Source: Halorubrum vacuolatum
GTDB taxonomy: Archaea > Halobacteriota > Halobacteria > Halobacteriales > Haloferacaceae
Direction: 5' to 3'
DNA: 64,000 nt
Assembly: GCF_900188065.1 (NCBI RefSeq)
Contig: NZ_FZNQ01000003.1
Location: 124,001 to 188,000 of the forward strand
In this document: piece by piece, positions 1-64,000 of the stretch
Position numbering within the stretch: the first letter of the stretch is position 1
How the letters are laid out: each line of letters opens with the position of its first letter
Program-made: the position numbers and the translations under genes
The notes under the pieces: generated by a model
Seen by the model: only the letters and a program-made list of their open reading frames with translations
Told to the model about the DNA's origin: nothing
Database searches by the model: none

Positions 1-1936
1 GGGAGTCTCACCCGAGACGTTCGCGCTGGATTGGCACGAGACGTACGCCGAGACGTTCCCGCGGTTCAACGTCGCGTTCGACAACTACGGTCACACCCAC
101 GACGAGACGAACACGGCGGTCACCCGCGAGCTGGTCCGCGAACTCGACGAGCGCGGCCACGTCTACGAGAAGGAGATCATGGTCGCGTACGATCCCGTCG
201 ACGACCAGTTCCTCCCGGACCGCTACGTCGAGGGGACCTGTCCGTACTGTGGGGCTCACGCCCGCGGCGACGAGTGTGACGAGGGCTGTCAGCGGCACCT
301 CGAACCCGGCGAGATCGAGGATCCCGTCTCGACGATCTCCGGCAATCCCGCCGAGTACCACGAACGGACCCACAAGTTCTTCGCCGTCTCCGAGTTCGCC
401 GACTATCTCTCCGGATTCCTCGACCGCCTGGAGGGGACCTCGAACGCGCAGAACCAGCCACGCGAGTGGATCGAGGACGGGCTCAAAGACTGGTGTATCA
501 CCCGCGATATGGAGTGGGGGATCGACTATCCCGGAGCGGAGGGTGAGTCGGTGGATCTCGTTCTCTACGTCTGGGTCGACGCGCCGATCGAGTACATTTC
601 CTCGACGAAACAGTACACGGATCGCGTCGGCGCGGACGTCTTCGATTGGGAGGCCGCTTGGAAGGAGGGCGCGAGCGAGGCGCATCCCGAGGGTGGAGAG
701 ATCATCCACGTGATCGGCCGCGACATCATCCAGCACCACACGATCTTCTGGCCCGCGATGTTGGAGGCGACCGACCACACGGAGCCACGCGCGGTGATGG
801 CGAGCGGCTTCGTCACGCTCGGCGGGAAGGGCTTCTCGACGAGCCGCGACCGAGCGGTCTGGGCCGAGGAGTACCTCGATGAGGGCTTCCACCCCGACCC
901 GCTCCGATACTATCTCGCGACCAACGGCGGCTTCCAGCAGGACGTCGACTTCTCCTGGGAGAAGTTCCGTGACCGCGTCAACACCGAACTCGTCGGCACG
1001 GTCGGCAACTTCTGTTATCGCTCGTTGCTCTTCGCGTACCGCAACGCCGACGACCTCCCGGCGGTGGAGACGACGAGCGGCGAGGTCACGGACCGCATCG
1101 ACGAGGCGATCACGGCCTTCGAGGCCGCGGTCAACGACTACTCGATCCGGGCGGTCGGGGACGCGACCGTCGATCTCGCCCGCTTCGGCAACGAGTACAT
1201 CCAGCACAACGAGCCGTGGAAGCTCGTCGATGAGGACCCCGAGGCGGCCGCACAGGTCATCCACGACTGCGTCGCGATCGCCAAGGCCATCGCGGTCCTC
1301 TTCGAGCCGATCGCCCCGGAGACGTGCGAGCGCCTTTGGGCGCAGATCGGCGCGTCGGGATCGGTCCACGACGTGACGGTCTCGGCGGCCCTCGAACCGC
1401 CGGCGGGCGACCTCGCGGAGCCGACCGAACTGTTCGAGAAGGTGCCCGACGAGCGCGTCGAGGAGTTGAACGCGAAGCTCGACGCCCGCGTCGCGGCGGC
1501 GGAGACGGACGAGGATGGCGATGCGGAGGACGATATGGCCGACGGCGACGATGACGGCACCGAAACTGAACCTGACGACGACATCCCATCTATGACCGAT
1601 ATCGACCCGATCAGCGACGACCGTATCAGCTTCGACCAGTTCCAGGAACTCGACATTCGCGTCGGCCGGATCGAGACGGCCGAGGGTATCGAGGGTGCCG
1701 ACGATCTCGTGAAGCTCCGTGTCGATCTCGGCGTCGAGACGCGAACCATCGTCGCGGGGCTCAAACGGCTCCACGACGTCGAGACGCTTCCTGAAACGAA
1801 GGTGATCGTGCTCGCGAACATGGAGAAAGCGGAGCTGTTCGGCGTCGAATCGAACGGCATGGTGCTCGCCGCCGGCGACGAGGCCGACCTGCTCACGACC
1901 CACGAGGATACGGCTCCGGGGACGACGGTCCGCTGA
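1..1936 (+). CDS. metG: Methionyl-tRNA synthetase with C-terminal tRNA-binding domain, 5' end missing
   Basis: Charges tRNA-Met with methionine in the cytoplasm. The reading frame is open from base 2, so the gene starts before the window; about 644 codons are present. A zinc-knuckle pattern (CPYCG...CDEGC) lies near 239-290, and the class I KMSKS-type loop appears as GKGFSTSRD near 826-852. The anticodon-binding helical region follows. An Asp/Glu-rich linker (about 1500-1590) joins it to an EMAP/Arc1p-like OB-fold tRNA-binding domain (about 1594-1936, with DIRVGRI and NMEKAELFG). Many archaea encode that domain in the same chain or as a separate gene. The next gene is convergent and 66 bp away. 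Identity is secure; only the true start is unseen. Confidence 0.97.
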   Translation, partial: GVSPETFALDWHETYAETFPRFNVAFDNYGHTHDETNTAVTRELVRELDERGHVYEKEIMVAYDPVDDQFLPDRYVEGTCPYCGAHARGDECDEGCQRHLEPGEIEDPVSTISGNPAEYHERTHKFFAVSEFADYLSGFLDRLEGTSNAQNQPREWIEDGLKDWCITRDMEWGIDYPGAEGESVDLVLYVWVDAPIEYISSTKQYTDRVGADVFDWEAAWKEGASEAHPEGGEIIHVIGRDIIQHHTIFWPAMLEATDHTEPRAVMASGFVTLGGKGFSTSRDRAVWAEEYLDEGFHPDPLRYYLATNGGFQQDVDFSWEKFRDRVNTELVGTVGNFCYRSLLFAYRNADDLPAVETTSGEVTDRIDEAITAFEAAVNDYSIRAVGDATVDLARFGNEYIQHNEPWKLVDEDPEAAAQVIHDCVAIAKAIAVLFEPIAPETCERLWAQIGASGSVHDVTVSAALEPPAGDLAEPTELFEKVPDERVEELNAKLDARVAAAETDEDGDAEDDMADGDDDGTETEPDDDIPSMTDIDPISDDRISFDQFQELDIRVGRIETAEGIEGADDLVKLRVDLGVETRTIVAGLKRLHDVETLPETKVIVLANMEKAELFGVESNGMVLAAGDEADLLTTHEDTAPGTTVR

Positions 1937-2002
1937 GACCGTGCTTGGCGGTCCCGTGTGAACGTGACGCTTTGCTCCGTCGTCCCGAGATGACGTCGTG
2001 GC

Positions 2003-2974
2003 TCATTCGGCCGTCTTCGACGGTTGCCGGCTGACCTCGAGGTCCTCGGTGACGATGAGTAGCTCGCCCGTCGGCGCTTCGAAGCCGAGACGACCATCGA
2101 CGGCGACCACCGGCCACTGTATCAGCTCCGCCAGCCGTTCCCATCCGGGTTCAACGTCGCGTTCGGCGAGAATCGTTGCGACGGGCTCAGCGTCGAGGAC
2201 GCCCTGAAGTGGAGGGGCGAGCTGATAAATACCACACAATTGACAAGTGAACTCGATAACCCCCGGGTAATGGAGCCAGTCGCTCATCTCGCCCATCGAA
2301 TCGGGCGATTCCTCGGTGGCCGTTGGGTCCTCGGCCCACGTGTCCATCGATTCGAATCGCTCGTCGTCACACACCCGTATTGTGGCGCTCACGTCCGCGC
2401 CACAGCGGGTGCAGAACCCGTTTCCCATCATCACCACTTGGTGTTCGAAGCGTCGGTGCGCGCGACGGAACGCGGTCTCAAGGTCGTTCGATTCGACCCC
2501 GGACGGTGGATACGCGAGGATGGTAAGCGTCCCCTTCGGTGCCAACTCGTGTTCAAATCCCCCTTGGCAGCCCGGACATCGCGTCACCAGCTGTCCGTCA
2601 TCGTAGCCGACCTCTACGTTCGCTCCACAGAAGTAACACGTGGCGTCGATCGGTTCGAACTCGATCGTTGGATCCTTCGAGAGGATACCCGTGCGATGGA
2701 TGCGGATCACTTCCCGGCCGGCTTCGCGCAGGCGATATCCGTCGTTATACTGCTCGACGAATTGCCCAGTGAGTTTATCGAGATGATAATTAAAGCGTCC
2801 GCTGTCCTCGATGCCGACGTCCTCCCGTATCGTCGAGTATGTCACGGTGTTCGCCATCGGTCCAGGCCCGACGGTCCGTTTATATAGTGCGTCGAGGATC
2901 TGCAATCTGATCTCGCTCCCGAGAAAGGCGAATACCGATGCACCGACGTCGGTCGATCCGTCGGACGCATACAT
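2003..2974 (-). CDS. Winged-helix (ArsR-like) protein with C-terminal zinc ribbons, probable regulator
   Basis: About 323 residues. The N-terminal 90 residues read as a winged helix (FLGSEIRLQILDAL, then FNYHLDKLTGQFVEQ followed by a DGYRLREAG wing), typical of haloarchaeal ArsR-like regulators. The rest holds two cysteine clusters, CYFCG...CPGC and CTRCG...CQLCG, consistent with zinc ribbons. The target is unknown. I chose the ATG at 2974 (MYASDG) because an AT-rich TATA-like stretch at about 3003-3012 would start transcription near 2982; an in-frame ATG at 2992 is the alternative. The gene is convergent with metG and divergent from pyruvate kinase. The class of regulator is likely; the function is not known. 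Confidence 0.8.
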   Translation of the reverse strand: MYASDGSTDVGASVFAFLGSEIRLQILDALYKRTVGPGPMANTVTYSTIREDVGIEDSGRFNYHLDKLTGQFVEQYNDGYRLREAGREVIRIHRTGILSKDPTIEFEPIDATCYFCGANVEVGYDDGQLVTRCPGCQGGFEHELAPKGTLTILAYPPSGVESNDLETAFRRAHRRFEHQVVMMGNGFCTRCGADVSATIRVCDDERFESMDTWAEDPTATEESPDSMGEMSDWLHYPGVIEFTCQLCGIYQLAPPLQGVLDAEPVATILAERDVEPGWERLAELIQWPVVAVDGRLGFEAPTGELLIVTEDLEVSRQPSKTAE

Positions 2975-3277
2975 ATACCAACGTACTCTCATGGGATAAC
3001 TTAGATATATCGATAGACATGATCCTGATAATACACGTTTTTCGGTTGGTTATTTTTCTAAGTGTTTCCTCACTCATATACCACGATACTGTCGTGAGTC
3101 ACCCATTCGAGATAGTTAGCCGCTCGTGAATCGTCGATACACGGACGCGTTCTTGTTAGAAATACAACAATATCGTCGACGGATTCTCTTTTAAGTACGA
3201 ACGCGATCCGATCGAACATTCACTCGGGAGCGACTCAACCGTGTGCCTTTTTGAGTCGGTCCGTCGAACCTGCGGGC
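2975..3277. other. Intergenic region between divergent regulator and pyruvate kinase genes
   Basis: Unusually AT-rich for this genome. It holds a TATA-like stretch for the minus-strand regulator (about 3003-3012) and a clear one for pyruvate kinase (3188-3197). I see no convincing coding frame, RNA gene or repeat. Confidence 0.6.
3188..3197 (+). promoter_or_regulatory. TATA box of pyruvate kinase
   Basis: CTTTTAAGTA. Predicted transcription start is near 3220, leaving a leader of about 55-60 nt before the ATG at 3278. Confidence 0.55.
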
Positions 3278-5035
3278 ATGAGAAACGCCAAGATCGTCTG
3301 TACGCTCGGTCCGGCGTCGGACGACCAGGACACGATCCACGCGCTGGCGACGGCGGGGATGTCGGTCGCACGGCTCAACGCCAGCCACGGAACCACCGAC
3401 CATCGCGAGGAGGTAATCGGGCGCGTACGGGCCGTCGACGAGCTGATCGCGGACCCGCTCGCCGTCATGGTCGACCTGAAGGGGCCGGAGATCCGCACCG
3501 CGGTCGTCGATGACCCGATCCTGCTTGAGGAGGGCTCGACGGTCGTCTTCTCTCCGGGCGAGGAAGCGACCCCGGAGCGCGTCGGGCTCACTCACTCGAT
3601 CGCCGCGGCCGGTTCGGGCGATACGGTCCTGCTCGATGACGGCCGGATCGAGTGCCGCGCCGAGGCCGTCGACGGCGACGAGGTGACCGCGATCGTTCGG
3701 ACGGGTGGACAGCTCGGGTCGCGCAAGGGCGTCAATCTCCCCGGCGTCGCCGTCGACGTGGACCTGATCACGCCCGCCGACGAGAACGAGCTCGCCCTGG
3801 CCGCACGCACTGAAGCCGACTTCGTCGCCGCCTCCTTCGTCCGTGACGACGACGACGTCTACCGTATCGCCGACCGCCTCGACGAGTACGGCGGCGGTGA
3901 TATCCCCGTGATCGCGAAGATCGAACGCGCCGGTGCCGTCGAAAATCTCGACGGGATCATCGCCGCCGCCGACGGCGTGATGGTCGCCCGTGGCGACCTC
4001 GGGGTCGAGTGTCCCTTGGAGGAGGTCCCGGTCATCCAAAAACGGATCATCCGAAAGTGCATCACGGCGGGCGTCCCCGTGATCACGGCGACGGAGATGC
4101 TCGATTCGATGGTCCGCTCCCGTCGACCGACCCGTGCTGAGACCTCCGACGTCGCCAACGCCGTTCTCGACGGCACCGACGCCGTGATGCTCTCCGGTGA
4201 GACCGCCATCGGCGCCCATCCCGTCACCGTCGTCGAGACGATGGACCGGATCGTCCGTGAGGTCGAATCGAGCGAGGAGTACGCGGAGACGCGCGAACAG
4301 CGCATCCCCGCCGCGAAGGAAGACTCCCGGACGGAGGCGTTGGCTCGCTCGGCGCGGTACCTCGCCCGCGACATCGGCGCCTCGGCGATCGTCGCGGTCT
4401 CCGAGTCCGGGTACACCGCACGCAAGACCGCGATGTTCCGACCCGGCGTCCCCATCGTCACGACCACCCCGAACGACCGCGTTCGCCGACAGCTCGCGCT
4501 CTCGTGGGGCGTTCAGCCGATCACGACCACGTACGCGCCGGACATGGAGTCCGTGCTCGATAGCGCCGTCGAGGCGACCCTGAACGCCGACGCGGCCACC
4601 TCCGGGGACACCATCGTCGTGCTCTCGGGGATGATGACGGAGCTTGAGGGGACGAACACGACGAACACGCTGAAGGTCCACGTCGCCGCCGAGACGCTCG
4701 CGACGGGCAAAGGGACGACGGCCGGTCGGGTCGCCGGACCGATCCATCGGCTCGCGGACGGCGACCTCTCCACGGTCCCCGAGCGGGCCATCCTCGCGCT
4801 CGATTCGGAGTTCGATTCGGAGTTCTCGGGCGAGCTTGATCGGGTCGTCGGCATCATCGATGCGCGGCCCGGGATGACCGGCTACCCGGCCGTCATCGCC
4901 CGCGAGCTCGGCGTCCCGATGGTCTCGGGCGCGACGCTCCCAGACCACGTCGATGACGGCGACGTCGTGACCGTCGACGGCGAGCGCGGCATCGTCTACG
5001 ACGGCGACGTCGTTCGAGCGGCGCGTGATCGGTGA
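3278..5035 (+). CDS. pyk: Pyruvate kinase
   Basis: Converts phosphoenolpyruvate and ADP to pyruvate and ATP, the last step of glycolysis. 585 residues, longer than the ~470 of a minimal enzyme. The N-terminus RNAKIVCTLGPAS is diagnostic; the catalytic signature VIAKIERAGAVENLDG sits near residue 210 and the metal-binding MVARGDLGVE just after it. The extra C-terminal ~110 residues resemble the swivelling phosphohistidine domain of PEP-utilising enzymes (PGMTGYPAVIARELGVP), but the usual TSHAAIVAR histidine is replaced by TGYPAVIAR, so that domain is probably not phosphorylated. I chose ATG 3278 over an in-frame TTG at 3251 because alignment with the family begins there. Monocistronic, with its own TATA box. 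Confidence 0.96.
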   Translation: MRNAKIVCTLGPASDDQDTIHALATAGMSVARLNASHGTTDHREEVIGRVRAVDELIADPLAVMVDLKGPEIRTAVVDDPILLEEGSTVVFSPGEEATPERVGLTHSIAAAGSGDTVLLDDGRIECRAEAVDGDEVTAIVRTGGQLGSRKGVNLPGVAVDVDLITPADENELALAARTEADFVAASFVRDDDDVYRIADRLDEYGGGDIPVIAKIERAGAVENLDGIIAAADGVMVARGDLGVECPLEEVPVIQKRIIRKCITAGVPVITATEMLDSMVRSRRPTRAETSDVANAVLDGTDAVMLSGETAIGAHPVTVVETMDRIVREVESSEEYAETREQRIPAAKEDSRTEALARSARYLARDIGASAIVAVSESGYTARKTAMFRPGVPIVTTTPNDRVRRQLALSWGVQPITTTYAPDMESVLDSAVEATLNADAATSGDTIVVLSGMMTELEGTNTTNTLKVHVAAETLATGKGTTAGRVAGPIHRLADGDLSTVPERAILALDSEFDSEFSGELDRVVGIIDARPGMTGYPAVIARELGVPMVSGATLPDHVDDGDVVTVDGERGIVYDGDVVRAARDR

Positions 5036-5053
5036 GCCGTCCGGGTCGCCAGT

Positions 5054-5063
5054 CATTTATTAC
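5054..5063 (+). promoter_or_regulatory. TATA box of the 107-residue membrane protein gene
   Basis: CATTTATTAC ends 21 nt before the ATG at 5084, giving an almost leaderless transcript. Confidence 0.55.
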
Positions 5064-5083
5064 CGAACCACATAGAACCGGCT

Positions 5084-5407
5084 ATGACGCGTGCGAGCGA
5101 CCCCGACGGACGGGTCGACCCGACCGACGATGCACGGACGGCCGGGTCCGGCGAAGGCGGTCCGGTCGATCCGGAGGGCGAAGGCGGTCCGGGCGGCTCG
5201 ACCAGCGCGGACCACGGAGCCGGCGCGGACGATGACGAGCGCGAGTGGCGCTTCGCCGTCGAGGACGTCGGTCCCGACGGCGTGACCGAGGACACGAGCA
5301 CGCCACGCGACGAGCCGATCGAGCCGGGTGAGGTAGACCTCGAACACGCGGCGTTCGTCGTCCTCGGCGTCGCGATCACGGTCGGGACGCTCGTGCTCGG
5401 GTTCTGA
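5084..5407 (+). CDS. Small acidic single-pass membrane protein, haloarchaea-specific
   Basis: 107 residues. The first ~80 are low-complexity, very acidic and Gly/Pro-rich with a short conserved-looking block (EWRFAVEDVG). The last ~20 form one hydrophobic helix (AAFVVLGVAITVGTLVLGF) that ends at the C-terminus, so the bulk probably faces the cytoplasm with a tail anchor. I do not recognise a function. It follows pyruvate kinase by 48 bp but has its own TATA box. Confidence 0.75.
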   Translation: MTRASDPDGRVDPTDDARTAGSGEGGPVDPEGEGGPGGSTSADHGAGADDDEREWRFAVEDVGPDGVTEDTSTPRDEPIEPGEVDLEHAAFVVLGVAITVGTLVLGF

Positions 5408-5451
5408 TCGGCTTCCGGCGTACTGATCGGCTTCGGGTTATCGATCGGCTT
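5406..5451 (+). repeat. Three direct copies of a 9-mer just after a stop codon
   Basis: GATCGGCTT occurs at 5406, 5425 and 5443, that is at 19- and 18-bp spacing, starting inside the stop codon of the preceding gene. Too short to class as a known element. Confidence 0.6.
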
Positions 5452-5564
5452 TTGACGTACCGAACGGTGCGTGTTTCCGACCGGTTCCCCGGATCGGATC
5501 GTCGGTGACTTTCTCGACGGAACCTCCTTCTCGTGAGACGGCGAACGGGAACCGCCCGCACCAC

Positions 5565-5573
5565 AACTTAATC
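5565..5573 (+). promoter_or_regulatory. TATA box of the NfeD-like gene
   Basis: AACTTAATC lies about 18-26 nt before the ATG at 5591, suggesting a short-leader or leaderless transcript. Confidence 0.5.
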
Positions 5574-5590
5574 ACGTCGGGCCCATAGGA

Positions 5591-6247
5591 ATGGATATGG
5601 ACGTCCTGGTGCAGGCGGATCTGTTCGGGCCCGAGACCCTGCCCCTGTTGCTTTTAACCGCGGGACTGCTGCTCTCGATGGCCGAGGCGCTCGCGCCCGG
5701 GGCGAACTTCATCGTCGTCGGCATCGCGCTCATCGGCGCCGGGCTTGCGGGCGTGGTGCTCGCGACGCTCGGCGTTGCTGGGACACTGCTCACCGTTCTG
5801 CTGGCGATCTTCACGCTGCTGTTCGGCGCCGCCGCCTTCTACGGCTACCACGAGTTCGACATCTACGGCGGAAAGGGACAACAACAGACGAGCGACCGCA
5901 ACGCCCTCAAGGGCAAACTCGGAACCGTCACCGAAACCGTGACCACCCGCGGGGGGCAGGTGAAACTGGAGGGTGGTGGATTCAACCCCTACTACTCCGC
6001 ACGCTCCATCGAGGGCACCATCGAGGAGGGTGAGGAGGTGATGGTCGTCGATCCCGGCGGGGGCAACGTCGTGACCGTCGAATCGATGTCGTACGTCGAG
6101 GACGATATCGACCGCGAACTCGCCGCCGACCGTGCGCGCAAGGAAGCCGACGAGCGAGCCGACGAGCGTGACCCCGACGGTGAGGCTGCCGCGGAGGGAG
6201 GGGCGGCGATCGATTCGGATGTCGAGACCGAACGGGCCGACCGCTGA
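5591..6247 (+). CDS. NfeD-family membrane protein
   Basis: 218 residues. Two to three hydrophobic helices (about residues 15-85: LLLLTAGLLLSMAEALAPG, FIVVGIALIGAGLAGVVL, TVLLAIFTLLFGAAAFYGY) are followed by a cytosolic OB-fold of the NfeD type (LKGKLGTVTETVTTRGGQVKL and VVDPGGGNVVTVE) and an acidic, Arg-rich tail. NfeD proteins usually work with a stomatin/SPFH protein or membrane protease in membrane quality control; no such partner gene lies beside it here. An ATG at 5597 is an alternative start. A T5 tract follows the stop. Confidence 0.88.
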   Translation: MDMDVLVQADLFGPETLPLLLLTAGLLLSMAEALAPGANFIVVGIALIGAGLAGVVLATLGVAGTLLTVLLAIFTLLFGAAAFYGYHEFDIYGGKGQQQTSDRNALKGKLGTVTETVTTRGGQVKLEGGGFNPYYSARSIEGTIEEGEEVMVVDPGGGNVVTVESMSYVEDDIDRELAADRARKEADERADERDPDGEAAAEGGAAIDSDVETERADR

Positions 6248-6274
6248 GACGGATCGTCCGGGCTGTCCACACCG

Positions 6275-6279
6275 TTTTT
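6275..6279 (+). terminator. T5 tract after the NfeD-like gene
   Basis: TTTTT 28 nt after the stop, matching the short U-tracts that end transcripts in haloarchaea. No hairpin is needed or seen. Confidence 0.45.
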
Positions 6280-6451
6280 GACCCGCCGAACACACCGTTC
6301 GACGCACACAGCAGTCCCGATCACAGATACGTGAAACCACTGACACAGCGCCGTCTCGATCCGATCCAATTCTTTACGATCAATAAGGCCGATACCTGAC
6401 CAGTCGGATTGCTGTCTACTTTTCACGGCTCGTTATTCCCCGTTTTCGGGA

Positions 6452-8302
6452 CTAATCGTGTGGATGAACCCGCTTTACCGCCCGTTCGACGGCGTCCTCG
6501 GTCCCAAGGAAGGTGATCCGGTCGTCGGCCTCAAGTACCGTGTCGCCGTGTGGGACGAACGTCTCCCCGTCGCGGCCGATGACGGCGACGATCGCGCCGT
6601 CGGGGATCTCCGCGCCCAACTGTCTGAGCGTCCGCCCGGCGAAGGTGTCGGCGGTGATCGTCACCTCCTGTGCGTCGTGACCCTCGCCCAGTTCGGTCAT
6701 CCAGTGGGCGAGCGTGGGCCGTTCGATCTCGTTGTCGATCGTCCACGCCATCGCCGAGGAGACGTCGATCGCCCGCACGTCGAGCGCGTCGAACGCCGCC
6801 ACGTTGTCCGGGTCGTTCACGCGGGCGATCACGCTCCCGATGTCGAACTTGTTTCTGGCGAGCTGTGCACAGAGCAGGTTGCCGTCGTCCGTCGAGGTCG
6901 CGGCGACGAGGAGCTTCGCGTTCCCCGCGCCAGCTGCCGTGAGGTCCTCGGTCTCCGTCCCGTCACCGAGTTCCGCCCGGAAGCCGTCGCGTTGGAGGCC
7001 CTCGACGACCGCCGGGTCCCGATCCATGATGATCACGTTCTCGCCGCGGTTCTCCAGCCGTGTGGCGAGCGCCCGGCCGACCCGGCCGCCGCCGATGATG
7101 ATGCTTTTCATGGGTTGGATCTCGAGTGACTCGGCGATCTGTCGTGCGAGCCCCGCCTGCAGGACGACCGTTGCGAAGATCACGAGAAAGACCGTTCCCG
7201 CGAGCGTCTGTGCGGCCGCGAACTCGCCGGCGGCCTCCAGTTGGATCGCAAAGAGCGTCGCGACGGAGGCCGGGATGATCCCCCGTGGCCCGACGAGGCT
7301 GACGAAGAGCCGCTCGTTCCGCGTGAACGCGTCGTCGCGCGCGGAGATGAACACGACCACCGGTCGGATCACGAGGGTGACGGCCACGACGACGGCGACC
7401 CCGCCGATCCCGAGCCCGAGGAGGGCGTCGAACTCGATGAGCGCCGCCAGCGAGATGAACACGAACGAGAGCGCGACCAGGGTGAGGTCGCGGCCGAACC
7501 CCTCGACTTCCGAACGGTGCGGGAGGTCGACGTTGCCGAGGAGGACGCCGGCGGCGGCCGCGGCAGCGACGCCGGTTTCGGGCGCGACGGACTCCGCGAG
7601 CCCGTACGCGACGAACGCCCCGCCGAGGGTGACGAGCCGAACGGTCCGTTTCGCGTCCGCACCGGGCGCGTCGAGTTCGATGAGGACGACGTAGACCGCC
7701 GACGCGACGACCATTCCGACCCCGATGCCGGCGACGAGCCGCGTGAGAAAGCCCACCGGTACCGCGGTCGGGTCGTTCGCGACCACGATCGTCTCGAAGA
7801 CGACGATCGCCAACACGGCGGCGGTCACGTCGTTGAGGATGCCCTCGGCTTCGAGCGTCGAGGCGACGTGTCCGCGGACGTCGATCACCTGCAGGATCGG
7901 CGTGATCACCGTTGGGCCCGTCGCGATGAGCAACGCGCCGATCAGGAAGGCGATCCCCCAGTCGTCGGTGAGAAAGAGCCGGACGGCGAGTGCCGTCCCG
8001 AGGAACATCACGAGCGCGCCGACCGTGATCATGCGCTTGATCGTCGTGGGGGCCTCGTTGAGCCGATCCCGGCGTAGATGGAACCCACCCTCGAAGACGA
8101 TGATCGCGACCGAGAGTCCGACGACCGTACTTAAGCCGTCGCCGAACGTCTCCGCCGTGACGAACCCGAGCCCCTCCGGCCCGATCAGCACCCCCACGAG
8201 GATGAGAAAGAGGACGCTCGGGACGCGAACGCGCGACGCGACGACCTGCAGCGCGATCCCGATCGCGAGGATGGCCGTGATAACCGGGAGTGTTCCGCTC
8301 AC
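6452..8302 (-). CDS. Na+/H+ antiporter of the CPA type with TrkA-N and TrkA-C domains
   Basis: 616 residues. The first ~390 form a 12-helix cation:proton antiporter core with the family motifs VGVLIGPEGLGFV, VFEGGFHL, ATGPTVITPIL and the EGILND stretch containing the ion-binding aspartate. From about residue 398 a Rossmann TrkA-N (RCK) domain begins (KSIIIGGGRVGRALATRL, then MDRDP for nucleotide binding), followed by a TrkA-C domain at the end (AEIPDGAIVAVIGRDG). Such proteins exchange Na+ or K+ for protons, here probably gated by nucleotide binding to the RCK domain. Lone gene, convergent with the NfeD-like gene. Substrate preference cannot be read from sequence. Confidence 0.92.
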   Translation of the reverse strand: MSGTLPVITAILAIGIALQVVASRVRVPSVLFLILVGVLIGPEGLGFVTAETFGDGLSTVVGLSVAIIVFEGGFHLRRDRLNEAPTTIKRMITVGALVMFLGTALAVRLFLTDDWGIAFLIGALLIATGPTVITPILQVIDVRGHVASTLEAEGILNDVTAAVLAIVVFETIVVANDPTAVPVGFLTRLVAGIGVGMVVASAVYVVLIELDAPGADAKRTVRLVTLGGAFVAYGLAESVAPETGVAAAAAAGVLLGNVDLPHRSEVEGFGRDLTLVALSFVFISLAALIEFDALLGLGIGGVAVVVAVTLVIRPVVVFISARDDAFTRNERLFVSLVGPRGIIPASVATLFAIQLEAAGEFAAAQTLAGTVFLVIFATVVLQAGLARQIAESLEIQPMKSIIIGGGRVGRALATRLENRGENVIIMDRDPAVVEGLQRDGFRAELGDGTETEDLTAAGAGNAKLLVAATSTDDGNLLCAQLARNKFDIGSVIARVNDPDNVAAFDALDVRAIDVSSAMAWTIDNEIERPTLAHWMTELGEGHDAQEVTITADTFAGRTLRQLGAEIPDGAIVAVIGRDGETFVPHGDTVLEADDRITFLGTEDAVERAVKRVHPHD

Positions 8303-8393
8303 AGCCGTGCTATTCGTTCCGCCAGTAAAACGGCGCTCCCAGACAGGTCAGCATGCCCGAACGCATCGAGCCGGCCGTCCATCCGTCGGATCA

Positions 8394-8403
8394 ACATCTA
8401 TAT
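8394..8403 (+). promoter_or_regulatory. TATA box of the 63-residue protein gene
   Basis: CATCTATATC centred about 28 nt before the ATG at 8427; predicts a leaderless mRNA. Confidence 0.6.
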
Positions 8404-8426
8404 CACCCACACCCGTAGATCCGACC

Positions 8427-8618
8427 ATGTCATTCGTTTCACGGGCCCTCCGCTGGTTTAACCGACAGGAGACGCCGGTCCAAGTGGGATCGACGGTCGT
8501 GGTCTTCGTCCTACTTTTCATCCTCGGCGTCTACACGGCCGGGATCGTTCCCGGACTTATCATGATCGTCCTCGCGGTCGAGCATGTGCTTCGGCCGGAG
8601 GAAACGGAGACGGACTGA
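8427..8618 (+). CDS. Small single-helix membrane protein, 63 residues
   Basis: An N-terminal amphipathic stretch (FVSRALRWFNRQETPVQVG) leads into one hydrophobic helix (about residues 20-50: VVVFVLLFILGVYTAGIVPGLIMIVLAVEH) and a short acidic tail. The frame is also open further upstream, but a TATA box 28 nt before this ATG fixes the start. Divergent from the antiporter gene. Function unknown; small conserved haloarchaeal membrane proteins of this kind are common. Confidence 0.75.
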   Translation: MSFVSRALRWFNRQETPVQVGSTVVVFVLLFILGVYTAGIVPGLIMIVLAVEHVLRPEETETD

Positions 8619-8722
8619 GGGATACGCCCGTTCGTTCGCCTTCCGTCGATCCGTCTCCCCATTCGCCCGTCGCTTCCGAGATCGTGTTCGTTTTCGCGTC
8701 GCTCCGCACGAGCGCCGCGTTC

Positions 8723-8727
8723 AAAAA
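8723..8727 (-). terminator. T5 tract after halorhodopsin
   Basis: On the minus strand TTTTT lies about 30 nt past the halorhodopsin stop. Confidence 0.45.
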
Positions 8728-8756
8728 GAATGGACCGGAAGTCGGTGGAAGGTCGA

Positions 8757-9617
8757 TCAGTCGTCAGCGGGGGCGACGTTGGCGCTGTCGGCCGCGCCGA
8801 GACCGTCAGCCATTCCGGCGATCGCGCTCTCGTTCGCCTTCACATAGCTCAACAGGAGGTACGCGAAGATGTACTTCGCGAGGATGTCGAGCACGCTGTA
8901 ACCCCACGACGTGACCGCGACATCGAGCACGGCGACGCCCTCGAGACCCAGCGCCCAGATGACCGGGTACCCGAACCACGTGACCGCGGTAAGCAGCTTC
9001 AGGGTGTTGAAGATGCCCGCGGTCCCGGCGACCTCAGCGTCCTTGGGCCACTGCACGAGCAGCACGTACAGGACCTGCAGGAAGAACATGCAGCTGATGA
9101 AGAACCAGAACCAGCGCATCATGTGTGAGGACGTCGTCAGCGCGGCTGCGAGCCCCGTCACACACATCGCCGTGGTTCCGGTCACCGCGGTGAAGATCTT
9201 GGTGACGTTCGATCCCGCAAGGAGACCGAGCGCGATCAGGATCATCGGCGTCGACAGCGCCCACGTGAGGTACCGGCCCCACATGGTGAGTGCCTCTTCA
9301 CCGGCTATCGCGTGTCCGGCCGGCATCTCGAGGAAGCTGATCGTGAGTCCGGACGCGAGACCGGTGTAACTCGAGATGGACACGAGCGGAACCAACAGCG
9401 TCGCGACCCAGATCAGCTGGGCGCGCTGGTTCTGTATGTTCCGCCCCATGTACACGAACAGGATGATCGACAGCCCGGCGAGGGCGATGTTGGCCCAGAA
9501 CGACGCGTTCAGCAGGGCGTCGTCCTGAACCGCCTGGAATACCTCGGCCTGGGTCATCTCGAGCGGGACGACACTTTGTGTCAGTATCGCCATGTCGGCT
9601 GCTGCTGTTTCTAACAT
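8757..9617 (-). CDS. hop: Halorhodopsin, light-driven chloride pump
   Basis: 286 residues, seven transmembrane helices, retinal-binding. Helix C reads MWGRYLTWALSTP: Arg115 is kept, and the position of the bacteriorhodopsin proton acceptor Asp85 is Thr118, the mark of chloride pumps. Ser122 and Thr123 match the halide-site serine region. Helix G has Asp244 and the retinal Schiff-base lysine Lys248 (SVLDILAKYIF). Helix D/E segments (LAGSNVTKIFTA, AALTTSSHMMRWFW, IFNTLKLLTAVTWFGYPVIWALG) are typical of halorhodopsins, as is the ADD C-terminus. It pumps chloride inwards in the light and so supports osmotic and energy balance. No opsin-partner or retinal-synthesis gene lies in this window. An internal ATG (residue 9) is a less likely start. 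Confidence 0.97.
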   Translation of the reverse strand: MLETAAADMAILTQSVVPLEMTQAEVFQAVQDDALLNASFWANIALAGLSIILFVYMGRNIQNQRAQLIWVATLLVPLVSISSYTGLASGLTISFLEMPAGHAIAGEEALTMWGRYLTWALSTPMILIALGLLAGSNVTKIFTAVTGTTAMCVTGLAAALTTSSHMMRWFWFFISCMFFLQVLYVLLVQWPKDAEVAGTAGIFNTLKLLTAVTWFGYPVIWALGLEGVAVLDVAVTSWGYSVLDILAKYIFAYLLLSYVKANESAIAGMADGLGAADSANVAPADD

Positions 9618-9643
9618 GCGACAGTGATGGCTATGCAGCGTTT

Positions 9644-9668
9644 GGAGTAAATGTCACAACCTAACGAG
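9644..9668 (-). promoter_or_regulatory. Halorhodopsin promoter: bop-type UAS core plus TATA-like box
   Basis: Reading the minus strand, CTCGTTAGGT (9668 to 9659) sits 42-51 nt before the hop ATG and is followed by ATTTACTCC (9652 to 9644), a TATA-like box about 30 nt before the ATG. From the literature I recall, the Halobacterium bop activator site contains the same ten bases and lies at about -52 to -30 from the transcription start. This suggests control by a Bat-type activator. Confidence 0.6.
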
Positions 9669-9778
9669 TATGGAACCGCCGGATCGCCCCCTTTCGGCGG
9701 TCTTTGCCGGGATGACGGCTTTTTCCGATATTTCATATTCTCCGCCCAACAGCCGTCGATGGGACGATCAACCACGAC

Positions 9779-9783
9779 AAAAA
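9779..9783 (-). terminator. T5 tract after the carotenoid desaturase gene
   Basis: Minus-strand TTTTT about 20 nt past the stop at 9801; with the hop promoter downstream it suggests that the two genes can be transcribed separately. Confidence 0.45.
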
Positions 9784-9800
9784 GCTGGATCCGTCGGTTT

Positions 9801-11453
9801 CTATCGCCCGAGCAGGGTGCGCTCACCGATCCCGCCGTCCCCGACATCCTCACGGATCGCCTCGGCGACGTGTTCGCCGCTCAACAGACACATCGGCATC
9901 CCGATCCCCGGGTTCGCGCTCCCGCCTGCATAGTACACCCGATCGAGCCCCGGCGCCCGCTGGCCGGGTCGCAGGGGACCGGTCTGTGTCAGGGTGTGCG
10001 CGAGGCCGAGCGCGCTCCCATGCGGCTTGTTGAACCACGTCGCGAACTCCGAGATGCACGCCGTCTCCTCGACGACGATCCGGCCGCGGAGGTCGACGTC
10101 CGCGTACTCGCGGAGCGCACCGAGGACCTTCGACCGAAACGCCTCGCGGCGCTCCGGGGTGTCATCGAGTCCCGGTGCGAGGGGGACGAGGACGACGACC
10201 GCCTCGTGGCCTTCCGGTGCGACCGTCGGATCCGTGACCGACGGCACGTTCACGTAGAACGCGGGCGATTCCGGCCAGCGTGGGTCCTCGAAGATCGACT
10301 CGAAGTGTGGATCCCAGTCCGTCGGCAGCACCAACGTGTGGTGTTCGAGCGGCTCCACGTCGCCCTCGACGCCCAGATAACACATGTACGCCGACGGCCC
10401 GTACGTGCGTCCCTCCCAGTAGTCGCCCGTGCCGGGAATCCGGTCGTGAAGTCGTCGCGTCGCGTCCGCTGGCAACAGCTCCTTTTCGGCGTACTCCGGC
10501 GGGACCGCACAGACGACCCGGTCGTGGACGGTCCGCTCCGTGTTGGCTTCGCTCGCTCCTCCGGTCGCACCCCCGTCCACTGCCGCCGGGCGCTCGATCC
10601 CGTCGGATCCCGACGGTCGCTCGGTCGGGCGCGTCTCGATGGCGACGCCGTCGTCGAGCGGATCGACGGCGGTTACGGTTACCCCCGTGTCGATCGTCGC
10701 CCCTTGCTCGCGGGCGACCGCAGCGATCGCCTCGACGACCTCGTACATCCCGCCCTGCGGATAATACACGCCCAACCCGAAGTCGACGTGGCTCATCAGC
10801 TTGTACAGCGCCGGCGTGTTGTATGGCGACCCACCGAGGAAGACGAGCGTGTACTCCAACAGCTGACGGAGCTTCGGGTGCTCGACGTATTTTTTCGCGT
10901 GATCATCGAGCGTTCCCAAGAGGGTGAGCCCGCGGCCGGACCTAACCACGTCGCCCGCGAGGTAGTCGCGAACCCGCGAGCGCCCGGGGACGACGAACCG
11001 GTCCATCCCGATCTCGTAGGCGTCCTCGGCGTCCTCCAGGTATCGCCGGAACGCCTCGCCGCCGCCCGATTCGTAGGACTCGAAGAGATCGGCGGCCGCG
11101 TCGGGATCGGCCGGCACGTCCGCGCGGTCGCCGTCGTCCCAGAAGACGCGGTAGTTCGGGTCGAGCCGCACCAACTCGTAGTAGTCCTCGGGTCGACGAT
11201 CGAACCGCTCGAAGAACCGCTCGAACGTCTCCGGCATCAGGTACCACGACGGCCCTGTGTCGAACCGGAAGCCGTCCCGTTCCAGTCGCGAGGCGACCCC
11301 GCCGACCGCGGATCGACGTTCATAAAGGGTGACGTCCGCGCCCGCAGCCGCGAGGTGTGCCGCCGCCGACAACCCGCCGAATCCGCCGCCGACGACCCCG
11401 ACCGACGTTCCGGTAAGCTCCCTTCCTCCGCCGGGCATCGTTCCGTTCGTCAT
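9801..11453 (-). CDS. Carotenoid desaturase of the CrtI/CrtD family
   Basis: About 550 residues. The N-terminus has the FAD dinucleotide fold VGVVGGGFGGLSAAAHLAAAG followed by the acidic strand end (LYER) and the family block FRFDTGPSWYLMP. Mid-region QGGMYEVVEAIAAVA and the C-terminal motif YYAGGSANPGIGMPMCLLSGEH are characteristic of phytoene/lycopene desaturases. It would add double bonds to phytoene or 3,4-positions on the way to bacterioruberin; sequence alone does not settle CrtI versus CrtD. I place the start at ATG 11453 (MTNGTMPGGG) and not the upstream in-frame ATG, because the family begins at the FAD fold; ATG 11438 is also possible. Same strand as hop, 183 bp upstream of it. Confidence 0.88.
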   Translation of the reverse strand: MTNGTMPGGGRELTGTSVGVVGGGFGGLSAAAHLAAAGADVTLYERRSAVGGVASRLERDGFRFDTGPSWYLMPETFERFFERFDRRPEDYYELVRLDPNYRVFWDDGDRADVPADPDAAADLFESYESGGGEAFRRYLEDAEDAYEIGMDRFVVPGRSRVRDYLAGDVVRSGRGLTLLGTLDDHAKKYVEHPKLRQLLEYTLVFLGGSPYNTPALYKLMSHVDFGLGVYYPQGGMYEVVEAIAAVAREQGATIDTGVTVTAVDPLDDGVAIETRPTERPSGSDGIERPAAVDGGATGGASEANTERTVHDRVVCAVPPEYAEKELLPADATRRLHDRIPGTGDYWEGRTYGPSAYMCYLGVEGDVEPLEHHTLVLPTDWDPHFESIFEDPRWPESPAFYVNVPSVTDPTVAPEGHEAVVVLVPLAPGLDDTPERREAFRSKVLGALREYADVDLRGRIVVEETACISEFATWFNKPHGSALGLAHTLTQTGPLRPGQRAPGLDRVYYAGGSANPGIGMPMCLLSGEHVAEAIREDVGDGGIGERTLLGR

Positions 11454-11712
11454 CACCCGGTAATACGGTCGCGATGGGCGAGAGTCGCGGCCGTCATGTG
11501 GCGGGGCTTCAAGTGTGGTCACCCCGAGGCGAGTCGGCGACCGCTCGGGATCCCTCCGTCTCAACACGGTCGGGCCCGTCGGATCCACGCACGGACCAGT
11601 TCATCCGTGGCTGTCGTCCCAGTCCCACTGGGGGATGTCACCCCGGTCCCACCGGGGGATGTCGTACTGGTTCGGGAGTGGGTGTTTACCGTCGGGGTGT
11701 GTAGTAACGACC
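11454..11712. other. Intergenic region with an imperfect tandem repeat and a possible micro-ORF
   Basis: Separates the divergent desaturase and HTH-10 genes. Two copies of a ~20-bp unit (CCCACTGGGGGATGTC... and CCCACCGGGGGATGTC...) lie at about 11620-11662. A minus-strand frame from ATG 11714 to the TGA at 11601 encodes 37 residues rich in Trp, Asp and Pro. No strong TATA box is visible for either flanking gene. Confidence 0.5.
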
Positions 11713-12396
11713 ATGTCCACATCGGAGACCGCTTCATCGGACACCGGCTCGGCGGATGAACGGGACGGGGCGGCGGAGGCCGATCCGGGCGTCCGCGTTC
11801 GACTCACCGTGTTCGACCCGCCAGCGTGTCCGGTCGCCGATGCGCTTCCGTCCGATGCGACCGCGAGCGACCTCTCGCGAACCGCCGGGGGGTCGTCCGT
11901 GGAGCAGTTCAGGACGGACCGGCCGATCGAGGGGGAGACACCCACGTTTGCCGCGGACGGCGCGTACGTCTACCGCCGCTCGTTGCCGGAGACGGCGTGT
12001 CCGTGTCGGACGGTCGAGGCGCTCGGCCATCCGGTGACGGACACCCGTGTTCGAACCGACCCGCCGCGCATCTCCTTTACCCTGCTTTTGCCCTCCGTCG
12101 ATCCCCTTCCGACCGTGATCGAGCGGCTCGAATCGACCGGCTCGTCCGTCTCGCTCGACCGACTCACCCGAACGGGCGGGGCCGGCGGCTCGGAGCCGAT
12201 CGTCATCGACCGGGCGACGCTCACCGACCGACAACGGGAGGTGTTGTCCGCGGCCTACCGAATGGGCTACTTCGCGTATCCCCGCGAGGCGAGCGCCGAG
12301 GAGGTCGCCGAGGCGGTCGGGATCGCCCGCTCGACGTTCGCCGAACACCTCGCTGCCGCCCACAGACAGGTGATCGGCGACGTGGTGGACGGCTGA
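11713..12396 (+). CDS. Bat-like transcription regulator with C-terminal HTH-10 domain
   Basis: 227 residues. The C-terminal ~60 residues are a bacterio-opsin-activator type helix-turn-helix: LTDRQREVLSAAYRMGYFAYPRE, then SAEEVAEAVGIARSTFAEHLAAAHRQV. The N-terminal ~150 residues are an acidic tail plus a small sensor-like region without PAS/GAF motifs I can name; CPC at about residue 97 is the only cysteine motif. The frame is open further upstream, but ATG 11713 begins the acidic N-terminus and is the natural start. It lies 2.1 kb from hop, whose promoter has a bop-type activator site, so regulation of pigment or rhodopsin genes is a reasonable inference but unproven. Confidence 0.85.
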   Translation: MSTSETASSDTGSADERDGAAEADPGVRVRLTVFDPPACPVADALPSDATASDLSRTAGGSSVEQFRTDRPIEGETPTFAADGAYVYRRSLPETACPCRTVEALGHPVTDTRVRTDPPRISFTLLLPSVDPLPTVIERLESTGSSVSLDRLTRTGGAGGSEPIVIDRATLTDRQREVLSAAYRMGYFAYPREASAEEVAEAVGIARSTFAEHLAAAHRQVIGDVVDG

Positions 12397-12431
12397 GCCT
12401 GTTTCGACGCGACCGGAAACACGCCTCCTAT

Positions 12432-13094
12432 TCAGAAGACCCCGGCGACGTCATCGCGCTCACGTTGCCGCCGCTCGACGCGGTCGGCGATCCGTGCGGC
12501 GATCTGCGGACGAGCGTCCGGCTCGCGGAGATATGCGAACGCGAGCTCGACGAGCGGGTCCGCACCGATCGACTCCTCCGAGCGCACGAACTCGCCGACC
12601 GCCTCCATCACCTCCTCGTCGCCGATCCCGGTCGCCTCCGCGGCCGCCGGGAGCGCCGCGAGCGTCGCTCCGGGCCCGAGGTCCTCGAATCCGACCGGCC
12701 GGTCGTCGATCCGAAGCGTCGGTGGATCGGCGGCTGCGGCGTCGTCCGGGTCCGCGGCGATCAGGCGACACCACGACCGGATCGGCTCCAGCTCGAGCCC
12801 TCGGTACCGATCGCCGAAGCCATCGAGGTAGCCGATCGCCCCCTCCGCGGTGCCGATCGCGCCGGAGTCATTTCCGGTTCGGGCGTGATGGGTCGCAGCC
12901 GCGAACTGGATAAGGCCGTGGAGCAACCGTTCGTCCTTACCCGCATCCAGCGGGAGCCACGTGGTTTCCCACGGCTCGTGGGCCGCGAGGTAAAACCCCT
13001 CGTTGAAGAGCGCGACGCCGGCTCGAACCGCCGGGTCGACGGCTGCCGTGGCGCGCCCCTCGGCGTGGGGGTCGCCTTCGGTCCGATCGCTCAT
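12432..13094 (-). CDS. DUF309-family protein
   Basis: About 220 residues, all-helical. The core FNEGFYLAAHEPWETTWLPLDAGKDERLLHGLIQFAAATHHA matches the DUF309 pattern, with the conserved EPWE/HExWE-like and LLxGLIQ blocks. No enzymatic role is established for the family. ATG 13094 (MSDRTEGD) was chosen over an upstream in-frame ATG at 13160 because the extra stretch is Arg-rich and would run into the next gene's stop. It is convergent with the HTH-10 gene and follows the HAD hydrolase gene on the same strand, 62 bp away. Confidence 0.85.
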   Translation of the reverse strand: MSDRTEGDPHAEGRATAAVDPAVRAGVALFNEGFYLAAHEPWETTWLPLDAGKDERLLHGLIQFAAATHHARTGNDSGAIGTAEGAIGYLDGFGDRYRGLELEPIRSWCRLIAADPDDAAAADPPTLRIDDRPVGFEDLGPGATLAALPAAAEATGIGDEEVMEAVGEFVRSEESIGADPLVELAFAYLREPDARPQIAARIADRVERRQRERDDVAGVF

Positions 13095-13156
13095 ACACGG
13101 GGTTCGGCCCCCGATGACAAAACCTGCCCGCCCGGGGACGATCGACCGTCCACGCC

Positions 13157-14020
13157 TCACGAAAGCAGATCGACCAACCCGTTTACGTCCGCTACAACCG
13201 CGTCCGCGGGGACGGCCGAAAACGCCTCACGGCCGGCTGCACCCCGTAGCCCGCCGGTGAGCACGCCGATCCCGTAATACACCCGTGTCTCGTCAGCGGC
13301 GTCCGCGTTGCGGGCGGTTTTCACGTCGTCGAGGGTGTCGCCCGCGAAGGCGACGCGATCGGCGCCGAACCGTTCCGCGAGGGTCACAAGCGCCCGTGGA
13401 TGTGGCTTCCCCTCCTCCCAGTCGTCCATCGTGAACCGGTGTTCCGTGGGCACCTCGAGGCCGACACGGTCGAGGGCGATGTCGGCCTCCGCCGCGGGGC
13501 GGCCGGTGAGGACGCCGACGTCGAACCGCTCGGTCAGGTCCGCTACGGTGTCGGGATCGACGATCACCGGCTCGTCGTGGATGAAGCCCGGGGCGTCGAA
13601 GGCCGGCTCGCCGCCCTCCAGTTCGTGATACAACTCCGTCCCGAGATAGAGCGTCTGAAACACCTCGTGGAGGCGCTCTGTGTCCCACTGATCGCGAACC
13701 CGCGCCTGTGAAACGCTCGGCAGGTCGGCGACGACCTCCTTCGCCGCCGACAACCCGCCGCCGCCGTCGGCGATGGCGTCCGTGAACGCGTCGACCTCCA
13801 TGCGGAGTCCCTCCCGTCGTGCGAGCACGTACAACGCGGCCGCGTAGGTCAGGTCCCAGTCGTTGTTGAACCCGCCGGCGTTTTTAAACGACTGGATCGC
13901 CTCGCGGTCGACGGTCTTCCCGCAGACCCGGTCGATCGACTCGATGATCGCTCGCCGGTAGGAGTCCGCGACGTCGACCAGCACTCCGTCGATGTCGAGT
14001 ACGACTGCGTCGACCTGCAT
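13157..14020 (-). CDS. HAD-superfamily hydrolase (TIGR01548-like)
   Basis: 287 residues. Motif [14 protein letters not shown] gives the nucleophile and acid/base aspartates. A helical cap follows ([28 protein letters not shown]), then motif [10 protein letters not shown], the motif III lysine ([11 protein letters not shown]) and motif [17 protein letters not shown]. It is a predicted phosphatase; the [13 protein letters not shown] cap motif marks the archaeal TIGR01548 group, which some annotations link to histidinol-phosphate metabolism, but no his genes are nearby. The substrate is therefore open. Confidence 0.9.
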
Positions 14021-14116
14021 ATACGTCCACCCGGACGGCGAAAAGAAAGAACGTTCCGGGTCACATCGAAAAGTAGTTGAACAATCGACATGTGGTGTGC
14101 CGGGGATCGGCTGCGA

Positions 14117-14677
14117 TCAGTGGTCCGTGTGCGCACCGTTTCTCGGCCCTCGCGCGAGATACAGCGTCGTTCCGGGCCGTGTGAGCCGTCGGACGGGCAC
14201 GACCGGCTGCTCGAAGCCGAGCGTCGTGAACAGACAGGCCGCATCGAGACGCTCAGCGAGCGTGACCGTCGGTTGCTGTAACTCGGCGGGGAGGTTACGG
14301 GCGTACACCGCATCGATCCCGTTGGACCGCCCTCGGATCGCTCCTCTTCCACCCGACCGCTGCGGATCGGGGTCCGCTTCGCGTATCGTCGGGGCCGCAT
14401 CGAGCGCGGCGAGCGGGTCGTCGGCCCTCGCGAGCGCGACGACGTCCGCCCGTCTGATGTCCGATTTAGTTCGGGCGGATTCACGCGCTTTGCGGTCGTC
14501 CTCGGCACTGGGCCCGTCCCGCGTGACGGCGCCCGCGGCCACGTCGATGGCGACGACGGTCCGTCCACGTTCACGGAGTGCGACTGCGAGGTCGTCACGG
14601 ACGCCGATCCCGACCTCGAGGAGACGCTCGTAGCGGGCGAGTTCCTGAATGAACGACCGGTGTATTTGGCTGACCAC
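14117..14677 (-). CDS. UPF0146-family protein
   Basis: About 186 residues if the GTG at 14677 is used. The segment LARYERLLEVGIGVRDDLAVALRERGRTVVAIDV resembles the archaeal UPF0146 family, which has a truncated Rossmann/SAM-fold look (VGIG, IDV) without an assigned reaction. An upstream ATG at 14818 is in frame, but would overlap the divergent archaemetzincin by about 100 nt, so I reject it. A middle section (about residues 85-135) is charged and low in conservation. Start is the least certain part. Confidence 0.7.
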   Translation of the reverse strand: MVSQIHRSFIQELARYERLLEVGIGVRDDLAVALRERGRTVVAIDVAAGAVTRDGPSAEDDRKARESARTKSDIRRADVVALARADDPLAALDAAPTIREADPDPQRSGGRGAIRGRSNGIDAVYARNLPAELQQPTVTLAERLDAACLFTTLGFEQPVVPVRRLTRPGTTLYLARGPRNGAHTDH

Positions 14678-14685
14678 GGCGCGGG

Positions 14686-14695
14686 GTTTATGACC
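14686..14695 (+). promoter_or_regulatory. TATA-like box of archaemetzincin
   Basis: GTTTATGACC lies 22-31 nt before the ATG at 14717. It is within the short gap between two divergent genes. Confidence 0.5.
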
Positions 14696-14716
14696 GCCGC
14701 GGTCAAAAACGGTTTC

Positions 14717-15238
14717 ATGCTCGTGGACATCGTACCCGTGGGGGAGGTTCTCCCGCGCGTCAAACGGGAGGCTTCCGGTGCGCTGCGGTCGGTTTATGAC
14801 TGTGATGTCACAGTCCACGACGACCAGCCGATCCCGGAGACCGCCTACGACGAGGGGCGCGGGCAGTACCGCGCCGAGGAGCTCATCGAAACGGTTTCAC
14901 GCGTCGGGACGGGTGAAAAGAACATCGGGATCACCCCTCGCGATCTCTACTACCGCCGGCGTAACTACGTCTTCGGGCTCGCCTATCTGAACGGCAACGG
15001 CTCCGTCATCTCCACACACCGCCTCCGAACCTCCTCGGACGGTGGCATATCGACGAAGCCGGCCGCGGACGTCTTCGCGGACCGCGTGCGCAAGGAGGTC
15101 GTCCACGAGATCGGCCACACGCTCGGGCTCGAACACTGTGATAACTCCAAATGCGTGATGTCGTTCTCGCCGACCGTCCGTGAAGTCGACGTGAAAGAGG
15201 AGAACCTCTGTGGCTCCTGTTCGCGACTGCTTCGGTGA
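14717..15238 (+). CDS. amzA: Archaemetzincin, zinc-dependent metalloprotease
   Basis: 173 residues, the normal size for archaeal archaemetzincins. The extended zinc motif HEIGHTLGLEHCDNSKCVM is near residue 134, with three metal histidines, the catalytic glutamate, and the extra cysteines followed by the Met-turn that define the family; a second pair, CGSCSRLL, sits at the C-terminus and completes the structural zinc site. It begins MLVDIVPVG, as family members do, so ATG 14717 is preferred to upstream in-frame ATGs. Intracellular aminopeptidase-like activity is known for human homologues; the archaeal role is unclear. T-rich tracts follow the stop. Confidence 0.95.
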   Translation: MLVDIVPVGEVLPRVKREASGALRSVYDCDVTVHDDQPIPETAYDEGRGQYRAEELIETVSRVGTGEKNIGITPRDLYYRRRNYVFGLAYLNGNGSVISTHRLRTSSDGGISTKPAADVFADRVRKEVVHEIGHTLGLEHCDNSKCVMSFSPTVREVDVKEENLCGSCSRLLR

Positions 15239-15264
15239 ACCGTCGATCGGCGTGTTTTCGCTCC

Positions 15265-15270
15265 TTTTTT
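15265..15270 (+). terminator. T6 tract after archaemetzincin
   Basis: TTTTTT 27 nt after the stop, preceded by a T4 tract at about 15254; probable transcript end. Confidence 0.5.
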
Positions 15271-15396
15271 GCTCCCCGCCGTCTCGGTTCGGCAACCGTT
15301 TCGATCCTTGCCATCCCGTTTTCGTCCGCGTCGCGGTCGGTTTGGTCGTGTCCGTTCGCCGGTAGAGGTAAAGCCCGTCCGGTCCATGTACCGGAT

Positions 15397-15696
15397 ATGG
15401 CCGCGAAGCCGGAGTACCGTGATCGACCTGCTGTCCAGGTCGCGGTGCTCGACGCGCTCGTCGATCGCAACGAGGAGGGAATGACCGTCCTCGAGCTGCG
15501 GGCCGCCGTCGATGCGGACATCGACGCGATCGAGGAGGCGCTCTCGACGCTCAAAGCCGATTCGCTCATCACCGTCGAGAGCGACGACCGCGTTCGTGTC
15601 TACCCGGCCGATCGCGTCGTTCCGAACCCGGAGACGGACGGCGGTCCACCGAATACGGGGGTCATCGACGCGCTTCGGCGTCGTCTCGGGCTCTGA
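15397..15696 (+). CDS. Small winged-helix protein, haloarchaeal
   Basis: 99 residues. AVQVAVLDALVDRNEEGMTVLELRAAVDADIDAIEEALSTLKADSLITVES reads as a winged helix of the MarR/ArsR-like type, followed by a wing (DRVRVYPADRVV) and a short tail. No ligand-binding domain is present. The ATG at 15397 starts the acidic, conserved-looking part; the frame is open upstream but codes for an Arg/Phe-rich stretch unlike haloarchaeal proteins. The YgfZ/GcvT-like gene follows 79 bp downstream on the same strand. Its target is unknown. Confidence 0.78.
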   Translation: MAAKPEYRDRPAVQVAVLDALVDRNEEGMTVLELRAAVDADIDAIEEALSTLKADSLITVESDDRVRVYPADRVVPNPETDGGPPNTGVIDALRRRLGL

Positions 15697-15775
15697 CCGC
15701 GACGTTGGTGTCCTTGGGATCACGTATCAGCCCGCTTCCAGCGTCCTTTTTGGGCCTCCACGACACCGTTCACGT

Positions 15776-16927
15776 ATGAGTCTCGTCTCCGACGCCCACG
15801 ACGCTCACGGCGCGCGCTACCGCGACCGTGGCGGCCGTCGTGTCGTCGATCACTACGGGAAGCCGCAACGGGTGGGAAAGGCGGTCCGAAACGTCGTCGG
15901 CGCCATCGAGATGGGCTATGGCGTGCTCGTCGTCACCGGCGATGACCGTGTCGAGTTCGTCGACAACGCCGTCTCAAACCGTGTCCCGGACACGGACGGG
16001 CGGGGCACGTACGCCTTGCTTCTCGATCCACAGGGTGGCATCGAGACGGACATGTACGTCTACAACGCCGGCGAGCGGCTGCTCGTCTTCTGTCCACCCG
16101 AACGGACCACCGCCGTCCGTGACGACTGGTCGGGCAAGGTCTTCATTCAGGACGTGACGATCCGCGACGCCTCCGATGAATTCGGCGTGTTCGGCGTTCA
16201 CGGCCCCAAATCGACCGAGAAGGTCGCATCCGTGCTCAACGGTGCGGGGGCCCCCGAGGAGCCGCTCACGTTCGTACGCGGCTCGATGGTCGATGCGGGC
16301 GTGACGGTCATCGCGAGCGACAATCCACTCGGCGAGGAGGGCTATGAGATCGTCTGTGCGGCCGCGGACGCCCCCGACGTCTTCGATACGCTGCTTACCC
16401 GGGGACTCAACGCCGCTCCCTTCGGGTACCGGACGTGGGACGCGCTCACGGTCGAGGCCGGCACCCCGCTTTTCGAACACGAACTACAGGGGAACATCCC
16501 GAACGTGCTCGGGATCCGCAACGCGCTCGATTTCGAGAAGGGCTGTTACGTCGGGCAGGAGGTGGTCTCCCGGGTCGAAAACCGCGGTCGGCCGAGCCGT
16601 CGGCTGGTCGGGCTCACGCTTCCCGGCCTCCACGATGCCGTCGCCGAGGTCGATGGCGACGCGGATCCCGACGGCTACGACGACATCCTCCCCGATGCCG
16701 GTGCGGCGGTCTTCGACGGCGACGAGGCGGTCGGCGAGGTCACCCGCGCCGCCGTCGGACCTGCAACCGGCCATCCACTTGCGCTCGCACTTGTCGACTT
16801 CGGGATGTCCCCGGAGGGACTCACGGTCCGTCTCGACGGCGAGGAGACGCCAGCGACACGGGCCGATCTCCCGTTCATCGAGGGAAGTGCCCGGTCGCTT
16901 CGAGTGCCGACGTATCCTGAGGGATAG
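15776..16927 (+). CDS. GcvT/YgfZ-like aminomethyltransferase-fold protein
   Basis: 383 residues. The folate-binding GcvT fold is seen in VVTGDDRVEFVDNAVSN (N-terminal), IPNVLGIRNALDFEKGCYVGQEVVSR with the KGCYxGQE signature of YgfZ/IbaG-linked folate proteins, and a C-terminal GcvT-C barrel (GAAVFDGDEAVGEVTRAA). KGCYVGQE is typical of YgfZ, which uses tetrahydrofolate in iron-sulfur cluster repair, whereas glycine-cleavage T-proteins usually lack it. No glycine-cleavage genes lie next to it. I favour a YgfZ-type role but keep aminomethyltransferase as alternative. Start ATG 15776 was chosen; the longer open frame upstream overlaps the preceding gene. Confidence 0.88.
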   Translation: MSLVSDAHDAHGARYRDRGGRRVVDHYGKPQRVGKAVRNVVGAIEMGYGVLVVTGDDRVEFVDNAVSNRVPDTDGRGTYALLLDPQGGIETDMYVYNAGERLLVFCPPERTTAVRDDWSGKVFIQDVTIRDASDEFGVFGVHGPKSTEKVASVLNGAGAPEEPLTFVRGSMVDAGVTVIASDNPLGEEGYEIVCAAADAPDVFDTLLTRGLNAAPFGYRTWDALTVEAGTPLFEHELQGNIPNVLGIRNALDFEKGCYVGQEVVSRVENRGRPSRRLVGLTLPGLHDAVAEVDGDADPDGYDDILPDAGAAVFDGDEAVGEVTRAAVGPATGHPLALALVDFGMSPEGLTVRLDGEETPATRADLPFIEGSARSLRVPTYPEG

Positions 16928-16976
16928 CCGCGTCGCTGGGCGCGCCACTGCCTCCATCGTATCCATGTCCTGTGGT

Positions 16977-17717
16977 TCACTGCGGGCCCTCCGGACACGT
17001 CCCGTCGAGACACCGCCGGCCGGTTGCCGTCTCGACGATCGCGAGCCCGCAGTCGCAGTCGTCGACGACGACCCCGTTCGGGATCGAGACGGTCGTCTCA
17101 CAGACGGGGTGGCGATCACAGCCGAGGAAGACGCGTCCGGGTGCGGACTTGACGCGAAGATCGGATCCACAGTCTGGACAGTCCCAGACGCGGTCGAACC
17201 GTTCCTTCACGGCCGCCTCAAGCGGATCACACGCCGCGTTTAGACACAGGTGAAACGGCTCGCCGCGCTCGACGCGGATCTTCGGGAGCCCGCATTCCCC
17301 GCACGTCGAGTCCGTCACGCTCGCACCCGCGGGCAGCCCCCATCGGCTTTCACAGTCGAGACAGACGACGTCGCCGTGTGTCCGCACGAGCGGTCCGCCG
17401 TCGTCCGGGCAGGTTCCGACCGGCACGCCGGCTTCCGTGACGGGCAGCCCACGGGCGGCCGTCGCCACCTCGGAGACGATCCGAATCGTCCGGCTGCCGT
17501 CCCGGGCGCTGACGGTAAACCCGTCCCCGTCGCCCTCGACGACGACGGATTCGGGACGGGTGAGCCAGGCGACGGGCTGGTAGCCGTCGGCGTCGTGAAC
17601 GAGCGTGGTATTGTCGGGCTTGATGAGGACGACGACGTGACCGCGATGTGTGCGGACGCGGTCGCCGCGTTCGGTCACGATGCAGTCGCCGGCGAGGACG
17701 CGGAGGCGTTCGGGCAT
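16977..17717 (-). CDS. Zinc-finger protein with DUF91-like N-terminus and topoisomerase-type C4 finger
   Basis: 246 residues. The N-terminal ~90 residues (LRVLAGDCIVTERGDRVRTHRGHVVVLIKPDNTTLVHDADGYQPVAWL) resemble the N-terminal half of the DUF91/NucS proteins. Then come three cysteine clusters: CPDDGG/CLDC, CGECG/CLNAAC, and CPDCGSDLRVKSAPGRVFLGCDRHPVC, the last being a topoisomerase I-type C4 zinc finger; a final CDCG closes the protein. It lacks the C-terminal NucS nuclease domain, so a DNA-binding rather than cutting role is likelier. It lies 101 bp downstream of a Ski2-like helicase gene on the same strand, separated by a transposon-end relic. Confidence 0.8.
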   Translation of the reverse strand: MPERLRVLAGDCIVTERGDRVRTHRGHVVVLIKPDNTTLVHDADGYQPVAWLTRPESVVVEGDGDGFTVSARDGSRTIRIVSEVATAARGLPVTEAGVPVGTCPDDGGPLVRTHGDVVCLDCESRWGLPAGASVTDSTCGECGLPKIRVERGEPFHLCLNAACDPLEAAVKERFDRVWDCPDCGSDLRVKSAPGRVFLGCDRHPVCETTVSIPNGVVVDDCDCGLAIVETATGRRCLDGTCPEGPQ

Positions 17718-17759
17718 GCGCCGGATTGGCCTCGGCTTCCGATTTAAGCGGTTGCGTGC

Positions 17760-17822
17760 TCAGTCGTGGACGCTCACACGTCTTCGAGGCGGAAGCCCGC
17801 GACTTCAGTCGTGGACGCTCAC
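17760..17822 (+). mobile_element. Right-end relic of an IS200/IS605-type element
   Basis: The stretch GGAAGCCCGCGACTTCAGTCG (17791-17811 and following) matches the hairpin-forming right end that closes many haloarchaeal IS200/IS605 (tnpB) elements: stem CCGCGAC/GTCGTGG with loop TTCA. The last 18 bases, TCAGTCGTGGACGCTCAC, are also present at 17760-17777, so two ends are nested here. No transposase or tnpB remains. Family assignment is from memory of these ends and should be verified. Confidence 0.6.
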
Positions 17823-20218
17823 GTAATCCGTACGGTTCGGCTCGCTCGAACCGGCATGAGCGGCAGCTCCGGAAAGGTGACCTCAACGATGAACTCGAGT
17901 TCCTCGGCCGTCGGCGTGCCGAACACGCCGACCGGCAGGGTCGTCTCGCCGTCGAGGTAGGTCGCCTCCGTGCTCATCTCGACATCGTTGACCGTGACGC
18001 GGATCCCGACGCGGGCACCCCCGTCGACGTTGCGGACGGTCACCTCCCGCAGATCGTTCTCGCCGACGGCGACCGTCTCGGGGAACGACCCCCACTCCAC
18101 CTCGATTCGTGGGCACTCCGCGGCCGCCGCGACGACGCGCTCGGCGACGGACTCGCTTAGCCCCACCTTCGTCAGTGCACCGGTCCCAGCGTCGACGACC
18201 GACACCGGCGAGGTGAAGCCGGCCCCTGCGAGCCGCTCCGCCCGTCCCGCACCGACACCGTCGATGGCGGTAAGCGCGACGGCGTCGCGATCGATCCCGT
18301 GTTCGACACGTGCCTCGACGCGGCAGGCGAGGTTGGCCGCCCGCGGCCCCGACAGCCGGTCGAGGAACTCACGGAGCGCGGCGATCAGCCGAAGTGCGTT
18401 CTGTCGGATCACCCACGCGTCCGAGCGGAGATCGCTCGGGATCGAATCCGCCATCCCCGCGATGAGGATGGCGAACACCTTCCGGTGGCCGCCCTCCAAG
18501 GCCGTCTCGTGGTCCTCCAGGATCCGGTCGACGGCGTCCGCTTCGGCGGCCCGTGCGGAGACCGAGTCGAACTCGCCCGCGCCGGCGACGGCCTCCAGGA
18601 TCGAATCGACCGTCAGCCGGTCCCGGTTCGCGAGCGCCTCGAACCGTTGCGCCGTATCGAGCCGCAGATAGTACTTCGAGGCGAGCCGCCCGAGCGTCGT
18701 CGGCTCGATGGCGAGCTTCTCGTCGGCCGCGACGAACCCGTCCTCGACGAGCGATCTCACCGTCCCTCGGACGCGTTCGCGGATCCCCTCGAAGTCGTAC
18801 GCCTCGGGCTTCGACTCGGCCCTGACGTAGTAGAACGTCGTCTCCAGCCACGCCATGACGTCCTCCAGCCCCTGAATGGTGCCCATCGCGACCTCCGCGT
18901 TGAGGTGGGCGGCCAGCTCGCCGGCGAGTCGCGATTCGATCTCCTTTCCCTCCCGGAGCAACCGACGGTAGCGGTCCGCGTCGCTTCGGTCACAGACGAC
19001 CCAACCGTAGCCGACGTCGTCGTAGCCGGGTCGACCCGCCCGCCCGAGCATCTGGAGGACGTCGAGCGGGGAGATGTCCGTCTCGCCCTCCAGTGGGTCG
19101 TGATACTTCGTGTCGCGGATGATCACACAGCGGGCCGGGAGGTTCACCCCCCACGCGAGCGTGGAGGTCGAAAAGAGGAGCTTGATCCGCCCTTCCTTGA
19201 ACCACTGCTCGACGCGGTCGCGGTCGCCCTTCCCGAGCCCGGCGTGGTGGAACCCGACCCCGTCGAGGACGGACTGTCTGAGCGTGTCGTTCGATAGTTC
19301 GGCAGCGTCGGTGTGGAAGTCGTAATCGCCACGGGTGTCGACGGGGATGTCCCGGTCGGTGATCTCGTCGCGCGCCTTCTTTGCGGCCTGCACGGTGTCC
19401 TGACGCGAGGAGACGAAGACGAGCGCCTGACCGTCCTCGCGAACGTGCGGCTCCGCGAGGTCGAGCGCGCGGTAGAGCCGCCGATATTTGTCGGCGAAGG
19501 CGTTCGAGCCGTGGGTGTACGTCTTCACGCCCGTTTCGAGATCGACGGGTCGGTAGTCGTCGCCGAACTCGTAGGTCGTCTCCGCGGGCGCGTCGAGCCA
19601 CGCCGCGACGTCCTCCACGTTCGGCATCGTCGCCGAGAGCGCGACGATTCGGGGGTTCTGGAGGCGTCGGAGCCGCGAGATGGTCACCTCCAGGACCGCG
19701 CCGCGTTTGTCCGAGTCGAGCAAATGGACCTCGTCGATCACGACGCAATCGATGTCGGTGATGAACGAGTAGCGCGTCGAGTCGTGTTTGCGCGTCGCGC
19801 TGTCGGCCTTCTCCGGTGTGGTCACGAGCACGTCGGCGCGCTCGGCACGCCGGGGGTTGAGGTCGCGCTCGCCTGAGACGACGTAGACGGAGTAGCCGAG
19901 TTCCTCGAACCGCTCCCACTCGCTTTCCTTCTCGTTGGTGAGCGCGCGAAGCGGCGCGATGAAGAGCGCGGTCCCGCCCTCCGAGAGGGTCTTACAGATG
20001 GCCAACTCGGCGAGGGCGGTCTTTCCCGAGGCCGTCGGCGCGGAGGCGACGACGTTGTGGTCGGTCTCCAAGAGTCCGGGAAGCGCCTCCCGTTGCATCC
20101 GGTTGAACTCCTCGAAGCCGAACGCCGCCGCGAACTCCGGCACCGCCTCCGCGACCTTCACGGCACACCACGCCCGGAACTGGCTCGCATTATTCGAGCT
20201 CCGGGGCTTCGGGGGCAA
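17819..20218 (-). CDS. Ski2-type (Hel308/Brr2-like) DEAD/DEAH helicase
   Basis: 799 residues. RecA1 has Walker A APTASGKT at residues 60-67, PTPEK/TTPEKAD, the DEVH box VIDEVHLLDSD and SATMPN. RecA2 has VFVSSRQDT, GFHHAGLGKGDRDRVE, LLFSTSTLAWGVNLPA and motif VI QMLGRAGRPG. A winged helix and ratchet follow, then helix-hairpin-helix AIDGVGAGRAERLAGAGF (about residue 675), and a C-terminal FN3-like Sec63 domain (about 700-799). It would unwind DNA or remodel nucleic acid complexes at the expense of ATP. The Sec63 tail separates it from canonical Hel308. A GTG at 20164 (residue 19) is a good alternative start. Confidence 0.92.
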   Translation of the reverse strand: MPPKPRSSNNASQFRAWCAVKVAEAVPEFAAAFGFEEFNRMQREALPGLLETDHNVVASAPTASGKTALAELAICKTLSEGGTALFIAPLRALTNEKESEWERFEELGYSVYVVSGERDLNPRRAERADVLVTTPEKADSATRKHDSTRYSFITDIDCVVIDEVHLLDSDKRGAVLEVTISRLRRLQNPRIVALSATMPNVEDVAAWLDAPAETTYEFGDDYRPVDLETGVKTYTHGSNAFADKYRRLYRALDLAEPHVREDGQALVFVSSRQDTVQAAKKARDEITDRDIPVDTRGDYDFHTDAAELSNDTLRQSVLDGVGFHHAGLGKGDRDRVEQWFKEGRIKLLFSTSTLAWGVNLPARCVIIRDTKYHDPLEGETDISPLDVLQMLGRAGRPGYDDVGYGWVVCDRSDADRYRRLLREGKEIESRLAGELAAHLNAEVAMGTIQGLEDVMAWLETTFYYVRAESKPEAYDFEGIRERVRGTVRSLVEDGFVAADEKLAIEPTTLGRLASKYYLRLDTAQRFEALANRDRLTVDSILEAVAGAGEFDSVSARAAEADAVDRILEDHETALEGGHRKVFAILIAGMADSIPSDLRSDAWVIRQNALRLIAALREFLDRLSGPRAANLACRVEARVEHGIDRDAVALTAIDGVGAGRAERLAGAGFTSPVSVVDAGTGALTKVGLSESVAERVVAAAAECPRIEVEWGSFPETVAVGENDLREVTVRNVDGGARVGIRVTVNDVEMSTEATYLDGETTLPVGVFGTPTAEELEFIVEVTFPELPLMPVRASRTVRIT

Positions 20219-20301
20219 AGGCGTTTCTCATCCGGCCGTCGTGGGGGAGTCGCCGCCGATCGGCACGTAGGTTCAACACGCCGGCCCCCGAGAGGTCGAC
20301 C

Positions 20302-20925
20302 GTGACCGACGACCGGAGGCGGTGGAACGAGAAGTACAGCGCTGACGACGACTTCGAACTTCCCGAGGATCCGATCCCCGAACTCGCGAGACGGATCGAC
20401 ACGCTCCCCGACGGCCGCGCGCTTGACGTCGCGACCGGTACCGGACGCAACGCGCGCTACCTCGCCGCCCACGGCTACGACGTGGAGGCCGTCGACGTCT
20501 CCGATGAGGCGCTCACGCAAGCACGCGAGCGTGCCGACGCACAGGGCGTCGCGGTCGAGTGGATCCGTGCCGACCTTTCCGATCCCGACTTCGAGGTCGA
20601 ACCGGACGCCTACGACCTGATCACGGTGAGTTTCTTCGCCGCGCTCGACCTGCTTCCGGACCTCAAGGAGGCGCTCGCGCCCGGCGGGGTCCTGATATAT
20701 GAACACCACCTCCGAACGAGCGATCCGGTCGAGATCGCCCCCTCGAACGACCGGCATCGCTACCGGTCGAACGACCTCCTGCGGGCGTGTCTGGACCTGA
20801 CGATCCTCGGGTACGAGGAGCGCCGCCGCACGGTCAACGACGGCACCGCGGCGGTCGCCACGCTCGTCGCGCGCAACTCCGGCGGCGGCGCGCAGTCGTA
20901 TCCGGCGTTTTCGGGGGACCGCTAA
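20302..20925 (+). CDS. Class I SAM-dependent methyltransferase (TehB-like)
   Basis: 207 residues with a GTG start. Motif I ALDVATGTGRNARYLAAHGYDV, post-I acidic residue (VEAVDVS), motif II YDLITVSFFAAL and motif III LAPGGVLIYEHH form a complete SAM-binding Rossmann fold. The N-terminal RRWNEKYSADDDFELPEDP block is shared with TehB/thiopurine-type methyltransferases, so a small-molecule or metalloid substrate is possible; sequence does not decide. Divergent from the helicase gene, 83 bp away. The next gene (TRAM protein) lies 100 bp downstream on the same strand. Confidence 0.9.
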   Translation: MTDDRRRWNEKYSADDDFELPEDPIPELARRIDTLPDGRALDVATGTGRNARYLAAHGYDVEAVDVSDEALTQARERADAQGVAVEWIRADLSDPDFEVEPDAYDLITVSFFAALDLLPDLKEALAPGGVLIYEHHLRTSDPVEIAPSNDRHRYRSNDLLRACLDLTILGYEERRRTVNDGTAAVATLVARNSGGGAQSYPAFSGDR

Positions 20926-21025
20926 CGCGTCACGCTCGACCGTCGCCCGTCTCCGACCACCGAGTCCGCCCCGTTCGGCACATCGGGACCGACCGATTCA
21001 ACTTCACCCCGTCCGAGAGGCGCGC

Positions 21026-21379
21026 ATGGAACTCGTTTTCGTCGCCGCCGCGGGGGCCGTCGTGCTTCTCGGGTTGCTCCTCGTCGTCCGTCGACTCCGG
21101 GGACCCTCAGAGTCGGCCAAACGGTCGAAAAAAGCCCACGAGGCGGCACAGGAACGCGACCCGCCCGTGGAGATCGGTGAGACGTATACGTTCGGGGTGA
21201 TCGAACTCACCGACCATCACTCGGGCAAGGAGGTCGCCGTCGGAAAGGTCGAGGGGTTCGTCGTCTTCGTCGAGGGAATCCCAAACGACATCGGCGAGGG
21301 CGACGTGATCCGCGCGAAGGTGCTCTCGTTCAACCAGGGGCGCACGTCGGCGGACGCGACGTTCGTCGAGCGGGGATGA
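21026..21379 (+). CDS. Membrane-anchored TRAM-domain protein
   Basis: 117 residues. One N-terminal transmembrane helix (VFVAAAGAVVLLGLLLVVRRL) and a basic/polar linker precede a TRAM domain of about 60 residues (PVEIGETYTFGVIELTDHHSGKEVAVGKVEGFVVFVEGIPNDIGEGDVIRAKVLS), a beta-barrel RNA-binding fold. Free archaeal TRAM proteins act as RNA chaperones; this one would sit at the inner membrane face. A TATA-like box for a downstream RNA begins only a few bases after its stop. Confidence 0.92.
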   Translation: MELVFVAAAGAVVLLGLLLVVRRLRGPSESAKRSKKAHEAAQERDPPVEIGETYTFGVIELTDHHSGKEVAVGKVEGFVVFVEGIPNDIGEGDVIRAKVLSFNQGRTSADATFVERG

Positions 21380-21382
21380 CGA

Positions 21383-21392
21383 TTATTTATAA
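21383..21392 (+). promoter_or_regulatory. TATA-like box before the hairpin-rich element
   Basis: ATTATTTATA (about 21382-21391) lies right after the TRAM stop. Transcription about 25 nt downstream would begin at about 21412, the first base of the first hairpin. Confidence 0.4.
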
Positions 21393-21410
21393 GCGATCGG
21401 ACGATACGGT

Positions 21411-21606
21411 GGCGCGCCCGGCGAGCGCCTTTTAAGGGCGTTCGCCGGAGCGCGAGGTCGTCGGATTACATCCGACGGCTTGGAAATCGGAGATTTCCAG
21501 TGGAGTTGGCGGTGGCGACCGTAGGGAGCCGCCGCCAACGAGGCTGGGGAGGCGTGAGGTGCGGTTGCGGTTGTATGCTGGAGGATACTCCATCTGTGTT
21601 CAGCAT
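21411..21606. ncRNA. Candidate structured RNA or mobile element: five consecutive hairpins
   Basis: Five near-perfect stem-loops follow one another with almost no gap. H1: 21413-21453, ~17-bp stem with loop TTTTAA and one bulge. H2: 21459-21477, 8 bp perfect, extendable to 10. H3: 21481-21499, 8 bp perfect with loop GGA. H4: 21506-21538, 11 bp with one G.U pair. H5: 21575-21606, 6-bp outer stem enclosing GGAG-GATA-CTCC. A TATA-like box precedes the element on the plus strand, and GTATTTAAATAC (about 21645-21656) could drive the minus strand instead. The region lies between convergent genes and has no credible coding frame. I do not recognise the RNA family; a transposable element is the alternative. 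Confidence 0.55.
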
Positions 21607-21644
21607 CGGTTCCCCTGACGTCGTTTATGAACTGCCGGCTGGTG

Positions 21645-21656
21645 TATTTAAATACC
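21645..21656 (-). promoter_or_regulatory. Palindromic TATA-like sequence GTATTTAAATAC
   Basis: It could serve as a promoter on either strand; on the minus strand transcription would start near 21620 and run through the hairpin array. Confidence 0.4.
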
Positions 21657-21697
21657 CAATTCCCGCTTGGTATCACCGTTAGTGGAGCCACTCCTCG

Positions 21698-23497
21698 CTA
21701 TTCGAGGTCCAACAACGACGCAACTTCATCGAGGTAGCCATCGTAGACATCGATGGCGGCCTCGATCGGCTCCGGTGAGGCCATATCGATGCCGGCGCGT
21801 TCGACGACCTCAAGCGGGTACGCCGACCCGCCCGCGCGTAGCATCTCCCGGTAGTCGGCGGCGGCCGTCTCGCCTTCGGCCTGGATCCGCTTCACGATGG
21901 CCGCGGCCGCCGAGATTCCGGTCGCGTACTGGTAGACGTAGAAGTTGTAATAGAAGTGCGGGATGCGCTGCCACTCGCGCTCAATGCCGCCGGTGAGTTC
22001 GGCGGGTTCGTAGTAGGCCCCCTTCAGCGCCGCGTACTGCTCGTCGAGGACGTCCGGGGTGAGCGCCTCGTCGTTTTCGATCCGCTCGTGGATCTCCGCC
22101 TCGAAGGCCGCGAACATCGTCTGGCGGAACAGCGTCGAGCGGAAGCGTTCGAGATACTCATCGAGCACGTGCGTCCGGAGCGTCTCGTCCTCGAGGTTCT
22201 CAAGCAGGTAGTGGGTGAGCAGCGTCTCGTTGACCGTGGAGGCGATCTCCGCGACGAAGATCTCATACCCCGCGTCGTGCCACGGCTGCGTCTCGCCGGC
22301 CAGCTCCGAGTGCATCGAGTGCCCGAGCTCGTGCGCGAGCGTGAACATCGAGGCGATGTCGTCCTGGTAGTTCATCATGATGAACGGCTGGGTGTCGTAG
22401 GTCCCCGAGGAGAACGCGCCGGAGCGCTTCCCGCGGTTCTCGTACACGTCGACCCACCGCGAGTGAAGCCCCTCGGCCATCCGGTCCTGATACGCCTCAC
22501 CGAGCGGCTCGACGGCCTCGATCACCCACTCGACGGCCTGATCGTACTCGACGTCCGGGCCCTGATCGCCGGTGAGCGACATGTAGAGGTCGTGGCTCTC
22601 CAGGGTGTCGACACCGAGCGCCCGCCGTTTCAACTCCGCGTGCCGGTGGAGCACGTCGAGGTTGTCGCCGACGGTGTCGACGAGGGTGTCGTACACCTCG
22701 ACGGGGACGTTCGGGCCGTGGAGGGCGGCCTCCCGGGCGGAGTCGTAGTCACGGAGTCGGGCGCTGATGACGTGCTCGCGCACCGCCTTCTCCAAGGCGG
22801 TCCCGACCGCGTTTCGCACCGACTCCCACTCCTCATAGAACGTCTCGTGGACGCGACGGCGGAACTCGCGGTCCGGGTCCGTCTGGAGCTTCGTGAAGTT
22901 CGCCTGGCTGATCTCGATCTCCTCGCCGTCGGGATCCTCCACGATCCCGTAGGTGAGGTCCGCGTTGGTGAGCATCGAGTAGATCTCGCTCGGCGCGCTC
23001 GTCACCTCCGAAAGCTCCGCGAGGACCGACTCCACCTCCGCCGAGCGCGTGTGCGGCGCGGCTCGGAGGACGTCATCGAGGTAGTGTTCGTACTCCGCGA
23101 GGCCGGGTTCCGACTCGACGAGCGCCTCCACGTCGGCCTCGCTCAGCGTCTGCAGCTCCGGTTCGAGATAGGAGATCGCGCTTGCGGCCTCCGAGCGGAG
23201 CGACGAGGCACGCGCCGACATCGCCTGGTACGTCTGGTTGCGGGTGTCCTCCGCGCTGCGAAGTTGGGCGTAGACGGCGACCTGGCCGATCTCGCGGAAC
23301 ACGGCCTCCCGAAGCTCCAGCAGCTCGAGCAGCGTTTCGGCATCCTCCGTGACGCGTCCCTCGTACGCCCGAAGCTCGTCCACTCGGGGGGCGACGGCCT
23401 CGAACGCCGCCTCCCATGCGTCGTCGTCCGCGAAGACGCTCGAGAGCGACCACGTATATTCGTCGTCTATCGCCGATCGCTCGGGAACTACACTCAT
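21698..23497 (-). CDS. pepF: Oligoendopeptidase F
   Basis: 599 residues, the usual length for M3B oligopeptidases. The zinc motif HELGHSMHSE is near residue 385, followed by the third-ligand glutamate region YEIFVAEIASTVNETLL; FMMNYQDDIASMFTLA precedes it. It cleaves short cytoplasmic peptides, probably in peptide recycling; an ABC peptide importer lies elsewhere in this window (50.6-56.8 kb). Monocistronic, divergent from the reductase-like gene. Confidence 0.96.
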   Translation of the reverse strand: MSVVPERSAIDDEYTWSLSSVFADDDAWEAAFEAVAPRVDELRAYEGRVTEDAETLLELLELREAVFREIGQVAVYAQLRSAEDTRNQTYQAMSARASSLRSEAASAISYLEPELQTLSEADVEALVESEPGLAEYEHYLDDVLRAAPHTRSAEVESVLAELSEVTSAPSEIYSMLTNADLTYGIVEDPDGEEIEISQANFTKLQTDPDREFRRRVHETFYEEWESVRNAVGTALEKAVREHVISARLRDYDSAREAALHGPNVPVEVYDTLVDTVGDNLDVLHRHAELKRRALGVDTLESHDLYMSLTGDQGPDVEYDQAVEWVIEAVEPLGEAYQDRMAEGLHSRWVDVYENRGKRSGAFSSGTYDTQPFIMMNYQDDIASMFTLAHELGHSMHSELAGETQPWHDAGYEIFVAEIASTVNETLLTHYLLENLEDETLRTHVLDEYLERFRSTLFRQTMFAAFEAEIHERIENDEALTPDVLDEQYAALKGAYYEPAELTGGIEREWQRIPHFYYNFYVYQYATGISAAAAIVKRIQAEGETAAADYREMLRAGGSAYPLEVVERAGIDMASPEPIEAAIDVYDGYLDEVASLLDLE

Positions 23498-23571
23498 ATC
23501 CTTCCCTGGATCCGCCGACCACTAAGGCTTACGCGCGGCGGCGATTTGAAGGAGCGAGCGGTCCGGGACAC

Positions 23572-24732
23572 ATGGAACGGAAGACGGTCCGCCCGGCGAC
23601 GACAACGCCCAAGGTCGGGGGCGACGTGGATCCGTCCGTGACCCTCCTCATCTATGGCGCGTACGGCTACACCGGGGAGTTGATCTCGCGGGCTGCCGTC
23701 GACCGCGGACGCAGTCCGATCCTCGCCGGCCGTGACGGCGACCGACTCCGGAAACTCGGACGGGAGTTGCGGGCGGACGTCCGCGAGTTCGACCTCTCAG
23801 TTCCCGAGTTCGTCGCCGAGAGTATCCGTGACGTCGATCTCGTGTTGAACTGTGCGGGCCCCTTCGTCGCCACCGCCGACCCTCTCGTCGACGCCTGTCT
23901 CGAAACCGGGGTCGACTACCTCGACGTCACCGGCGAGTACGCGGTGCTCGCGGCGATCGCCGACCGAAGCGCGGAGGCGGCAGCCGCCGACGTCACCCTG
24001 CTGCCGGCGGTCGGTTTCGACGTCGTCGCCACGGACTGTCTCGCCGCGGACCTCGTCGAGCGCCTTCCGGAGGCGACGACGCTCGTATTGGGCGTCGAAG
24101 CCACCGGCTCGATCTCGCGCGGGACCGCCCGAACCGGCGTTCGTGGCCTCGGTGTCGGGCCTCGCATTCGCCGAAACGGTGACTTGGTTCGGCCCGACGA
24201 CGGCGCCCGAGCGCGACGGCTCGATTTCGGCCGGGGGGAACGACCCGCGCTCGCCGTGGCGTGGGCCGACCTCGTCACCGCGACGCACACGACAGGCATC
24301 GAGAACGTGGCCGTCTACGTCGCGCTCGACCCGTTCACCATGCGGGCGGTTCGGTTCACCCGACCGTTGACGCCGCTCCTCCGGACACGGCCGGTGCAGT
24401 GGCTGCTCGACCGGATGGCCGCCGCGCGTTTCGAGGGGCCGAGTCCCGCCGAGCGGGAGCGTTCCGAGATGTTCGTCTACGGCGAGGCGTGTACGGCGTA
24501 CGAGGCGTGTCTGGGGGGCGCTGAGGGACACGGCGGCCCGCGGTCGGACGGCGACCGGATCGTTGCCCGCCTTCGGACCCCCGACCCCTACGACGTGACG
24601 ATCGAGACGGCGCTCGCGGCCGTCGAACGGGTCGCAGCCGGCGATGCGCCCGTCGGATTCACTACCCCGGCCGGTGCGTTCGGCCCGTCGTTCATCGATG
24701 TCGTCGATGGGGTGGAGCGTCTCGATCACTGA
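23572..24732 (+). CDS. Saccharopine dehydrogenase-like / trans-acting enoyl reductase-type protein
   Basis: 386 residues from ATG 23572. The Rossmann start VTLLIYGAYGYTGELISRAAVDRG, then ILAGRDGDRLRKL, NCAGPF and VDYLDVTGEYAVL are typical of the saccharopine dehydrogenase NADP-binding family, including trans-acting enoyl reductases. No lysine-catabolism or lipid gene adjoins it, so the substrate is unknown. Family alignment begins near residue 23, so a GTG at 23638 is a plausible alternative start. Its stop overlaps the convergent acetyltransferase stop by 7 nt. Confidence 0.85.
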   Translation: MERKTVRPATTTPKVGGDVDPSVTLLIYGAYGYTGELISRAAVDRGRSPILAGRDGDRLRKLGRELRADVREFDLSVPEFVAESIRDVDLVLNCAGPFVATADPLVDACLETGVDYLDVTGEYAVLAAIADRSAEAAAADVTLLPAVGFDVVATDCLAADLVERLPEATTLVLGVEATGSISRGTARTGVRGLGVGPRIRRNGDLVRPDDGARARRLDFGRGERPALAVAWADLVTATHTTGIENVAVYVALDPFTMRAVRFTRPLTPLLRTRPVQWLLDRMAAARFEGPSPAERERSEMFVYGEACTAYEACLGGAEGHGGPRSDGDRIVARLRTPDPYDVTIETALAAVERVAAGDAPVGFTTPAGAFGPSFIDVVDGVERLDH

Positions 24733-25268
24733 CTGGCATCACCGGTCGTCCACTCCGCATACAGGTGGCTTTCTTCACTGTCCTTCGATGCTTCCCCCGG
24801 CTGTTCATTCACGATAGCGAACCCAAGATCCGTATAAAAAGCCATCAGTGACGGGTCGAACGTCGCGGTGATCCGGCCGACCGTGGGCTCGCTCGCGAGG
24901 GTTCGAACCGCCCTCGCGACGAGCGTCGATCCGATCCCCCGTCCCCGTCGCTCACGGCGGACCGCGACCGCCTCGATCGCTGCCTCGCGGGGACCGGGAC
25001 GCTCGATCGTGAGCGCCCCGACGACGGTATCGGTCGATTCGATTCGGGCGACGAACACGTCGCCGGCGTCGATGCGCTCGTCGAGACTGTCCACGTCGAT
25101 CTCAAGCATCGCCGCATCGACGATCCGGAGCACGTCGAGCCGATCCCTCGGTGTGGCGACGGCGATGAGGAACCCTTCTGGAGCGTGCGTCGCCTCCGGC
25201 CGATGCTCCTTCGGTTGGTCATCCTTCGGTCGGTTCCCCTTCGACTCCCGCGATCGTCCCGGCTTCAC
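24726..25268 (-). CDS. GNAT-family N-acetyltransferase
   Basis: 180 residues from a GTG start. The acetyl-CoA site is seen in AIEAVAVRRERRGRGIGSTLVARAVRTL (RxxGxG/A loop), with the C-terminal MAFYTDLGFAIVNE. The N-terminal ~30 residues are basic and polar and probably disordered. The GTG overlaps the TGA of the peroxiredoxin gene by 4 nt (GTGA), so it is the last member of a coupled three-gene operon SAMP2-peroxiredoxin-acetyltransferase. Substrate unknown. Confidence 0.85.
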   Translation of the reverse strand: MKPGRSRESKGNRPKDDQPKEHRPEATHAPEGFLIAVATPRDRLDVLRIVDAAMLEIDVDSLDERIDAGDVFVARIESTDTVVGALTIERPGPREAAIEAVAVRRERRGRGIGSTLVARAVRTLASEPTVGRITATFDPSLMAFYTDLGFAIVNEQPGEASKDSEESHLYAEWTTGDASQ

Positions 25269-25774
25269 GCGAACTTCCCAACCTCCGCGAGCAGCTCGTC
25301 GATAGTGGGCCGATCGTCGGCGGTTCGACCGGCGTGGCGCCACAGCTCCCGTGGCTCGTCCCGCAGGTCGAGCAGGACCACGAGCGGCATGCGACCGAGC
25401 AGGTCGATCCGTTTCCCGAGTGCCCCGAGCCGCGTCGGCTGTCCGTAGCGGTCGGCGACCGCGCTGTCGGCGTCGGCGAGCACCGGATGCGGCGCGTCCC
25501 GCCGCTCCGCCCAAGCGACGGCGCGTGAGCGCGGCTCCGGAAGGATGGCTATCACCTCGGCGTCGCGCTCCCGAAATGCCCCGTACCGACGGGCGATCCG
25601 GGCGGCTTGGCGTCGACAGTTTCCACAGCGCGCATCCCGGTGAAAGAACACGACCGCGAGGCTCGCCTCCGTCGCCGAGAGCGTGAACGGATCGGGGCCG
25701 ACCCCGCCGTTCGGGAGGGTAAAATCGCGGTCGGCAGTCGCCGTTTCGCCATCATCGCTTCGCTCAGCGTTCAC
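25265..25774 (-). CDS. Peroxiredoxin-like redoxin (AhpC/TSA family)
   Basis: 169 residues, GTG start. The thioredoxin fold shows LAVVFFHRDARCGNCRRQAARIARRY, where the active region has CGNC, as in the PRXL2/AhpC-TSA-2 like branch and not the PxxxTxxC of classical peroxiredoxins; VLADADSAVADRYGQP follows. Likely a thiol peroxidase or thiol-disulfide reductase. It is linked by 4-nt GTGA overlaps to the SAMP2-like gene upstream and the acetyltransferase downstream. Confidence 0.85.
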   Translation of the reverse strand: MNAERSDDGETATADRDFTLPNGGVGPDPFTLSATEASLAVVFFHRDARCGNCRRQAARIARRYGAFRERDAEVIAILPEPRSRAVAWAERRDAPHPVLADADSAVADRYGQPTRLGALGKRIDLLGRMPLVVLLDLRDEPRELWRHAGRTADDRPTIDELLAEVGKFA

Positions 25775-25980
25775 GCGGGTCCACCGCCCTTTATAAGCCG
25801 GAGGAGTGTGACCCGCTCCGCGTCGACCGTGCGGTCGCCGGGGACGGGCGTGCCGTCGACGAGGATCGACGCCTCCTGTGGATGATAGCCGGCCGCCCGG
25901 ATCAGGTCCGCATAGGTCGCGTCGGGCTCGACGGTGTACTCGCGTGACTCCTCGCCGACGACCTCCACCGTCACGTCCAT
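25771..25980 (-). CDS. samp2: Ubiquitin-like small archaeal modifier protein, SAMP2-type
   Basis: 69 residues, a beta-grasp fold like MoaD/ThiS. MDVTVEVVGEE at the start and VTLLRLIKGGG at the end closely follow Haloferax SAMP2, which is attached to protein lysines and also supplies sulfur for tRNA thiolation after UbaA activation. SAMP2 normally ends in the diglycine itself; here two residues (PA) follow the glycines before the stop, so processing would be needed to expose the GG end. The TGA stop overlaps the GTG of the peroxiredoxin gene. Confidence 0.88.
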   Translation of the reverse strand: MDVTVEVVGEESREYTVEPDATYADLIRAAGYHPQEASILVDGTPVPGDRTVDAERVTLLRLIKGGGPA

Positions 25981-26041
25981 GCGGTGGCTACTCGCCCGAT
26001 CCGGATTATTCGCTCGGATCGGCTGTCCGTCCATTCCCCGT

Positions 26042-27859
26042 TCACCTGAAGAACGCCCGCAGCTCCGCCGGCGAGCGCGCGTTGAGCACGTCGGCGCGCT
26101 CGGCCCACCCGCGGCGTGCGGTGTGGACCCCATAGCGGACGTGTTCGAACTCCCGTGGGGTGTGCGCGTCGGTGTTGATGGCGATCGTCGCCCCGACCTC
26201 GATGGCGGCCCGAACGGCGGTTCCGTCCGCATCGAGTCGCGCGGGATTGGCGTTCACCTCGATGGCGGTGTCGGCCGCGGCGGCTGCCTCCGCGATCCTC
26301 TCCATGTCCGGGGCCATTCCCTCACGGCTGTTGATGATCCGGCCCGTCGGATGCCCGAGGATGTCGACCTCGGGATGTTCGACCGCGCGCACGAGCCGTT
26401 CGGTGGCGGCGTCCGTGTCCACATCGAGCGCCGAATGCGGCGAGGCGACGACGAGGTCGAGCTCGGCGAGCGTCGCGTCGTCGGTCGTGATCGCACCGTC
26501 GGCGTCGATGTTGGCCTCGATGCCGTGAAACACCTCGATCGGGGCGTCGTCGGCGACGTCGGCGACGGCCTCCGCCTGGGCCTGTATCTCGTCCTCCCCG
26601 AGCCCGACGTTTCCAAGGATTCCGGGCCCCGCCGCGTGGTCGGTGACGGCATGGAAATCATGGCCGCGATCGGCTGCGGCGGTGACCATCTCCTCGATGG
26701 AAAATCCCCCATCGGACCAGTCGGTATGCGTGTGGAGGTCGCCGCGCACGTCACCCTCCTCGATGAGGGCGGGCAGCGTCCCGTCCCCGTCGTCCGCGGC
26801 CGCTTCGACCTCGCCCGTGTCCTCGCGCAACTCCGGGGGCACGTGCTCCATCCCAAGCGCCTCGTAGACGCCCGGCTCGGTTTCGCCGGCGATCCGCTCG
26901 CCGACTCGCTGGTCCCCGTTCGGGCCGTCGCCGTCCGGGTCGTTGACGTCCGGGTCGTCGTCGTCCGGATCGTCGCCGTCCGCGTCCTCGACGGCCGAGA
27001 CGTCGAAGACGCCGTATTCGTTCACCTTGAGCCCGCGATCGATCGCGCGATTGCGGACCGCCACGTTGTGCTCCTTCGACCCGGTGAAATACTGGAGGGC
27101 CGCGCCGAACTCGGTGACGTCGACGACGCGGAGGTCGACCCGGGTGCCAGCGGCCCGGACGCTTGCCTTGATCGTGCCGGCCTCGATGACGGCATCGGCA
27201 CCCCCCCAGTCGGTGAACGCCTCGACGACCGCCTCGGTCTCGTCGCTCGCGACGAGCACGTCGACGTCGCCGATCGTCGCCTTCCAGCGGCGGATCGACC
27301 CGCAGACTTCGGCCTTCGCGACCGCGTCGTGGGCGGCGAGATGTGCGAGCGCGTCGTCGGCGACGGGGCGCGCGTCCCCGAGGCGCGTCCGCTCGCTCGC
27401 TTCGCGTGCGAACTCGATCCCGTCGAGGATGTTCCCCTCCGTCTTCGCACCGAACCCCTTCACCGACCGGATCTCGCCCGCTTCCGCGGCGGCTTCGAGC
27501 TCATCGAGGGTCGTGATGCCGCGCTCGCGATACAGCGTCCCGACCGTCTTCGGCCCGACGCCCTCCACGCGTGTGAGCGCGACGATGTCGACGGGCATCT
27601 CCTCGCGAAGCTCCTCCAACTCCGCTATCGTCCCCGTCTCGACGTATTCGACGACCTTTGCGGCGATGGCGTCGCCGACGCGGTCGATCTCTGCGACCGC
27701 GTCCGGCCCCTCCCGTGCGAGCGCCTCGACCGGGGCTGGGTGGTCGGCGACGTTCTCGGCCGCGCGCCGATAGGCGTTCGGCTTGTACTCGACGCCCGTC
27801 GCCTCGAGGAGGTCGGCGAACTCGGAGAGGTGGGCCGCGATCTCGTCGTTTCGGCTCAT
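26042..27859 (-). CDS. polX: DNA polymerase X with PHP 3'-5' exonuclease domain
   Basis: 605 residues. The N-terminal polX 8-kDa and helix-hairpin-helix domains (LLEATGVEYKPNAYRRAAENV, VEGVGPKTVGTLY, VKGFGAKTEGNI) lead to the catalytic palm with the DVDVLVAS metal aspartates (GDVDVLVASDE), then FTGSKEHNVAVRN. An Asp-rich insert (about residues 288-320) separates it from the C-terminal PHP domain (GDLHTHTDWSDGGFSIEEMV, HDFHAVTDHA, LDLVVASPHSAL, EVNANPARLD, INTDAHTP). Gap-filling repair polymerase with phosphoesterase activity. A strong TATA box lies 26 nt before the ATG, so the mRNA is leaderless. Confidence 0.96.
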   Translation of the reverse strand: MSRNDEIAAHLSEFADLLEATGVEYKPNAYRRAAENVADHPAPVEALAREGPDAVAEIDRVGDAIAAKVVEYVETGTIAELEELREEMPVDIVALTRVEGVGPKTVGTLYRERGITTLDELEAAAEAGEIRSVKGFGAKTEGNILDGIEFAREASERTRLGDARPVADDALAHLAAHDAVAKAEVCGSIRRWKATIGDVDVLVASDETEAVVEAFTDWGGADAVIEAGTIKASVRAAGTRVDLRVVDVTEFGAALQYFTGSKEHNVAVRNRAIDRGLKVNEYGVFDVSAVEDADGDDPDDDDPDVNDPDGDGPNGDQRVGERIAGETEPGVYEALGMEHVPPELREDTGEVEAAADDGDGTLPALIEEGDVRGDLHTHTDWSDGGFSIEEMVTAAADRGHDFHAVTDHAAGPGILGNVGLGEDEIQAQAEAVADVADDAPIEVFHGIEANIDADGAITTDDATLAELDLVVASPHSALDVDTDAATERLVRAVEHPEVDILGHPTGRIINSREGMAPDMERIAEAAAAADTAIEVNANPARLDADGTAVRAAIEVGATIAINTDAHTPREFEHVRYGVHTARRGWAERADVLNARSPAELRAFFR

Positions 27860-27880
27860 TGGGTTGGTTTCGAGTGCACG

Positions 27881-27890
27881 ATATATATAC
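27881..27890 (-). promoter_or_regulatory. TATA box of polX
   Basis: ATATATATAC (palindromic) centred 26 nt before the polX ATG at 27859; predicts a leaderless transcript. Confidence 0.65.
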
Positions 27891-28261
27891 TTCCGACCGG
27901 CACATCGGTCAGATGGATGGATGACGCTCCGCCGGCGGTCGCTTCACTATTGATCATTCAGGACTATTTAAATCCCTCCCGACGATTCAACGTTCAGTCG
28001 ACGGAATCGCCCGACTGTGTCCGATCGGTACCGTTCAGGATGTGATCACGGCCGATAACTTTATGTGTGACAATCCCTGCCATACTCACATCCACGGTTA
28101 CGGGCCGGGACGACGACCTCACGCGAGTTGGTTCCCGACGGTATGTTGTTGTGAACGCGGCAGGCGGCGTGACGACGGCACGATGAGCCGCTGCGCTCCC
28201 ACCGCTGTCAGATGGACGTGTCGTTGGCGTCCCGCGACCCGCCCGGGACCCGGTGACCACC
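27891..28261. other. Long intergenic region upstream of the PrkA operon
   Basis: No credible gene is visible. TATA-like sites for the plus strand occur at about 27964-27972 (CTATTTAAAT) and 28055-28062 (ACTTTATG). Either would give the prkA mRNA a leader of roughly 180-270 nt, long for haloarchaea, so leader-based control is possible. A GTG at 28253 is in frame with the PrkA ATG at 28262. Confidence 0.45.
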
Positions 28262-30337
28262 ATGACAGACAGACAAACGCTCGAACGACTCAGCGAACGG
28301 TACCGTGCTACCGTTCCGGACGACCTGCGGACCGCGCGCTCGTTCGATTGGTACCTCGACGAGCTGTATGCGGACCCACATATCGCGCGGAACGCCCATC
28401 AACGCGTCGCGGATATGTTCGACCACTACGGCACACGTTACGACGAGGATCGAGGCGTCGTCGAGTACGCGCTCGCCGCGGACGACCCGATCCATGACGG
28501 CGAGAACGTGTTTTACGGCCGAGAGATCCACGAGGCCATCCACGAGTTCGTCAACAAGGTGAAATCCGGCGCTCGCGGACTTGGCCCCGAAAAGCGGATC
28601 AAGCTCCTCTTGGGCCCCGTCGGCTCCGGAAAATCCCACTTCGACTGGCTCGTCCGTCGCTACTTCGAGGCGTACACCCGCGAGGAGGCCGGCCGAATGT
28701 ACACCTTCCGGTGGACGAACCTCACCTCGGTCATCGACGACCAAGACCCGAGCGACGACGTCGTCCGTTCGCCGATGAATCAGGATCCCCTCGTGTTGTT
28801 GGCGAAACCACAGCGGGCGGCCGTGCTCGCGGACCTCAACGAGCGGCTGGACGCGCCCTACACCCTCCGCAACGACCAGCACCCCGACCCGGCTTCGGAG
28901 TTCTATCTCGACGCGCTGTTGGCCCACTACGACGACGACCTCGCGGCCGTGATCGACGGGCACGTCGAGGTCGTCCGGCTCGTTGCCGACGAGAACCGCC
29001 GCGAGTGTATCGAGACGTTCGAGCCGAAGGATAAAAAGAATCAGGACGAAACGGAACTCACCGGCGACGTCAACTACGCCAAACTCGCCGTCTACGGCGA
29101 ATCCGACCCCCGCGCGTTCGATTACGCCGGTGCGTTCTGTAACGCGAACCGCGGTCTCTTCTCCGGCGAAGAGCTGTTGAAACTCCAGCGGGAGTTCCTC
29201 TACGATTTCCTCCACGCCTCACAGGAGGCGACGATCAAACCGAAGAACAATCCCCGGATCGATATCGATCAGGTGATCGTCGGCCGGACGAACATGCCCG
29301 AGTACCGCGAGAAGACGGGCGATGAGAAGATGGAGGCGTTCAACGACCGAACCAAACGGATCGACTATCCGTACGTCTTGGAGTACGAAAGCGAGGCGAA
29401 AATCTACGCGAAGATGCTCGCGAACGCGGACGTGCCGAACGTCCACGTCGAGCCACACACGTTGAAGATGGCGGGGCTCTTCGGCGTCCTCACCCGGATC
29501 GAGGAGCCGACCGACGGGACCGTCTCGCTTCTTGACAAAGCGAAGGTATACAACGACGAACTCGAGGACGAAGAGATAGACGTCCGAAAGCTGCGCGAGG
29601 ACGGCGAAGCCACAGCCGACATCGGCGAGGGGATGGACGGGGTGTCAGCGCGGTTCATCGGCGATGAGATCGCCGAGGCGATCATGGACGCGACCCACCG
29701 CGACCGAACCCACCTCTCGCCGCTTTCGGTCTTCGACCATTTCGAGGCGAACCTCGGCGGGCACGGCTCGATCGCTGCCGCCGACCTCGGTCGCTACGAG
29801 CAGCTGCTTGAGACGGTTCGTGAGGAGTACCGCGAGCGTGCCATCGAAGACGTCCGTCACGCGCTCGCGTACGACGTCGACGAACTGCGTCGACAGGGCG
29901 AAAAGTACATGGACCACGTGATGGCGTACATCGACGACGCGACCGTGGACGACGAGCTGACCGGCCGTGAGACCGAGCCCGACGAGACGTTCCTCCGGGC
30001 GGTCGAAGAGCAGCTCGACGTCCCCTCCGACCGGAAGGACGACTTCCGTCAGGAGGTCTCGAACTGGGTCTCCCGCCGTGCCCGCGAGGGACGCGGGTTC
30101 GATCCACAGGAGAACGACCGGCTCCGACGCGCCTTAGAGCGGAAGCTCTGGGAGGACAAAAAACACAACATCAACTTCTCGGCGCTCGTCTCGGCGACCG
30201 ACCTCGACGACGAGGAGCGGAGCGCGTGGGTCGATGCGCTCATCGACCGGGGCTACTCCGAGGCCGGTGCCGCCGAAGTGCTCGAATACGCGGGCGCGGC
30301 CGTCGCCCGCTCGGAGATCGAAGATGGCGGGAGCTGA
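28262..30337 (+). CDS. PrkA-family serine kinase with AAA domain, first of two
   Basis: 691 residues. The N-terminal half is a AAA-type ATPase with Walker A GPVGSGKSHF near residue 118 and family blocks such as FYGREIHEAIHEFVNKVKSGARGLGPEKRIKLLLGP, FCNANRGLFSGEELLKLQREFLYDFLHASQE and TNMPEYREKTGDEKMEAFNDRTKRIDYPY. The C-terminal half is the PrkA kinase-like helical domain. Bacterial homologues (YeaG/PrkA) act in starvation and stress signalling, and in Bacillus the activity has been argued to be proteolytic rather than kinase. Start chosen at ATG 28262. First gene of a four-gene operon. Confidence 0.92.
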   Translation: MTDRQTLERLSERYRATVPDDLRTARSFDWYLDELYADPHIARNAHQRVADMFDHYGTRYDEDRGVVEYALAADDPIHDGENVFYGREIHEAIHEFVNKVKSGARGLGPEKRIKLLLGPVGSGKSHFDWLVRRYFEAYTREEAGRMYTFRWTNLTSVIDDQDPSDDVVRSPMNQDPLVLLAKPQRAAVLADLNERLDAPYTLRNDQHPDPASEFYLDALLAHYDDDLAAVIDGHVEVVRLVADENRRECIETFEPKDKKNQDETELTGDVNYAKLAVYGESDPRAFDYAGAFCNANRGLFSGEELLKLQREFLYDFLHASQEATIKPKNNPRIDIDQVIVGRTNMPEYREKTGDEKMEAFNDRTKRIDYPYVLEYESEAKIYAKMLANADVPNVHVEPHTLKMAGLFGVLTRIEEPTDGTVSLLDKAKVYNDELEDEEIDVRKLREDGEATADIGEGMDGVSARFIGDEIAEAIMDATHRDRTHLSPLSVFDHFEANLGGHGSIAAADLGRYEQLLETVREEYRERAIEDVRHALAYDVDELRRQGEKYMDHVMAYIDDATVDDELTGRETEPDETFLRAVEEQLDVPSDRKDDFRQEVSNWVSRRAREGRGFDPQENDRLRRALERKLWEDKKHNINFSALVSATDLDDEERSAWVDALIDRGYSEAGAAEVLEYAGAAVARSEIEDGGS

Positions 30338-32696
30338 TCGGTCCCCCGACGGGGAGACGTTCCTCGCGGACGCCGACGAGACGGTTCGTCGTGCCTATGA
30401 TCCACCGATGGGTCTCTCGGCGTACGTCGATCACGTCCTCGAAAACCCGCTCGCAGCCGCCTCCGCCGCCGGCTACGTGCTCGCGGCTATTGAGTCCGCG
30501 GGCACGCGCGAGGTGCGCGAACGGGGTAAGCGGCTAACGCGATACCGGTTCTTCGATGACCCGTACAACGACGGTGAACACGCCGTGCTGGGCAACACCG
30601 CCGCGCTCAACGGCTTCGTCGATGACCTTCGAGCCGCCGCAGCCGGCCGCGGCAATGACGAGAAGATCGCGTGGATCGACGGGCCGACCGCGACGGGGAA
30701 ATCGGAGTTCAAACGCTGTCTCGTGAACGGCCTCCGGGAGTTCTCGCGCACGGATGCCGGGCGACGCTACACGCTCGAGTGGAACGTCACCGGCGCCGGG
30801 ACCGACCGCTCGCTGTCGTACGGCAGCGGCGGCGACGCCGGCGCGTGGTACCGGAGCCCGGTTCGAACGCCGCCGCTTTCGGTCTTTCCCGACGAGGTCC
30901 GCGAGCGGATCGTGGCCACAGTGGACGACGCGACCGACGCCGAACCGGTTCCGATCCCCGTCGATGTCGACCTCGATCCGTTCAGCCGGGAGGCGTACGA
31001 GGGGCTCGAATCGATCTACCGCGAGGAGGGTCACCGAAACGTCTTCTCCGCGGTCACCGACCGCGATCACCTCCGCGTGACGAGCTACGTCGTCGACGAG
31101 GGATCCGGTGTCGGCGCGTTACACGCCGAGGACGACGGGACGCCGAAGGAACGGCTCGTCGGCTCGTGGATGGGTGGGATGCTGCGAGAGCTGGACTCAC
31201 GCGGTCGAAAGAACCCGCAGGCGTTCAGTTACGACGGCGTTCTCTCACAGGGCAACGGCGTGCTCACCGTCCTTGAGGACGCGAGCCAGCACGCTGACCT
31301 CCTCAGACGACTCCTCAACGTCCCCGACGAGCGCCGGGTGAAGCTCGATAAGGGGATCGGCATGGATGTCGACACCCAACTCGTCGTTATCTCCAATCCC
31401 GACCTCGATGCCGAGCTCGATCGACACGCGGATCTGGACGGCGCGGATCCGTTGAAGGCGCTCAAGCGGCGGCTTGCGCGCCACGAGTTCCGGTATCTCA
31501 CCGACAGACGTCTGGAGACGGCACTGCTCCGACGCGAACTCGCCGGCGAGACGGCGATCAGGACGGCCGACGATCCTCCCGATGCCGACGCCATCGACGA
31601 GCGCGTGCGAGCGCCGTTGACCCTCTCCGTTCGCGAACGTGACGGGGCGCTTCAGGAACGGGAGCTCGCGCCGCACGCACTCGGTGCGGCCGCGCTCTAT
31701 GCGGTCGTTACCCGGCTCGCGATCGACGATCTCCCCACGGACATTGACCCGCTTGAACAGGCCCGGATATACGAGGTCGGCGAGGTTCGCCGTGGGGACG
31801 ACCGGCTCACCGTCGATGACCTCCCGATGGAAACCGACGACGGTCGGACCGGTATCCCGGTAACGTATACGCGTGACGTGATCGCTGACCTCCTCGGCGC
31901 CGACGCCGACCGAAGCCACCCGGAACTACCGGTCGAACGGGTGATCACGCCCACCGACGTCCTCGATGCGATGGCTGATGGATTGGCCGACGCACCGGTC
32001 TTTTCTCGCGCCGAAGTCGCGGAGTTCGAGGGCCGAAAGGCAGCCGTCGTAACATGGGTCCAGAAACGGCAGCGGTCCGAGGTGTTCGACGCGATCCTCG
32101 CGGCCGAGACCGTCTCACCGGAGACGGTCGCGGAGTACGTCGAGCACGTCTACGCGTGGGACGCCGGCGACCCGGTCGAGACCGAACGTGGGCCGGTCGA
32201 ACCCGACGCGCTCGCGATGAAGGTGTTCGAAACCGAGACGCTTGGGCGGTTCACCGACGACGACTATCGTGGCACGCAGCCGACCCACGCGGTCGCGACG
32301 TTCCGCCGCGAGCAGGTGATCCGCGCGCTCACACGGTATGCCTGGCGAAACCGCGATGAGGGATTCAATATCGAGCACGTCGATCTGACCGAGATCCCCG
32401 AACTCAAGACCGTCCTCGAATCGAACGACCTCGTGGATGTCAAACGGCGGTTTCCGGCGCTCGATCCCCACGAGTGGGCCGACCCGCCGGCGAACACCGA
32501 GACCGCCCGTGTGAAAGCCGCGACGATCGACCGGCTGACCGATCGTGGCTACAGCGAGGCCTCAGCCGAACTCACGAGCCGAGCGGTGATGAACGATGTC
32601 CGTGCGGAGTGGGACGGGCTCGACACCGACGGTTCCGACGGATCTGAGGGACGTACACGACGTGACCGGTCCGACGACGATGGGGGTGACCGCTGA
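30324..32696 (+). CDS. Second, divergent PrkA-like AAA protein
   Basis: 790 residues. It is homologous to the first kinase but clearly divergent: Walker A is [12 protein letters not shown] near residue 120, and matching blocks include the N-terminal [50 protein letters not shown] and [48 protein letters not shown]. Longer C-terminal region with [14 protein letters not shown]. Its start overlaps the first kinase stop by 14 nt and its stop overlaps the next ATG by 1 nt, so both kinases are co-translated and may form a mixed hexamer. I find no frameshift. Known haloarchaeal genomes also carry two such genes side by side. Confidence 0.88.
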
Positions 32697-34054
32697 TGGG
32701 TATCACCCGTGACCGGAAACGGTTCCGTGAGGTCGGCGAGCAACGCCGCGAGGACCTCGCCGAGTTTATCAGTCACGGTGACCTCGGCGGCTCGGGTCCC
32801 GATCGGATCCGGATCCCGATCAAGCTCGTCGACCTTCCGGAGTTCGTCTACGACCGCCGTGAGGCCGGTGGCGTCGGCCAGGGCCAACAGGGGCAACCCC
32901 AGCCCGGCCAGCCGGTCGACCCACAGCCCGGCGATGGCGACGAGGACGGCGACCCCGGCGAGGAGGGTGGCGAGCACGAGTACTACGAGATGGATCCTGA
33001 GGAGTTCGCCGCGGAGCTGGATGAGGCGCTCGGGCTGGATCTCGACCCGAAGGGCAAACGCGTGACCGAGGAGGTCGAGGGCGACTATACCGATGTCGCC
33101 CGCGCGGGCCCCCGCGGGACCCTCGACGTCGACGAGTTCTTCAAACGAGGGCTGAAACGCCATCTCGCGACCGACTTCGACGGCGACTACGTCCGCGAGG
33201 GTCTCTTCGTCGCCGACGCGGACGTGGATGACGTGTTCACGTGGGCGCGGACGAAACGGATCCCCGTCTCCCGAGCGTGGATCGTCGACGCCGCTGCCGA
33301 GCTTGAGACGGAACTCGAAACCCCCACGTCGGCACTTGACCGGTGGGAGAGCTTCGACGAATTGGAACGGGAGCTGCAGATGGAGCCCGCACACGCTCGT
33401 ATCGGCCGTGAGGGCTTCAGGACGGTTCCGTTCCGGCGCGAGGACGAACGCTTCCGCCATCCGGAGATCATCGAGAGACGCGAGCGTAACGTCGTCGTGA
33501 TCAACGTTCGTGACGCCTCCGGATCGATGCGTGAAGCGAAACGTGAGCTCGTCGAGCGCGTGTTCACCCCGATGGACTGGTACCTCACCGGCAAGTACGA
33601 CGAGGCAGAGTTCCGGTACATCGTCCACGACGCTGACGCGTGGGAGGTCGACCGCGAGGAGTTCTTCGGGATCCGTTCGGGCGGTGGCACCCGGATATCC
33701 AGCGCATACGCGTTGGTCGCGGAGATACTTGAGGAGTATCCCTTCGCCGAGTGGAACCGCTACGTCTTCGCCGCCGGTGATTCCGAGAACTCCGGCACCG
33801 ACACGGCCGACTCCGTCATCCCGATGATGGAATCCATCGAGGCCAACCTGCACGCCTACGTCGAGACGCAGCCTGGCGGCAGCGGACCGAACGCCCGTCA
33901 CGCCGACGAGGTCGAACGGGCGCTCGGCGATGCCGACAACGTCGCCGTCGCACGCGTCGGTGGCCCCGAAGACGTCACCGACGCGATCTACGAGATACTG
34001 AGTACGGAAGACGGTGCGGAGGCGACTTCGGAGCCACGCGAGGTGTCCCCATGA
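32696..34054 (+). CDS. YeaH/YhbH (DUF444) von Willebrand-type protein
   Basis: 452 residues. The N-terminal part ([31 protein letters not shown]) is the DUF444 signature and is followed by a long Gln/Gly/Asp-rich linker (about 60-110). The C-terminal half is a von Willebrand A domain with a MIDAS motif DASGSM near residues 273-278 ([28 protein letters not shown]) and a later [14 protein letters not shown]. In bacteria YeaH is encoded next to the PrkA/YeaG kinase and is thought to be its partner. The stop overlaps the SpoVR start by 4 nt (ATGA). Confidence 0.94.
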
Positions 34055-36102
34055 GGGACGGCCGACTCGACGCGAAACGGGAGGCGGCAACCCTTGCGGA
34101 ACCCGCACGGGAGGCCCGGGCACTAGCCGAGCGGCTCGGGCTGACGCCGTACCCGGTCCGCTACTGGGTAGTCGATCACGACGAGATGAACGAACTCATC
34201 GCGTATGAGGGCTTTCAGCGGCGCTACCCGCACTGGCGCTGGGGGATGAACTACGAGCGGCAACACAAATCGGATCGCCATGGGCTCGGAAAGGCCTTCG
34301 AAATCGTCAACAACGACGATCCGGCCCACGCCTTCCTTCAGGAGTCGAATACGACCGCCGATCAGAAGGCCGTGATCACCCACGTGGAGGCACACGCCGA
34401 CTTCTTCGCGAACAATCGCTGGTTCGGACTGTACGCCAGTCGCGGCGAGGACGGGCCGAACGCCGCGGCGCGGCTGGCGCGTAACGGCGACAAGCTCGCG
34501 GCGATCATGGCCCGCTCCGATGTCGACCGCGACGACGTCGAACGACTGATAGATGCCGTGAGTTCCCTGTCGGACACCATCGATCAGCACCGACCTGTCG
34601 ACGCCGCTCGAACCCGACCCGACCCCACCGATGGCACCGGCATGGCCGCGGACGAGTCGCTCGCGACGATCCGTGAACGGATCGACGACCTTGACCTCTC
34701 CGAGTCGGTCCGTCGTGAGGTCTTCGATGAGGAGTGGCTCGACGCACAGGAGCAGGACGCCGATGTCGCCGAACCCCGTCCGGACGTCCTCGCGTACCTC
34801 CGCGATCACGGCAAGCGTTATGATCCGGAGGGGGGCAAGGCGGTCGATCGCGAACCGTGGGAGACGACGGTCATCGATGCGATCCGCGAGGAGGCGTACT
34901 ACTTCGCCGGCCAAAAGCTGACCAAGGTGATGAACGAGGGGTGGGCGACCTACTGGGAGTCGATCATGATGGGCGGTGAGGGGTTCGCCGGCCCCGACGA
35001 GTTCCTCACCTACGCGGACCACATGGCTCGCGTCCTCGGCTCACCCGGGCTCAACCCCTACAAACTCGGCTTCGAGCTGTGGACACATATCGAACGGCTC
35101 ACTGCCCGCCGAGACGTGATCGACCGTCTGCTTCGCGTCGAGGGGATCACCCCCGAGACGTTTCACTCACGGGTCGACCTCGGGGAGATCACCGAGTCGC
35201 TCGCGCCGCACCCCGCGATCGCGGGTGCCGGACCAGCCACGCTCGATGCGCTGGCCGACCTCGCGAGGGCGAACGATCCTCGCGTGGATGCGGATGCCGT
35301 CGATCGAGCGCTCTCGGTGCGGACCGGCGACCGAGACCCCGCTCATGGCCCGGACATCGAGCGTTATCCATGGAAACTGCTCACCTTCGAGGGGCTTGCC
35401 GAACGCCACTACGTGCTCTCGCGACCCGAACACTGCGGCGCACTCAGGGCCGTCTCACGGGCAACACTGCAGGAGCGTGCCCGCTACATGTTCGATGTCG
35501 ACCGCTATCCGACCGTGGAGGCGGCGCTCGCCGACGTCGACAGGACCGCTCCGTGGCGCCGACTCTTCGAGGTCCGTGAGAGCCACAACGACGTCACCTT
35601 TATCGACGAGTTCCTCACCGACGAGTTCGTCCGCGAGGGGAACTACTTCACCTACGAGTACAGCCGGGCTGGCGATGAGTTCCGCGTCGCCAGCGTCGAC
35701 GCCGAGGACGTCAAACGCAAACTGTTGTTGCGGTTCACCAACTTCGGCAAGCCAACCATCGTCGTCCTCGATGGCAACTACGGAAACCGCGGTGAACTGC
35801 TCTTAGGTCACCGATACAATGGCGTCGCGCTCGATGAAACACAGACAAAAGCGGCGCTCGAACGCGTCTTCGAGCTGTGGGGGCGGCCGGTCCATCTCGC
35901 GACGATACGGACGGAGTACACGGAGGAGGCCGTCCGGCGGGCCCGTCGTCGGGGTCGTGAGCCAACCGGCCGGGAGGTCGGCGTCCGGTTCACGTATGAC
36001 GGCGAGGAGTCGACGGAGCACGAACTTGAGAAGTCGATAGCGGATCAGATCGCCGCCGAAACGGTGGATTACGACACGAAGCCGGACGAGTGGCTCGCGT
36101 AA
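34051..36102 (+). CDS. SpoVR-family protein
   Basis: 683 residues. [55 protein letters not shown] and [14 protein letters not shown] are strong SpoVR family blocks; the His-rich HVEAHADFF hints at a metal site. Bacterial SpoVR/YcgB is linked to cortex formation or to the YeaG/YeaH starvation response; archaea have no cortex, so the second meaning applies. Last gene of the PrkA-PrkA-YeaH-SpoVR operon, convergent with rps7 with only 18 bp between stops. Confidence 0.95.
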
Positions 36103-36106
36103 AAAA
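36101..36106 (-). terminator. T6 tract after rps7
   Basis: Minus-strand TTTTTT begins 15-20 nt past the rps7 stop and overlaps the SpoVR stop codon; likely the 3' end of the rps12-rps7 mRNA. Confidence 0.55.
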
Positions 36107-36120
36107 GCGGGCGGACGCGG

Positions 36121-36771
36121 TCAGCGAGCGGCGGCGGCGACGCGCTCGCGCTCCTCCTTCTGCGAGATGGAGTACGTCTGCACGTCGTAGTCGGCGGCGG
36201 CGATCAGCTCGCGTGCGAGCGCCTCCGCGGCGGGCGTGGAGGATTTAAACGTCGCGTTCGCGACGCCGTCGGAGATGAACAACAACGCCTGATCGACGCG
36301 GCGCTGGGGCGCGACGTCGACCGCCTTCGGGACCGAGATCCCGCCGTATTTCAGGCGGACGGTCTCCTCGCGCGGTGCGGCGTTCTCGATCGCCGTCACG
36401 AGCACCTGCACCGGGTTCTCCTCGGTGCGCTCGTGAATGATGTCGAAGGCGTCCCGCACGATCCGGGTCGCCTGCTGTTTCTTGCCGGTGTTCTCCTCGG
36501 TCTGCATCAGGCGGTTGATGAGCCGCTCGACGACGCTTATCTCGGACTTTTTGAACTGCTTCGAGGCGTGACGGCCCATCGTGTGCGCGATGGGGGTCAC
36601 GTTCATATATCGCTTCGTCGAGGGGTCCGCGTAGCTGATCTCAGAGACGTCCCAGACGCCGAACAGCTTCGCGTTCTCGGTGGCCTCGTCGCTCGCGGCG
36701 GGTGCGTCCGGGTCCGGCTCGTCGGCCACGGGCTCCGCCTCGGCGTCGACCTCGGCTTCCTCCCCGCTCAT
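36121..36771 (-). CDS. rps7: 30S ribosomal protein S7
   Basis: 216 residues, archaeal type with an acidic N-terminal extension of about 35 residues. The core runs [107 protein letters not shown] and the C-terminal [20 protein letters not shown]. It nucleates 30S head assembly by binding 16S rRNA. The start overlaps the rps12 stop by 4 nt (ATGA). The elongation-factor 2 gene, often next in archaea, is not here; the operon ends at a T6 tract. Confidence 0.98.
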
Positions 36772-37196
36772 CGGACCGGTTTCTCCGCGTTTCCGCGCAC
36801 CAGTTCGATCATCGAGACGCCGTTCACCTTATCAACTTTGTAGTTGACGCCGGAGAGGTCGCCCATCGCACGACCCTTCGCGCCGCCGATCCCGGCGATG
36901 GTGACCTCGTCGTGCTCGTCGATGAACGAGATGGCCCCGTCGCCCGGACAGAAGGCGGTGACCTGTTTGCCGTTTTTGATCAGCTGAACGCGGACGCACT
37001 TTCGGATCGCCGAGTTCGGCTGCTTTGCCTCGATCCCGACCTTCTCTAAGACGATCCCGCGGGCCTGCGGAGCGCCTTCGAGGGGGTCGGACTTCTTTTT
37101 GAGCCCGCGCTCCCTCCGAGCGTACTCGGAGTCGGACCAGCGTCGTTTCTGCCGGTCCTGTTTGAGCTTCCGGGCGGCATATTTGCCGTTCGCCAT
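36768..37196 (-). CDS. rps12: 30S ribosomal protein S12
   Basis: 142 residues. [77 protein letters not shown] and the [29 protein letters not shown] block match archaeal S12/uS12, a decoding-site protein. A TATA box 25-32 nt upstream gives a leaderless mRNA that also carries rps7. A hairpin-T-tract terminator just before that TATA box separates this pair from the RNA polymerase genes upstream. Confidence 0.98.
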
Positions 37197-37220
37197 GTGA
37201 GTTGACTTTCCGACGGAGCT

Positions 37221-37228
37221 ACTTAAGC
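37221..37228 (-). promoter_or_regulatory. TATA box of rps12-rps7
   Basis: CTTAAGTA on the plus-strand complement, 25-32 nt before the rps12 ATG at 37196; predicts transcription from about 37197, a leaderless mRNA. Confidence 0.6.
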
Positions 37229-37248
37229 ATCCCTCTTTGGCTCCCGAA

Positions 37249-37293
37249 AAACGGCCTCAGATCCGCCGAGAGGTACCTCTCCGGCGATCTGAG
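37249..37293 (-). terminator. Hairpin plus T5 terminator between the DUF6517-type gene and rps12
   Basis: A 38-nt near-palindrome (37256-37293) folds with stems CTCAGATC/GATCTGAG, GCCG/CGGC and AGAGG/CCTCT, with one bulged C on each side and a TA turn. On the minus strand it is followed after GGCCG by TTTTT (37247-37251). This bacterial-style structure is unusual for archaea and would stop read-through from the rpo-nusA-DUF6517 transcription unit. Confidence 0.6.
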
Positions 37294-37415
37294 AGGGTTT
37301 CACACGAACAAACGAGGGACGCTCGTGACCGTTGAGCCGATAAGCCGCGCGGAGAGGGCGTCGTTGTACGGCCGGACCGCCCCTGAAGACCCCTTCGACG
37401 TTCCGGTCGATCCGA

Positions 37416-38186
37416 TCACGCCCGCATGTCGGTGACCCACTCCGGTTCCTCGATCGTGGTTTCGCCGATCCCCTCGAAGGCGATATCGACCTCGACGATT
37501 GCCGCTTGCCCGTCGTGTTCTCCCTCCCACTGCTGCTCGAGCAGTCGGACGACCCCCGCTCCCGTTACCAGCATCGTCGCCGTCGCCTCGTCGACGGTTT
37601 CGGGGATCCCCGCATCGCCTGTGAACGAATCGGCATCGAGATGAACGGCAGGGTGGCCGTCGATCTCGGCGGCCCGATCGACGACGCGCATGTTCCAGCC
37701 GCCGACGCCGCGAACCCCGGTGGTCGCTTCGATCTCGAACTCCCTCGTGAAGAACGCGTCCGGCCGGTCGATCGACCACCGATCGGTGGTTGCGTTTTCG
37801 CCCCATCGCTCCCGCCGGAACGCCGCCGACCCGTCGACGTACACCTCGAACACCTCCCGCTCGTCGCCCCCGCCCATTTCCTGTCGGAGATACTGCCGCT
37901 GCCGTTCCGACTCGAAGGCGGCCTCGTACTCCTGGGAGGGAAGCCACCGGCTCGGTTCCGTCCCCCCGTCGTGTTCGGTCTCTGCTGTCGAGAACAGCTC
38001 GAAGCTTCCGGCCGTCTCCAGCGTTTCCGCATGCGTCGTCGACAACCGCTCCGTATCGAGGGTCTCCCCATCGAGCCAATCGACATCCCCGACCGTTTCG
38101 TCGGTCCGCGCCGTCGGTGCTGCACAGCCTGCGAGTACCCCGGCAGTACCCGCCCCGAGGGTGGCAAGTAGCGTTCGTCGGTGCAT
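37416..38186 (-). CDS. DUF6517-type lipoprotein, secreted by the Tat-like route
   Basis: 256 residues. MHRRTLLATLGAGTAGVLAGCAAP is a signal peptide with a lipobox LAGC (Cys21), and the RR pair fits Tat export, usual in haloarchaea; the mature protein would be anchored to the outside of the membrane. The rest (SFELFSTAETEHDGG..., EYEAAFESERQRQYLRQEMGGGDEREVFEVYVDG, EIEATTGVRGVGGWNMRVVDRAAEIDGHPAVHLDADS) resembles the haloarchaeal DUF6517 family. Function unknown. It sits between the nusA-like gene and rps12, where most archaeal operons have nothing or L30e-type genes; terminator follows. Confidence 0.8.
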   Translation of the reverse strand: MHRRTLLATLGAGTAGVLAGCAAPTARTDETVGDVDWLDGETLDTERLSTTHAETLETAGSFELFSTAETEHDGGTEPSRWLPSQEYEAAFESERQRQYLRQEMGGGDEREVFEVYVDGSAAFRRERWGENATTDRWSIDRPDAFFTREFEIEATTGVRGVGGWNMRVVDRAAEIDGHPAVHLDADSFTGDAGIPETVDEATATMLVTGAGVVRLLEQQWEGEHDGQAAIVEVDIAFEGIGETTIEEPEWVTDMRA

Positions 38187-38276
38187 GCGGCGCGAAGGCC
38201 GTGCGATAATAAATAGTATCCGGAGCGATCGTCCGAGCCCACCCCGCCCGACGTCGATGATCGGACCGATCGCCGC

Positions 38277-38696
38277 CTAGGTCAACTGGATATCGTCGAT
38301 GTCGTAGTGTCGCTTCGCCAGCGTCCGGGCGGTTTCGATGTTGCGGCCGTCAGCGCCGATGGCGACGCCACGGTCGGGTTCGGCCACCTCGACGTACGCG
38401 ACCCGGTCGTTCTGTTCGGAGACCGTCACGGCGTTGACCGCCGCCGGCGCGAGCGCGCTCGCGACGAACGCCTCCGCCGTGTCCGCGTCCTCGACCAACT
38501 CGATCGAGCGGTTCAGCCGGCGCTCGACCCCTTTTACCGTCTCGCCGGCTTGGCCGATGGCCGCCGCCATCTCGCCGGCCGGGACGAGAAAGACGAGCCG
38601 GTCGCCCTCCACGAGGCAGTCCTTCGGTGCGACTCCGGTCAGTTCGTCGAACCGACCGATATATCGCCGTGCCTCATCGGAGAGCTCGACCCGCAT
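38277..38696 (-). CDS. nusA: NusA-like transcription termination factor (KH domains)
   Basis: 139 residues, the short archaeal form that has only the two KH domains. VFLVPAGEMAAAIGQAGETVKGVERRLNRSIELVEDADTAEAFV and VAEPDRGVAIGADGRNIETARTLAKRHYDIDDI contain the two GxxG RNA-binding loops (IGQAGETV and IGADGRNI). It binds RNA and assists transcription elongation or termination. Its ATG overlaps the rpoA2 stop by 1 nt. The usual position right after rpoA2 is conserved. Confidence 0.94.
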   Translation of the reverse strand: MRVELSDEARRYIGRFDELTGVAPKDCLVEGDRLVFLVPAGEMAAAIGQAGETVKGVERRLNRSIELVEDADTAEAFVASALAPAAVNAVTVSEQNDRVAYVEVAEPDRGVAIGADGRNIETARTLAKRHYDIDDIQLT

Positions 38697-39976
38697 CAGT
38701 CCGTGCGTCCGTCGCGCTCGCCGTCGTGCTCGCGTCCGACCGGTCGTCCGCCGTCCGTGCTCGCCCCGTCGCCGATCACGCGCGATCCCATCCGCAGATC
38801 GACGTCGCCGGTGCCGATCGAGATCGGCTTGCCGGCGATGACGTTTTCGATGACGCCGTCGAGTTCGTCGTACTCGCCGTGGATCGCGGCCTCAAGGAGG
38901 TGGTTCACCGTCACCTCGAACGCCGCGCGTGCCAAGACGGAGTCCTTCGATCCGGAGATCCCGTGGCGACCGATCGATTCGATCTCGCCGTTGTTCGTCA
39001 TGATGTCCGCGACGAGCATCAGGTGTCGGACGTTCACGTCGTCGAGCCCCTGCTCTTCGAGCGTGTTCTTCGTCTCGTTGATGATCGTCTCGCGGGCCGC
39101 CTCGACGCCCAGGTTGCGGTAGATCTCGTGGATGTTGTTACACGTCGTCCGTGAGGCGTCGACGCCCTCGATCTCGAGGACGTCGCCGAAGGCCGACCCC
39201 TCCGTGTAGAGGACGAACCGCTCCTCGTCGTCGATCTCCTCTTTCCGGATGACGACGCGTTCGACCTCCTCGATTCCCTTAAATACGATGTCGCGGAGCC
39301 GCTCAACGAGCTGGAGTAGCTCGCGATAGCTCGGCTCGTTCGGGCCGAACTCGATCACGGTGCCGGCCTGTCGGGTGTCGACGCCGAGCGCGTCCGCGAT
39401 CGTCTCGGAGATGATCCCCGCGACCTCGCTCGGGTCCGAGTAGGTCGGCCATCGTTCCAACAGCGTGTCATCGTTGAGGTCGATCCGGACGAGCATATCG
39501 GCGACGTTCGTCGAGACGTCACCGAGCGCGAGGATGCGCGTCGACTCGATCGACCAGACGACCTCGTGAGCCTTCTCGCGGTCGGTCGCGTACTCGCCCT
39601 CGAGATGAACCGTCATCATCGGCGTGTCCGGCGTCTTCCGGGCGTCAACCAGCTCGATGAGTCGGGGAAGACCCTGTGTAACGTCAATTTCTGCAACCCC
39701 AGCGTAATGAAAAGTATTCATTGTCATCTGTGTGCCGGGTTCACCGATCGATTGTGCAGAAACGGTCCCGACCGGGTCCAATGGATCAACCCGTGTCTCG
39801 AGGTAGCGGTTCTCGACGCCGGTGACGATATCGGTCACCTGCTCGTTCGAGATGCCGTTGTACGCCTCGGCCTTCTCCTCGATGGTCTCATAGACCGCCC
39901 GCTTGAGCCGCGTCGGAAGCTCCGTCGCCTCGACGATCGCCTCCATGTCGTCGGTCACGTGCTCGTACTCAGTCAT
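38696..39976 (-). CDS. rpoA2: DNA-directed RNA polymerase subunit A''
   Basis: 426 residues, the C-terminal part of the split largest subunit (bacterial beta'). It has the bridge/trigger-helix region [57 protein letters not shown] and the jaw and clamp-closing segments [32 protein letters not shown] and [49 protein letters not shown]. Acidic C-terminal tail. Its start overlaps rpoA1 by 8 nt. Splitting of A into A' and A'' is the normal archaeal arrangement, not damage. Confidence 0.98.
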
Positions 39977-42902
39977 CGGATTCCACCTCCCGTCCGCGGA
40001 TCTCGTTAAGACCCGGTCCGGTATGTTCAGAGAGGTTCGTCGGCGGTGTCCGCTCGCCGAGGAACCGTTCCTTCTCCGCCTCGGAGCTGAACTCCGCTTG
40101 CATGACGCGATCGGCGATGCCGCCCACGTCGATGCCGTCGCCCGCTCCCGAGGAGACCTTCACCGGCGAGGTGCCGTCCTCGCCGAACTCGAACTGCACG
40201 ATGGTGCCCGAGGTGTCCCGGACGGTCCCGTCGTACTGCGCTTCCAGCTCGGAGAGCGCGTTGATCAGCCGCCGCTGGAGGTAGCCGGACTTCGAGGTCC
40301 GAACCGCCGTGTCGACCAGCCCCTCGCGGCCGCCCATCGCGTGGAAGAAGAACTCCTCGGGCGTCAGCCCGCCGCGGTAGGAGTTCTCCACGAACCCGTG
40401 TGCCTCCGCGGAGAGATCGTGTGGCCGGTAGTGTGAGAGCGTCCGGTCCTCGTAGCCGCGGTTGATCCGCTCGCCGCGAACCGCCTGCTGGCCGACGGAG
40501 CCGGCCATCTGTGTCAGGTTGAGCATCGACCCACGCGCGCCCGATCGGGCCATCACGACCGCCGGGTTGTCGTCGCCGAAGTGGCGATCGGCGATCTCAC
40601 CGGCGGAGTCACGGGCCTTCCCGAGCGTCTGCATGATCTTCATCTCCAGCGTCTCGTCGACGCTTCGTCCCGGCAACGACTCCAGTTCGCCGGCGTGGTA
40701 CGTCTCGATCAGCTCGTCGACACGCTGGTAGGCGCTCTCGATCGCCTCGTCGACCTGGCGTTCGGCCTCCGGCGGGATCGACTCGTCGTCGATCCCGATC
40801 GAGAAGCCGAAGTGCATGATCGCGCGCATCGCGAGCGCGGCGATCTCGTTGATGAAAACGCGCGCTCGTGTCTCGCCGTACGTCTTGGTGAGCGTGTCGA
40901 CGACCTCGCCGCCGAACGCGCCGACGGCGTCCTCGTCGATCGTCCCCTCCTTGAGTTGGCCGTTCTCGATGCGAACGGTGTCGCCGGTCGAGGAGGTGAA
41001 CTCGAGCGAGAGGTCATCGGGCAGCAGCTCCGAAAACAGCGTCCGCCCGGTCCAGTACTCCTCGCCGTGCTCGTCGACGCCATCCGCCTCCGGCAGCTCG
41101 TCGACGCGGGTCGCCCGCAGCAGGTCGAGCGCCTGCGTCTCGCTGAACTGTGGGTTCGTGTGGGTGAGCAGGTAGGTGCCGGAGATGTGGTCCTGGATCG
41201 CCCCGATGATGTTGCCACCGAACCGCGGCGAGAGGATCTGCTCCTGCACGCGCATGAGCACGCGTGCCTCCGCCCGCGCCTCCTCGTTCTGGAGCGCGTG
41301 CATGTTCATCTCGTCGCCGTCGAAGTCGGCGTTGTACGGCGGGCAGACGACCGTGTTCAGCCGGAACGTCTTATACGGCATGACCACGACCTCGTGGGCC
41401 ATGATCGACATCCGGTGTAACGACGGCTGCCGGTTGAAGATCACGATGTCGCCGTCTATCAGGTGGCGGTTGACCTCCCAATCAGGCTCGATCTTCTCCG
41501 ACAGCTCCTCGCAGTTCTTCTCGGTCACCTTCAGGCGACGACCGTCCGGGCGACGGACGTAGTTCGCGCCCGGATGGGACTCGGGTCCGTTTCGAACGTA
41601 CTGGCGGGCCTCCTCGACGTTGCGCTCGGTGACGTTGAGCGTCTGTGTCATCTCCGTCGCCACGCGGTCGGGGACGCCGACCTCGTTCAACGAGAGGGTG
41701 GGGTCCGGCGAGATGACCGTCCGTGCGGAGAAGTTGACGCGTTTCCCCGACAGCGACCCGCGGAAACGACCCTCCTTGCCTTTTAAGCGCTGGCTGAGCG
41801 TCTTCAGCGGTCGGCCGGATCGGTGGCGTGCCGGCGGCGTGCCGCTGATCTCGTTGTCGATGAACGTCGTGACGTGGTACTGTAACAGCTCCCAGAGGTC
41901 CTCGATGATGAGTTGTGGGGCGCCGGCCTCGCGGTTCTCCATGAACCGCTGGTTGATCCGGATGATGTCGACGAGCTTGTGGGTGAGGTCGTCCTCCGAT
42001 CGCTGGCCGTTGTCCAGCGTGATGGAGGGGCGCGTCGTCACCGGCGGGACCGGCAGTACCGTGAGCACCATCCACTCGGGCCGGGAGCCCTCGGCGTCGA
42101 TGCCGAGCACCTCCAAGTCCTCGTTCGGGATGTCCTCGAACCAGTCGCGCACGTCCGAGGGCATCAGTTTGTTCATGTCCTCCTCGGTGAGGTCGACGTC
42201 GAGCGCCTTCTCGATGGCCCGACGGTCCTCCTTTCGCGGACGGAACTCGCCGGCCATGATCTGGTTGATCCGGTCGAGCGCGATATCGGTCTTCTCGGCG
42301 AGTTCCTGCGGGGAGGTCCCCGGTTCGTCGGCCTCCTCGTCGGGCTGCATCGCGACCGCGATGCGCTCGGAGTAGTCGCCGGCGAGGACGTCCTGCACCT
42401 CGTAGTAGGTCGTCGGCTTCTCGTGTTTGATGTCCGCCTGCGGCTCGCCACAGAACGGGCAGTTCGAGGCCTTCCGCGCCTGCCGCACGGCCGCTTTCAA
42501 CACGTTGTGCGGGTCGTCGCCGAGCTCCTTCGCCCGCTCATATCGCTCGCTGAACTCCTCGCGCTGTCTCTCGTCTAACGCCAGCCGACCGCACTCCCGG
42601 CATGTCGAACGAAGCAGTCGACGGATGAGCTTCGTGAACCCGACGTGAATGACGGGCGCGGCGAGTTCGATGTGGCCGAAGTGACCGTTACACGAGCCCG
42701 AGTGGGACCCACAGGTTCGACACTCCAGCCCGGGATCGATCACGCCGAGCCGTGGGTCCATGAGCCCCATGTCGATGGGGTAGCCGTCGTCGTCGTAGGT
42801 GTCCGCCGTGATCACCTTCGTGGCCGACATGTCCCGGTACGTCTCCGGGTCCATGAGGCCGAAATCGATGCCGCCGAGCGTCTTCGGTGTCTGCATTGAC
42901 AT
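39969..42902 (-). CDS. rpoA1: DNA-directed RNA polymerase subunit A'
   Basis: 977 residues, the N-terminal part of the largest subunit. Zinc/clamp motifs [20 protein letters not shown] and CRECG/CPFCG near the start, and the catalytic loop [12 protein letters not shown] near residue 521 that holds the three magnesium aspartates. Also present are [24 protein letters not shown] and [18 protein letters not shown]. Start at ATG 42902 directly abuts the rpoB1 stop; an ATG at 42896 is equally close. Confidence 0.98.
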
Positions 42903-44732
42903 TTAAATCGCGTCCTCCAGTTCGAGTTTCGGTCGGATGCCGAGCGCGATCATCTCATCGAGCAAGAGCTTGAACGCGTAGCTCACCTCCAGTTCGTGGA
43001 TGTCGTCCTCGTTGCCCGTGACCGGGTCGTACACCCGCCGCTGCTCGCGATCCTCGACGGCGACGAGCCCCGTCTCCGCGGAAACGTACACCCGCTCCGC
43101 GTCGGAGGACTGCAGGAGCCGTTCGTTGAGCACCATCGACGCGCCGTGGCCGATGATCGTGTCGCGCTCCATCTCCCCGACGCGGAGACCACCCTCGCGG
43201 GCACGCCCCTCCGTGGGCTGGCGCGTGAGCACCTGCACCGGGCCGCGCGAGCGGGCGTGGAGCTTGTTCGACACCATGTGGTACAGCTTGTGGTAGAAGA
43301 TCGTCCCGACGAAGATCTCCGCGTCGATCTTCTCGCCGGTCACGCCGGAATACATGACCTCCTTGCCGGAGGAGTTGAACCCGAACTCCTCTAACCCCTC
43401 CCGGAGTTCGGCCTCGTCTTCGCCCTGGAACGGCGTCCCGTCGACGCGGGAGCCGCGCAGGGAGCCGACCTTGCCGCCGAGCATCTCCAGAACGTGTCCC
43501 ACCGTCATCCGCGAGGGCAACGCGTGCGGGTTGACGACGAGGTCGGGGACGACCCCCTCCTCGGTGAAGGGCATGTCCTCCTGCGGGGCGAGGTGGCCGA
43601 CGACGCCCTTCTGGCCGTGTCGCGACGCGAACTTGTCGCCCAGTTCGGGCACCCGCTGGTCGCGTACCTTCACCTTCGAGAGCTTCGAACCGTCCTCGCC
43701 CTCCATCAGCGTCACGGTGTCGACGACGCCGGACTCACCGGAGCGCATCGTCACGCTCGTCTCACGCCGCTTCTGTGGGGAGAGCCCGCCCATGTCGTCG
43801 GGCTCCTCCAGGAATCGCGGCGGGCTCGTCTTCCCGAGCAGGACGGAGGACTCATCGACCACCGTCTCGGGGTTGACGAGGCCGTCCTCATCCAGGTGCG
43901 TGTAGGCGTCCTCGCCGCGCGCGCCGCGCACGTCCTGTGAGGGGATCTCGAAGCGATCCTCCTGCCCGCCCGGATACCGTCGCTCCTCGCCCTCGTAGGT
44001 TCGGAAGAAGTGCGAGCGGGCGAGCGCGCGGTCGACGGAGCCCTGGTTCATCACCAGTGCGTCCTCGATGTTGAACCCCTCATAGGACATGACCGCGACG
44101 ACGAAGTTCTGGGCGGCCGGGCGCTCGTCGAAGTTGATCTGCTCGGTGGTCTGTGTCTTGACCATCGCCAGCTGCGGGTAGTGCATCAGGTGCTGGCGCG
44201 TGTCGGGGCGGATCCGGTAGTTCGCGGAGGGAAGCCCGAGCGACTGTTTCATCATCCCGGCTCCCATCGTAATGCGGGGGCTCGCGTTGTGTTCGGGGTA
44301 CGGGATCATCCCCGCACCGATACCGAAGACGAGCTGTGGGTCGATCTCGAGGTGGGTGTGCTCCTCGGTGATGTCCTCCTCGTCGACGGCGACGAGGATG
44401 TCCTCCTCCTCCTCGGCGTCGATGAACTCGACGTAGCCGCGTTCGACGAGGCCCTCGAAGCCGACGTCGCCGCGTTCGAGCGCGGCGATCTCCTCGTCGC
44501 CAAGTAAGGGTTCTCCGTTCTCGACGACGATGAGCGGCCGCCGGGCGCGTCCGGCGTCCGCGTTCACGATCACTTCGCGGGTGCGCTCTTTCACCGAGAC
44601 GTTGACCATCTCGCTGACGTCGCCCCGTCGCCGTGCCTCGCGGATCTGTTCTGCGAGCGCCGTGGGGTCCGGATGGGTCCCCACGAGGCTCCCGTTGACG
44701 TACACCTTCGCTTCGCGTGCTTCTGTTGCCAT
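42903..44732 (-). CDS. rpoB1: DNA-directed RNA polymerase subunit B'
   Basis: 609 residues, the C-terminal part of the split second-largest subunit. Blocks [67 protein letters not shown] and [31 protein letters not shown] belong to the hybrid-binding and wall regions. The start at ATG 44732 lies 1 bp from the rpoB2 stop; an upstream in-frame ATG would overlap rpoB2. Euryarchaeal halophiles encode B as two genes, so the split is expected. Confidence 0.98.
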
Positions 44733-44733
44733 A

Positions 44734-46299
44734 TCAGTCGTCCGCCGTCTGTCGTTCGACGCGTTCGATGCCGGGGATCCCCTCGACACCCATCGACGCC
44801 AATTCCCGTTTCAGTCCCTGTTCGTCCTCGACGTTCTGTGAGAGCTCCATCGCCTGTGCGAAGTTCTTCACCAGCCCACAGTTCGGCCCCTCCGGCGTCT
44901 CGGAGGGACAGATGCGACCCCACTGGGTCGCGTGCAGGTCGCGCGCCTCGAAGTGTGGCTGTGACCGTGACAGCGGGCTTCGGAGGCGACGCAGGTGTGA
45001 CAGCACGCCCATGTAGTCGGTCCGGTCGACGAGCTGGGAGACGCCCGAGCGGCCGCCCACCCAGTTGCCCGTCGCGATCGGGTGTTCGAGCCGCTCGGTC
45101 AGCACGTCCGAGCGCACGACGGTGTTCACCGTCAGGTTGCGGTTGCGCATGTTCGCCCGTTCGAGCTGGTATTTCACGTCGCGTGCGAGCTTGTTCAACG
45201 CGGTACGGAACAGGTCGCGCATCAGGTCGCCCGAGACCTTCAGCCGCTTGTTCGCGTAGTGGTCCTTGTCGTCGGGGCCGCGGCGTTCGAGCGCGAGTTC
45301 GAAACACGCCTCGGCCATCCGGCAGAGGTAGTACGCCTTGTTGATCCGGACGTCCTCCTCGTCGACGCCCTCCTCATGGAGGTGCGGAAGGAGGTACCGG
45401 TCGATGACGTAGTTCGCCCGCTTCAGCTGGTAGTTCTTCCCCTGCCCGGAGGCGACGCGTTCGCCGAGGCTCTCGATCGCCTCCTCGGTGGTTCGGACGG
45501 GCGCTTCCTCTAAATTCTCCAGCATGAACTTCACGATCTCGGGGTCGTCGCTCACACGGTGGACGATCTCCTCGTCGGATTCGAGTCCAAGCGCCCGGAC
45601 GAGCGTGACGAAGTTCACGGAGCCGGAGACGGAGGGGAACGATACCTCGAGGATCCCCTCGCGGTTGCGCTCACAGAGCACGAGCGCGCGGTAGCCACGG
45701 CGCTGTGAGAAGGTCTTTGCGACCTGGATCTCGTCGCCATATTTCGAGTCGTACTCCGCGAGGATCTTGTTCGGTGCGAGGTCCTCGGAGGTCATCAACA
45801 CGCGCTCGGAGCCGTTGACGATGAAGTAGCCGCCGGGATCGACGGGGTCCTCGCCGATGTCGATCAGCTCCTCATCGGTGAAGCCGGCCATGTTACACTT
45901 GTTCGAGCCGACCATCACCGGCATGCGCCCGACCTTCGTCTCCGTGGAGTCGACGACGGTTTCGGGCTCCTCCTCGCCGCCACGGACGATGGACATCTCC
46001 ATGAAGACGGGCGCGGAGTAGGTGATGTTTCGCAGGCGGGCTTCCTGTGGATACAACAGCTCCTCGGAGCCGTCGGCCTCGCGGACGCGAGGGGTGACCA
46101 TCCGGACATCGCCGAGTTCGACGTAGACGGGCTCTTGGCCCTCCTTATCGCCGATGTCGGTGTCGATGGTCGCCTTCTCGTCGACGACTTCCTGCATGCC
46201 GCGGTCGAGGAAGTTGTTGAACGAGCGGAAGTGGTGTTCTGCGAGCCGGTCATCCGAGAAGTATTCGCGTGAAACCACGCGTCGGTCTTCCCTGTTCAT
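44734..46299 (-). CDS. rpoB2: DNA-directed RNA polymerase subunit B''
   Basis: 521 residues, the N-terminal part of the second-largest subunit. [38 protein letters not shown]-type block ([17 protein letters not shown]), [23 protein letters not shown], and [22 protein letters not shown] with the conserved [11 protein letters not shown] close to the C-terminus are diagnostic. The ATG overlaps the rpoH stop by 4 nt. Confidence 0.98.
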
Positions 46300-46526
46300 G
46301 AGACGACGAGTCGGTATACGACCGCTGTATCGGTCGTTCGGGAGTTTCGGACGATTTTCACCACGTCGCCGACGGTGGCCTCGTCGGGGAGCGCGGGATC
46401 GGTCCGTTTGATCTTCGGCAGGTCGGTCTTTTTCACGTTGTACTCCGTCAGGACCGCCTCGACCTCCTCGGGATCGTCGAGAAGGACGTGGTCCGGGACG
46501 AGTTCGTGTTGGCTTACGTCTACCAT
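46296..46526 (-). CDS. rpoH: DNA-directed RNA polymerase subunit H
   Basis: 76 residues. [25 protein letters not shown] and [18 protein letters not shown] fit the archaeal Rpb5 C-terminal homologue, which lies at the DNA entry jaw. First gene of the RNA polymerase operon, 36 nt downstream of the predicted transcription start. Confidence 0.97.
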
Positions 46527-46585
46527 GGGTGCTGGTGGTGGGGAGAAGCTATCACGAGATACTACAGCGGCTTACAAGCGCCACT

Positions 46586-46593
46586 CAAATAAG
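46586..46593 (-). promoter_or_regulatory. TATA box of the rpoH-led operon
   Basis: Minus-strand CTTATTTG, about 60-67 nt before the rpoH ATG; the predicted leader is about 36 nt. The same octamer is the TATA-like box of the tRNA-Asp genes on the plus strand at 46723. Confidence 0.55.
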
Positions 46594-46599
46594 ACTTGT

Positions 46600-46720
46600 T
46601 AACCACGGACGCCACGCGCCGCTCCCAGAAGCGCGGGCGTTCTCGACCTCACAGACGAGGGCTGTGAGTAAAAACGTACCGGGGTATGTGAACGGCGCAC
46701 AGCCGAAAGCGGGATGGCAA
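46600..46720. ncRNA. Structured intergenic segment with two hairpins, between rpoH and tRNA-Asp promoters
   Basis: Two hairpins lie in this gene-free stretch: one near 46609-46640 (ACGCC-A-CGCGC ... GCGCG-GGCGT) and one at 46648-46668 (CTCACAG ACGAGGG CTGTGAG, perfect 7 bp), the latter followed by TAAAAACG. Without expression data I cannot tell a small RNA from regulatory DNA or a degraded repeat; low confidence. Confidence 0.35.
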
Positions 46721-46722
46721 GC

Positions 46723-46730
46723 CTTATTTG
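46723..46730 (+). promoter_or_regulatory. TATA-like box of the first tRNA-Asp gene
   Basis: CTTATTTG 30-37 nt before the mature tRNA 5' end. Confidence 0.55.
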
Positions 46731-46759
46731 CCGAACGGGGATACGGTTGAGTGCGGCAC

Positions 46760-46832
46760 GCCCGGATGGTGTAGTGGCCCATCATACGACCCTGTCACGG
46801 TCGTGACGCGGGTTCAAATCCCGCTCCGGGCG
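46760..46832 (+). tRNA. tRNA-Asp (GTC)
   Basis: 73 nt. The acceptor stem GCCCGGA pairs with TCCGGGC, discriminator base G. Anticodon loop CTGTCAC gives anticodon GTC for Asp. T loop GTTCAAATC is standard; no intron; CCA is not encoded. Confidence 0.95.
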
Positions 46833-46864
46833 TCCCCGATTTCGGGGCCCCGCCGCGGTTGTCT

Positions 46865-46937
46865 GCCCGGATGGTGTAGTGGCCCATCATACGACCCTGT
46901 CACGGTCGTGACGCGGGTTCAAATCCCGCTCCGGGCG
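46865..46937 (+). tRNA. Second, identical tRNA-Asp (GTC)
   Basis: 73 nt, the same in every base as the first copy. The 32-nt spacer has the hairpin CCCCGA-TT-TCGGGG. A recent tandem duplication is likely. Confidence 0.95.
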
Positions 46938-46978
46938 CTTGACGAACATTGACGAGCGAAGCGAGTCCGTTCGTCAAG
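46938..46978. repeat. 10-bp perfect inverted repeat abutting tRNA-Asp
   Basis: CTTGACGAAC (46938-46947) and GTTCGTCAAG (46969-46978) flank GAGCGAAGCGAG-type sequence. It begins at the first base after the second tRNA, where it could act as a terminator stem or an element end. Confidence 0.6.
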
Positions 46979-47033
46979 CGGTCCGAAGGATTTGAAGCAG
47001 GGAGCGGAGCGAGCGTTGCGAGCGGAGCGACTG

Positions 47034-47056
47034 GGGTTCAAATCCCGCTCCGGGCG
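47034..47056 (+). mobile_element. Extra copy of the tRNA-Asp 3' end (probable attachment-site scar)
   Basis: The 23 bases from GGGTTCAAA to CTCCGGGCG are identical to the 3' end of both tRNA-Asp genes, but the rest of the tRNA is missing. Such 3' copies are what tRNA-targeting integrases leave at the far end of an inserted element. Only 96 bp lie between it and the complete tRNA, so any element has been almost fully deleted. Confidence 0.6.
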
Positions 47057-47072
47057 TTTTCCACAAACAATC

Positions 47073-47101
47073 GATGAGCGAAGCGAGCCCGTTCGCATCG
47101 T
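47073..47101. repeat. Imperfect inverted repeat with GAGCGAAGCGAG core
   Basis: CGATGAGCGAA ... TTCGCATCG with a two-base bulge; the core GAGCGAAGCGAG also occurs at 46952-46963. Confidence 0.45.
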
Positions 47102-47176
47102 AGCCGTCCGCTTGGTTTTATTGAATCCTCACGGAGTGATCGGTTTCACACGGTGTGCTGCATAGCGAGAATACGT

Positions 47177-47317
47177 TTAGATCAGTCGCCATCCATATCC
47201 GTGTATCAGCATCACTGCTAGGATCCCAAAAACGGTCAGCGCCAGCATGTAGAAGATCATGATGAGTCCCATCTGTTTCGTCGTCATCTCGCCTTCGAGG
47301 ATATCTGACAGTCCCAT
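47177..47317 (-). CDS. 46-residue single-helix membrane protein
   Basis: Reading the minus strand from ATG 47317 to TAA gives a short cytosolic start (MGLSDILEGEMTTKQM) and one hydrophobic helix (about residues 17-39), then a short Gly/Arg end. It is too short to be found by usual length cut-offs. CGTATATAAG at about 47379-47388 is a good TATA box and would give a leader of about 36 nt. It looks like a real small haloarchaeal membrane protein; function unknown. Confidence 0.7.
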   Translation of the reverse strand: MGLSDILEGEMTTKQMGLIMIFYMLALTVFGILAVMLIHGYGWRLI

Positions 47318-47378
47318 CGTCCAACGTACTGTATCGCGGTCGTGCCCTCATTGGTCTCACCGTTAATCGAATAATGCA

Positions 47379-47388
47379 CTTATATACG
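47379..47388 (-). promoter_or_regulatory. TATA box of the 46-residue protein gene
   Basis: Minus-strand CGTATATAAG, about 62-71 nt before the ATG at 47317. Confidence 0.5.
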
Positions 47389-47495
47389 AGTCGGCGAATC
47401 CCGTGTCAGACCGGCGCGCTGTATTCACTCGGAGTTCGTGTCTCCTCCGCACGACTTCCACCGATCCGTTCGTTTTCACATCGACGAATCGCCGC

Positions 47496-48647
47496 TCATC
47501 CCTCGAACCCGTCCTCCCAGCGGAACGTCCCGTTTCGCTGGACGACCTCGCCGTCGACGCTGATGAAGGAGTTCTGACTCATGTCGCTTATAAGATCGAC
47601 GTGGACCGCGCTCTGATTGCCCGATTCGCCGTCCGGCAGGCAGGCGTCGTAGGCGCGACCGATCGCGAGATGGACCGTGTCCCCCATCTTCTCGTCGAAG
47701 AGGATCGAGTCGGTGAAGCGGTCGATTCCGCGGTTCATGCCGATCCCGAGCTCACCCAGTCGTCGTGCGCCGGCGTCGGTATCGAGGATCGACGCGAGCG
47801 CCTCCTCGCCGCTTTCGGCCGTGAAGTCCACGACCTCGCCGTCCTCGAAGACGAGGTGGACGTCCCGGACGCGGGTCGCCTCGATCGTCATCGGCACGTC
47901 GAAGAAGACCTCGCCCTCGGTCGCGTACGGGGCGGTGAACACCTCGCCGGAGGGGAGGTTGTGTGAGTCGTACGCGACGGAGGCGGCGGAGTTGACGGCG
48001 GTGCGGCCCGCGATCGACATCGTCACGTCCGTGTCGGGGGCGTCGTCGCGCTCGGTGACGATCCGCACTTCCTCGCCGGCGTCGAGGATCGCCTTCATTT
48101 CGGCCATCTCATCGGCGAGCGACTCCCAGTCGCGGAGGACGGCGTGATAAACGAAGTCGCGATACTCCTCGTAGGCCATCCCGGCCTGTTGGGCGAGGCT
48201 GCGCGTCGGATGGACCGTCGAGACCCAGTCGGTGTCCATACGGGCCTCTCGAACCTCGGTTCGTGTGGACGCATACGCCCGGCGAACCGCGCGGTCGACG
48301 TCCGCCGTCGCCGTGGTGTTGCGGCCGCCGCCGAGCCGGAGGTAGACGTCGGCGGCCTCGACGAGCGCCAGATCGACGGTCGGGTCGCCGAATCGCTCCG
48401 TGGGACCGCCGTTATCGTCGCCCGCCTCGTCGACGGCAGTCTCGTGCCCTTTTAAATATGCCCTGGCGACCTCCTCGGATCCATAGAGGGTCGTGACGCT
48501 CGCCCCCCGCTCGCCGAGGACCTCCGCGACGGCGACCGCGAGGTCGTGAGCCCCCTCCGCGACGTCGACGACCACGTCGTCGCCGGCTCCGGCCCGAGCG
48601 CTCCAGTCGACGAGTACCTCTGCGTGCTCGCGTACGCGTTCATCCAT
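47496..48647 (-). CDS. M29-family aminopeptidase
   Basis: 383 residues. The M29 (AmpS/thermophilic metalloprotease) fold is shown by MAYEEYRDFVYHAVLRDWESLADEMAEMKAILDAGEEVRI, SHNLPSGEVFTAPYATEGEVFFDVP and the C-terminal NRGIDRFTDSILFDEKMGDTVHLAIGRAYDACLPDG..., which contain the glutamate and histidine metal ligands. It releases N-terminal amino acids from peptides, fitting the PepF and peptide importer genes in this window. ATG 48647 was chosen because a TATA box lies 25-32 nt upstream (leaderless). Confidence 0.93.
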   Translation of the reverse strand: MDERVREHAEVLVDWSARAGAGDDVVVDVAEGAHDLAVAVAEVLGERGASVTTLYGSEEVARAYLKGHETAVDEAGDDNGGPTERFGDPTVDLALVEAADVYLRLGGGRNTTATADVDRAVRRAYASTRTEVREARMDTDWVSTVHPTRSLAQQAGMAYEEYRDFVYHAVLRDWESLADEMAEMKAILDAGEEVRIVTERDDAPDTDVTMSIAGRTAVNSAASVAYDSHNLPSGEVFTAPYATEGEVFFDVPMTIEATRVRDVHLVFEDGEVVDFTAESGEEALASILDTDAGARRLGELGIGMNRGIDRFTDSILFDEKMGDTVHLAIGRAYDACLPDGESGNQSAVHVDLISDMSQNSFISVDGEVVQRNGTFRWEDGFEG

Positions 48648-48671
48648 ATACCCCCGCTGTGGCGGGATTCG

Positions 48672-48679
48672 CTTATATC
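48672..48679 (-). promoter_or_regulatory. TATA box of the M29 aminopeptidase
   Basis: Minus-strand GATATAAG, 25-32 nt before the ATG at 48647. Confidence 0.6.
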
Positions 48680-48790
48680 CATCCGGTCCGGTCGCGCTCG
48701 TCAACGTACTCGCGCGATGCGGAACCACGTGCTCGCGCGATGCGAACCACGCCTCTCCCCCGAGACACGGTGACGCACCGCACGAAAACC

Positions 48791-48797
48791 GTTATAG
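48791..48797 (+). promoter_or_regulatory. TATA box of the GTPBP1-like GTPase
   Basis: GTTATAG, 24-30 nt before the ATG at 48821; leaderless mRNA expected. Confidence 0.55.
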
Positions 48798-48820
48798 CCG
48801 GTGGATCCCTATGGCTCTCC

Positions 48821-50470
48821 ATGAGCGCTGACCGGTCCGTGCTCCAGCGGACCATCGAGCGTGGCGAGCGGGACGGCGGGGCGATCGAATTTAAAGAGCG
48901 CTTGAGCCGCGAGATCCATCTCTCCGAGGGCCGGATGGAGTCGCTCGTGGCCCAGTTGCGCCACCGGGTACTCTCGGGCGACGGGGAGGCGACCTACGTC
49001 CTCGGGGTCACCGACGACGGCGGGCTCGCGGGCATCTCTCCGGAGACGTTCTCGGAGACGATGGACGTCCTCTCGTTGCTCGCCGAGGAGGCGGACGCGC
49101 ACATCGCCGACGTCGAGACATGGAGCGCGGGATCGGCTGGCAACGGCGACGAAGAGGGGCTCGTCGGTCTCGCGACCCTGCAGGAGGGCGGCGTCTTCGA
49201 GGCCGACGACGACCACATCGTCGTCGGCACCGCCGGCCACGTCGACCACGGCAAATCGACGCTCGTCGGCTGCCTCGTCACCGGTCGCGCGGACGACGGT
49301 CAGGGCGGAACGCGCGGGTTCCTCGACGTCCAGCCGCACGAGGTCGAACGCGGGCTCTCGGCGGACCTCTCGTATGCCGTCTACGGCTTCGCGGACGACG
49401 CGGACGAGCCGGTTCGGATGGACAATCCCCACCGGAAATCAGATCGCGCGGGGATCGTTGAGCGCGCCGACCGGCTCGTCTCGTTCGTCGACACCGTCGG
49501 CCACGAGCCGTGGCTCCGAACCACGATCCGGGGGATCGTCGGGCAGAAGCTCGATTACGGACTCCTCGTCGTCGCTGCCGACGACGGGCCGACACGGACG
49601 ACGCGTGAACACCTCGGGATCCTGTTGGCGACGGAGCTCCCCACCATCGTCGTGCTCACCAAAGCCGACGCGGTGACGCCCGAGCGGCTCGCCGCGGTCG
49701 AACGGGAGGTCGAGTCCACGCTGCGCGACGTCGGACAGACGCCGCTTTTAGTCGACCGCCACGGCGTCGACGTCGCGATCGAGGAGGTCGGAGACGGGGT
49801 CGTCCCGATCCTGCGAACGAGCGCCGTCACGATGGAAGGGTTGGACGACCTCGACCGGCTCTTCGCGTCGCTCCCGAAGCGGGCCACCCCCGAACGGGAG
49901 GCGTTCCGGATGTACATCGACCGGAGCTACAAGGTGACCGGTGTGGGCGCGGTCGCCTCCGGGACGGTCACCTCCGGAAGCGTCGAGGCCGGCGACGAGC
50001 TGCTCCTCGGACCGATGCCGGACGGGACGTTCCGGGAGGTGGAGGTCCGCTCCATCGAGATGCACTATCACCGCGTCGACCGGGCGAAGGCCGGCCGGAT
50101 CGTCGGCATCGCGCTCAAAGGGGTCGAGGAGGCGGAGATCCAGCGAGGGATGGCGCTCGTTCCCCGCACCGACGATGTCGAACCGGTCCGGGAGTTCGAA
50201 GCGGAGGTGATGGTGCTCAACCACCCGACGCGGATCCGGGAAGGTTACGAGCCGGTTGTGCATCTGGAGACGCTCTCGGAGGCGGCCGTCTTTGCGCCGG
50301 CCGAAGGGCGGCTCCTTCCGGGCGATACCGGTCGAACCCGCGTTCGATTTAAGTTCAGGCCGTATCTCGTCGAACCCGGTCAGCGGTTCGTTTTCCGGGA
50401 AGGGTCGAGCAAGGGAGTCGGCACGGTCGTCGACGTTCGTAATGATGGAAACGGAGTCATCAACAGATAA
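48821..50470 (+). CDS. GTPBP1-like translational GTPase
   Basis: 549 residues. The G domain has G1 GHVDHGKSTLVG (about residue 141), G3 DTVGHEPW and G4 LTKAD, and is followed by two beta-barrel domains as in EF-Tu/EF-1A (YKVTGVGAVASGTVTSGSVEAGDELLLGP and a C-terminal RVRFKFRPYLVEPGQRFVFREG). An extra N-terminal ~130 residues (AIEFKERLSREIHLSEGRMESLVAQLRHRVLSGDGEATYVLGVTDDGGLAGIS) matches the GTPBP1/GTPBP2 family, whose eukaryotic members act in ribosome rescue and mRNA turnover. The in-frame upstream extension is rejected because the TATA box lies inside it. Divergent from the aminopeptidase. Confidence 0.9.
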   Translation: MSADRSVLQRTIERGERDGGAIEFKERLSREIHLSEGRMESLVAQLRHRVLSGDGEATYVLGVTDDGGLAGISPETFSETMDVLSLLAEEADAHIADVETWSAGSAGNGDEEGLVGLATLQEGGVFEADDDHIVVGTAGHVDHGKSTLVGCLVTGRADDGQGGTRGFLDVQPHEVERGLSADLSYAVYGFADDADEPVRMDNPHRKSDRAGIVERADRLVSFVDTVGHEPWLRTTIRGIVGQKLDYGLLVVAADDGPTRTTREHLGILLATELPTIVVLTKADAVTPERLAAVEREVESTLRDVGQTPLLVDRHGVDVAIEEVGDGVVPILRTSAVTMEGLDDLDRLFASLPKRATPEREAFRMYIDRSYKVTGVGAVASGTVTSGSVEAGDELLLGPMPDGTFREVEVRSIEMHYHRVDRAKAGRIVGIALKGVEEAEIQRGMALVPRTDDVEPVREFEAEVMVLNHPTRIREGYEPVVHLETLSEAAVFAPAEGRLLPGDTGRTRVRFKFRPYLVEPGQRFVFREGSSKGVGTVVDVRNDGNGVINR

Positions 50471-50662
50471 ACTCGTTCGGTATTTACACCGATCCCAACA
50501 GAGTGGAATATATCTCATTAGGAAGCGGCAAGATATTCATAAATATTTCTCATCGATACACGTTTGTCTTTTCACCGACGATTATTGGACATACCTGAGG
50601 CACTTCTTTCACTTTCCGTTCATTGGACAAGATTTATAGGTGGACCCTCGAAGGTGCATAAT
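50471..50662. other. AT-rich upstream region of the peptide ABC operon
   Basis: About 160 bp of unusually AT-rich sequence (several TATT/ATAT runs) between the GTPase stop and the binding-protein gene. No gene or clear operator is evident; TATA TTTATA lies at 50633-50638. Confidence 0.5.
50633..50638 (+). promoter_or_regulatory. TATA box of the peptide ABC transporter operon
   Basis: TTTATA 25-30 nt before the ATG at 50663; predicts a leaderless transcript. Confidence 0.65.
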
Positions 50663-52288
50663 ATGCGTCGACTCACCGACGAACGTTCCCGCATCACCCG
50701 CAGACAAGCTATCGCCAGCGGTGCCGCCGTCTCGACGTCCCTCTTCCTTGCCGGCTGTGCCGACGATGCCGAGGAGGACCTTCCGGACGACGACGACGAC
50801 ACTCCCGACGTCGAGGGTCAGCTCAACATCACCCAACAGGTCGCCCCGATCGAGTGGGACCCCGTCGTCGCGAACGACGCGTACTCGGGCCAGATCTACC
50901 ACACGATCTACGACGGCCTCTATGAGTACGACGTCCAGACGGTCGATCCGCAGCCGAAGATCGCGGCCGACACTCCCGAGATCGAGCGCGACGGCGAGCG
51001 GTTCATCATCCCGCTTCGTGAGGAGCCGGAGTTCCACGACGGTACGCCGGTGACCGCAGAAGACGTGATCCACTCGTTCACCGCGCCCGTCGAGGAGCAG
51101 ACGGACAACATGCCGGATTTCGACATGATCGAGGACGCCGAGGCGATCGACGACCACACCGTCCAGTTCGACCTCGAGTTCCCGTACGGGGCCTTCGAGA
51201 CGGTGACGCTGGCGACGTACATCGTCAACGCCGAGGCTCGGCAGGATGACCCCGAGGCGTTCAACCTGGAGAACCCCATCGGCTCCGGGCCGTACCAGTT
51301 CGATCAGGCGGAGATCGGCGAGTTCGCCGACGTCACCCTCTGGGAGGACTATTGGGACGAGCCGAGCCAGATCCCCTCGATCCGCTGGGAGCCCGCCGAG
51401 GACGACGCCGGCCGCGTCTCACGGATGCTGGCCCGCGAGACCGACGTGATGGAGGGCATTCCACCAGCGGACTGGGAGTCCATCGAGGCGGAGGACGGTA
51501 TCTCCATCGAGGACACGGCCGACACGGGCGTGTTCTACCTCGCGTTCAACTGTCAGGAGGGCCCGACGGCCGACCCCGACGTGCGTCGGGCCGTCGCCTA
51601 CTGCCACTCCACCAGTGCGTTCGTCGACGACGTGATCGGTGAAGCGGGCCAGAACATCAACTATCCGGTCGGGCCAACCATCGCCGAGGAGTGGGACTTC
51701 CCCGTCGACGAGTGGAACGACATGGAGTACGAGTTCGACCCGGATCGCGCACAGGAACTGCTCGACAACTCCGACGCCATTGAGGAGGGCGATGAGATCC
51801 GCTTTATATCCCCACCGGACGACCTCCGTGAACAGTGGTGTGAGCTGGTCGTCGACCGCCTCAACGAGATCGGCTACGGCGGTCGCGTCGATCGACTCGA
51901 CTGGGACACGTTCACCGACACCTACCAGTCCGGCGATGCCGACGAGTTCAACGTCTACTCGCTCGGATGGACCGGCGGTGGGGACCCCGACGTCTACCTC
52001 TACCAGCTGTTCCACGAGAGCCAGGCCGGCGTGAATCAAGGTCACTTCTACGAGAGCGACGAGTTCCACGAGAAGATCGTTCAGGCCCGTGAGTCCGTCG
52101 ACATGGACGAGCGCCGCGAGCTCTACATCGAGGTCATCGAGGAGATCCTCGAGGAGGTCGTCTGGATCCCCGGCTGGAACACGCTGAGCGCCATCGCGTA
52201 CGACGAAGACCGCGTCGAGAACGTGCTCCCCGACACCAGCACGACCACGACGCCGCGGATGGACCTGCCGGACGCGGCACTCCGCTAA
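50663..52288 (+). CDS. ABC transporter substrate-binding protein, peptide/nickel (SBP family 5)
   Basis: 541 residues. A twin-arginine lipoprotein signal (ITRRQAIASGAAVSTSLFLAGC, lipid-modified Cys) sends it to the outer membrane face. The mature part begins with an acidic linker, then family-5 blocks: YSGQIYHTIYDGLYEYD, FHDGTPVTAEDVIHSFTAPVE, PIGSGPYQFDQAEIGE, WTGGGDPDVYLYQLFHES and VWIPGWNT. These proteins capture oligopeptides, or dipeptides, nickel or heme; the neighbouring DppB/C/D/F-like genes make peptides the best guess. First gene of its operon. Confidence 0.94.
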   Translation: MRRLTDERSRITRRQAIASGAAVSTSLFLAGCADDAEEDLPDDDDDTPDVEGQLNITQQVAPIEWDPVVANDAYSGQIYHTIYDGLYEYDVQTVDPQPKIAADTPEIERDGERFIIPLREEPEFHDGTPVTAEDVIHSFTAPVEEQTDNMPDFDMIEDAEAIDDHTVQFDLEFPYGAFETVTLATYIVNAEARQDDPEAFNLENPIGSGPYQFDQAEIGEFADVTLWEDYWDEPSQIPSIRWEPAEDDAGRVSRMLARETDVMEGIPPADWESIEAEDGISIEDTADTGVFYLAFNCQEGPTADPDVRRAVAYCHSTSAFVDDVIGEAGQNINYPVGPTIAEEWDFPVDEWNDMEYEFDPDRAQELLDNSDAIEEGDEIRFISPPDDLREQWCELVVDRLNEIGYGGRVDRLDWDTFTDTYQSGDADEFNVYSLGWTGGGDPDVYLYQLFHESQAGVNQGHFYESDEFHEKIVQARESVDMDERRELYIEVIEEILEEVVWIPGWNTLSAIAYDEDRVENVLPDTSTTTTPRMDLPDAALR

Positions 52289-52371
52289 CCGCTTCGCCCG
52301 CGGTTTTCGACGAATAGAGCCACTTATCAACCCTCAACAGACAACACAACCAACCACTCACCGGATAGACA

Positions 52372-53424
52372 ATGGGACTCCTTCGCTACACGCTCAACCG
52401 CTTCCTACAGGCAATTCCGGTGATGTTCGGCATCGCCGTCATCACCTTCCTGTTGGTCAACTCGATGCCGGGCAACCCCGTCGACGTCATGTTGGCCGAA
52501 CAGGACGCGAGCCCCGAACTCATTCAGGCGATCGAGGAGCGGTACGGACTCGATGAACCGCTACACATCCAGTTCCTGAACTACATCGGCTTCTCGTGGT
52601 TCCTCGCACAGATCGGGTTTCCGGGCTTCGCCGATGCACCGCCGGGACTCCTGCAGGGTGATCTCGGACTGAGCATGTACTACGAGCGTCCGGTCTCGGA
52701 CCTGATGCTCACCCGGCTCCCGCCGACGCTGCTGTTGATGATGTCGGCGTTCGCGTTCGCGCTGGTGACGGCCATCCCGCTTGGCGTGTTGGCGGCCACG
52801 CGGCGCAACCAGCCGGCCGACCACGTCTCGCGGATCGTCGCGCTCATCGGCGTCTCGACGCCCTCCTTCTGGATCGGGATCATGCTCATCATCCTCTTTT
52901 CGGTTCAATTGGGGTGGTTGCCCTCCGGCAGGTTGGTGTATCCGTGGCGTGACCCCTCCCACTACGGCTACGGCTCCACGCTGGAGTTATACTATCAGAC
53001 CGTGAGACACCTCATCCTCCCGATGATCGCGCTCGGGACGCTCCAGATGGCGACGATCATGCGCGTCGAGCGGAGCTCGATGATCGAGTCGCTGCAAAAG
53101 GAGTACGTCAAACTCGCCCGCGCCTACGGCGTCTCCGAGCGAAAGATCCTGCGAAAGCACGCGTTCCGGCCCTCACAGCTTCCGGTCGTCACGCTCGTTG
53201 GATTGAACCTGACGAGCGCCATCGGCGGGGCCGTCCTCATCGAGATGGTGTTTTCGATCAACGGGATGGGGCGGCTGCTCATCCAGTCGATACAGACGCA
53301 TGATTACCAACTCGTGTTGGGTACGACCGTGGTGATCGGCTTCGTCTTCGTCATTGGCGTGATCATCACGGACATCGCGTACGCGTATATCGACCCACGC
53401 GTGTCCTACGGGGAGGGAAGCTAA
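52372..53424 (+). CDS. ABC transporter permease, DppB/OppB type
   Basis: 350 residues, six predicted transmembrane helices. Typical start LLRYTLNRFLQAIPVMFGIAVITFLLVNSMPGNPVD and the C-terminal EAA-type loop RAYGVSERKILRKHAFRPSQLPVVTLVGLNL that contacts the ATPase. The long periplasmic-side loop after helix 1 is normal for the DppB family. Second gene of the operon, 83 bp after the binding protein and 1 bp before the next. Confidence 0.95.
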   Translation: MGLLRYTLNRFLQAIPVMFGIAVITFLLVNSMPGNPVDVMLAEQDASPELIQAIEERYGLDEPLHIQFLNYIGFSWFLAQIGFPGFADAPPGLLQGDLGLSMYYERPVSDLMLTRLPPTLLLMMSAFAFALVTAIPLGVLAATRRNQPADHVSRIVALIGVSTPSFWIGIMLIILFSVQLGWLPSGRLVYPWRDPSHYGYGSTLELYYQTVRHLILPMIALGTLQMATIMRVERSSMIESLQKEYVKLARAYGVSERKILRKHAFRPSQLPVVTLVGLNLTSAIGGAVLIEMVFSINGMGRLLIQSIQTHDYQLVLGTTVVIGFVFVIGVIITDIAYAYIDPRVSYGEGS

Positions 53425-53425
53425 C

Positions 53426-54415
53426 ATGGCGATCGGTGAACAACAGACCCAGGAGGACGAGGATAGTGGCAGTGAGTTCGAGCCGAACGTCGGCTGGCGA
53501 CACACGCTCTCGAAGATCAAAGACGACACGACGGCGCGCTTCGGGCTCTACGTCATCGCCATCGTCGGCACGGTCGCCATGGTGACGACCATCGACGCGA
53601 ACCTCTCGACGATCACGTTCGGGCGCGTCGAGAACTTCACGCTCGCGGAGTCCGTCTGGTATCATCCCGAACGGCATCCCGATCCCGGCACGACCGAACG
53701 TCGGATGCCCCCCTTCTTCGTTGAGGGCGGATCGCTTGAACATCCCCTCGGCACCGACCGCAACGGCCGTGATTACATCTCCCGGCTCGTCTACGGCACC
53801 CGCGTGTCCTTCTTCGTCGGGATCGTTGCGACGGGACTCGGGATGATCGGCGGCACGATCGTCGGCGCGGTCTCCGGCTACTATGGCGGCTGGGTCGACG
53901 ACGTGTTGATGCGTGCCGTCGAGACGCTGTACGCCATCCCGCCGCTCGTGCTCGTGATCGTCTTTACCGTGTTCGTGAGCGGGGGCGACCCGGACATCAT
54001 CTACGCGGTCTTCGGGGTGGGGATCGCCTTTATCCCGGTGTTCGCCCGGCTCATTCGGAGCCGGGTGCTCAGCGTTCGCGAGATGGACTACGTCGAGGCG
54101 GCGCGTGCGACCGGCGTGAAGGACCGCGATATCCTTCGGCGACACGTGATCCCGAACAGCTTCGCGCCGGTACTCGTGCTGGCGACGCTGCAGATCGGCG
54201 TCACCATCCTCATCGTTGCGGGCCTGTCGTTCCTCGGCTATGGGGCGCAGCCGCCGACGCCCGACTGGGGTGAGATGCTCCGGATCTCCCACCAGTACAT
54301 GCACTCGAACCCCTGGATGAGCATCTGGCCCGGACTCGCCATCCTCATCACCATCATGGGGTTCAACCTGTTCGGTGACGGCCTCCAGGACGCACTCGAC
54401 CCGCGGATCAAATAA
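53426..54415 (+). CDS. ABC transporter permease, DppC/OppC type
   Basis: 329 residues with a long acidic N-terminal cytosolic tail (residues 1-35). HPLGTDRNGRDYISRLVYGTRVSFFVGIVATGLGMIGGTIVGAVSGYYGGWVDDVLMR and the EAA loop YVEAARATGVKDRDILRRHVIPNSFAPVLVLATLQIG define the OppC family. It pairs with the DppB-type permease to form the channel. Confidence 0.95.
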   Translation: MAIGEQQTQEDEDSGSEFEPNVGWRHTLSKIKDDTTARFGLYVIAIVGTVAMVTTIDANLSTITFGRVENFTLAESVWYHPERHPDPGTTERRMPPFFVEGGSLEHPLGTDRNGRDYISRLVYGTRVSFFVGIVATGLGMIGGTIVGAVSGYYGGWVDDVLMRAVETLYAIPPLVLVIVFTVFVSGGDPDIIYAVFGVGIAFIPVFARLIRSRVLSVREMDYVEAARATGVKDRDILRRHVIPNSFAPVLVLATLQIGVTILIVAGLSFLGYGAQPPTPDWGEMLRISHQYMHSNPWMSIWPGLAILITIMGFNLFGDGLQDALDPRIK

Positions 54416-54435
54416 CTCGCTATCCACAACCTATC

Positions 54436-55509
54436 ATGTCTGACACCATACTCGAAGTGACCGACCTGAAGACACAGTTTTACACCGAACGCGGCGTGGT
54501 CCGGGCGGTCGATGGCGTCTCGTTCGACGTCAAACAGGGCGAGATCGTCGGGCTCGTCGGCGAATCCGGCGCGGGCAAGAGCGTGACGACCTCATCGGTG
54601 TTGCGGCTCATCGAGGAGCCGGGCGAGGTCGTCGGCGGCGAGGTCGACTACATGGGACGGACCATCGTCGGCTTCGAGGACACCGGCGAGGAGCTCGTCC
54701 CCCGCGATGAGATGCTCACGGAGGCACAGATGCGTGATCAGATCCGTGGCAACGAGATCGCGATCATCTTTCAGGACCCGATGGAGAGCCTCAACCCCGT
54801 CTACACGGTCGGCGGACAGGTCAAGGAGTTCATCGAACTCAACCGGGACCTCAGCGGCGAGGAGGCCAAAGAGGAAGCCATCGAGATGCTCCGCCGCGTC
54901 GGGATCCCCGAGGCCGCGGAGCGATACGGCGACTATCCGCACGAGTTCTCCGGCGGGATGCGCCAGCGCGTGTTGATCGCGATGGCGCTCGGCTGTCGGC
55001 CGAACCTCATCATCGCCGACGAGCCGACGACCGCGCTCGACGTCACCGTCGAGGGACAGATCCTCGAACTCGTCAACGACCTTCAGGCGGAGTTCGGGAC
55101 GAGCTTCATCTGGGTGACCCACGACATGGGCGTCGTCGCCGAGATCTGTGACCGTGTCAACGTGATGTATCTCGGCCAGATCGTCGAACAGGGGCCGGTC
55201 GATGAGATCTTCCACGACACCCAACACCCCTACACGGAGGCGCTTTTGAACTCCATTCCGCGACCGGATCGAACGGTCGATGACCTCGAACCGATCGAGG
55301 GAACGATGCCCAGCGCGCGGAGCCCGCCGTCCGGCTGTCGGTTCCATCCCCGCTGTCCGGACGCTCGCGAGCCCTGCCGGGAGATCGAGCCCGCCTTCGA
55401 ACAGGTCGCCGAGACGGCCGATGGGGCCGCTCACCGCGCGTCCTGTCTCAAACACGAGGAGGTCGGCTACTGGGAGGCCGAGCCGCTCGAAGTGGAGGTG
55501 GAAAAATGA
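54436..55509 (+). CDS. ABC transporter ATPase, DppD/OppD type
   Basis: 357 residues. Walker [11 protein letters not shown]-loop [12 protein letters not shown], signature [16 protein letters not shown], Walker [14 protein letters not shown] and H-loop VTHDMG. The C-terminal part has the oligopeptide-transporter domain [16 protein letters not shown] with cysteines that can hold an Fe-S cluster in relatives. It hydrolyses ATP for transport. Its stop overlaps the next start by 4 nt. Confidence 0.96.
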
Positions 55510-56810
55510 GCGTCACTGAAGCGCTTGCGGACGTCGAGATGGGCGAGACGTTGCTCGAGATCGAGGGGCTCACGAAACACTTCCAGTCCGACACCGGCCT
55601 CCTCGCGGGCGTCTTCGGCTCGGAGGTCGTGGAGGCGGTCGACGACGTGAGCTTCGAGATCGCCAAAGGCGAGACGGTCGCGCTCGTCGGCGAGAGCGGC
55701 TGTGGCAAGAGTACGCTCGCTCGGACGATCCTCCAACTCATCGAACCGACCGACGGGCGTGTCGCGTTTAAAGGCGTGGAGCTGACCGAGCGGAGCCAGC
55801 GGGAGATCCGGCCGCTCAGACGCGACATGCAGATGATCTTCCAGGACCCCCAATCCTCGCTCAACCCCCGGATGAAGGTTGGCCAGATCATCGAGGAGCC
55901 GATGAAGGCCCACGACATGTACACGAAAACGGAGCGTCGTGAGCGGGCCAAGGAGTTGCTCGAACGCGTCGAACTCAAACGGGAGTACTACAACCGCTAC
56001 CCACACGAGTTCTCCGGCGGCCAGCGCCAACGGATCAACCTCGCGCGGGCGATGGCGACCGACCCGGACCTCATCGTCTGTGACGAACCGGTGTCGGCGC
56101 TCGACGTGAGCGTGCAGGCACAGGTGCTCAACACGATGCGAGACCTCCAGGAGGAGTTCGGGTTCACCTACCTCGTCATCTCACACGACCTCTCGGTGGT
56201 CCGGTACATCGCCGATCGCGTCGCCGTCATGTACCTCGGCCATATCGCGGAGCTGGCTGAAAAAGAGGAGCTCTATGAGAACCCGAAACACCCCTACACG
56301 CAGGCATTGCTCGATGCGATCCCGATCCCGGATCCCCGGTCCCGGGACGCCCGTGGGACCTTGGAGGGTGACGTGCCGAGCCCGATCGGCCCGCCCTCGG
56401 GGTGTCGGTTCCGTACCCGCTGCCCCTCGCTCATCCAGCCGGACGAACTGGATCTCTCGCCGGACGACTGGTCGCAGGTCAGACGCTTCACCCGCGCCGT
56501 TCAGCGCCGAACCTTCGTCCCCGAGTATCCCGACGAGGATGCGGGCCTTCCGGTGGGCGAAATAACCGACGCCGTCGATGCCGACTACTTCCCGGAGGGC
56601 CGTCCTGACGGCGAGGCGGGCGACATCATCGATGAGGTCTGTCGGTCGATCGCCGACCGCGAGTGGGACGACGCTCAGAAGCTCGTGACCGAGCGGTTCG
56701 AGGAGGCGAGCATCTGTGCGACCGAGCGCCCACAGTACACGATCCCGGCCGAATTCGGCACCGGTGACCACGACGTGAGCTGTCACCTCCATCGCGACGA
56801 CGCGATCTGA
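55506..56810 (+). CDS. ABC transporter ATPase, DppF/OppF type
   Basis: 434 residues, about 100 more than usual. Walker [11 protein letters not shown]-loop [14 protein letters not shown], signature [16 protein letters not shown], Walker [14 protein letters not shown] and H-loop ISHDLSVV are complete. [14 protein letters not shown] marks the oligopeptide C-terminal domain. An additional C-terminal ~100 residues ([33 protein letters not shown]..., [30 protein letters not shown]) is a helical, acidic extension of unknown role. Last gene of the importer operon. Confidence 0.95.
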
Positions 56811-56844
56811 GCCGCCGGCCGTTTTCGAACGCCCGCGCCGCCGG

Positions 56845-57333
56845 CTACCGCACCGTGACCGTCGTCGACCCCGTCTTTCGTGGGTTCGTCCCGAGGAACA
56901 CCCTGATCTCGTGTTTGCCACGCGCGAGCGGTTCGTGGATCGTTCGACGGCCATCGGCGGTTCGTTTTATATACCCGTTCCACACGTGCTCGACCGTCCG
57001 GGTCTCGCCGGCGCGCAGCGAGAGCGACTGCCGTCTCTCCGGCTCGTAGGTCCGCTCGTCGGTCGCCTCGAGCAATCCATCGATGCTCCAGCCCCAGATG
57101 CGCGGCTCGGCGATCGGCACGTCGATCGGGACCGGAAGCCGGTTGTTGATCGCCACGCGGAGGGTGACGGGGTCACCGGGCGCATAGCTCTCGCGATCGG
57201 TCGTCACGTCGATGGTCGCAGCGAATCGGGCGAGAGGTGCGGGAACGAGCTTTTCGAATCCGCGAGAAAAGACCGACGTCTCGTAGTCCTCACCCAGCGC
57301 ATCGGCGTTTCGACCACCTCGTGAGGGATCCAT
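56845..57333 (-). CDS. Haloarchaeal beta-sandwich protein of unknown function
   Basis: 162 residues, all-beta prediction. ATIDVTTDRESYAPGDPVTLRVAINNRLPVPIDVPIAEPRIWGWSIDGL and LSLRAGETRTVEHVWNGYIKR look like an Ig/BsuPI-type beta-sandwich, and KHEIRVFLG closes it. No signal peptide, so probably cytoplasmic. I recognise only a general haloarchaeal conserved pattern. It is convergent with the ABC operon and lies 46 bp downstream of rimI on the same strand. Confidence 0.72.
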   Translation of the reverse strand: MDPSRGGRNADALGEDYETSVFSRGFEKLVPAPLARFAATIDVTTDRESYAPGDPVTLRVAINNRLPVPIDVPIAEPRIWGWSIDGLLEATDERTYEPERRQSLSLRAGETRTVEHVWNGYIKRTADGRRTIHEPLARGKHEIRVFLGTNPRKTGSTTVTVR

Positions 57334-57379
57334 TCAACTGGAGAAAGCCGCCGCGGTCGGTTGAGTCTTTTTATCGGTG

Positions 57380-57841
57380 TTATCGGCCGGCCCACGCCGC
57401 GACATCCACCACGAGCACGAGCGCGTCCTCCCCGTCGGAATAGTATCGCGGCAGCCGACGAACCGGCTCGAACCCCTCGCTCGCATACAGCGATCGCGCC
57501 GTCTCGTTGTCCTCTCGAACCTCCAACTTGACGACGACTGCACCTTCGATACGGAGCCGTGCGAGGGCGGCTCGAAGCAGGGCGCGGCCGACCCCGGCGC
57601 CCCGTGTTTCGGGTCGAACGGCGAGATCTTTTATATGACCAATGTCCCGATCGAAGTTCGGCGTTCGATCGGCGACGACGTAGCCGACGACCTCGTCGGC
57701 GTCCTCGGCGACGAGAAACGCCGGGGCGTCGAGCAGCCGTTCGAAGGTCGCGTACGGCCAGGGGTCCGAAAAGCAGCGCCTTTCGATCCGGAGGACGTCG
57801 AGGAGATCGCCGCGGTTGACGGGTCGTATCGGGACGGTCAT
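57380..57841 (-). CDS. rimI: RimI-type N-terminal acetyltransferase
   Basis: 153 residues. A GNAT domain with IRPVNRGDLLDVLRIERRCFSDPWPYATFERLL at the start and the acetyl-CoA loop LAVRPETRGAGVGRALLRAALARL, then ENETARSLYASEGFEPVRRLPRYYSDGEDALVL. This set matches RimI/Ard1, the archaeal protein N-terminal acetyltransferase acting on nascent chains after Met removal. Confidence 0.92.
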   Translation of the reverse strand: MTVPIRPVNRGDLLDVLRIERRCFSDPWPYATFERLLDAPAFLVAEDADEVVGYVVADRTPNFDRDIGHIKDLAVRPETRGAGVGRALLRAALARLRIEGAVVVKLEVREDNETARSLYASEGFEPVRRLPRYYSDGEDALVLVVDVAAWAGR

Positions 57842-57905
57842 CGGTTCCAGTTTCTGACTCCTGCGTTCAGTCTCACGATGCCGCCACCCCGCTTTCGGCG
57901 CTCGA

Positions 57906-58286
57906 TCACCCGAGCCCGAGCACCAACTGGACGACTATCAGTCCGATCGCGAGGGCGACACCGCCGACCACGCCGAGCCAGAGCCCGACGCCGAGCGCGG
58001 AATGATCCTCGGTGAACGCCGCCATGCGGTCGCCGACGCCGTCCGGCTCGTGCGTGTAGCCGAGCGTCGCCTCCGCACAGTACTCACAGAGCGCGGCGTG
58101 TTCACGCGGGCGTTCGTGTGACTCACGACAGAAGGGGAGCCCGGTACAGACGTACGTCTCCGCGCCGATCCCGACCGGAACGGCCTCCTCGGGAACGACC
58201 TCCGTTCCGCAGTTGGCACAGCTCACCACCTCGTATGCGACCTCGCCGTGCGGGGTGGGCGCCGACCGTGTTTGCGCCCGTGACAT
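57906..58286 (-). CDS. Zinc-ribbon membrane protein
   Basis: About 126 residues from ATG 58286. Two cysteine pairs, CANCG and CEYC, plus CTGLPFC, form a likely zinc-ribbon pair; the C-terminal ~25 residues form one transmembrane helix (LGVGLWLGVVGGVALAIGLIVVQLVLG). A soluble zinc-binding head on a membrane anchor. Function unknown. The ATG at 58337 would overlap the dapE stop. Confidence 0.75.
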   Translation of the reverse strand: MSRAQTRSAPTPHGEVAYEVVSCANCGTEVVPEEAVPVGIGAETYVCTGLPFCRESHERPREHAALCEYCAEATLGYTHEPDGVGDRMAAFTEDHSALGVGLWLGVVGGVALAIGLIVVQLVLGLG

Positions 58287-58333
58287 ATCTCGAATAACGA
58301 ACGCCCGCGTCAAATACGTGTCGTCGGTCCGCG

Positions 58334-59617
58334 TCACTCCCCGGGCTGCGTGCGCGACGTCGCCGACAGGGTCCGCCCGATAAGGTGCTCGACGGCGAGC
58401 GCGGCGGCTTCGACTTCCCGTGTCCGAACGTACTCACGCTCGGCGTGTGCGACGGGTCCCTCCTCGTCGGCGAGGTCGCCGGGACCGAAGACGACCGTCG
58501 GGGTCGGCGCGAAGTAGGAGGCCTCCGTCGCCGCGCCGAACGGCCGGACCCCACCCCCACGGCTATCCGGGAGTCCGACCGCCGCCGCTCCCCCCTGAGC
58601 GGCCTCGACGGCGTCGGCCACGAACGCGTGATCCGGATCGGTCGCGAACGCCTCGAAAAACGGCGACTCACGTGGCGTCAATGTAACGTCGACGCCGACG
58701 CGGGTGGGTGTTTCTGTGTCGACAGCCTCCGTGAGCGTTTCCTGAAACCCGTCGGCGGTCTCCGGCGGGACGCTCCGCCTGTCGACGGTGATAGAACAGG
58801 CTGCCGGCACCTGATTCGACGCGGAGCCGCCGGTGATCAGTGTCGGCGTGAGCTTCGGCGGTCCGAGTTGTGGGTGTGTCTCGGCGTCGGTATCGAACGT
58901 TCGGATCGCCCGAAGCGCCCCTTCCGCGGCGGCGATGGCGTTGACGCCCGCCGTTTCGGCGGCGTGTGCCGCAATGCCGGAAAGCTCGACGGTCCCCTGA
59001 AACCGTCCCTTCGCCGCCGTACAGACGTCGAGGCCGGTCGGCTCGCCGACGAGCACGAGGTCCGCATCGAGGCGGTCTTCGGTCCCGCGAAGCAGGCCGA
59101 GCAGCGTCGCCGCGCCGAGCGAGAGCAGCTCCTCGTCGGGCGTGATCGCAAGCGTGAGCCGGCCGCGCTCGGGTTCCGCGGTCACGAAGGCGTATATCAG
59201 TGCCGCGAGCGGCCCCTTCGCGTCACAGGCCCCTCTCCCACGGATCACGGGGCTGTCGATTTGGTCGTCGGTTCCTCGCTCAAAGGGAACGTGCGGGGAG
59301 ACGGTGTCGATGTGGGTGTTCAACACGAGATGGGGACCGTCGGCCGGAGCGGGCGAGGACCGCTCGGCGACGATACAGCCGTCGGCGACGATCGAGGGCT
59401 CGTGACCGGCCGCCCGAAGGGTGTCACACACCAGCTCCCGCATCGCCGTCACGTCCTCGTGGGAGGGTATCCGGACGGCGTCCGCGAGAAACCCGAGCGG
59501 ATCGAACCCGAGCTCCTCGGAACGAAGCGTGCTCGCCGGTCCGATTCGGTCGGGACCAGATCCAGTTTGATCGCCGTCCGATCCGGTTCGCTCGGCGTCC
59601 GATCCCTCGTCGGTCAT
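58334..59617 (-). CDS. dapE: Succinyl-diaminopimelate desuccinylase (M20 family)
   Basis: 427 residues, with a 40-residue acidic N-terminal extension. Metal ligands are visible in LNTHIDTV (HxD), RGACDAKGPLA (Asp bridging), DEELLSLGA (EE) and VGEPTG. It removes succinate from N-succinyl-LL-diaminopimelate. Last gene of the lysine operon; its start overlaps the dapF stop (ATGA). Other M20 enzymes look similar, but the operon position fixes the call. Confidence 0.93.
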   Translation of the reverse strand: MTDEGSDAERTGSDGDQTGSGPDRIGPASTLRSEELGFDPLGFLADAVRIPSHEDVTAMRELVCDTLRAAGHEPSIVADGCIVAERSSPAPADGPHLVLNTHIDTVSPHVPFERGTDDQIDSPVIRGRGACDAKGPLAALIYAFVTAEPERGRLTLAITPDEELLSLGAATLLGLLRGTEDRLDADLVLVGEPTGLDVCTAAKGRFQGTVELSGIAAHAAETAGVNAIAAAEGALRAIRTFDTDAETHPQLGPPKLTPTLITGGSASNQVPAACSITVDRRSVPPETADGFQETLTEAVDTETPTRVGVDVTLTPRESPFFEAFATDPDHAFVADAVEAAQGGAAAVGLPDSRGGGVRPFGAATEASYFAPTPTVVFGPGDLADEEGPVAHAEREYVRTREVEAAALAVEHLIGRTLSATSRTQPGE

Positions 59618-60549
59618 CGTGGATCGGCCGGGAGCGTCCCGGAGAACTCGTGTGTCACCGGACCGGTCATGGTCGTGGAGCCGCCCGCGGGAACCGTGAT
59701 CGCGAGCTCGCCGCCCGGCGGCCGCACCCGGATCGTCTCGCCGTCGACGAGCCCGAGTCGCCGGGCGACCGCGGCGATGGCGACCGCGCCGGTGCCACAC
59801 GAGCGGGTCTCGCCCTCCACGCCGCGCTCGAACGTCCGCTGGGCGATCGCGGGCACCGTGTCGCTCCCGTGGCCGTCCTCGACGACCGTCGCGAGGTTGA
59901 CGTTCGCGCCGGCGGCGAAGACGTCGGCGTGTCGCACCGGCGGTGCGACGGCGTCGAGCGATACCGCGTCGACGTCCTCGACGAACGCCACCGCATGCGG
60001 GACGCCCGTGTTCACCGCGGTGACGGTGAGCCCGGCGACGTCCTCCTCGATGAGCTGTCCGTCCCGCGTGAGCGGGATATCGGCCGCTTCGAACCGCGGG
60101 ACGCCCATCTCGATGGTGACCGTCTTCCCGTCCGAGCTCACCGTGGCGCGTCGGGTTCCCGCCTGTGTGTCGATCATGAACTCCCGTTCGCCGGTGCGGT
60201 CGTACGCCCAGCGGGCGACGACGCGTGCGCCGTTGCCGCACATCGCGGCGGTCGAGCCGTCCGGCTGGACGAGCGTCATCACGACGCGGGTCGGACGGTA
60301 CTGCGTCTCAAGCTTCAAAAAGAGGACGCCGTCCGCGCCGCGGCGTCCCGCCGTCGATCCGGTCGCGTCGCTGGCCGTCCCCTCACGCTCGCGATCGTTC
60401 TCGAAGTCGGGCCGGTCGACGCCGGTCTCGCGGTCGCAGTAGGCCTCGGCGAACGCGCTCCGGTCGCCGACGCCGTCCGCCGTATCGACGACGACGAAGT
60501 CGTTGCCGGTCCCGTGGTACTTCTCGATCGGTACGGCGTGGGTACTCAT
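59614..60549 (-). CDS. dapF: Diaminopimelate epimerase
   Basis: 311 residues. PIEKYHGTGNDFVVVD, the first catalytic cysteine in MCGNGARVVARWAYD and the second in ETRSCGTGAVAIAA are the family's paired cysteines that exchange the alpha proton of LL-DAP to give meso-DAP. An insert (about residues 45-75) is rich in Asp/Arg. Overlaps lysA and dapE by 4 nt at each end. Confidence 0.96.
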   Translation of the reverse strand: MSTHAVPIEKYHGTGNDFVVVDTADGVGDRSAFAEAYCDRETGVDRPDFENDREREGTASDATGSTAGRRGADGVLFLKLETQYRPTRVVMTLVQPDGSTAAMCGNGARVVARWAYDRTGEREFMIDTQAGTRRATVSSDGKTVTIEMGVPRFEAADIPLTRDGQLIEEDVAGLTVTAVNTGVPHAVAFVEDVDAVSLDAVAPPVRHADVFAAGANVNLATVVEDGHGSDTVPAIAQRTFERGVEGETRSCGTGAVAIAAVARRLGLVDGETIRVRPPGGELAITVPAGGSTTMTGPVTHEFSGTLPADPR

Positions 60550-62018
60550 CTCTCACCCCCTATGCGGTCGATGGGTGAATCGGTTTCGTCCACGTCGTCC
60601 TCGACGACGGTGAGGTCGGCGTGGGTCTCGCGACGTCGAACGAGCCGCGCGTCGTGCTCACTCGACAGCGCGACCTCCGGCGGGCGCGGCCGTGAGTTGT
60701 ACTGGGTTGCCATCTCATAGCCGTACGCACCGGCGATCCCGATCGCGAGGAGATCCCCGCGTACCGGCTCGGCGATCGGCCGGTCCGTACAGAAGCTGTC
60801 TCCCGTCTCGCAGATCGGCCCTGCGACGGTGACAGGGATCGGCTCCCGGTCGGCTGGCTTTCCCGCTTCCGGCGTCGATCCGTCCCCGCCGCCGAGGTTG
60901 CCGATCGGGTGGTACGCGTCGTACATCGCCGGACGGAGGAGATCGGTCATGCCGGCGTCGACACCAACGACCGTCTCCTCGGGGGTGGGCTTCACCGTGT
61001 TTACCCGCGTGAGGAGGACGCCCGCGTCGGCGACGAGGTAGCGACCCGGTTCGACGGCAAGCTGGACGGTTCCGGTCCCATCGGCGGTGGGGACGGTCCC
61101 CAGCGCATCCCGCGTTGCGCTCGCGACGGCGTCGATGTCGAGCGCCGGCTCCGTCTCACGGTAGGGGACCCCGAAGCCGCCGCCCACGTCGACGTATTCG
61201 AGGTCGATCGGATCGGGGTCCGCATGGTCGCCCTCCCGCTCCGTCCCGGGAGTGTCCTGCTCCGTCTCAGGAGCCGTTAACGTCCGCGCGAGGTCGCCCA
61301 TCCGGGAGACGAACTCGCGGTGGGCATCGAGCTGGTCCGGATCGATACCCGACCCCGCATGTGCGTGGATCCCGACGAGATCGAATCGCTCGGCGGCCGC
61401 CCGCGCGGTTTTCGCGGCCCGATCGTAGGGGACGCCGAACTTCGCGGCCGCGCCCGTGCGCACTTTTTCATGGTGGCCCGCGCCGACGCCGGGGTTCACC
61501 CGGAGACAGAGCCGACCGTCGTAGCCGCGCTCCACCAGCCGATCGAGGGTGTCGACGGCCCCCGCGGTGATCGTGATCCCGGGTTCGTGCGCCGCGAGAT
61601 CAACGATGTATTCGAGATCCCGCGCTGGCGGGTTGACCGCGGTGTAGTGGATCCGATCGCTACCGAAGCCGGCCGCCAGCGCGCGGTCGACCTCGCCGGC
61701 CGAGGCACACTCGGCGTCGAGGCCGCACTCCCGGACCGTCTTCAGGACTGCCCGGCCGGTGTGTGCTTTCACCGCGTATCGGCAGTCAGCGGCCGGAAAC
61801 GCCGCGCGGAGTCGCTCGCAGTTTTCGGCCACGCGGTCCAGATCGATGACGTAGGTGGGTGTTCCGTGCTCGGCGGCGATCCCGTGTAGTCGGTCTGGGT
61901 CCCAGTCGGCGAGCCGACGAATTGGTGGGTTCTCGGCCCCGTCCGAACCGTTGGTCCCGCTTACGCCGTCGTCATCGTGATCGGCGCTCATATCGTCGCC
62001 CCCGCGGTCGGCGCTCAT
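60546..62018 (-). CDS. lysA: Diaminopimelate decarboxylase
   Basis: 490 residues. The PLP lysine lies in YAVKAHTG (family YAxKA), with VNPGVGAGHHEKVRTGAAAKFGVP, HAHAGSGIDPDQ, VDVGGGFGVPY and the C-terminal active-site cysteine in GPICETGDSFCTDRP. It makes lysine from meso-DAP. The first 30 residues are disordered and acidic and contain a duplicated start: ATGAGCGCCGA occurs at 62018 and 61991. ATG 62018 is chosen because it overlaps the dapD stop (ATGA). Confidence 0.96.
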   Translation of the reverse strand: MSADRGGDDMSADHDDDGVSGTNGSDGAENPPIRRLADWDPDRLHGIAAEHGTPTYVIDLDRVAENCERLRAAFPAADCRYAVKAHTGRAVLKTVRECGLDAECASAGEVDRALAAGFGSDRIHYTAVNPPARDLEYIVDLAAHEPGITITAGAVDTLDRLVERGYDGRLCLRVNPGVGAGHHEKVRTGAAAKFGVPYDRAAKTARAAAERFDLVGIHAHAGSGIDPDQLDAHREFVSRMGDLARTLTAPETEQDTPGTEREGDHADPDPIDLEYVDVGGGFGVPYRETEPALDIDAVASATRDALGTVPTADGTGTVQLAVEPGRYLVADAGVLLTRVNTVKPTPEETVVGVDAGMTDLLRPAMYDAYHPIGNLGGGDGSTPEAGKPADREPIPVTVAGPICETGDSFCTDRPIAEPVRGDLLAIGIAGAYGYEMATQYNSRPRPPEVALSSEHDARLVRRRETHADLTVVEDDVDETDSPIDRIGGER

Positions 62019-62860
62019 TCGCGGAGCGCGTCCTCGCGCTTCGTCGCCTCCAGCGTCTCCTCCTCGACGTGCGTCGCGACGACCGCCGGCTTGTACGCGC
62101 CGCCCTCGAAGAGGTCGTGGTCACCGACGGAGGACTCGACCATCCGGGTGAACGCCCGCCGCTCCGCAGGCAGGTGGCCGTAGATGACCTCCTCCTCGAC
62201 GAGGTCATACACCGGGATCCGCGGCGTGAGCAGCGTGTTCTCCCCCACGATGGAGCCCTCGCCGATGCGGAACCCCGAGGTGACCCGACAGCCCGCCCCG
62301 AGCGAGACGTCGTCCTCGACGATCACCGGGGCGTCCTCGACCGGCTCCAACACGCCGCCGATCAGCGTGTTCGCGCCGAGCTTGACGTTTTCACCCAACT
62401 GTGCACAGGAGCCGACGGTGTCACAGGAGTCGATCAGGGTCCCGTCGCCGACGTACGCGCCCATGTTGACGAACGAGGGGCTCATCATGATGCAGTCGCT
62501 TCCGAGGTGTGCGCCCCGGCGGATGGCCGTTCCGTCCGGCGTGTTGCGGGTGCCTCGCTCGCCGAGGTCGGCCGTCTCGCGGAGCGGCAGGACGTCGTAG
62601 TAGGTCACGTCGCCGTACTCGCGCGGCTTCGTCTCCCGCAGCCCGAAGTTGAGGAGGATCCCCCGCTTCACCCACTCGTTCGTCTCCCAACTCGTCACGT
62701 CGGACCCGGTCCGCTCGGCGGCCCTGACCTCCCCGGCTTCCAGCGCCGTGAGGAACGCCTCGAGCGTCGCCTCGTCGTCCGCGGTCGTCTCCGTCGCCGA
62801 GAGCCCGTTCTGATACCGCTCCCAGAGATCGGACACGTCGGATTTGAGCGTCATTGACAT
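62015..62860 (-). CDS. dapD: Tetrahydrodipicolinate N-succinyltransferase
   Basis: About 281 residues (ATG 62860; ATG 62854 is 2 residues shorter). The central left-handed beta-helix of hexapeptide repeats is visible in GAHLGSDCIMMSPSFVNMGAYVGDGTLIDSCDTVGSCAQLGENVKLGANTLIGGVLEP. It transfers succinate from succinyl-CoA to tetrahydrodipicolinate and so marks the succinylase branch. An internal promoter (TATA-like) lies just upstream. Confidence 0.95.
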   Translation of the reverse strand: MSMTLKSDVSDLWERYQNGLSATETTADDEATLEAFLTALEAGEVRAAERTGSDVTSWETNEWVKRGILLNFGLRETKPREYGDVTYYDVLPLRETADLGERGTRNTPDGTAIRRGAHLGSDCIMMSPSFVNMGAYVGDGTLIDSCDTVGSCAQLGENVKLGANTLIGGVLEPVEDAPVIVEDDVSLGAGCRVTSGFRIGEGSIVGENTLLTPRIPVYDLVEEEVIYGHLPAERRAFTRMVESSVGDHDLFEGGAYKPAVVATHVEEETLEATKREDALRE

Positions 62861-62877
62861 GGATGAGGATGACTGTC

Positions 62878-62888
62878 GGTATTTACCC
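62878..62888 (-). promoter_or_regulatory. Internal TATA-like box upstream of dapD
   Basis: Minus-strand GGGTAAATACC, 18-28 nt before dapD, may allow separate transcription of dapD-lysA-dapF-dapE. Confidence 0.4.
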
Positions 62889-62926
62889 GTCGATCGAGTC
62901 ATTCCCCGGAGTTATCATTCGCGTCA

Positions 62927-63697
62927 TCATTCGAGCACGTCATCGAAGTCGTACCACCCGGGATCGCGACCGACGAGCCAGGCGGCTGCATCGAGTGCCC
63001 CCTCCGCGAAGACCGCGCGGTCGCCGGCGCGATGGGTGAGCGAGATCGTCTCGCGGTTGCCCGCGAGCAACACCTCGTGTTCGCCCGTTACGTCGCCCGC
63101 ACGCCGGGCGTGGACGCCGATCTCGTTCCGCCGCCGTGGGGCCTCCCCCTCCCGGCCGTGCGTTCGCTCGTCGAGGTCCGTTCGCACGGACTCGATATCG
63201 CCGAGGATCGTCTTCGCCGTCCCCGAGGGAGCGTCCCGCTTGCCGTTGTGATGCGTCTCGGTCACCTCGACATCGTACGCTGGAACCGCGGCGACGGCCT
63301 CCCGAACCGCCCGACGGAGCGCGGCCACCCCGCGTGCGAAGTTCGACGCCTTCAAAAGCGGGATCTCCCGGCTCGCCGCGCGGAGTCGCTCCGTTCCCGA
63401 GGAGTCGAATCCGGTCGTTCCGGTCACGACCGGAACGTCAGCCGCCGCGCAGGCCTCCACGTAGCGAACGGCGGACTCGGGGCCGGTGAAGTCGACGAGC
63501 ACGTCGGGGTCGTCCGTGGTGAGCAGCTCCGAGAGCTGCCCCGCTGGCTCGACGTCGACCCCCGCGATCGCTGCCGTCTCGGAGCGGTTGACCGCGAACG
63601 CCGGGGTGACGCCCGCACGGCTCGCCGCCGCCTCGATCACCTCACGACCCATGCGTCCACCGGCGCCGGTGACGGCGACCCGGACCGGATCGCTCAT
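62927..63697 (-). CDS. dapB: Dihydrodipicolinate reductase
   Basis: 256 residues. The NAD(P)-binding start VAVTGAGGRMGREVIEAA and the catalytic block VEVTETHHNGKRDAPSGTAKTI (histidine and lysine) are diagnostic. LLTTDDPDVLVDFTGPESAVRYVEACAAADVPVVTGTTG completes it. Overlaps the dapA stop by 4 nt. Confidence 0.97.
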   Translation of the reverse strand: MSDPVRVAVTGAGGRMGREVIEAAASRAGVTPAFAVNRSETAAIAGVDVEPAGQLSELLTTDDPDVLVDFTGPESAVRYVEACAAADVPVVTGTTGFDSSGTERLRAASREIPLLKASNFARGVAALRRAVREAVAAVPAYDVEVTETHHNGKRDAPSGTAKTILGDIESVRTDLDERTHGREGEAPRRRNEIGVHARRAGDVTGEHEVLLAGNRETISLTHRAGDRAVFAEGALDAAAWLVGRDPGWYDFDDVLE

Positions 63698-64000
63698 TCG
63701 ACGGCCTCCGGGGTCGCCGGCGCGTCTTCGTCCGTCTCGTAGGTCGCGAGCAATTCGGCCAACGGCTCGCGACGGTCCTCGGAGAGGCGGGTGAGCGGCG
63801 GCCGGATGTGTGGCTCGCCGCGGCCGCGGATCGCCATCGCCTCCTTCACCGGGATCGGGTTGGTCTCGACGAACAGTTCGCGGACGAGCGGTGCGAGTTC
63901 GTGGTGGAGCTCGCGGGCACGGCCGTAATCGCCCGAAAGCGCCGAGCCGACCATCGCACAGGAGCGTTCGGGCTCGACGTTGGCGACGACGCTGATCGTC
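63694..64000 (-). CDS. dapA: Dihydrodipicolinate synthase, 5' part outside the window
   Basis: The last ~102 codons of a DapA-family enzyme, running from the window edge. GSALSGDYGRARELHHELAPLVRELFVETNPIPVKEAMA is the conserved C-terminal helical part, and the open frame continues upstream (SVVANVEPERSCA) beyond 64000. It would condense pyruvate with aspartate semialdehyde as the first step of the DAP route; the nucleophilic lysine is not in this window. First gene of the operon. Confidence 0.92.
   Translation of the reverse strand, partial: TISVVANVEPERSCAMVGSALSGDYGRARELHHELAPLVRELFVETNPIPVKEAMAIRGRGEPHIRPPLTRLSEDRREPLAELLATYETDEDAPATPEAVE

Follow-up and report, generated by a model that had tools for sequence, protein, structure and literature searches.

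The question raised by the gap between the TRAM gene (stop codon at 21377-21379) and pepF (ending at 21698 on the opposite strand) of Halorubrum vacuolatum is what kind of element the series of hairpins located there represents. The original prediction, made from sequence alone within a window of 64,000 nt (the whole stretch of DNA analysed), described five stem-loops, at 21413-21453, 21459-21477, 21481-21499, 21506-21538, and 21575-21606; without a credible gene and with TATA-like boxes on both sides; and considered that array to be either a structured RNA not yet recognised or a mobile repeat without coding content.

The hairpin array in the window

All five hairpins were confirmed at those positions. 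The + strand of the region folded at -154 kcal/mol versus -121.5 +/- 5.4 in 100 dinucleotide shuffles (z -6.07, with 0/100 as low), while the - strand gave a z of -4.2 against dinucleotide shuffles; those comparisons, together with the existence of a repeat family, rule out chance hairpins. The search for genes across the hairpin region found none that was credible, only low-quality overlapping ORFs, which result rules out a protein gene as the identity of the array and upholds the prediction on that point. The TATA-like boxes are likewise present on both sides, but their value as evidence for the array did not hold. The features of the locus are the following:

21386-21392, + strand: upstream TATA-like box TTTATAA, just past the TRAM stop codon (sequence)
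21413-21454, + strand: stem P1/P2, the first predicted hairpin (fold, family-model alignment, covariation in the family)
21452-21457, + strand: 5' part of motif A, GCGAGG of GCGAGGGAG, interrupted here (comparison with other copies)
21459-21477, + strand: extra hairpin, the second predicted, an apparent insertion in motif A (missing there in the other copies examined)
21481-21499, + strand: extra hairpin, the third predicted, with apex AAATCGGAGATTT (apex recurring in two other copies)
21502-21505, + strand: 3' part of motif A, GGAG (sequence, comparison with other copies)
21505-21539, + strand: stem P3, the fourth predicted hairpin (fold; the stem with most variation and covariation in the family)
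21540-21559, + strand: motif B, GAGGCTGGGGAGG-CGT-GAGG (own-genome matches; invariant columns in 51 diverse copies)
21575-21606, + strand: fifth hairpin, specific to the window copy (fold; occupying the position of the 3' domain in many copies)
21624-21631: TATA-like box TTTATGAA, on the other side of the array (sequence)
21645-21654: TATA-like box TATTTAAATA, also on that other side (sequence)

The array is a divergent copy of a dispersed family, whose covariance model aligns 21409-21563 at 45.3 bits (E 8e-9), the sole credible match in the window. In this copy about 45 nt carrying the second and third hairpins (21459-21499) interrupt motif A, GCGAGGGAG, leaving GCGAGG on one side and GGAG on the other; by comparison with the other copies, this pair has the appearance of an insertion within the motif. 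Within 3 mismatches that double hairpin occurs in the own genome in this copy alone; its apex AAATCGGAGATTT recurs, however, in two further copies (L114 and L248), in paired hairpins that lie within the P4 domain. The P3 sequence GGCGACC...GGGAGCC is common to the window copy and to copies in genome G004, and the window copy's own site in the sister genome G268 holds a canonical copy of a different sequence type. The predicted unity of the five hairpins consequently failed, the second and third being apparently inserted and the fifth lying outside the shared core; and the prediction had omitted the conserved G-rich strand after the fourth stem (21540-21559), the very feature that exposes the family.

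Copy number and distribution of the family

When the element was searched against the own genome, further places were returned, most of them sharing the strand that follows the fourth hairpin. The 20-mer GAGGCTGGGGAGGCGTGAGG had 31 own-genome matches at no more than 3 mismatches, against 0 for the reversed control. Those copies have a common order—a stem starting with GGCGCG, GCGAGGGAG, a second stem, and the G-rich strand—in which the sequence of the stems varies from copy to copy while complementarity is kept.

A strict pattern had matches in 30 of 243 genomes from the order, these belonging to the window's genus (15/15 sampled), one related genus of the same family, and one genus of another family; in the named collection, the genera with the element are Halorubrum, Halorussus, Halobellus, and Haloprofundus. 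The covariance-model search uncovered related forms in additional genera, and a relaxed two-motif pattern built from those forms matched 67 of 146 genomes from the order, which represent 23 of 56 genera, with a maximum of 157 copies (G110) and 0 matches of the reversed pattern in every listed genome. Since genomes differ in copy number between 0 and 157, it is unlikely that any one copy is essential.

Rfam 15 (4227 covariance models) gave no family match for the element at the gathering score in the window, nor any match to it at E <= 1 in eleven loci with other copies, the only matches overall being to tRNA, to RNase P, and one chance hit; an RNA family of Rfam 15 as the identity of the array is thus ruled out. 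The matches included two tandem tRNA genes of equal score in the window (46760-46832 and 46865-46937) and, at locus L064, an archaeal RNase P RNA gene (1657-1969) close to one copy of the element. In the literature searched, the motif B strings led to four papers, of which none concerned archaea, and the motif C strings to no match. With nothing similar in either source, the family is apparently undescribed.

Conserved architecture and covariation

The conserved core consists of stem P1/P2, GCGAGGGA, stem P3, and GAGGCTGGGGAGGnnnGAGG, to which most Halorubrum copies add P4/P5. Motif B is nearly invariant except in its three middle bases. We evaluated covariation in P1/P2 and P3 on a sequence-only alignment of 51 diverse copies, where 81.2% of the cells pair versus 66.4% after shuffling, and where the covariation score is 0.342 as compared with 0.139 +/- 0.009 in the shuffled alignments and with no more than 0.115 when the partner strand is slid. 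For P4, in 93 copies, 93.8% is paired versus 76.5 +/- 0.8% shuffled. The criterion of a structured RNA that combines conserved secondary structure with covariation is therefore met. A single, non-conserved copy without covariation would have refuted the original prediction; instead, the copies are many—about 30 in the own genome—and conserved, their stems covary, Rfam, with which a comparison had been proposed, contains no match, and the pattern of filled and empty sites shows spread. Both halves of that prediction, the unrecognised structured RNA and the non-coding mobile repeat, thus appear to hold, in the absence of transcription data.

The borders of the element are sharp in two genera. 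Sixteen copies of G004 define a unit of about 265-280 nt, in which motif B is followed by a linker and then by a P5/P4 domain of the form C[AG]AAG-GGG-P4-GGG-CTT[TC]G, containing a GGG/GGG internal loop; in Halorussus P1 marks the beginning of the shared unit, whose 3' part occurs in two forms. In relatives other than Halorubrum, P3 frequently takes the shape of a ladder, with GA/GA between steps of 2 bp; in 32 hand-picked strings, 158 of 164 step pairs are complementary. The thermodynamic z-scores of those GA-rich forms are near zero and nearest-neighbour energies do not single the ladder out, so that the case for it rests on the pairing counts of a hand-picked sample.

Several further peculiarities of the copies deserve mention. 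The G-rich joints GAGGGA, GAGGCTGGGGAGG, AAGGGG, and GGGGCTT together supply at least four G-tracts with hairpins between them and might form the core of a quadruplex in molar potassium. Downstream of the core in two G004 copies (L264 and L267), and also in L180, tandem modules of about 60 nt recapitulate the element's 3' end (CGACTGGGGCTTCGGCGGT...), each module carrying a TATA-like box in some of the copies; and two own-genome copies (L003 and L032) carry, directly following motif B (at 30-110 nt after it), short tandem repeats of the type GCGGTGCGAAT in variable copy number. The apex of P3 in many Halorubrum copies is GCGAAGC, GCGGAGC, or GCGCAGC. Mini-hairpins of this kind are very stable as DNA, and such apices might hint at a single-stranded DNA form.

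The strand that folds

Internal G.T mismatches outnumber A.C mismatches by 30 to 7 in P3 (p 2e-4), by 47 to 29 in P2, and by 47 to 14 in P4. A double-stranded inverted repeat should lack such a bias; therefore, the + strand folds by itself, either as RNA or as single-stranded DNA, between which two forms the G.T excess cannot discriminate. A dispersed haloarchaeal family with a conserved single-strand fold is the best-supported reading of the locus.

Turnover of the stems and spread of the copies

We compared orthologous sites in 39 pairs of copies flanked on either side by homologous sequence, 36 of which pairs were measurable. In the 16 pairs with both flanks more than 84% identical, the median identity was 0.785 for P1/P2, 0.70 for P3, and 0.95 for motif B; P3 was nevertheless still a hairpin in nearly all of them. 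The stems are replaced as units, whether through exchange between copies or through rapid compensatory change, each being possible and the data deciding neither. As a separate observation, the P3 apex is inverted between an own-genome copy (L039, at C68:41522) and its G268 ortholog (L233), reading GAGCGGTGCC in the one and GGCACCGCTC in the other; similar flips distinguish L035 from L037 and L032 from L033, as if the arms recombined.

Copies also spread, since some sites are filled in one lineage and empty in others: the gap between aCPSF1 and mgsA—which we take to be the flanking genes, named from their translated ends—contains a copy in the own genome and in G268 and is empty in ten other Halorubrum genomes. 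One own-genome subfamily lies within longer units having the inverted ends GGCTCCGTTGAAATCC, one of which units, with borders GTATCGGT/GTATCGGC, shows a near-perfect 8-bp target duplication; two occurrences of TAGCTCAG flank the L032 copy. These border repeats, chosen after looking, resemble the duplications made by a transposase and might reflect one acting in trans. At one apparently identical locus, copies occur in two families (L140 and L266 in Halorubrum, L048 in Halorussus; flanks 66-79% identical), which site may be either very old or the target of repeated insertion.

Plasmids hold few copies (one in Halorubrum, for which at least 14 plasmid records exist), and none was present in the virus contigs and phage records searched, on which basis a phage or virus origin was rejected. 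A search for Y1 transposases found no match in G004, G033, G044, G136, or G161, each with at least 22 copies; G060 has ten matches and zero elements. Mobilisation by a resident Y1 transposase is thus not needed in those five genomes, while a past transposase is not excluded.

Comparison with known repeats and the selfish-repeat alternative

The closest parallels are the PATEs of Haloquadratum walsbyi, of which a Haloquadratum genome holds 177-194, without terminal repeats and with near-terminal palindromes that are reported as related to the ends of IS605-type transposons and that receive insertions of small mobile repeats (PMC3119063). Like PATEs, the element is haloarchaeal, multicopy, and devoid of protein, with palindromes near both ends, strain-specific insertions, and smaller repeats inserted in its palindromes; and the lack of terminal inverted repeats that characterises PATEs is met by the G004 and Halorussus copies. 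Unlike in PATEs, the sequence of the hairpins is almost unconstrained and the joints that connect them are invariant, and the element extends over the 23 genera counted above. REP/BIME sequences with REP-associated tyrosine transposases (PMC2817692) are comparable in abundance, the richest genomes carrying about 100 or more extragenic palindromic copies; the element, however, is longer and of several domains, and the five high-copy genomes lack a match to the expected Y1 transposase. The GGCTCCGTTGAAATCC-ended subfamily, with the near-perfect 8-bp duplication of one unit, recalls MITEs; in the copies of G004 and Halorussus no inverted ends were seen, and what is conserved is the folded core. 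Finally, conserved secondary structure with covariation is shared with the structured RNAs of Rfam 15, none of which families matches.

The main rival explanation is, then, that of a selfish, transposase-free repeat of the PATE/REP type, without a cellular role, whose hairpins would be required, in the form of folded single-stranded DNA, by a trans-acting enzyme. In its favour are the absence of a protein and, in the G004 and Halorussus sets, of terminal inverted repeats; the palindromes at both ends, with sharp borders; the aCPSF1-mgsA site, filled in the own genome and its sister and empty in the ten others; the insertion in the window copy, rather like the small mobile repeats entering PATE palindromes (PMC3119063); and the G.T excess, which fits single-stranded DNA as well. 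Against it stand the mismatch between Y1 transposases and elements, in both directions; the scarcity on plasmids and absence from the virus sets; the maintenance of pairing at orthologous sites after species divergence; and the circumstance that the invariant parts are the single-stranded joints rather than the hairpins. On balance we consider this explanation a serious one, though less likely than not.

Placement and expression signals

Neighbouring genes were called with a composition-based gene finder of our own. For 112 of 163 copies the nearest gene upstream shares the strand of the element, a preference for the downstream side of genes that could mean tolerance instead of function; in Halorussus that strand bias is absent (12 vs 16). 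The gaps between convergent genes, where the window copy also lies, hold 65 of the 163 copies versus about a quarter of ordinary neighbouring pairs. This excess would suit an element that ends transcription or insulates between convergent genes; yet 60% of the copies are outside such gaps, a T-run 3' of the element on its own strand is hardly ever present, and archaeal termination needs far less elaborate structure than the element's, so that we regard this explanation as very improbable.

In part of the Halorubrum copies, TATA-like boxes cluster above background at -16 to -24 and at -49 to -54 of P1; in 32 Halorussus copies there is no such clustering, with one box in the whole range of -60 to -10. 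Most copies lack a box at a suitable distance, and the boxes present are mostly too near P1 for a transcript that includes all of it. The TATA-like box as a family-wide promoter is accordingly unsupported, and so is an independent RNA with a T-run terminator. A multicopy family of small-RNA genes, each with its own promoter and acting in trans, could account for the fixed distances of the boxes where they do occur, for the single folded strand, and for the conserved single-stranded G-rich joint, which might serve in pairing or binding. The boxes, however, are missing from most copies and from Halorussus, and at about 16-24 nt from P1 would mostly place the start inside P1; the rarity of T-runs after the element argues against an independently terminated RNA; and free-standing genes would not need the sense bias behind other genes. 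We therefore consider this possibility unlikely.

A proposed structured RNA element spread as a non-autonomous repeat

The reading that we favour, while granting that it might as easily prove wrong as right, is that of a structured RNA element spread as a non-autonomous repeat, its transcription being inferred without expression data. RNA is slightly preferred over single-stranded DNA for three reasons: pairing persists in place across species, almost every copy is chromosomal, and the bias towards a sense position downstream of genes points to read-through transcripts. Under this favoured reading, the + strand architecture of P1/P2, joint A (GAGGGA), P3, joint B (GAGGCUGGGGAGGnnnGAGG), and, for the majority of Halorubrum copies, P4/P5 with its GGG/GGG internal loop would be that of an RNA. 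This RNA would mostly arise when the transcript of the upstream gene extends beyond its 3' end, some copies being read instead from a nearby promoter. The helices would be a scaffold that presents the invariant G-rich joints to a shared partner, which may be a protein or else a G-quadruplex promoted by molar potassium, with an effect on the 3'-end formation or the stability of the transcript; the elements would multiply as non-autonomous repeats, some within the longer inverted-repeat-ended units of the own genome. A bolder version, possible and no more than that, with both transcription and role inferred, is a new haloarchaeal class of structured RNA with up to about 150 copies per chromosome and acting on many transcript ends, in which fast-changing helices, in wider relatives partly the ladder of 2-bp steps with tandem G.A pairs between them, might hold G-rich joints in a perhaps K+-stabilised G-quadruplex.

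A folded element with tens to more than 100 copies in about half of the sampled haloarchaeal genomes, and with clear covariation, thus seems to be missing from Rfam and from the literature searched. Its natural compensatory variants are ready material for tests of function, and it raises the question of why the stems turn over faster than the flanking genes while the pairing and the G-rich joints stay fixed. Either outcome matters: the family may be a widespread RNA regulator, or it may be an extensive class of archaeal repeats that depend on a folded strand for their spread.
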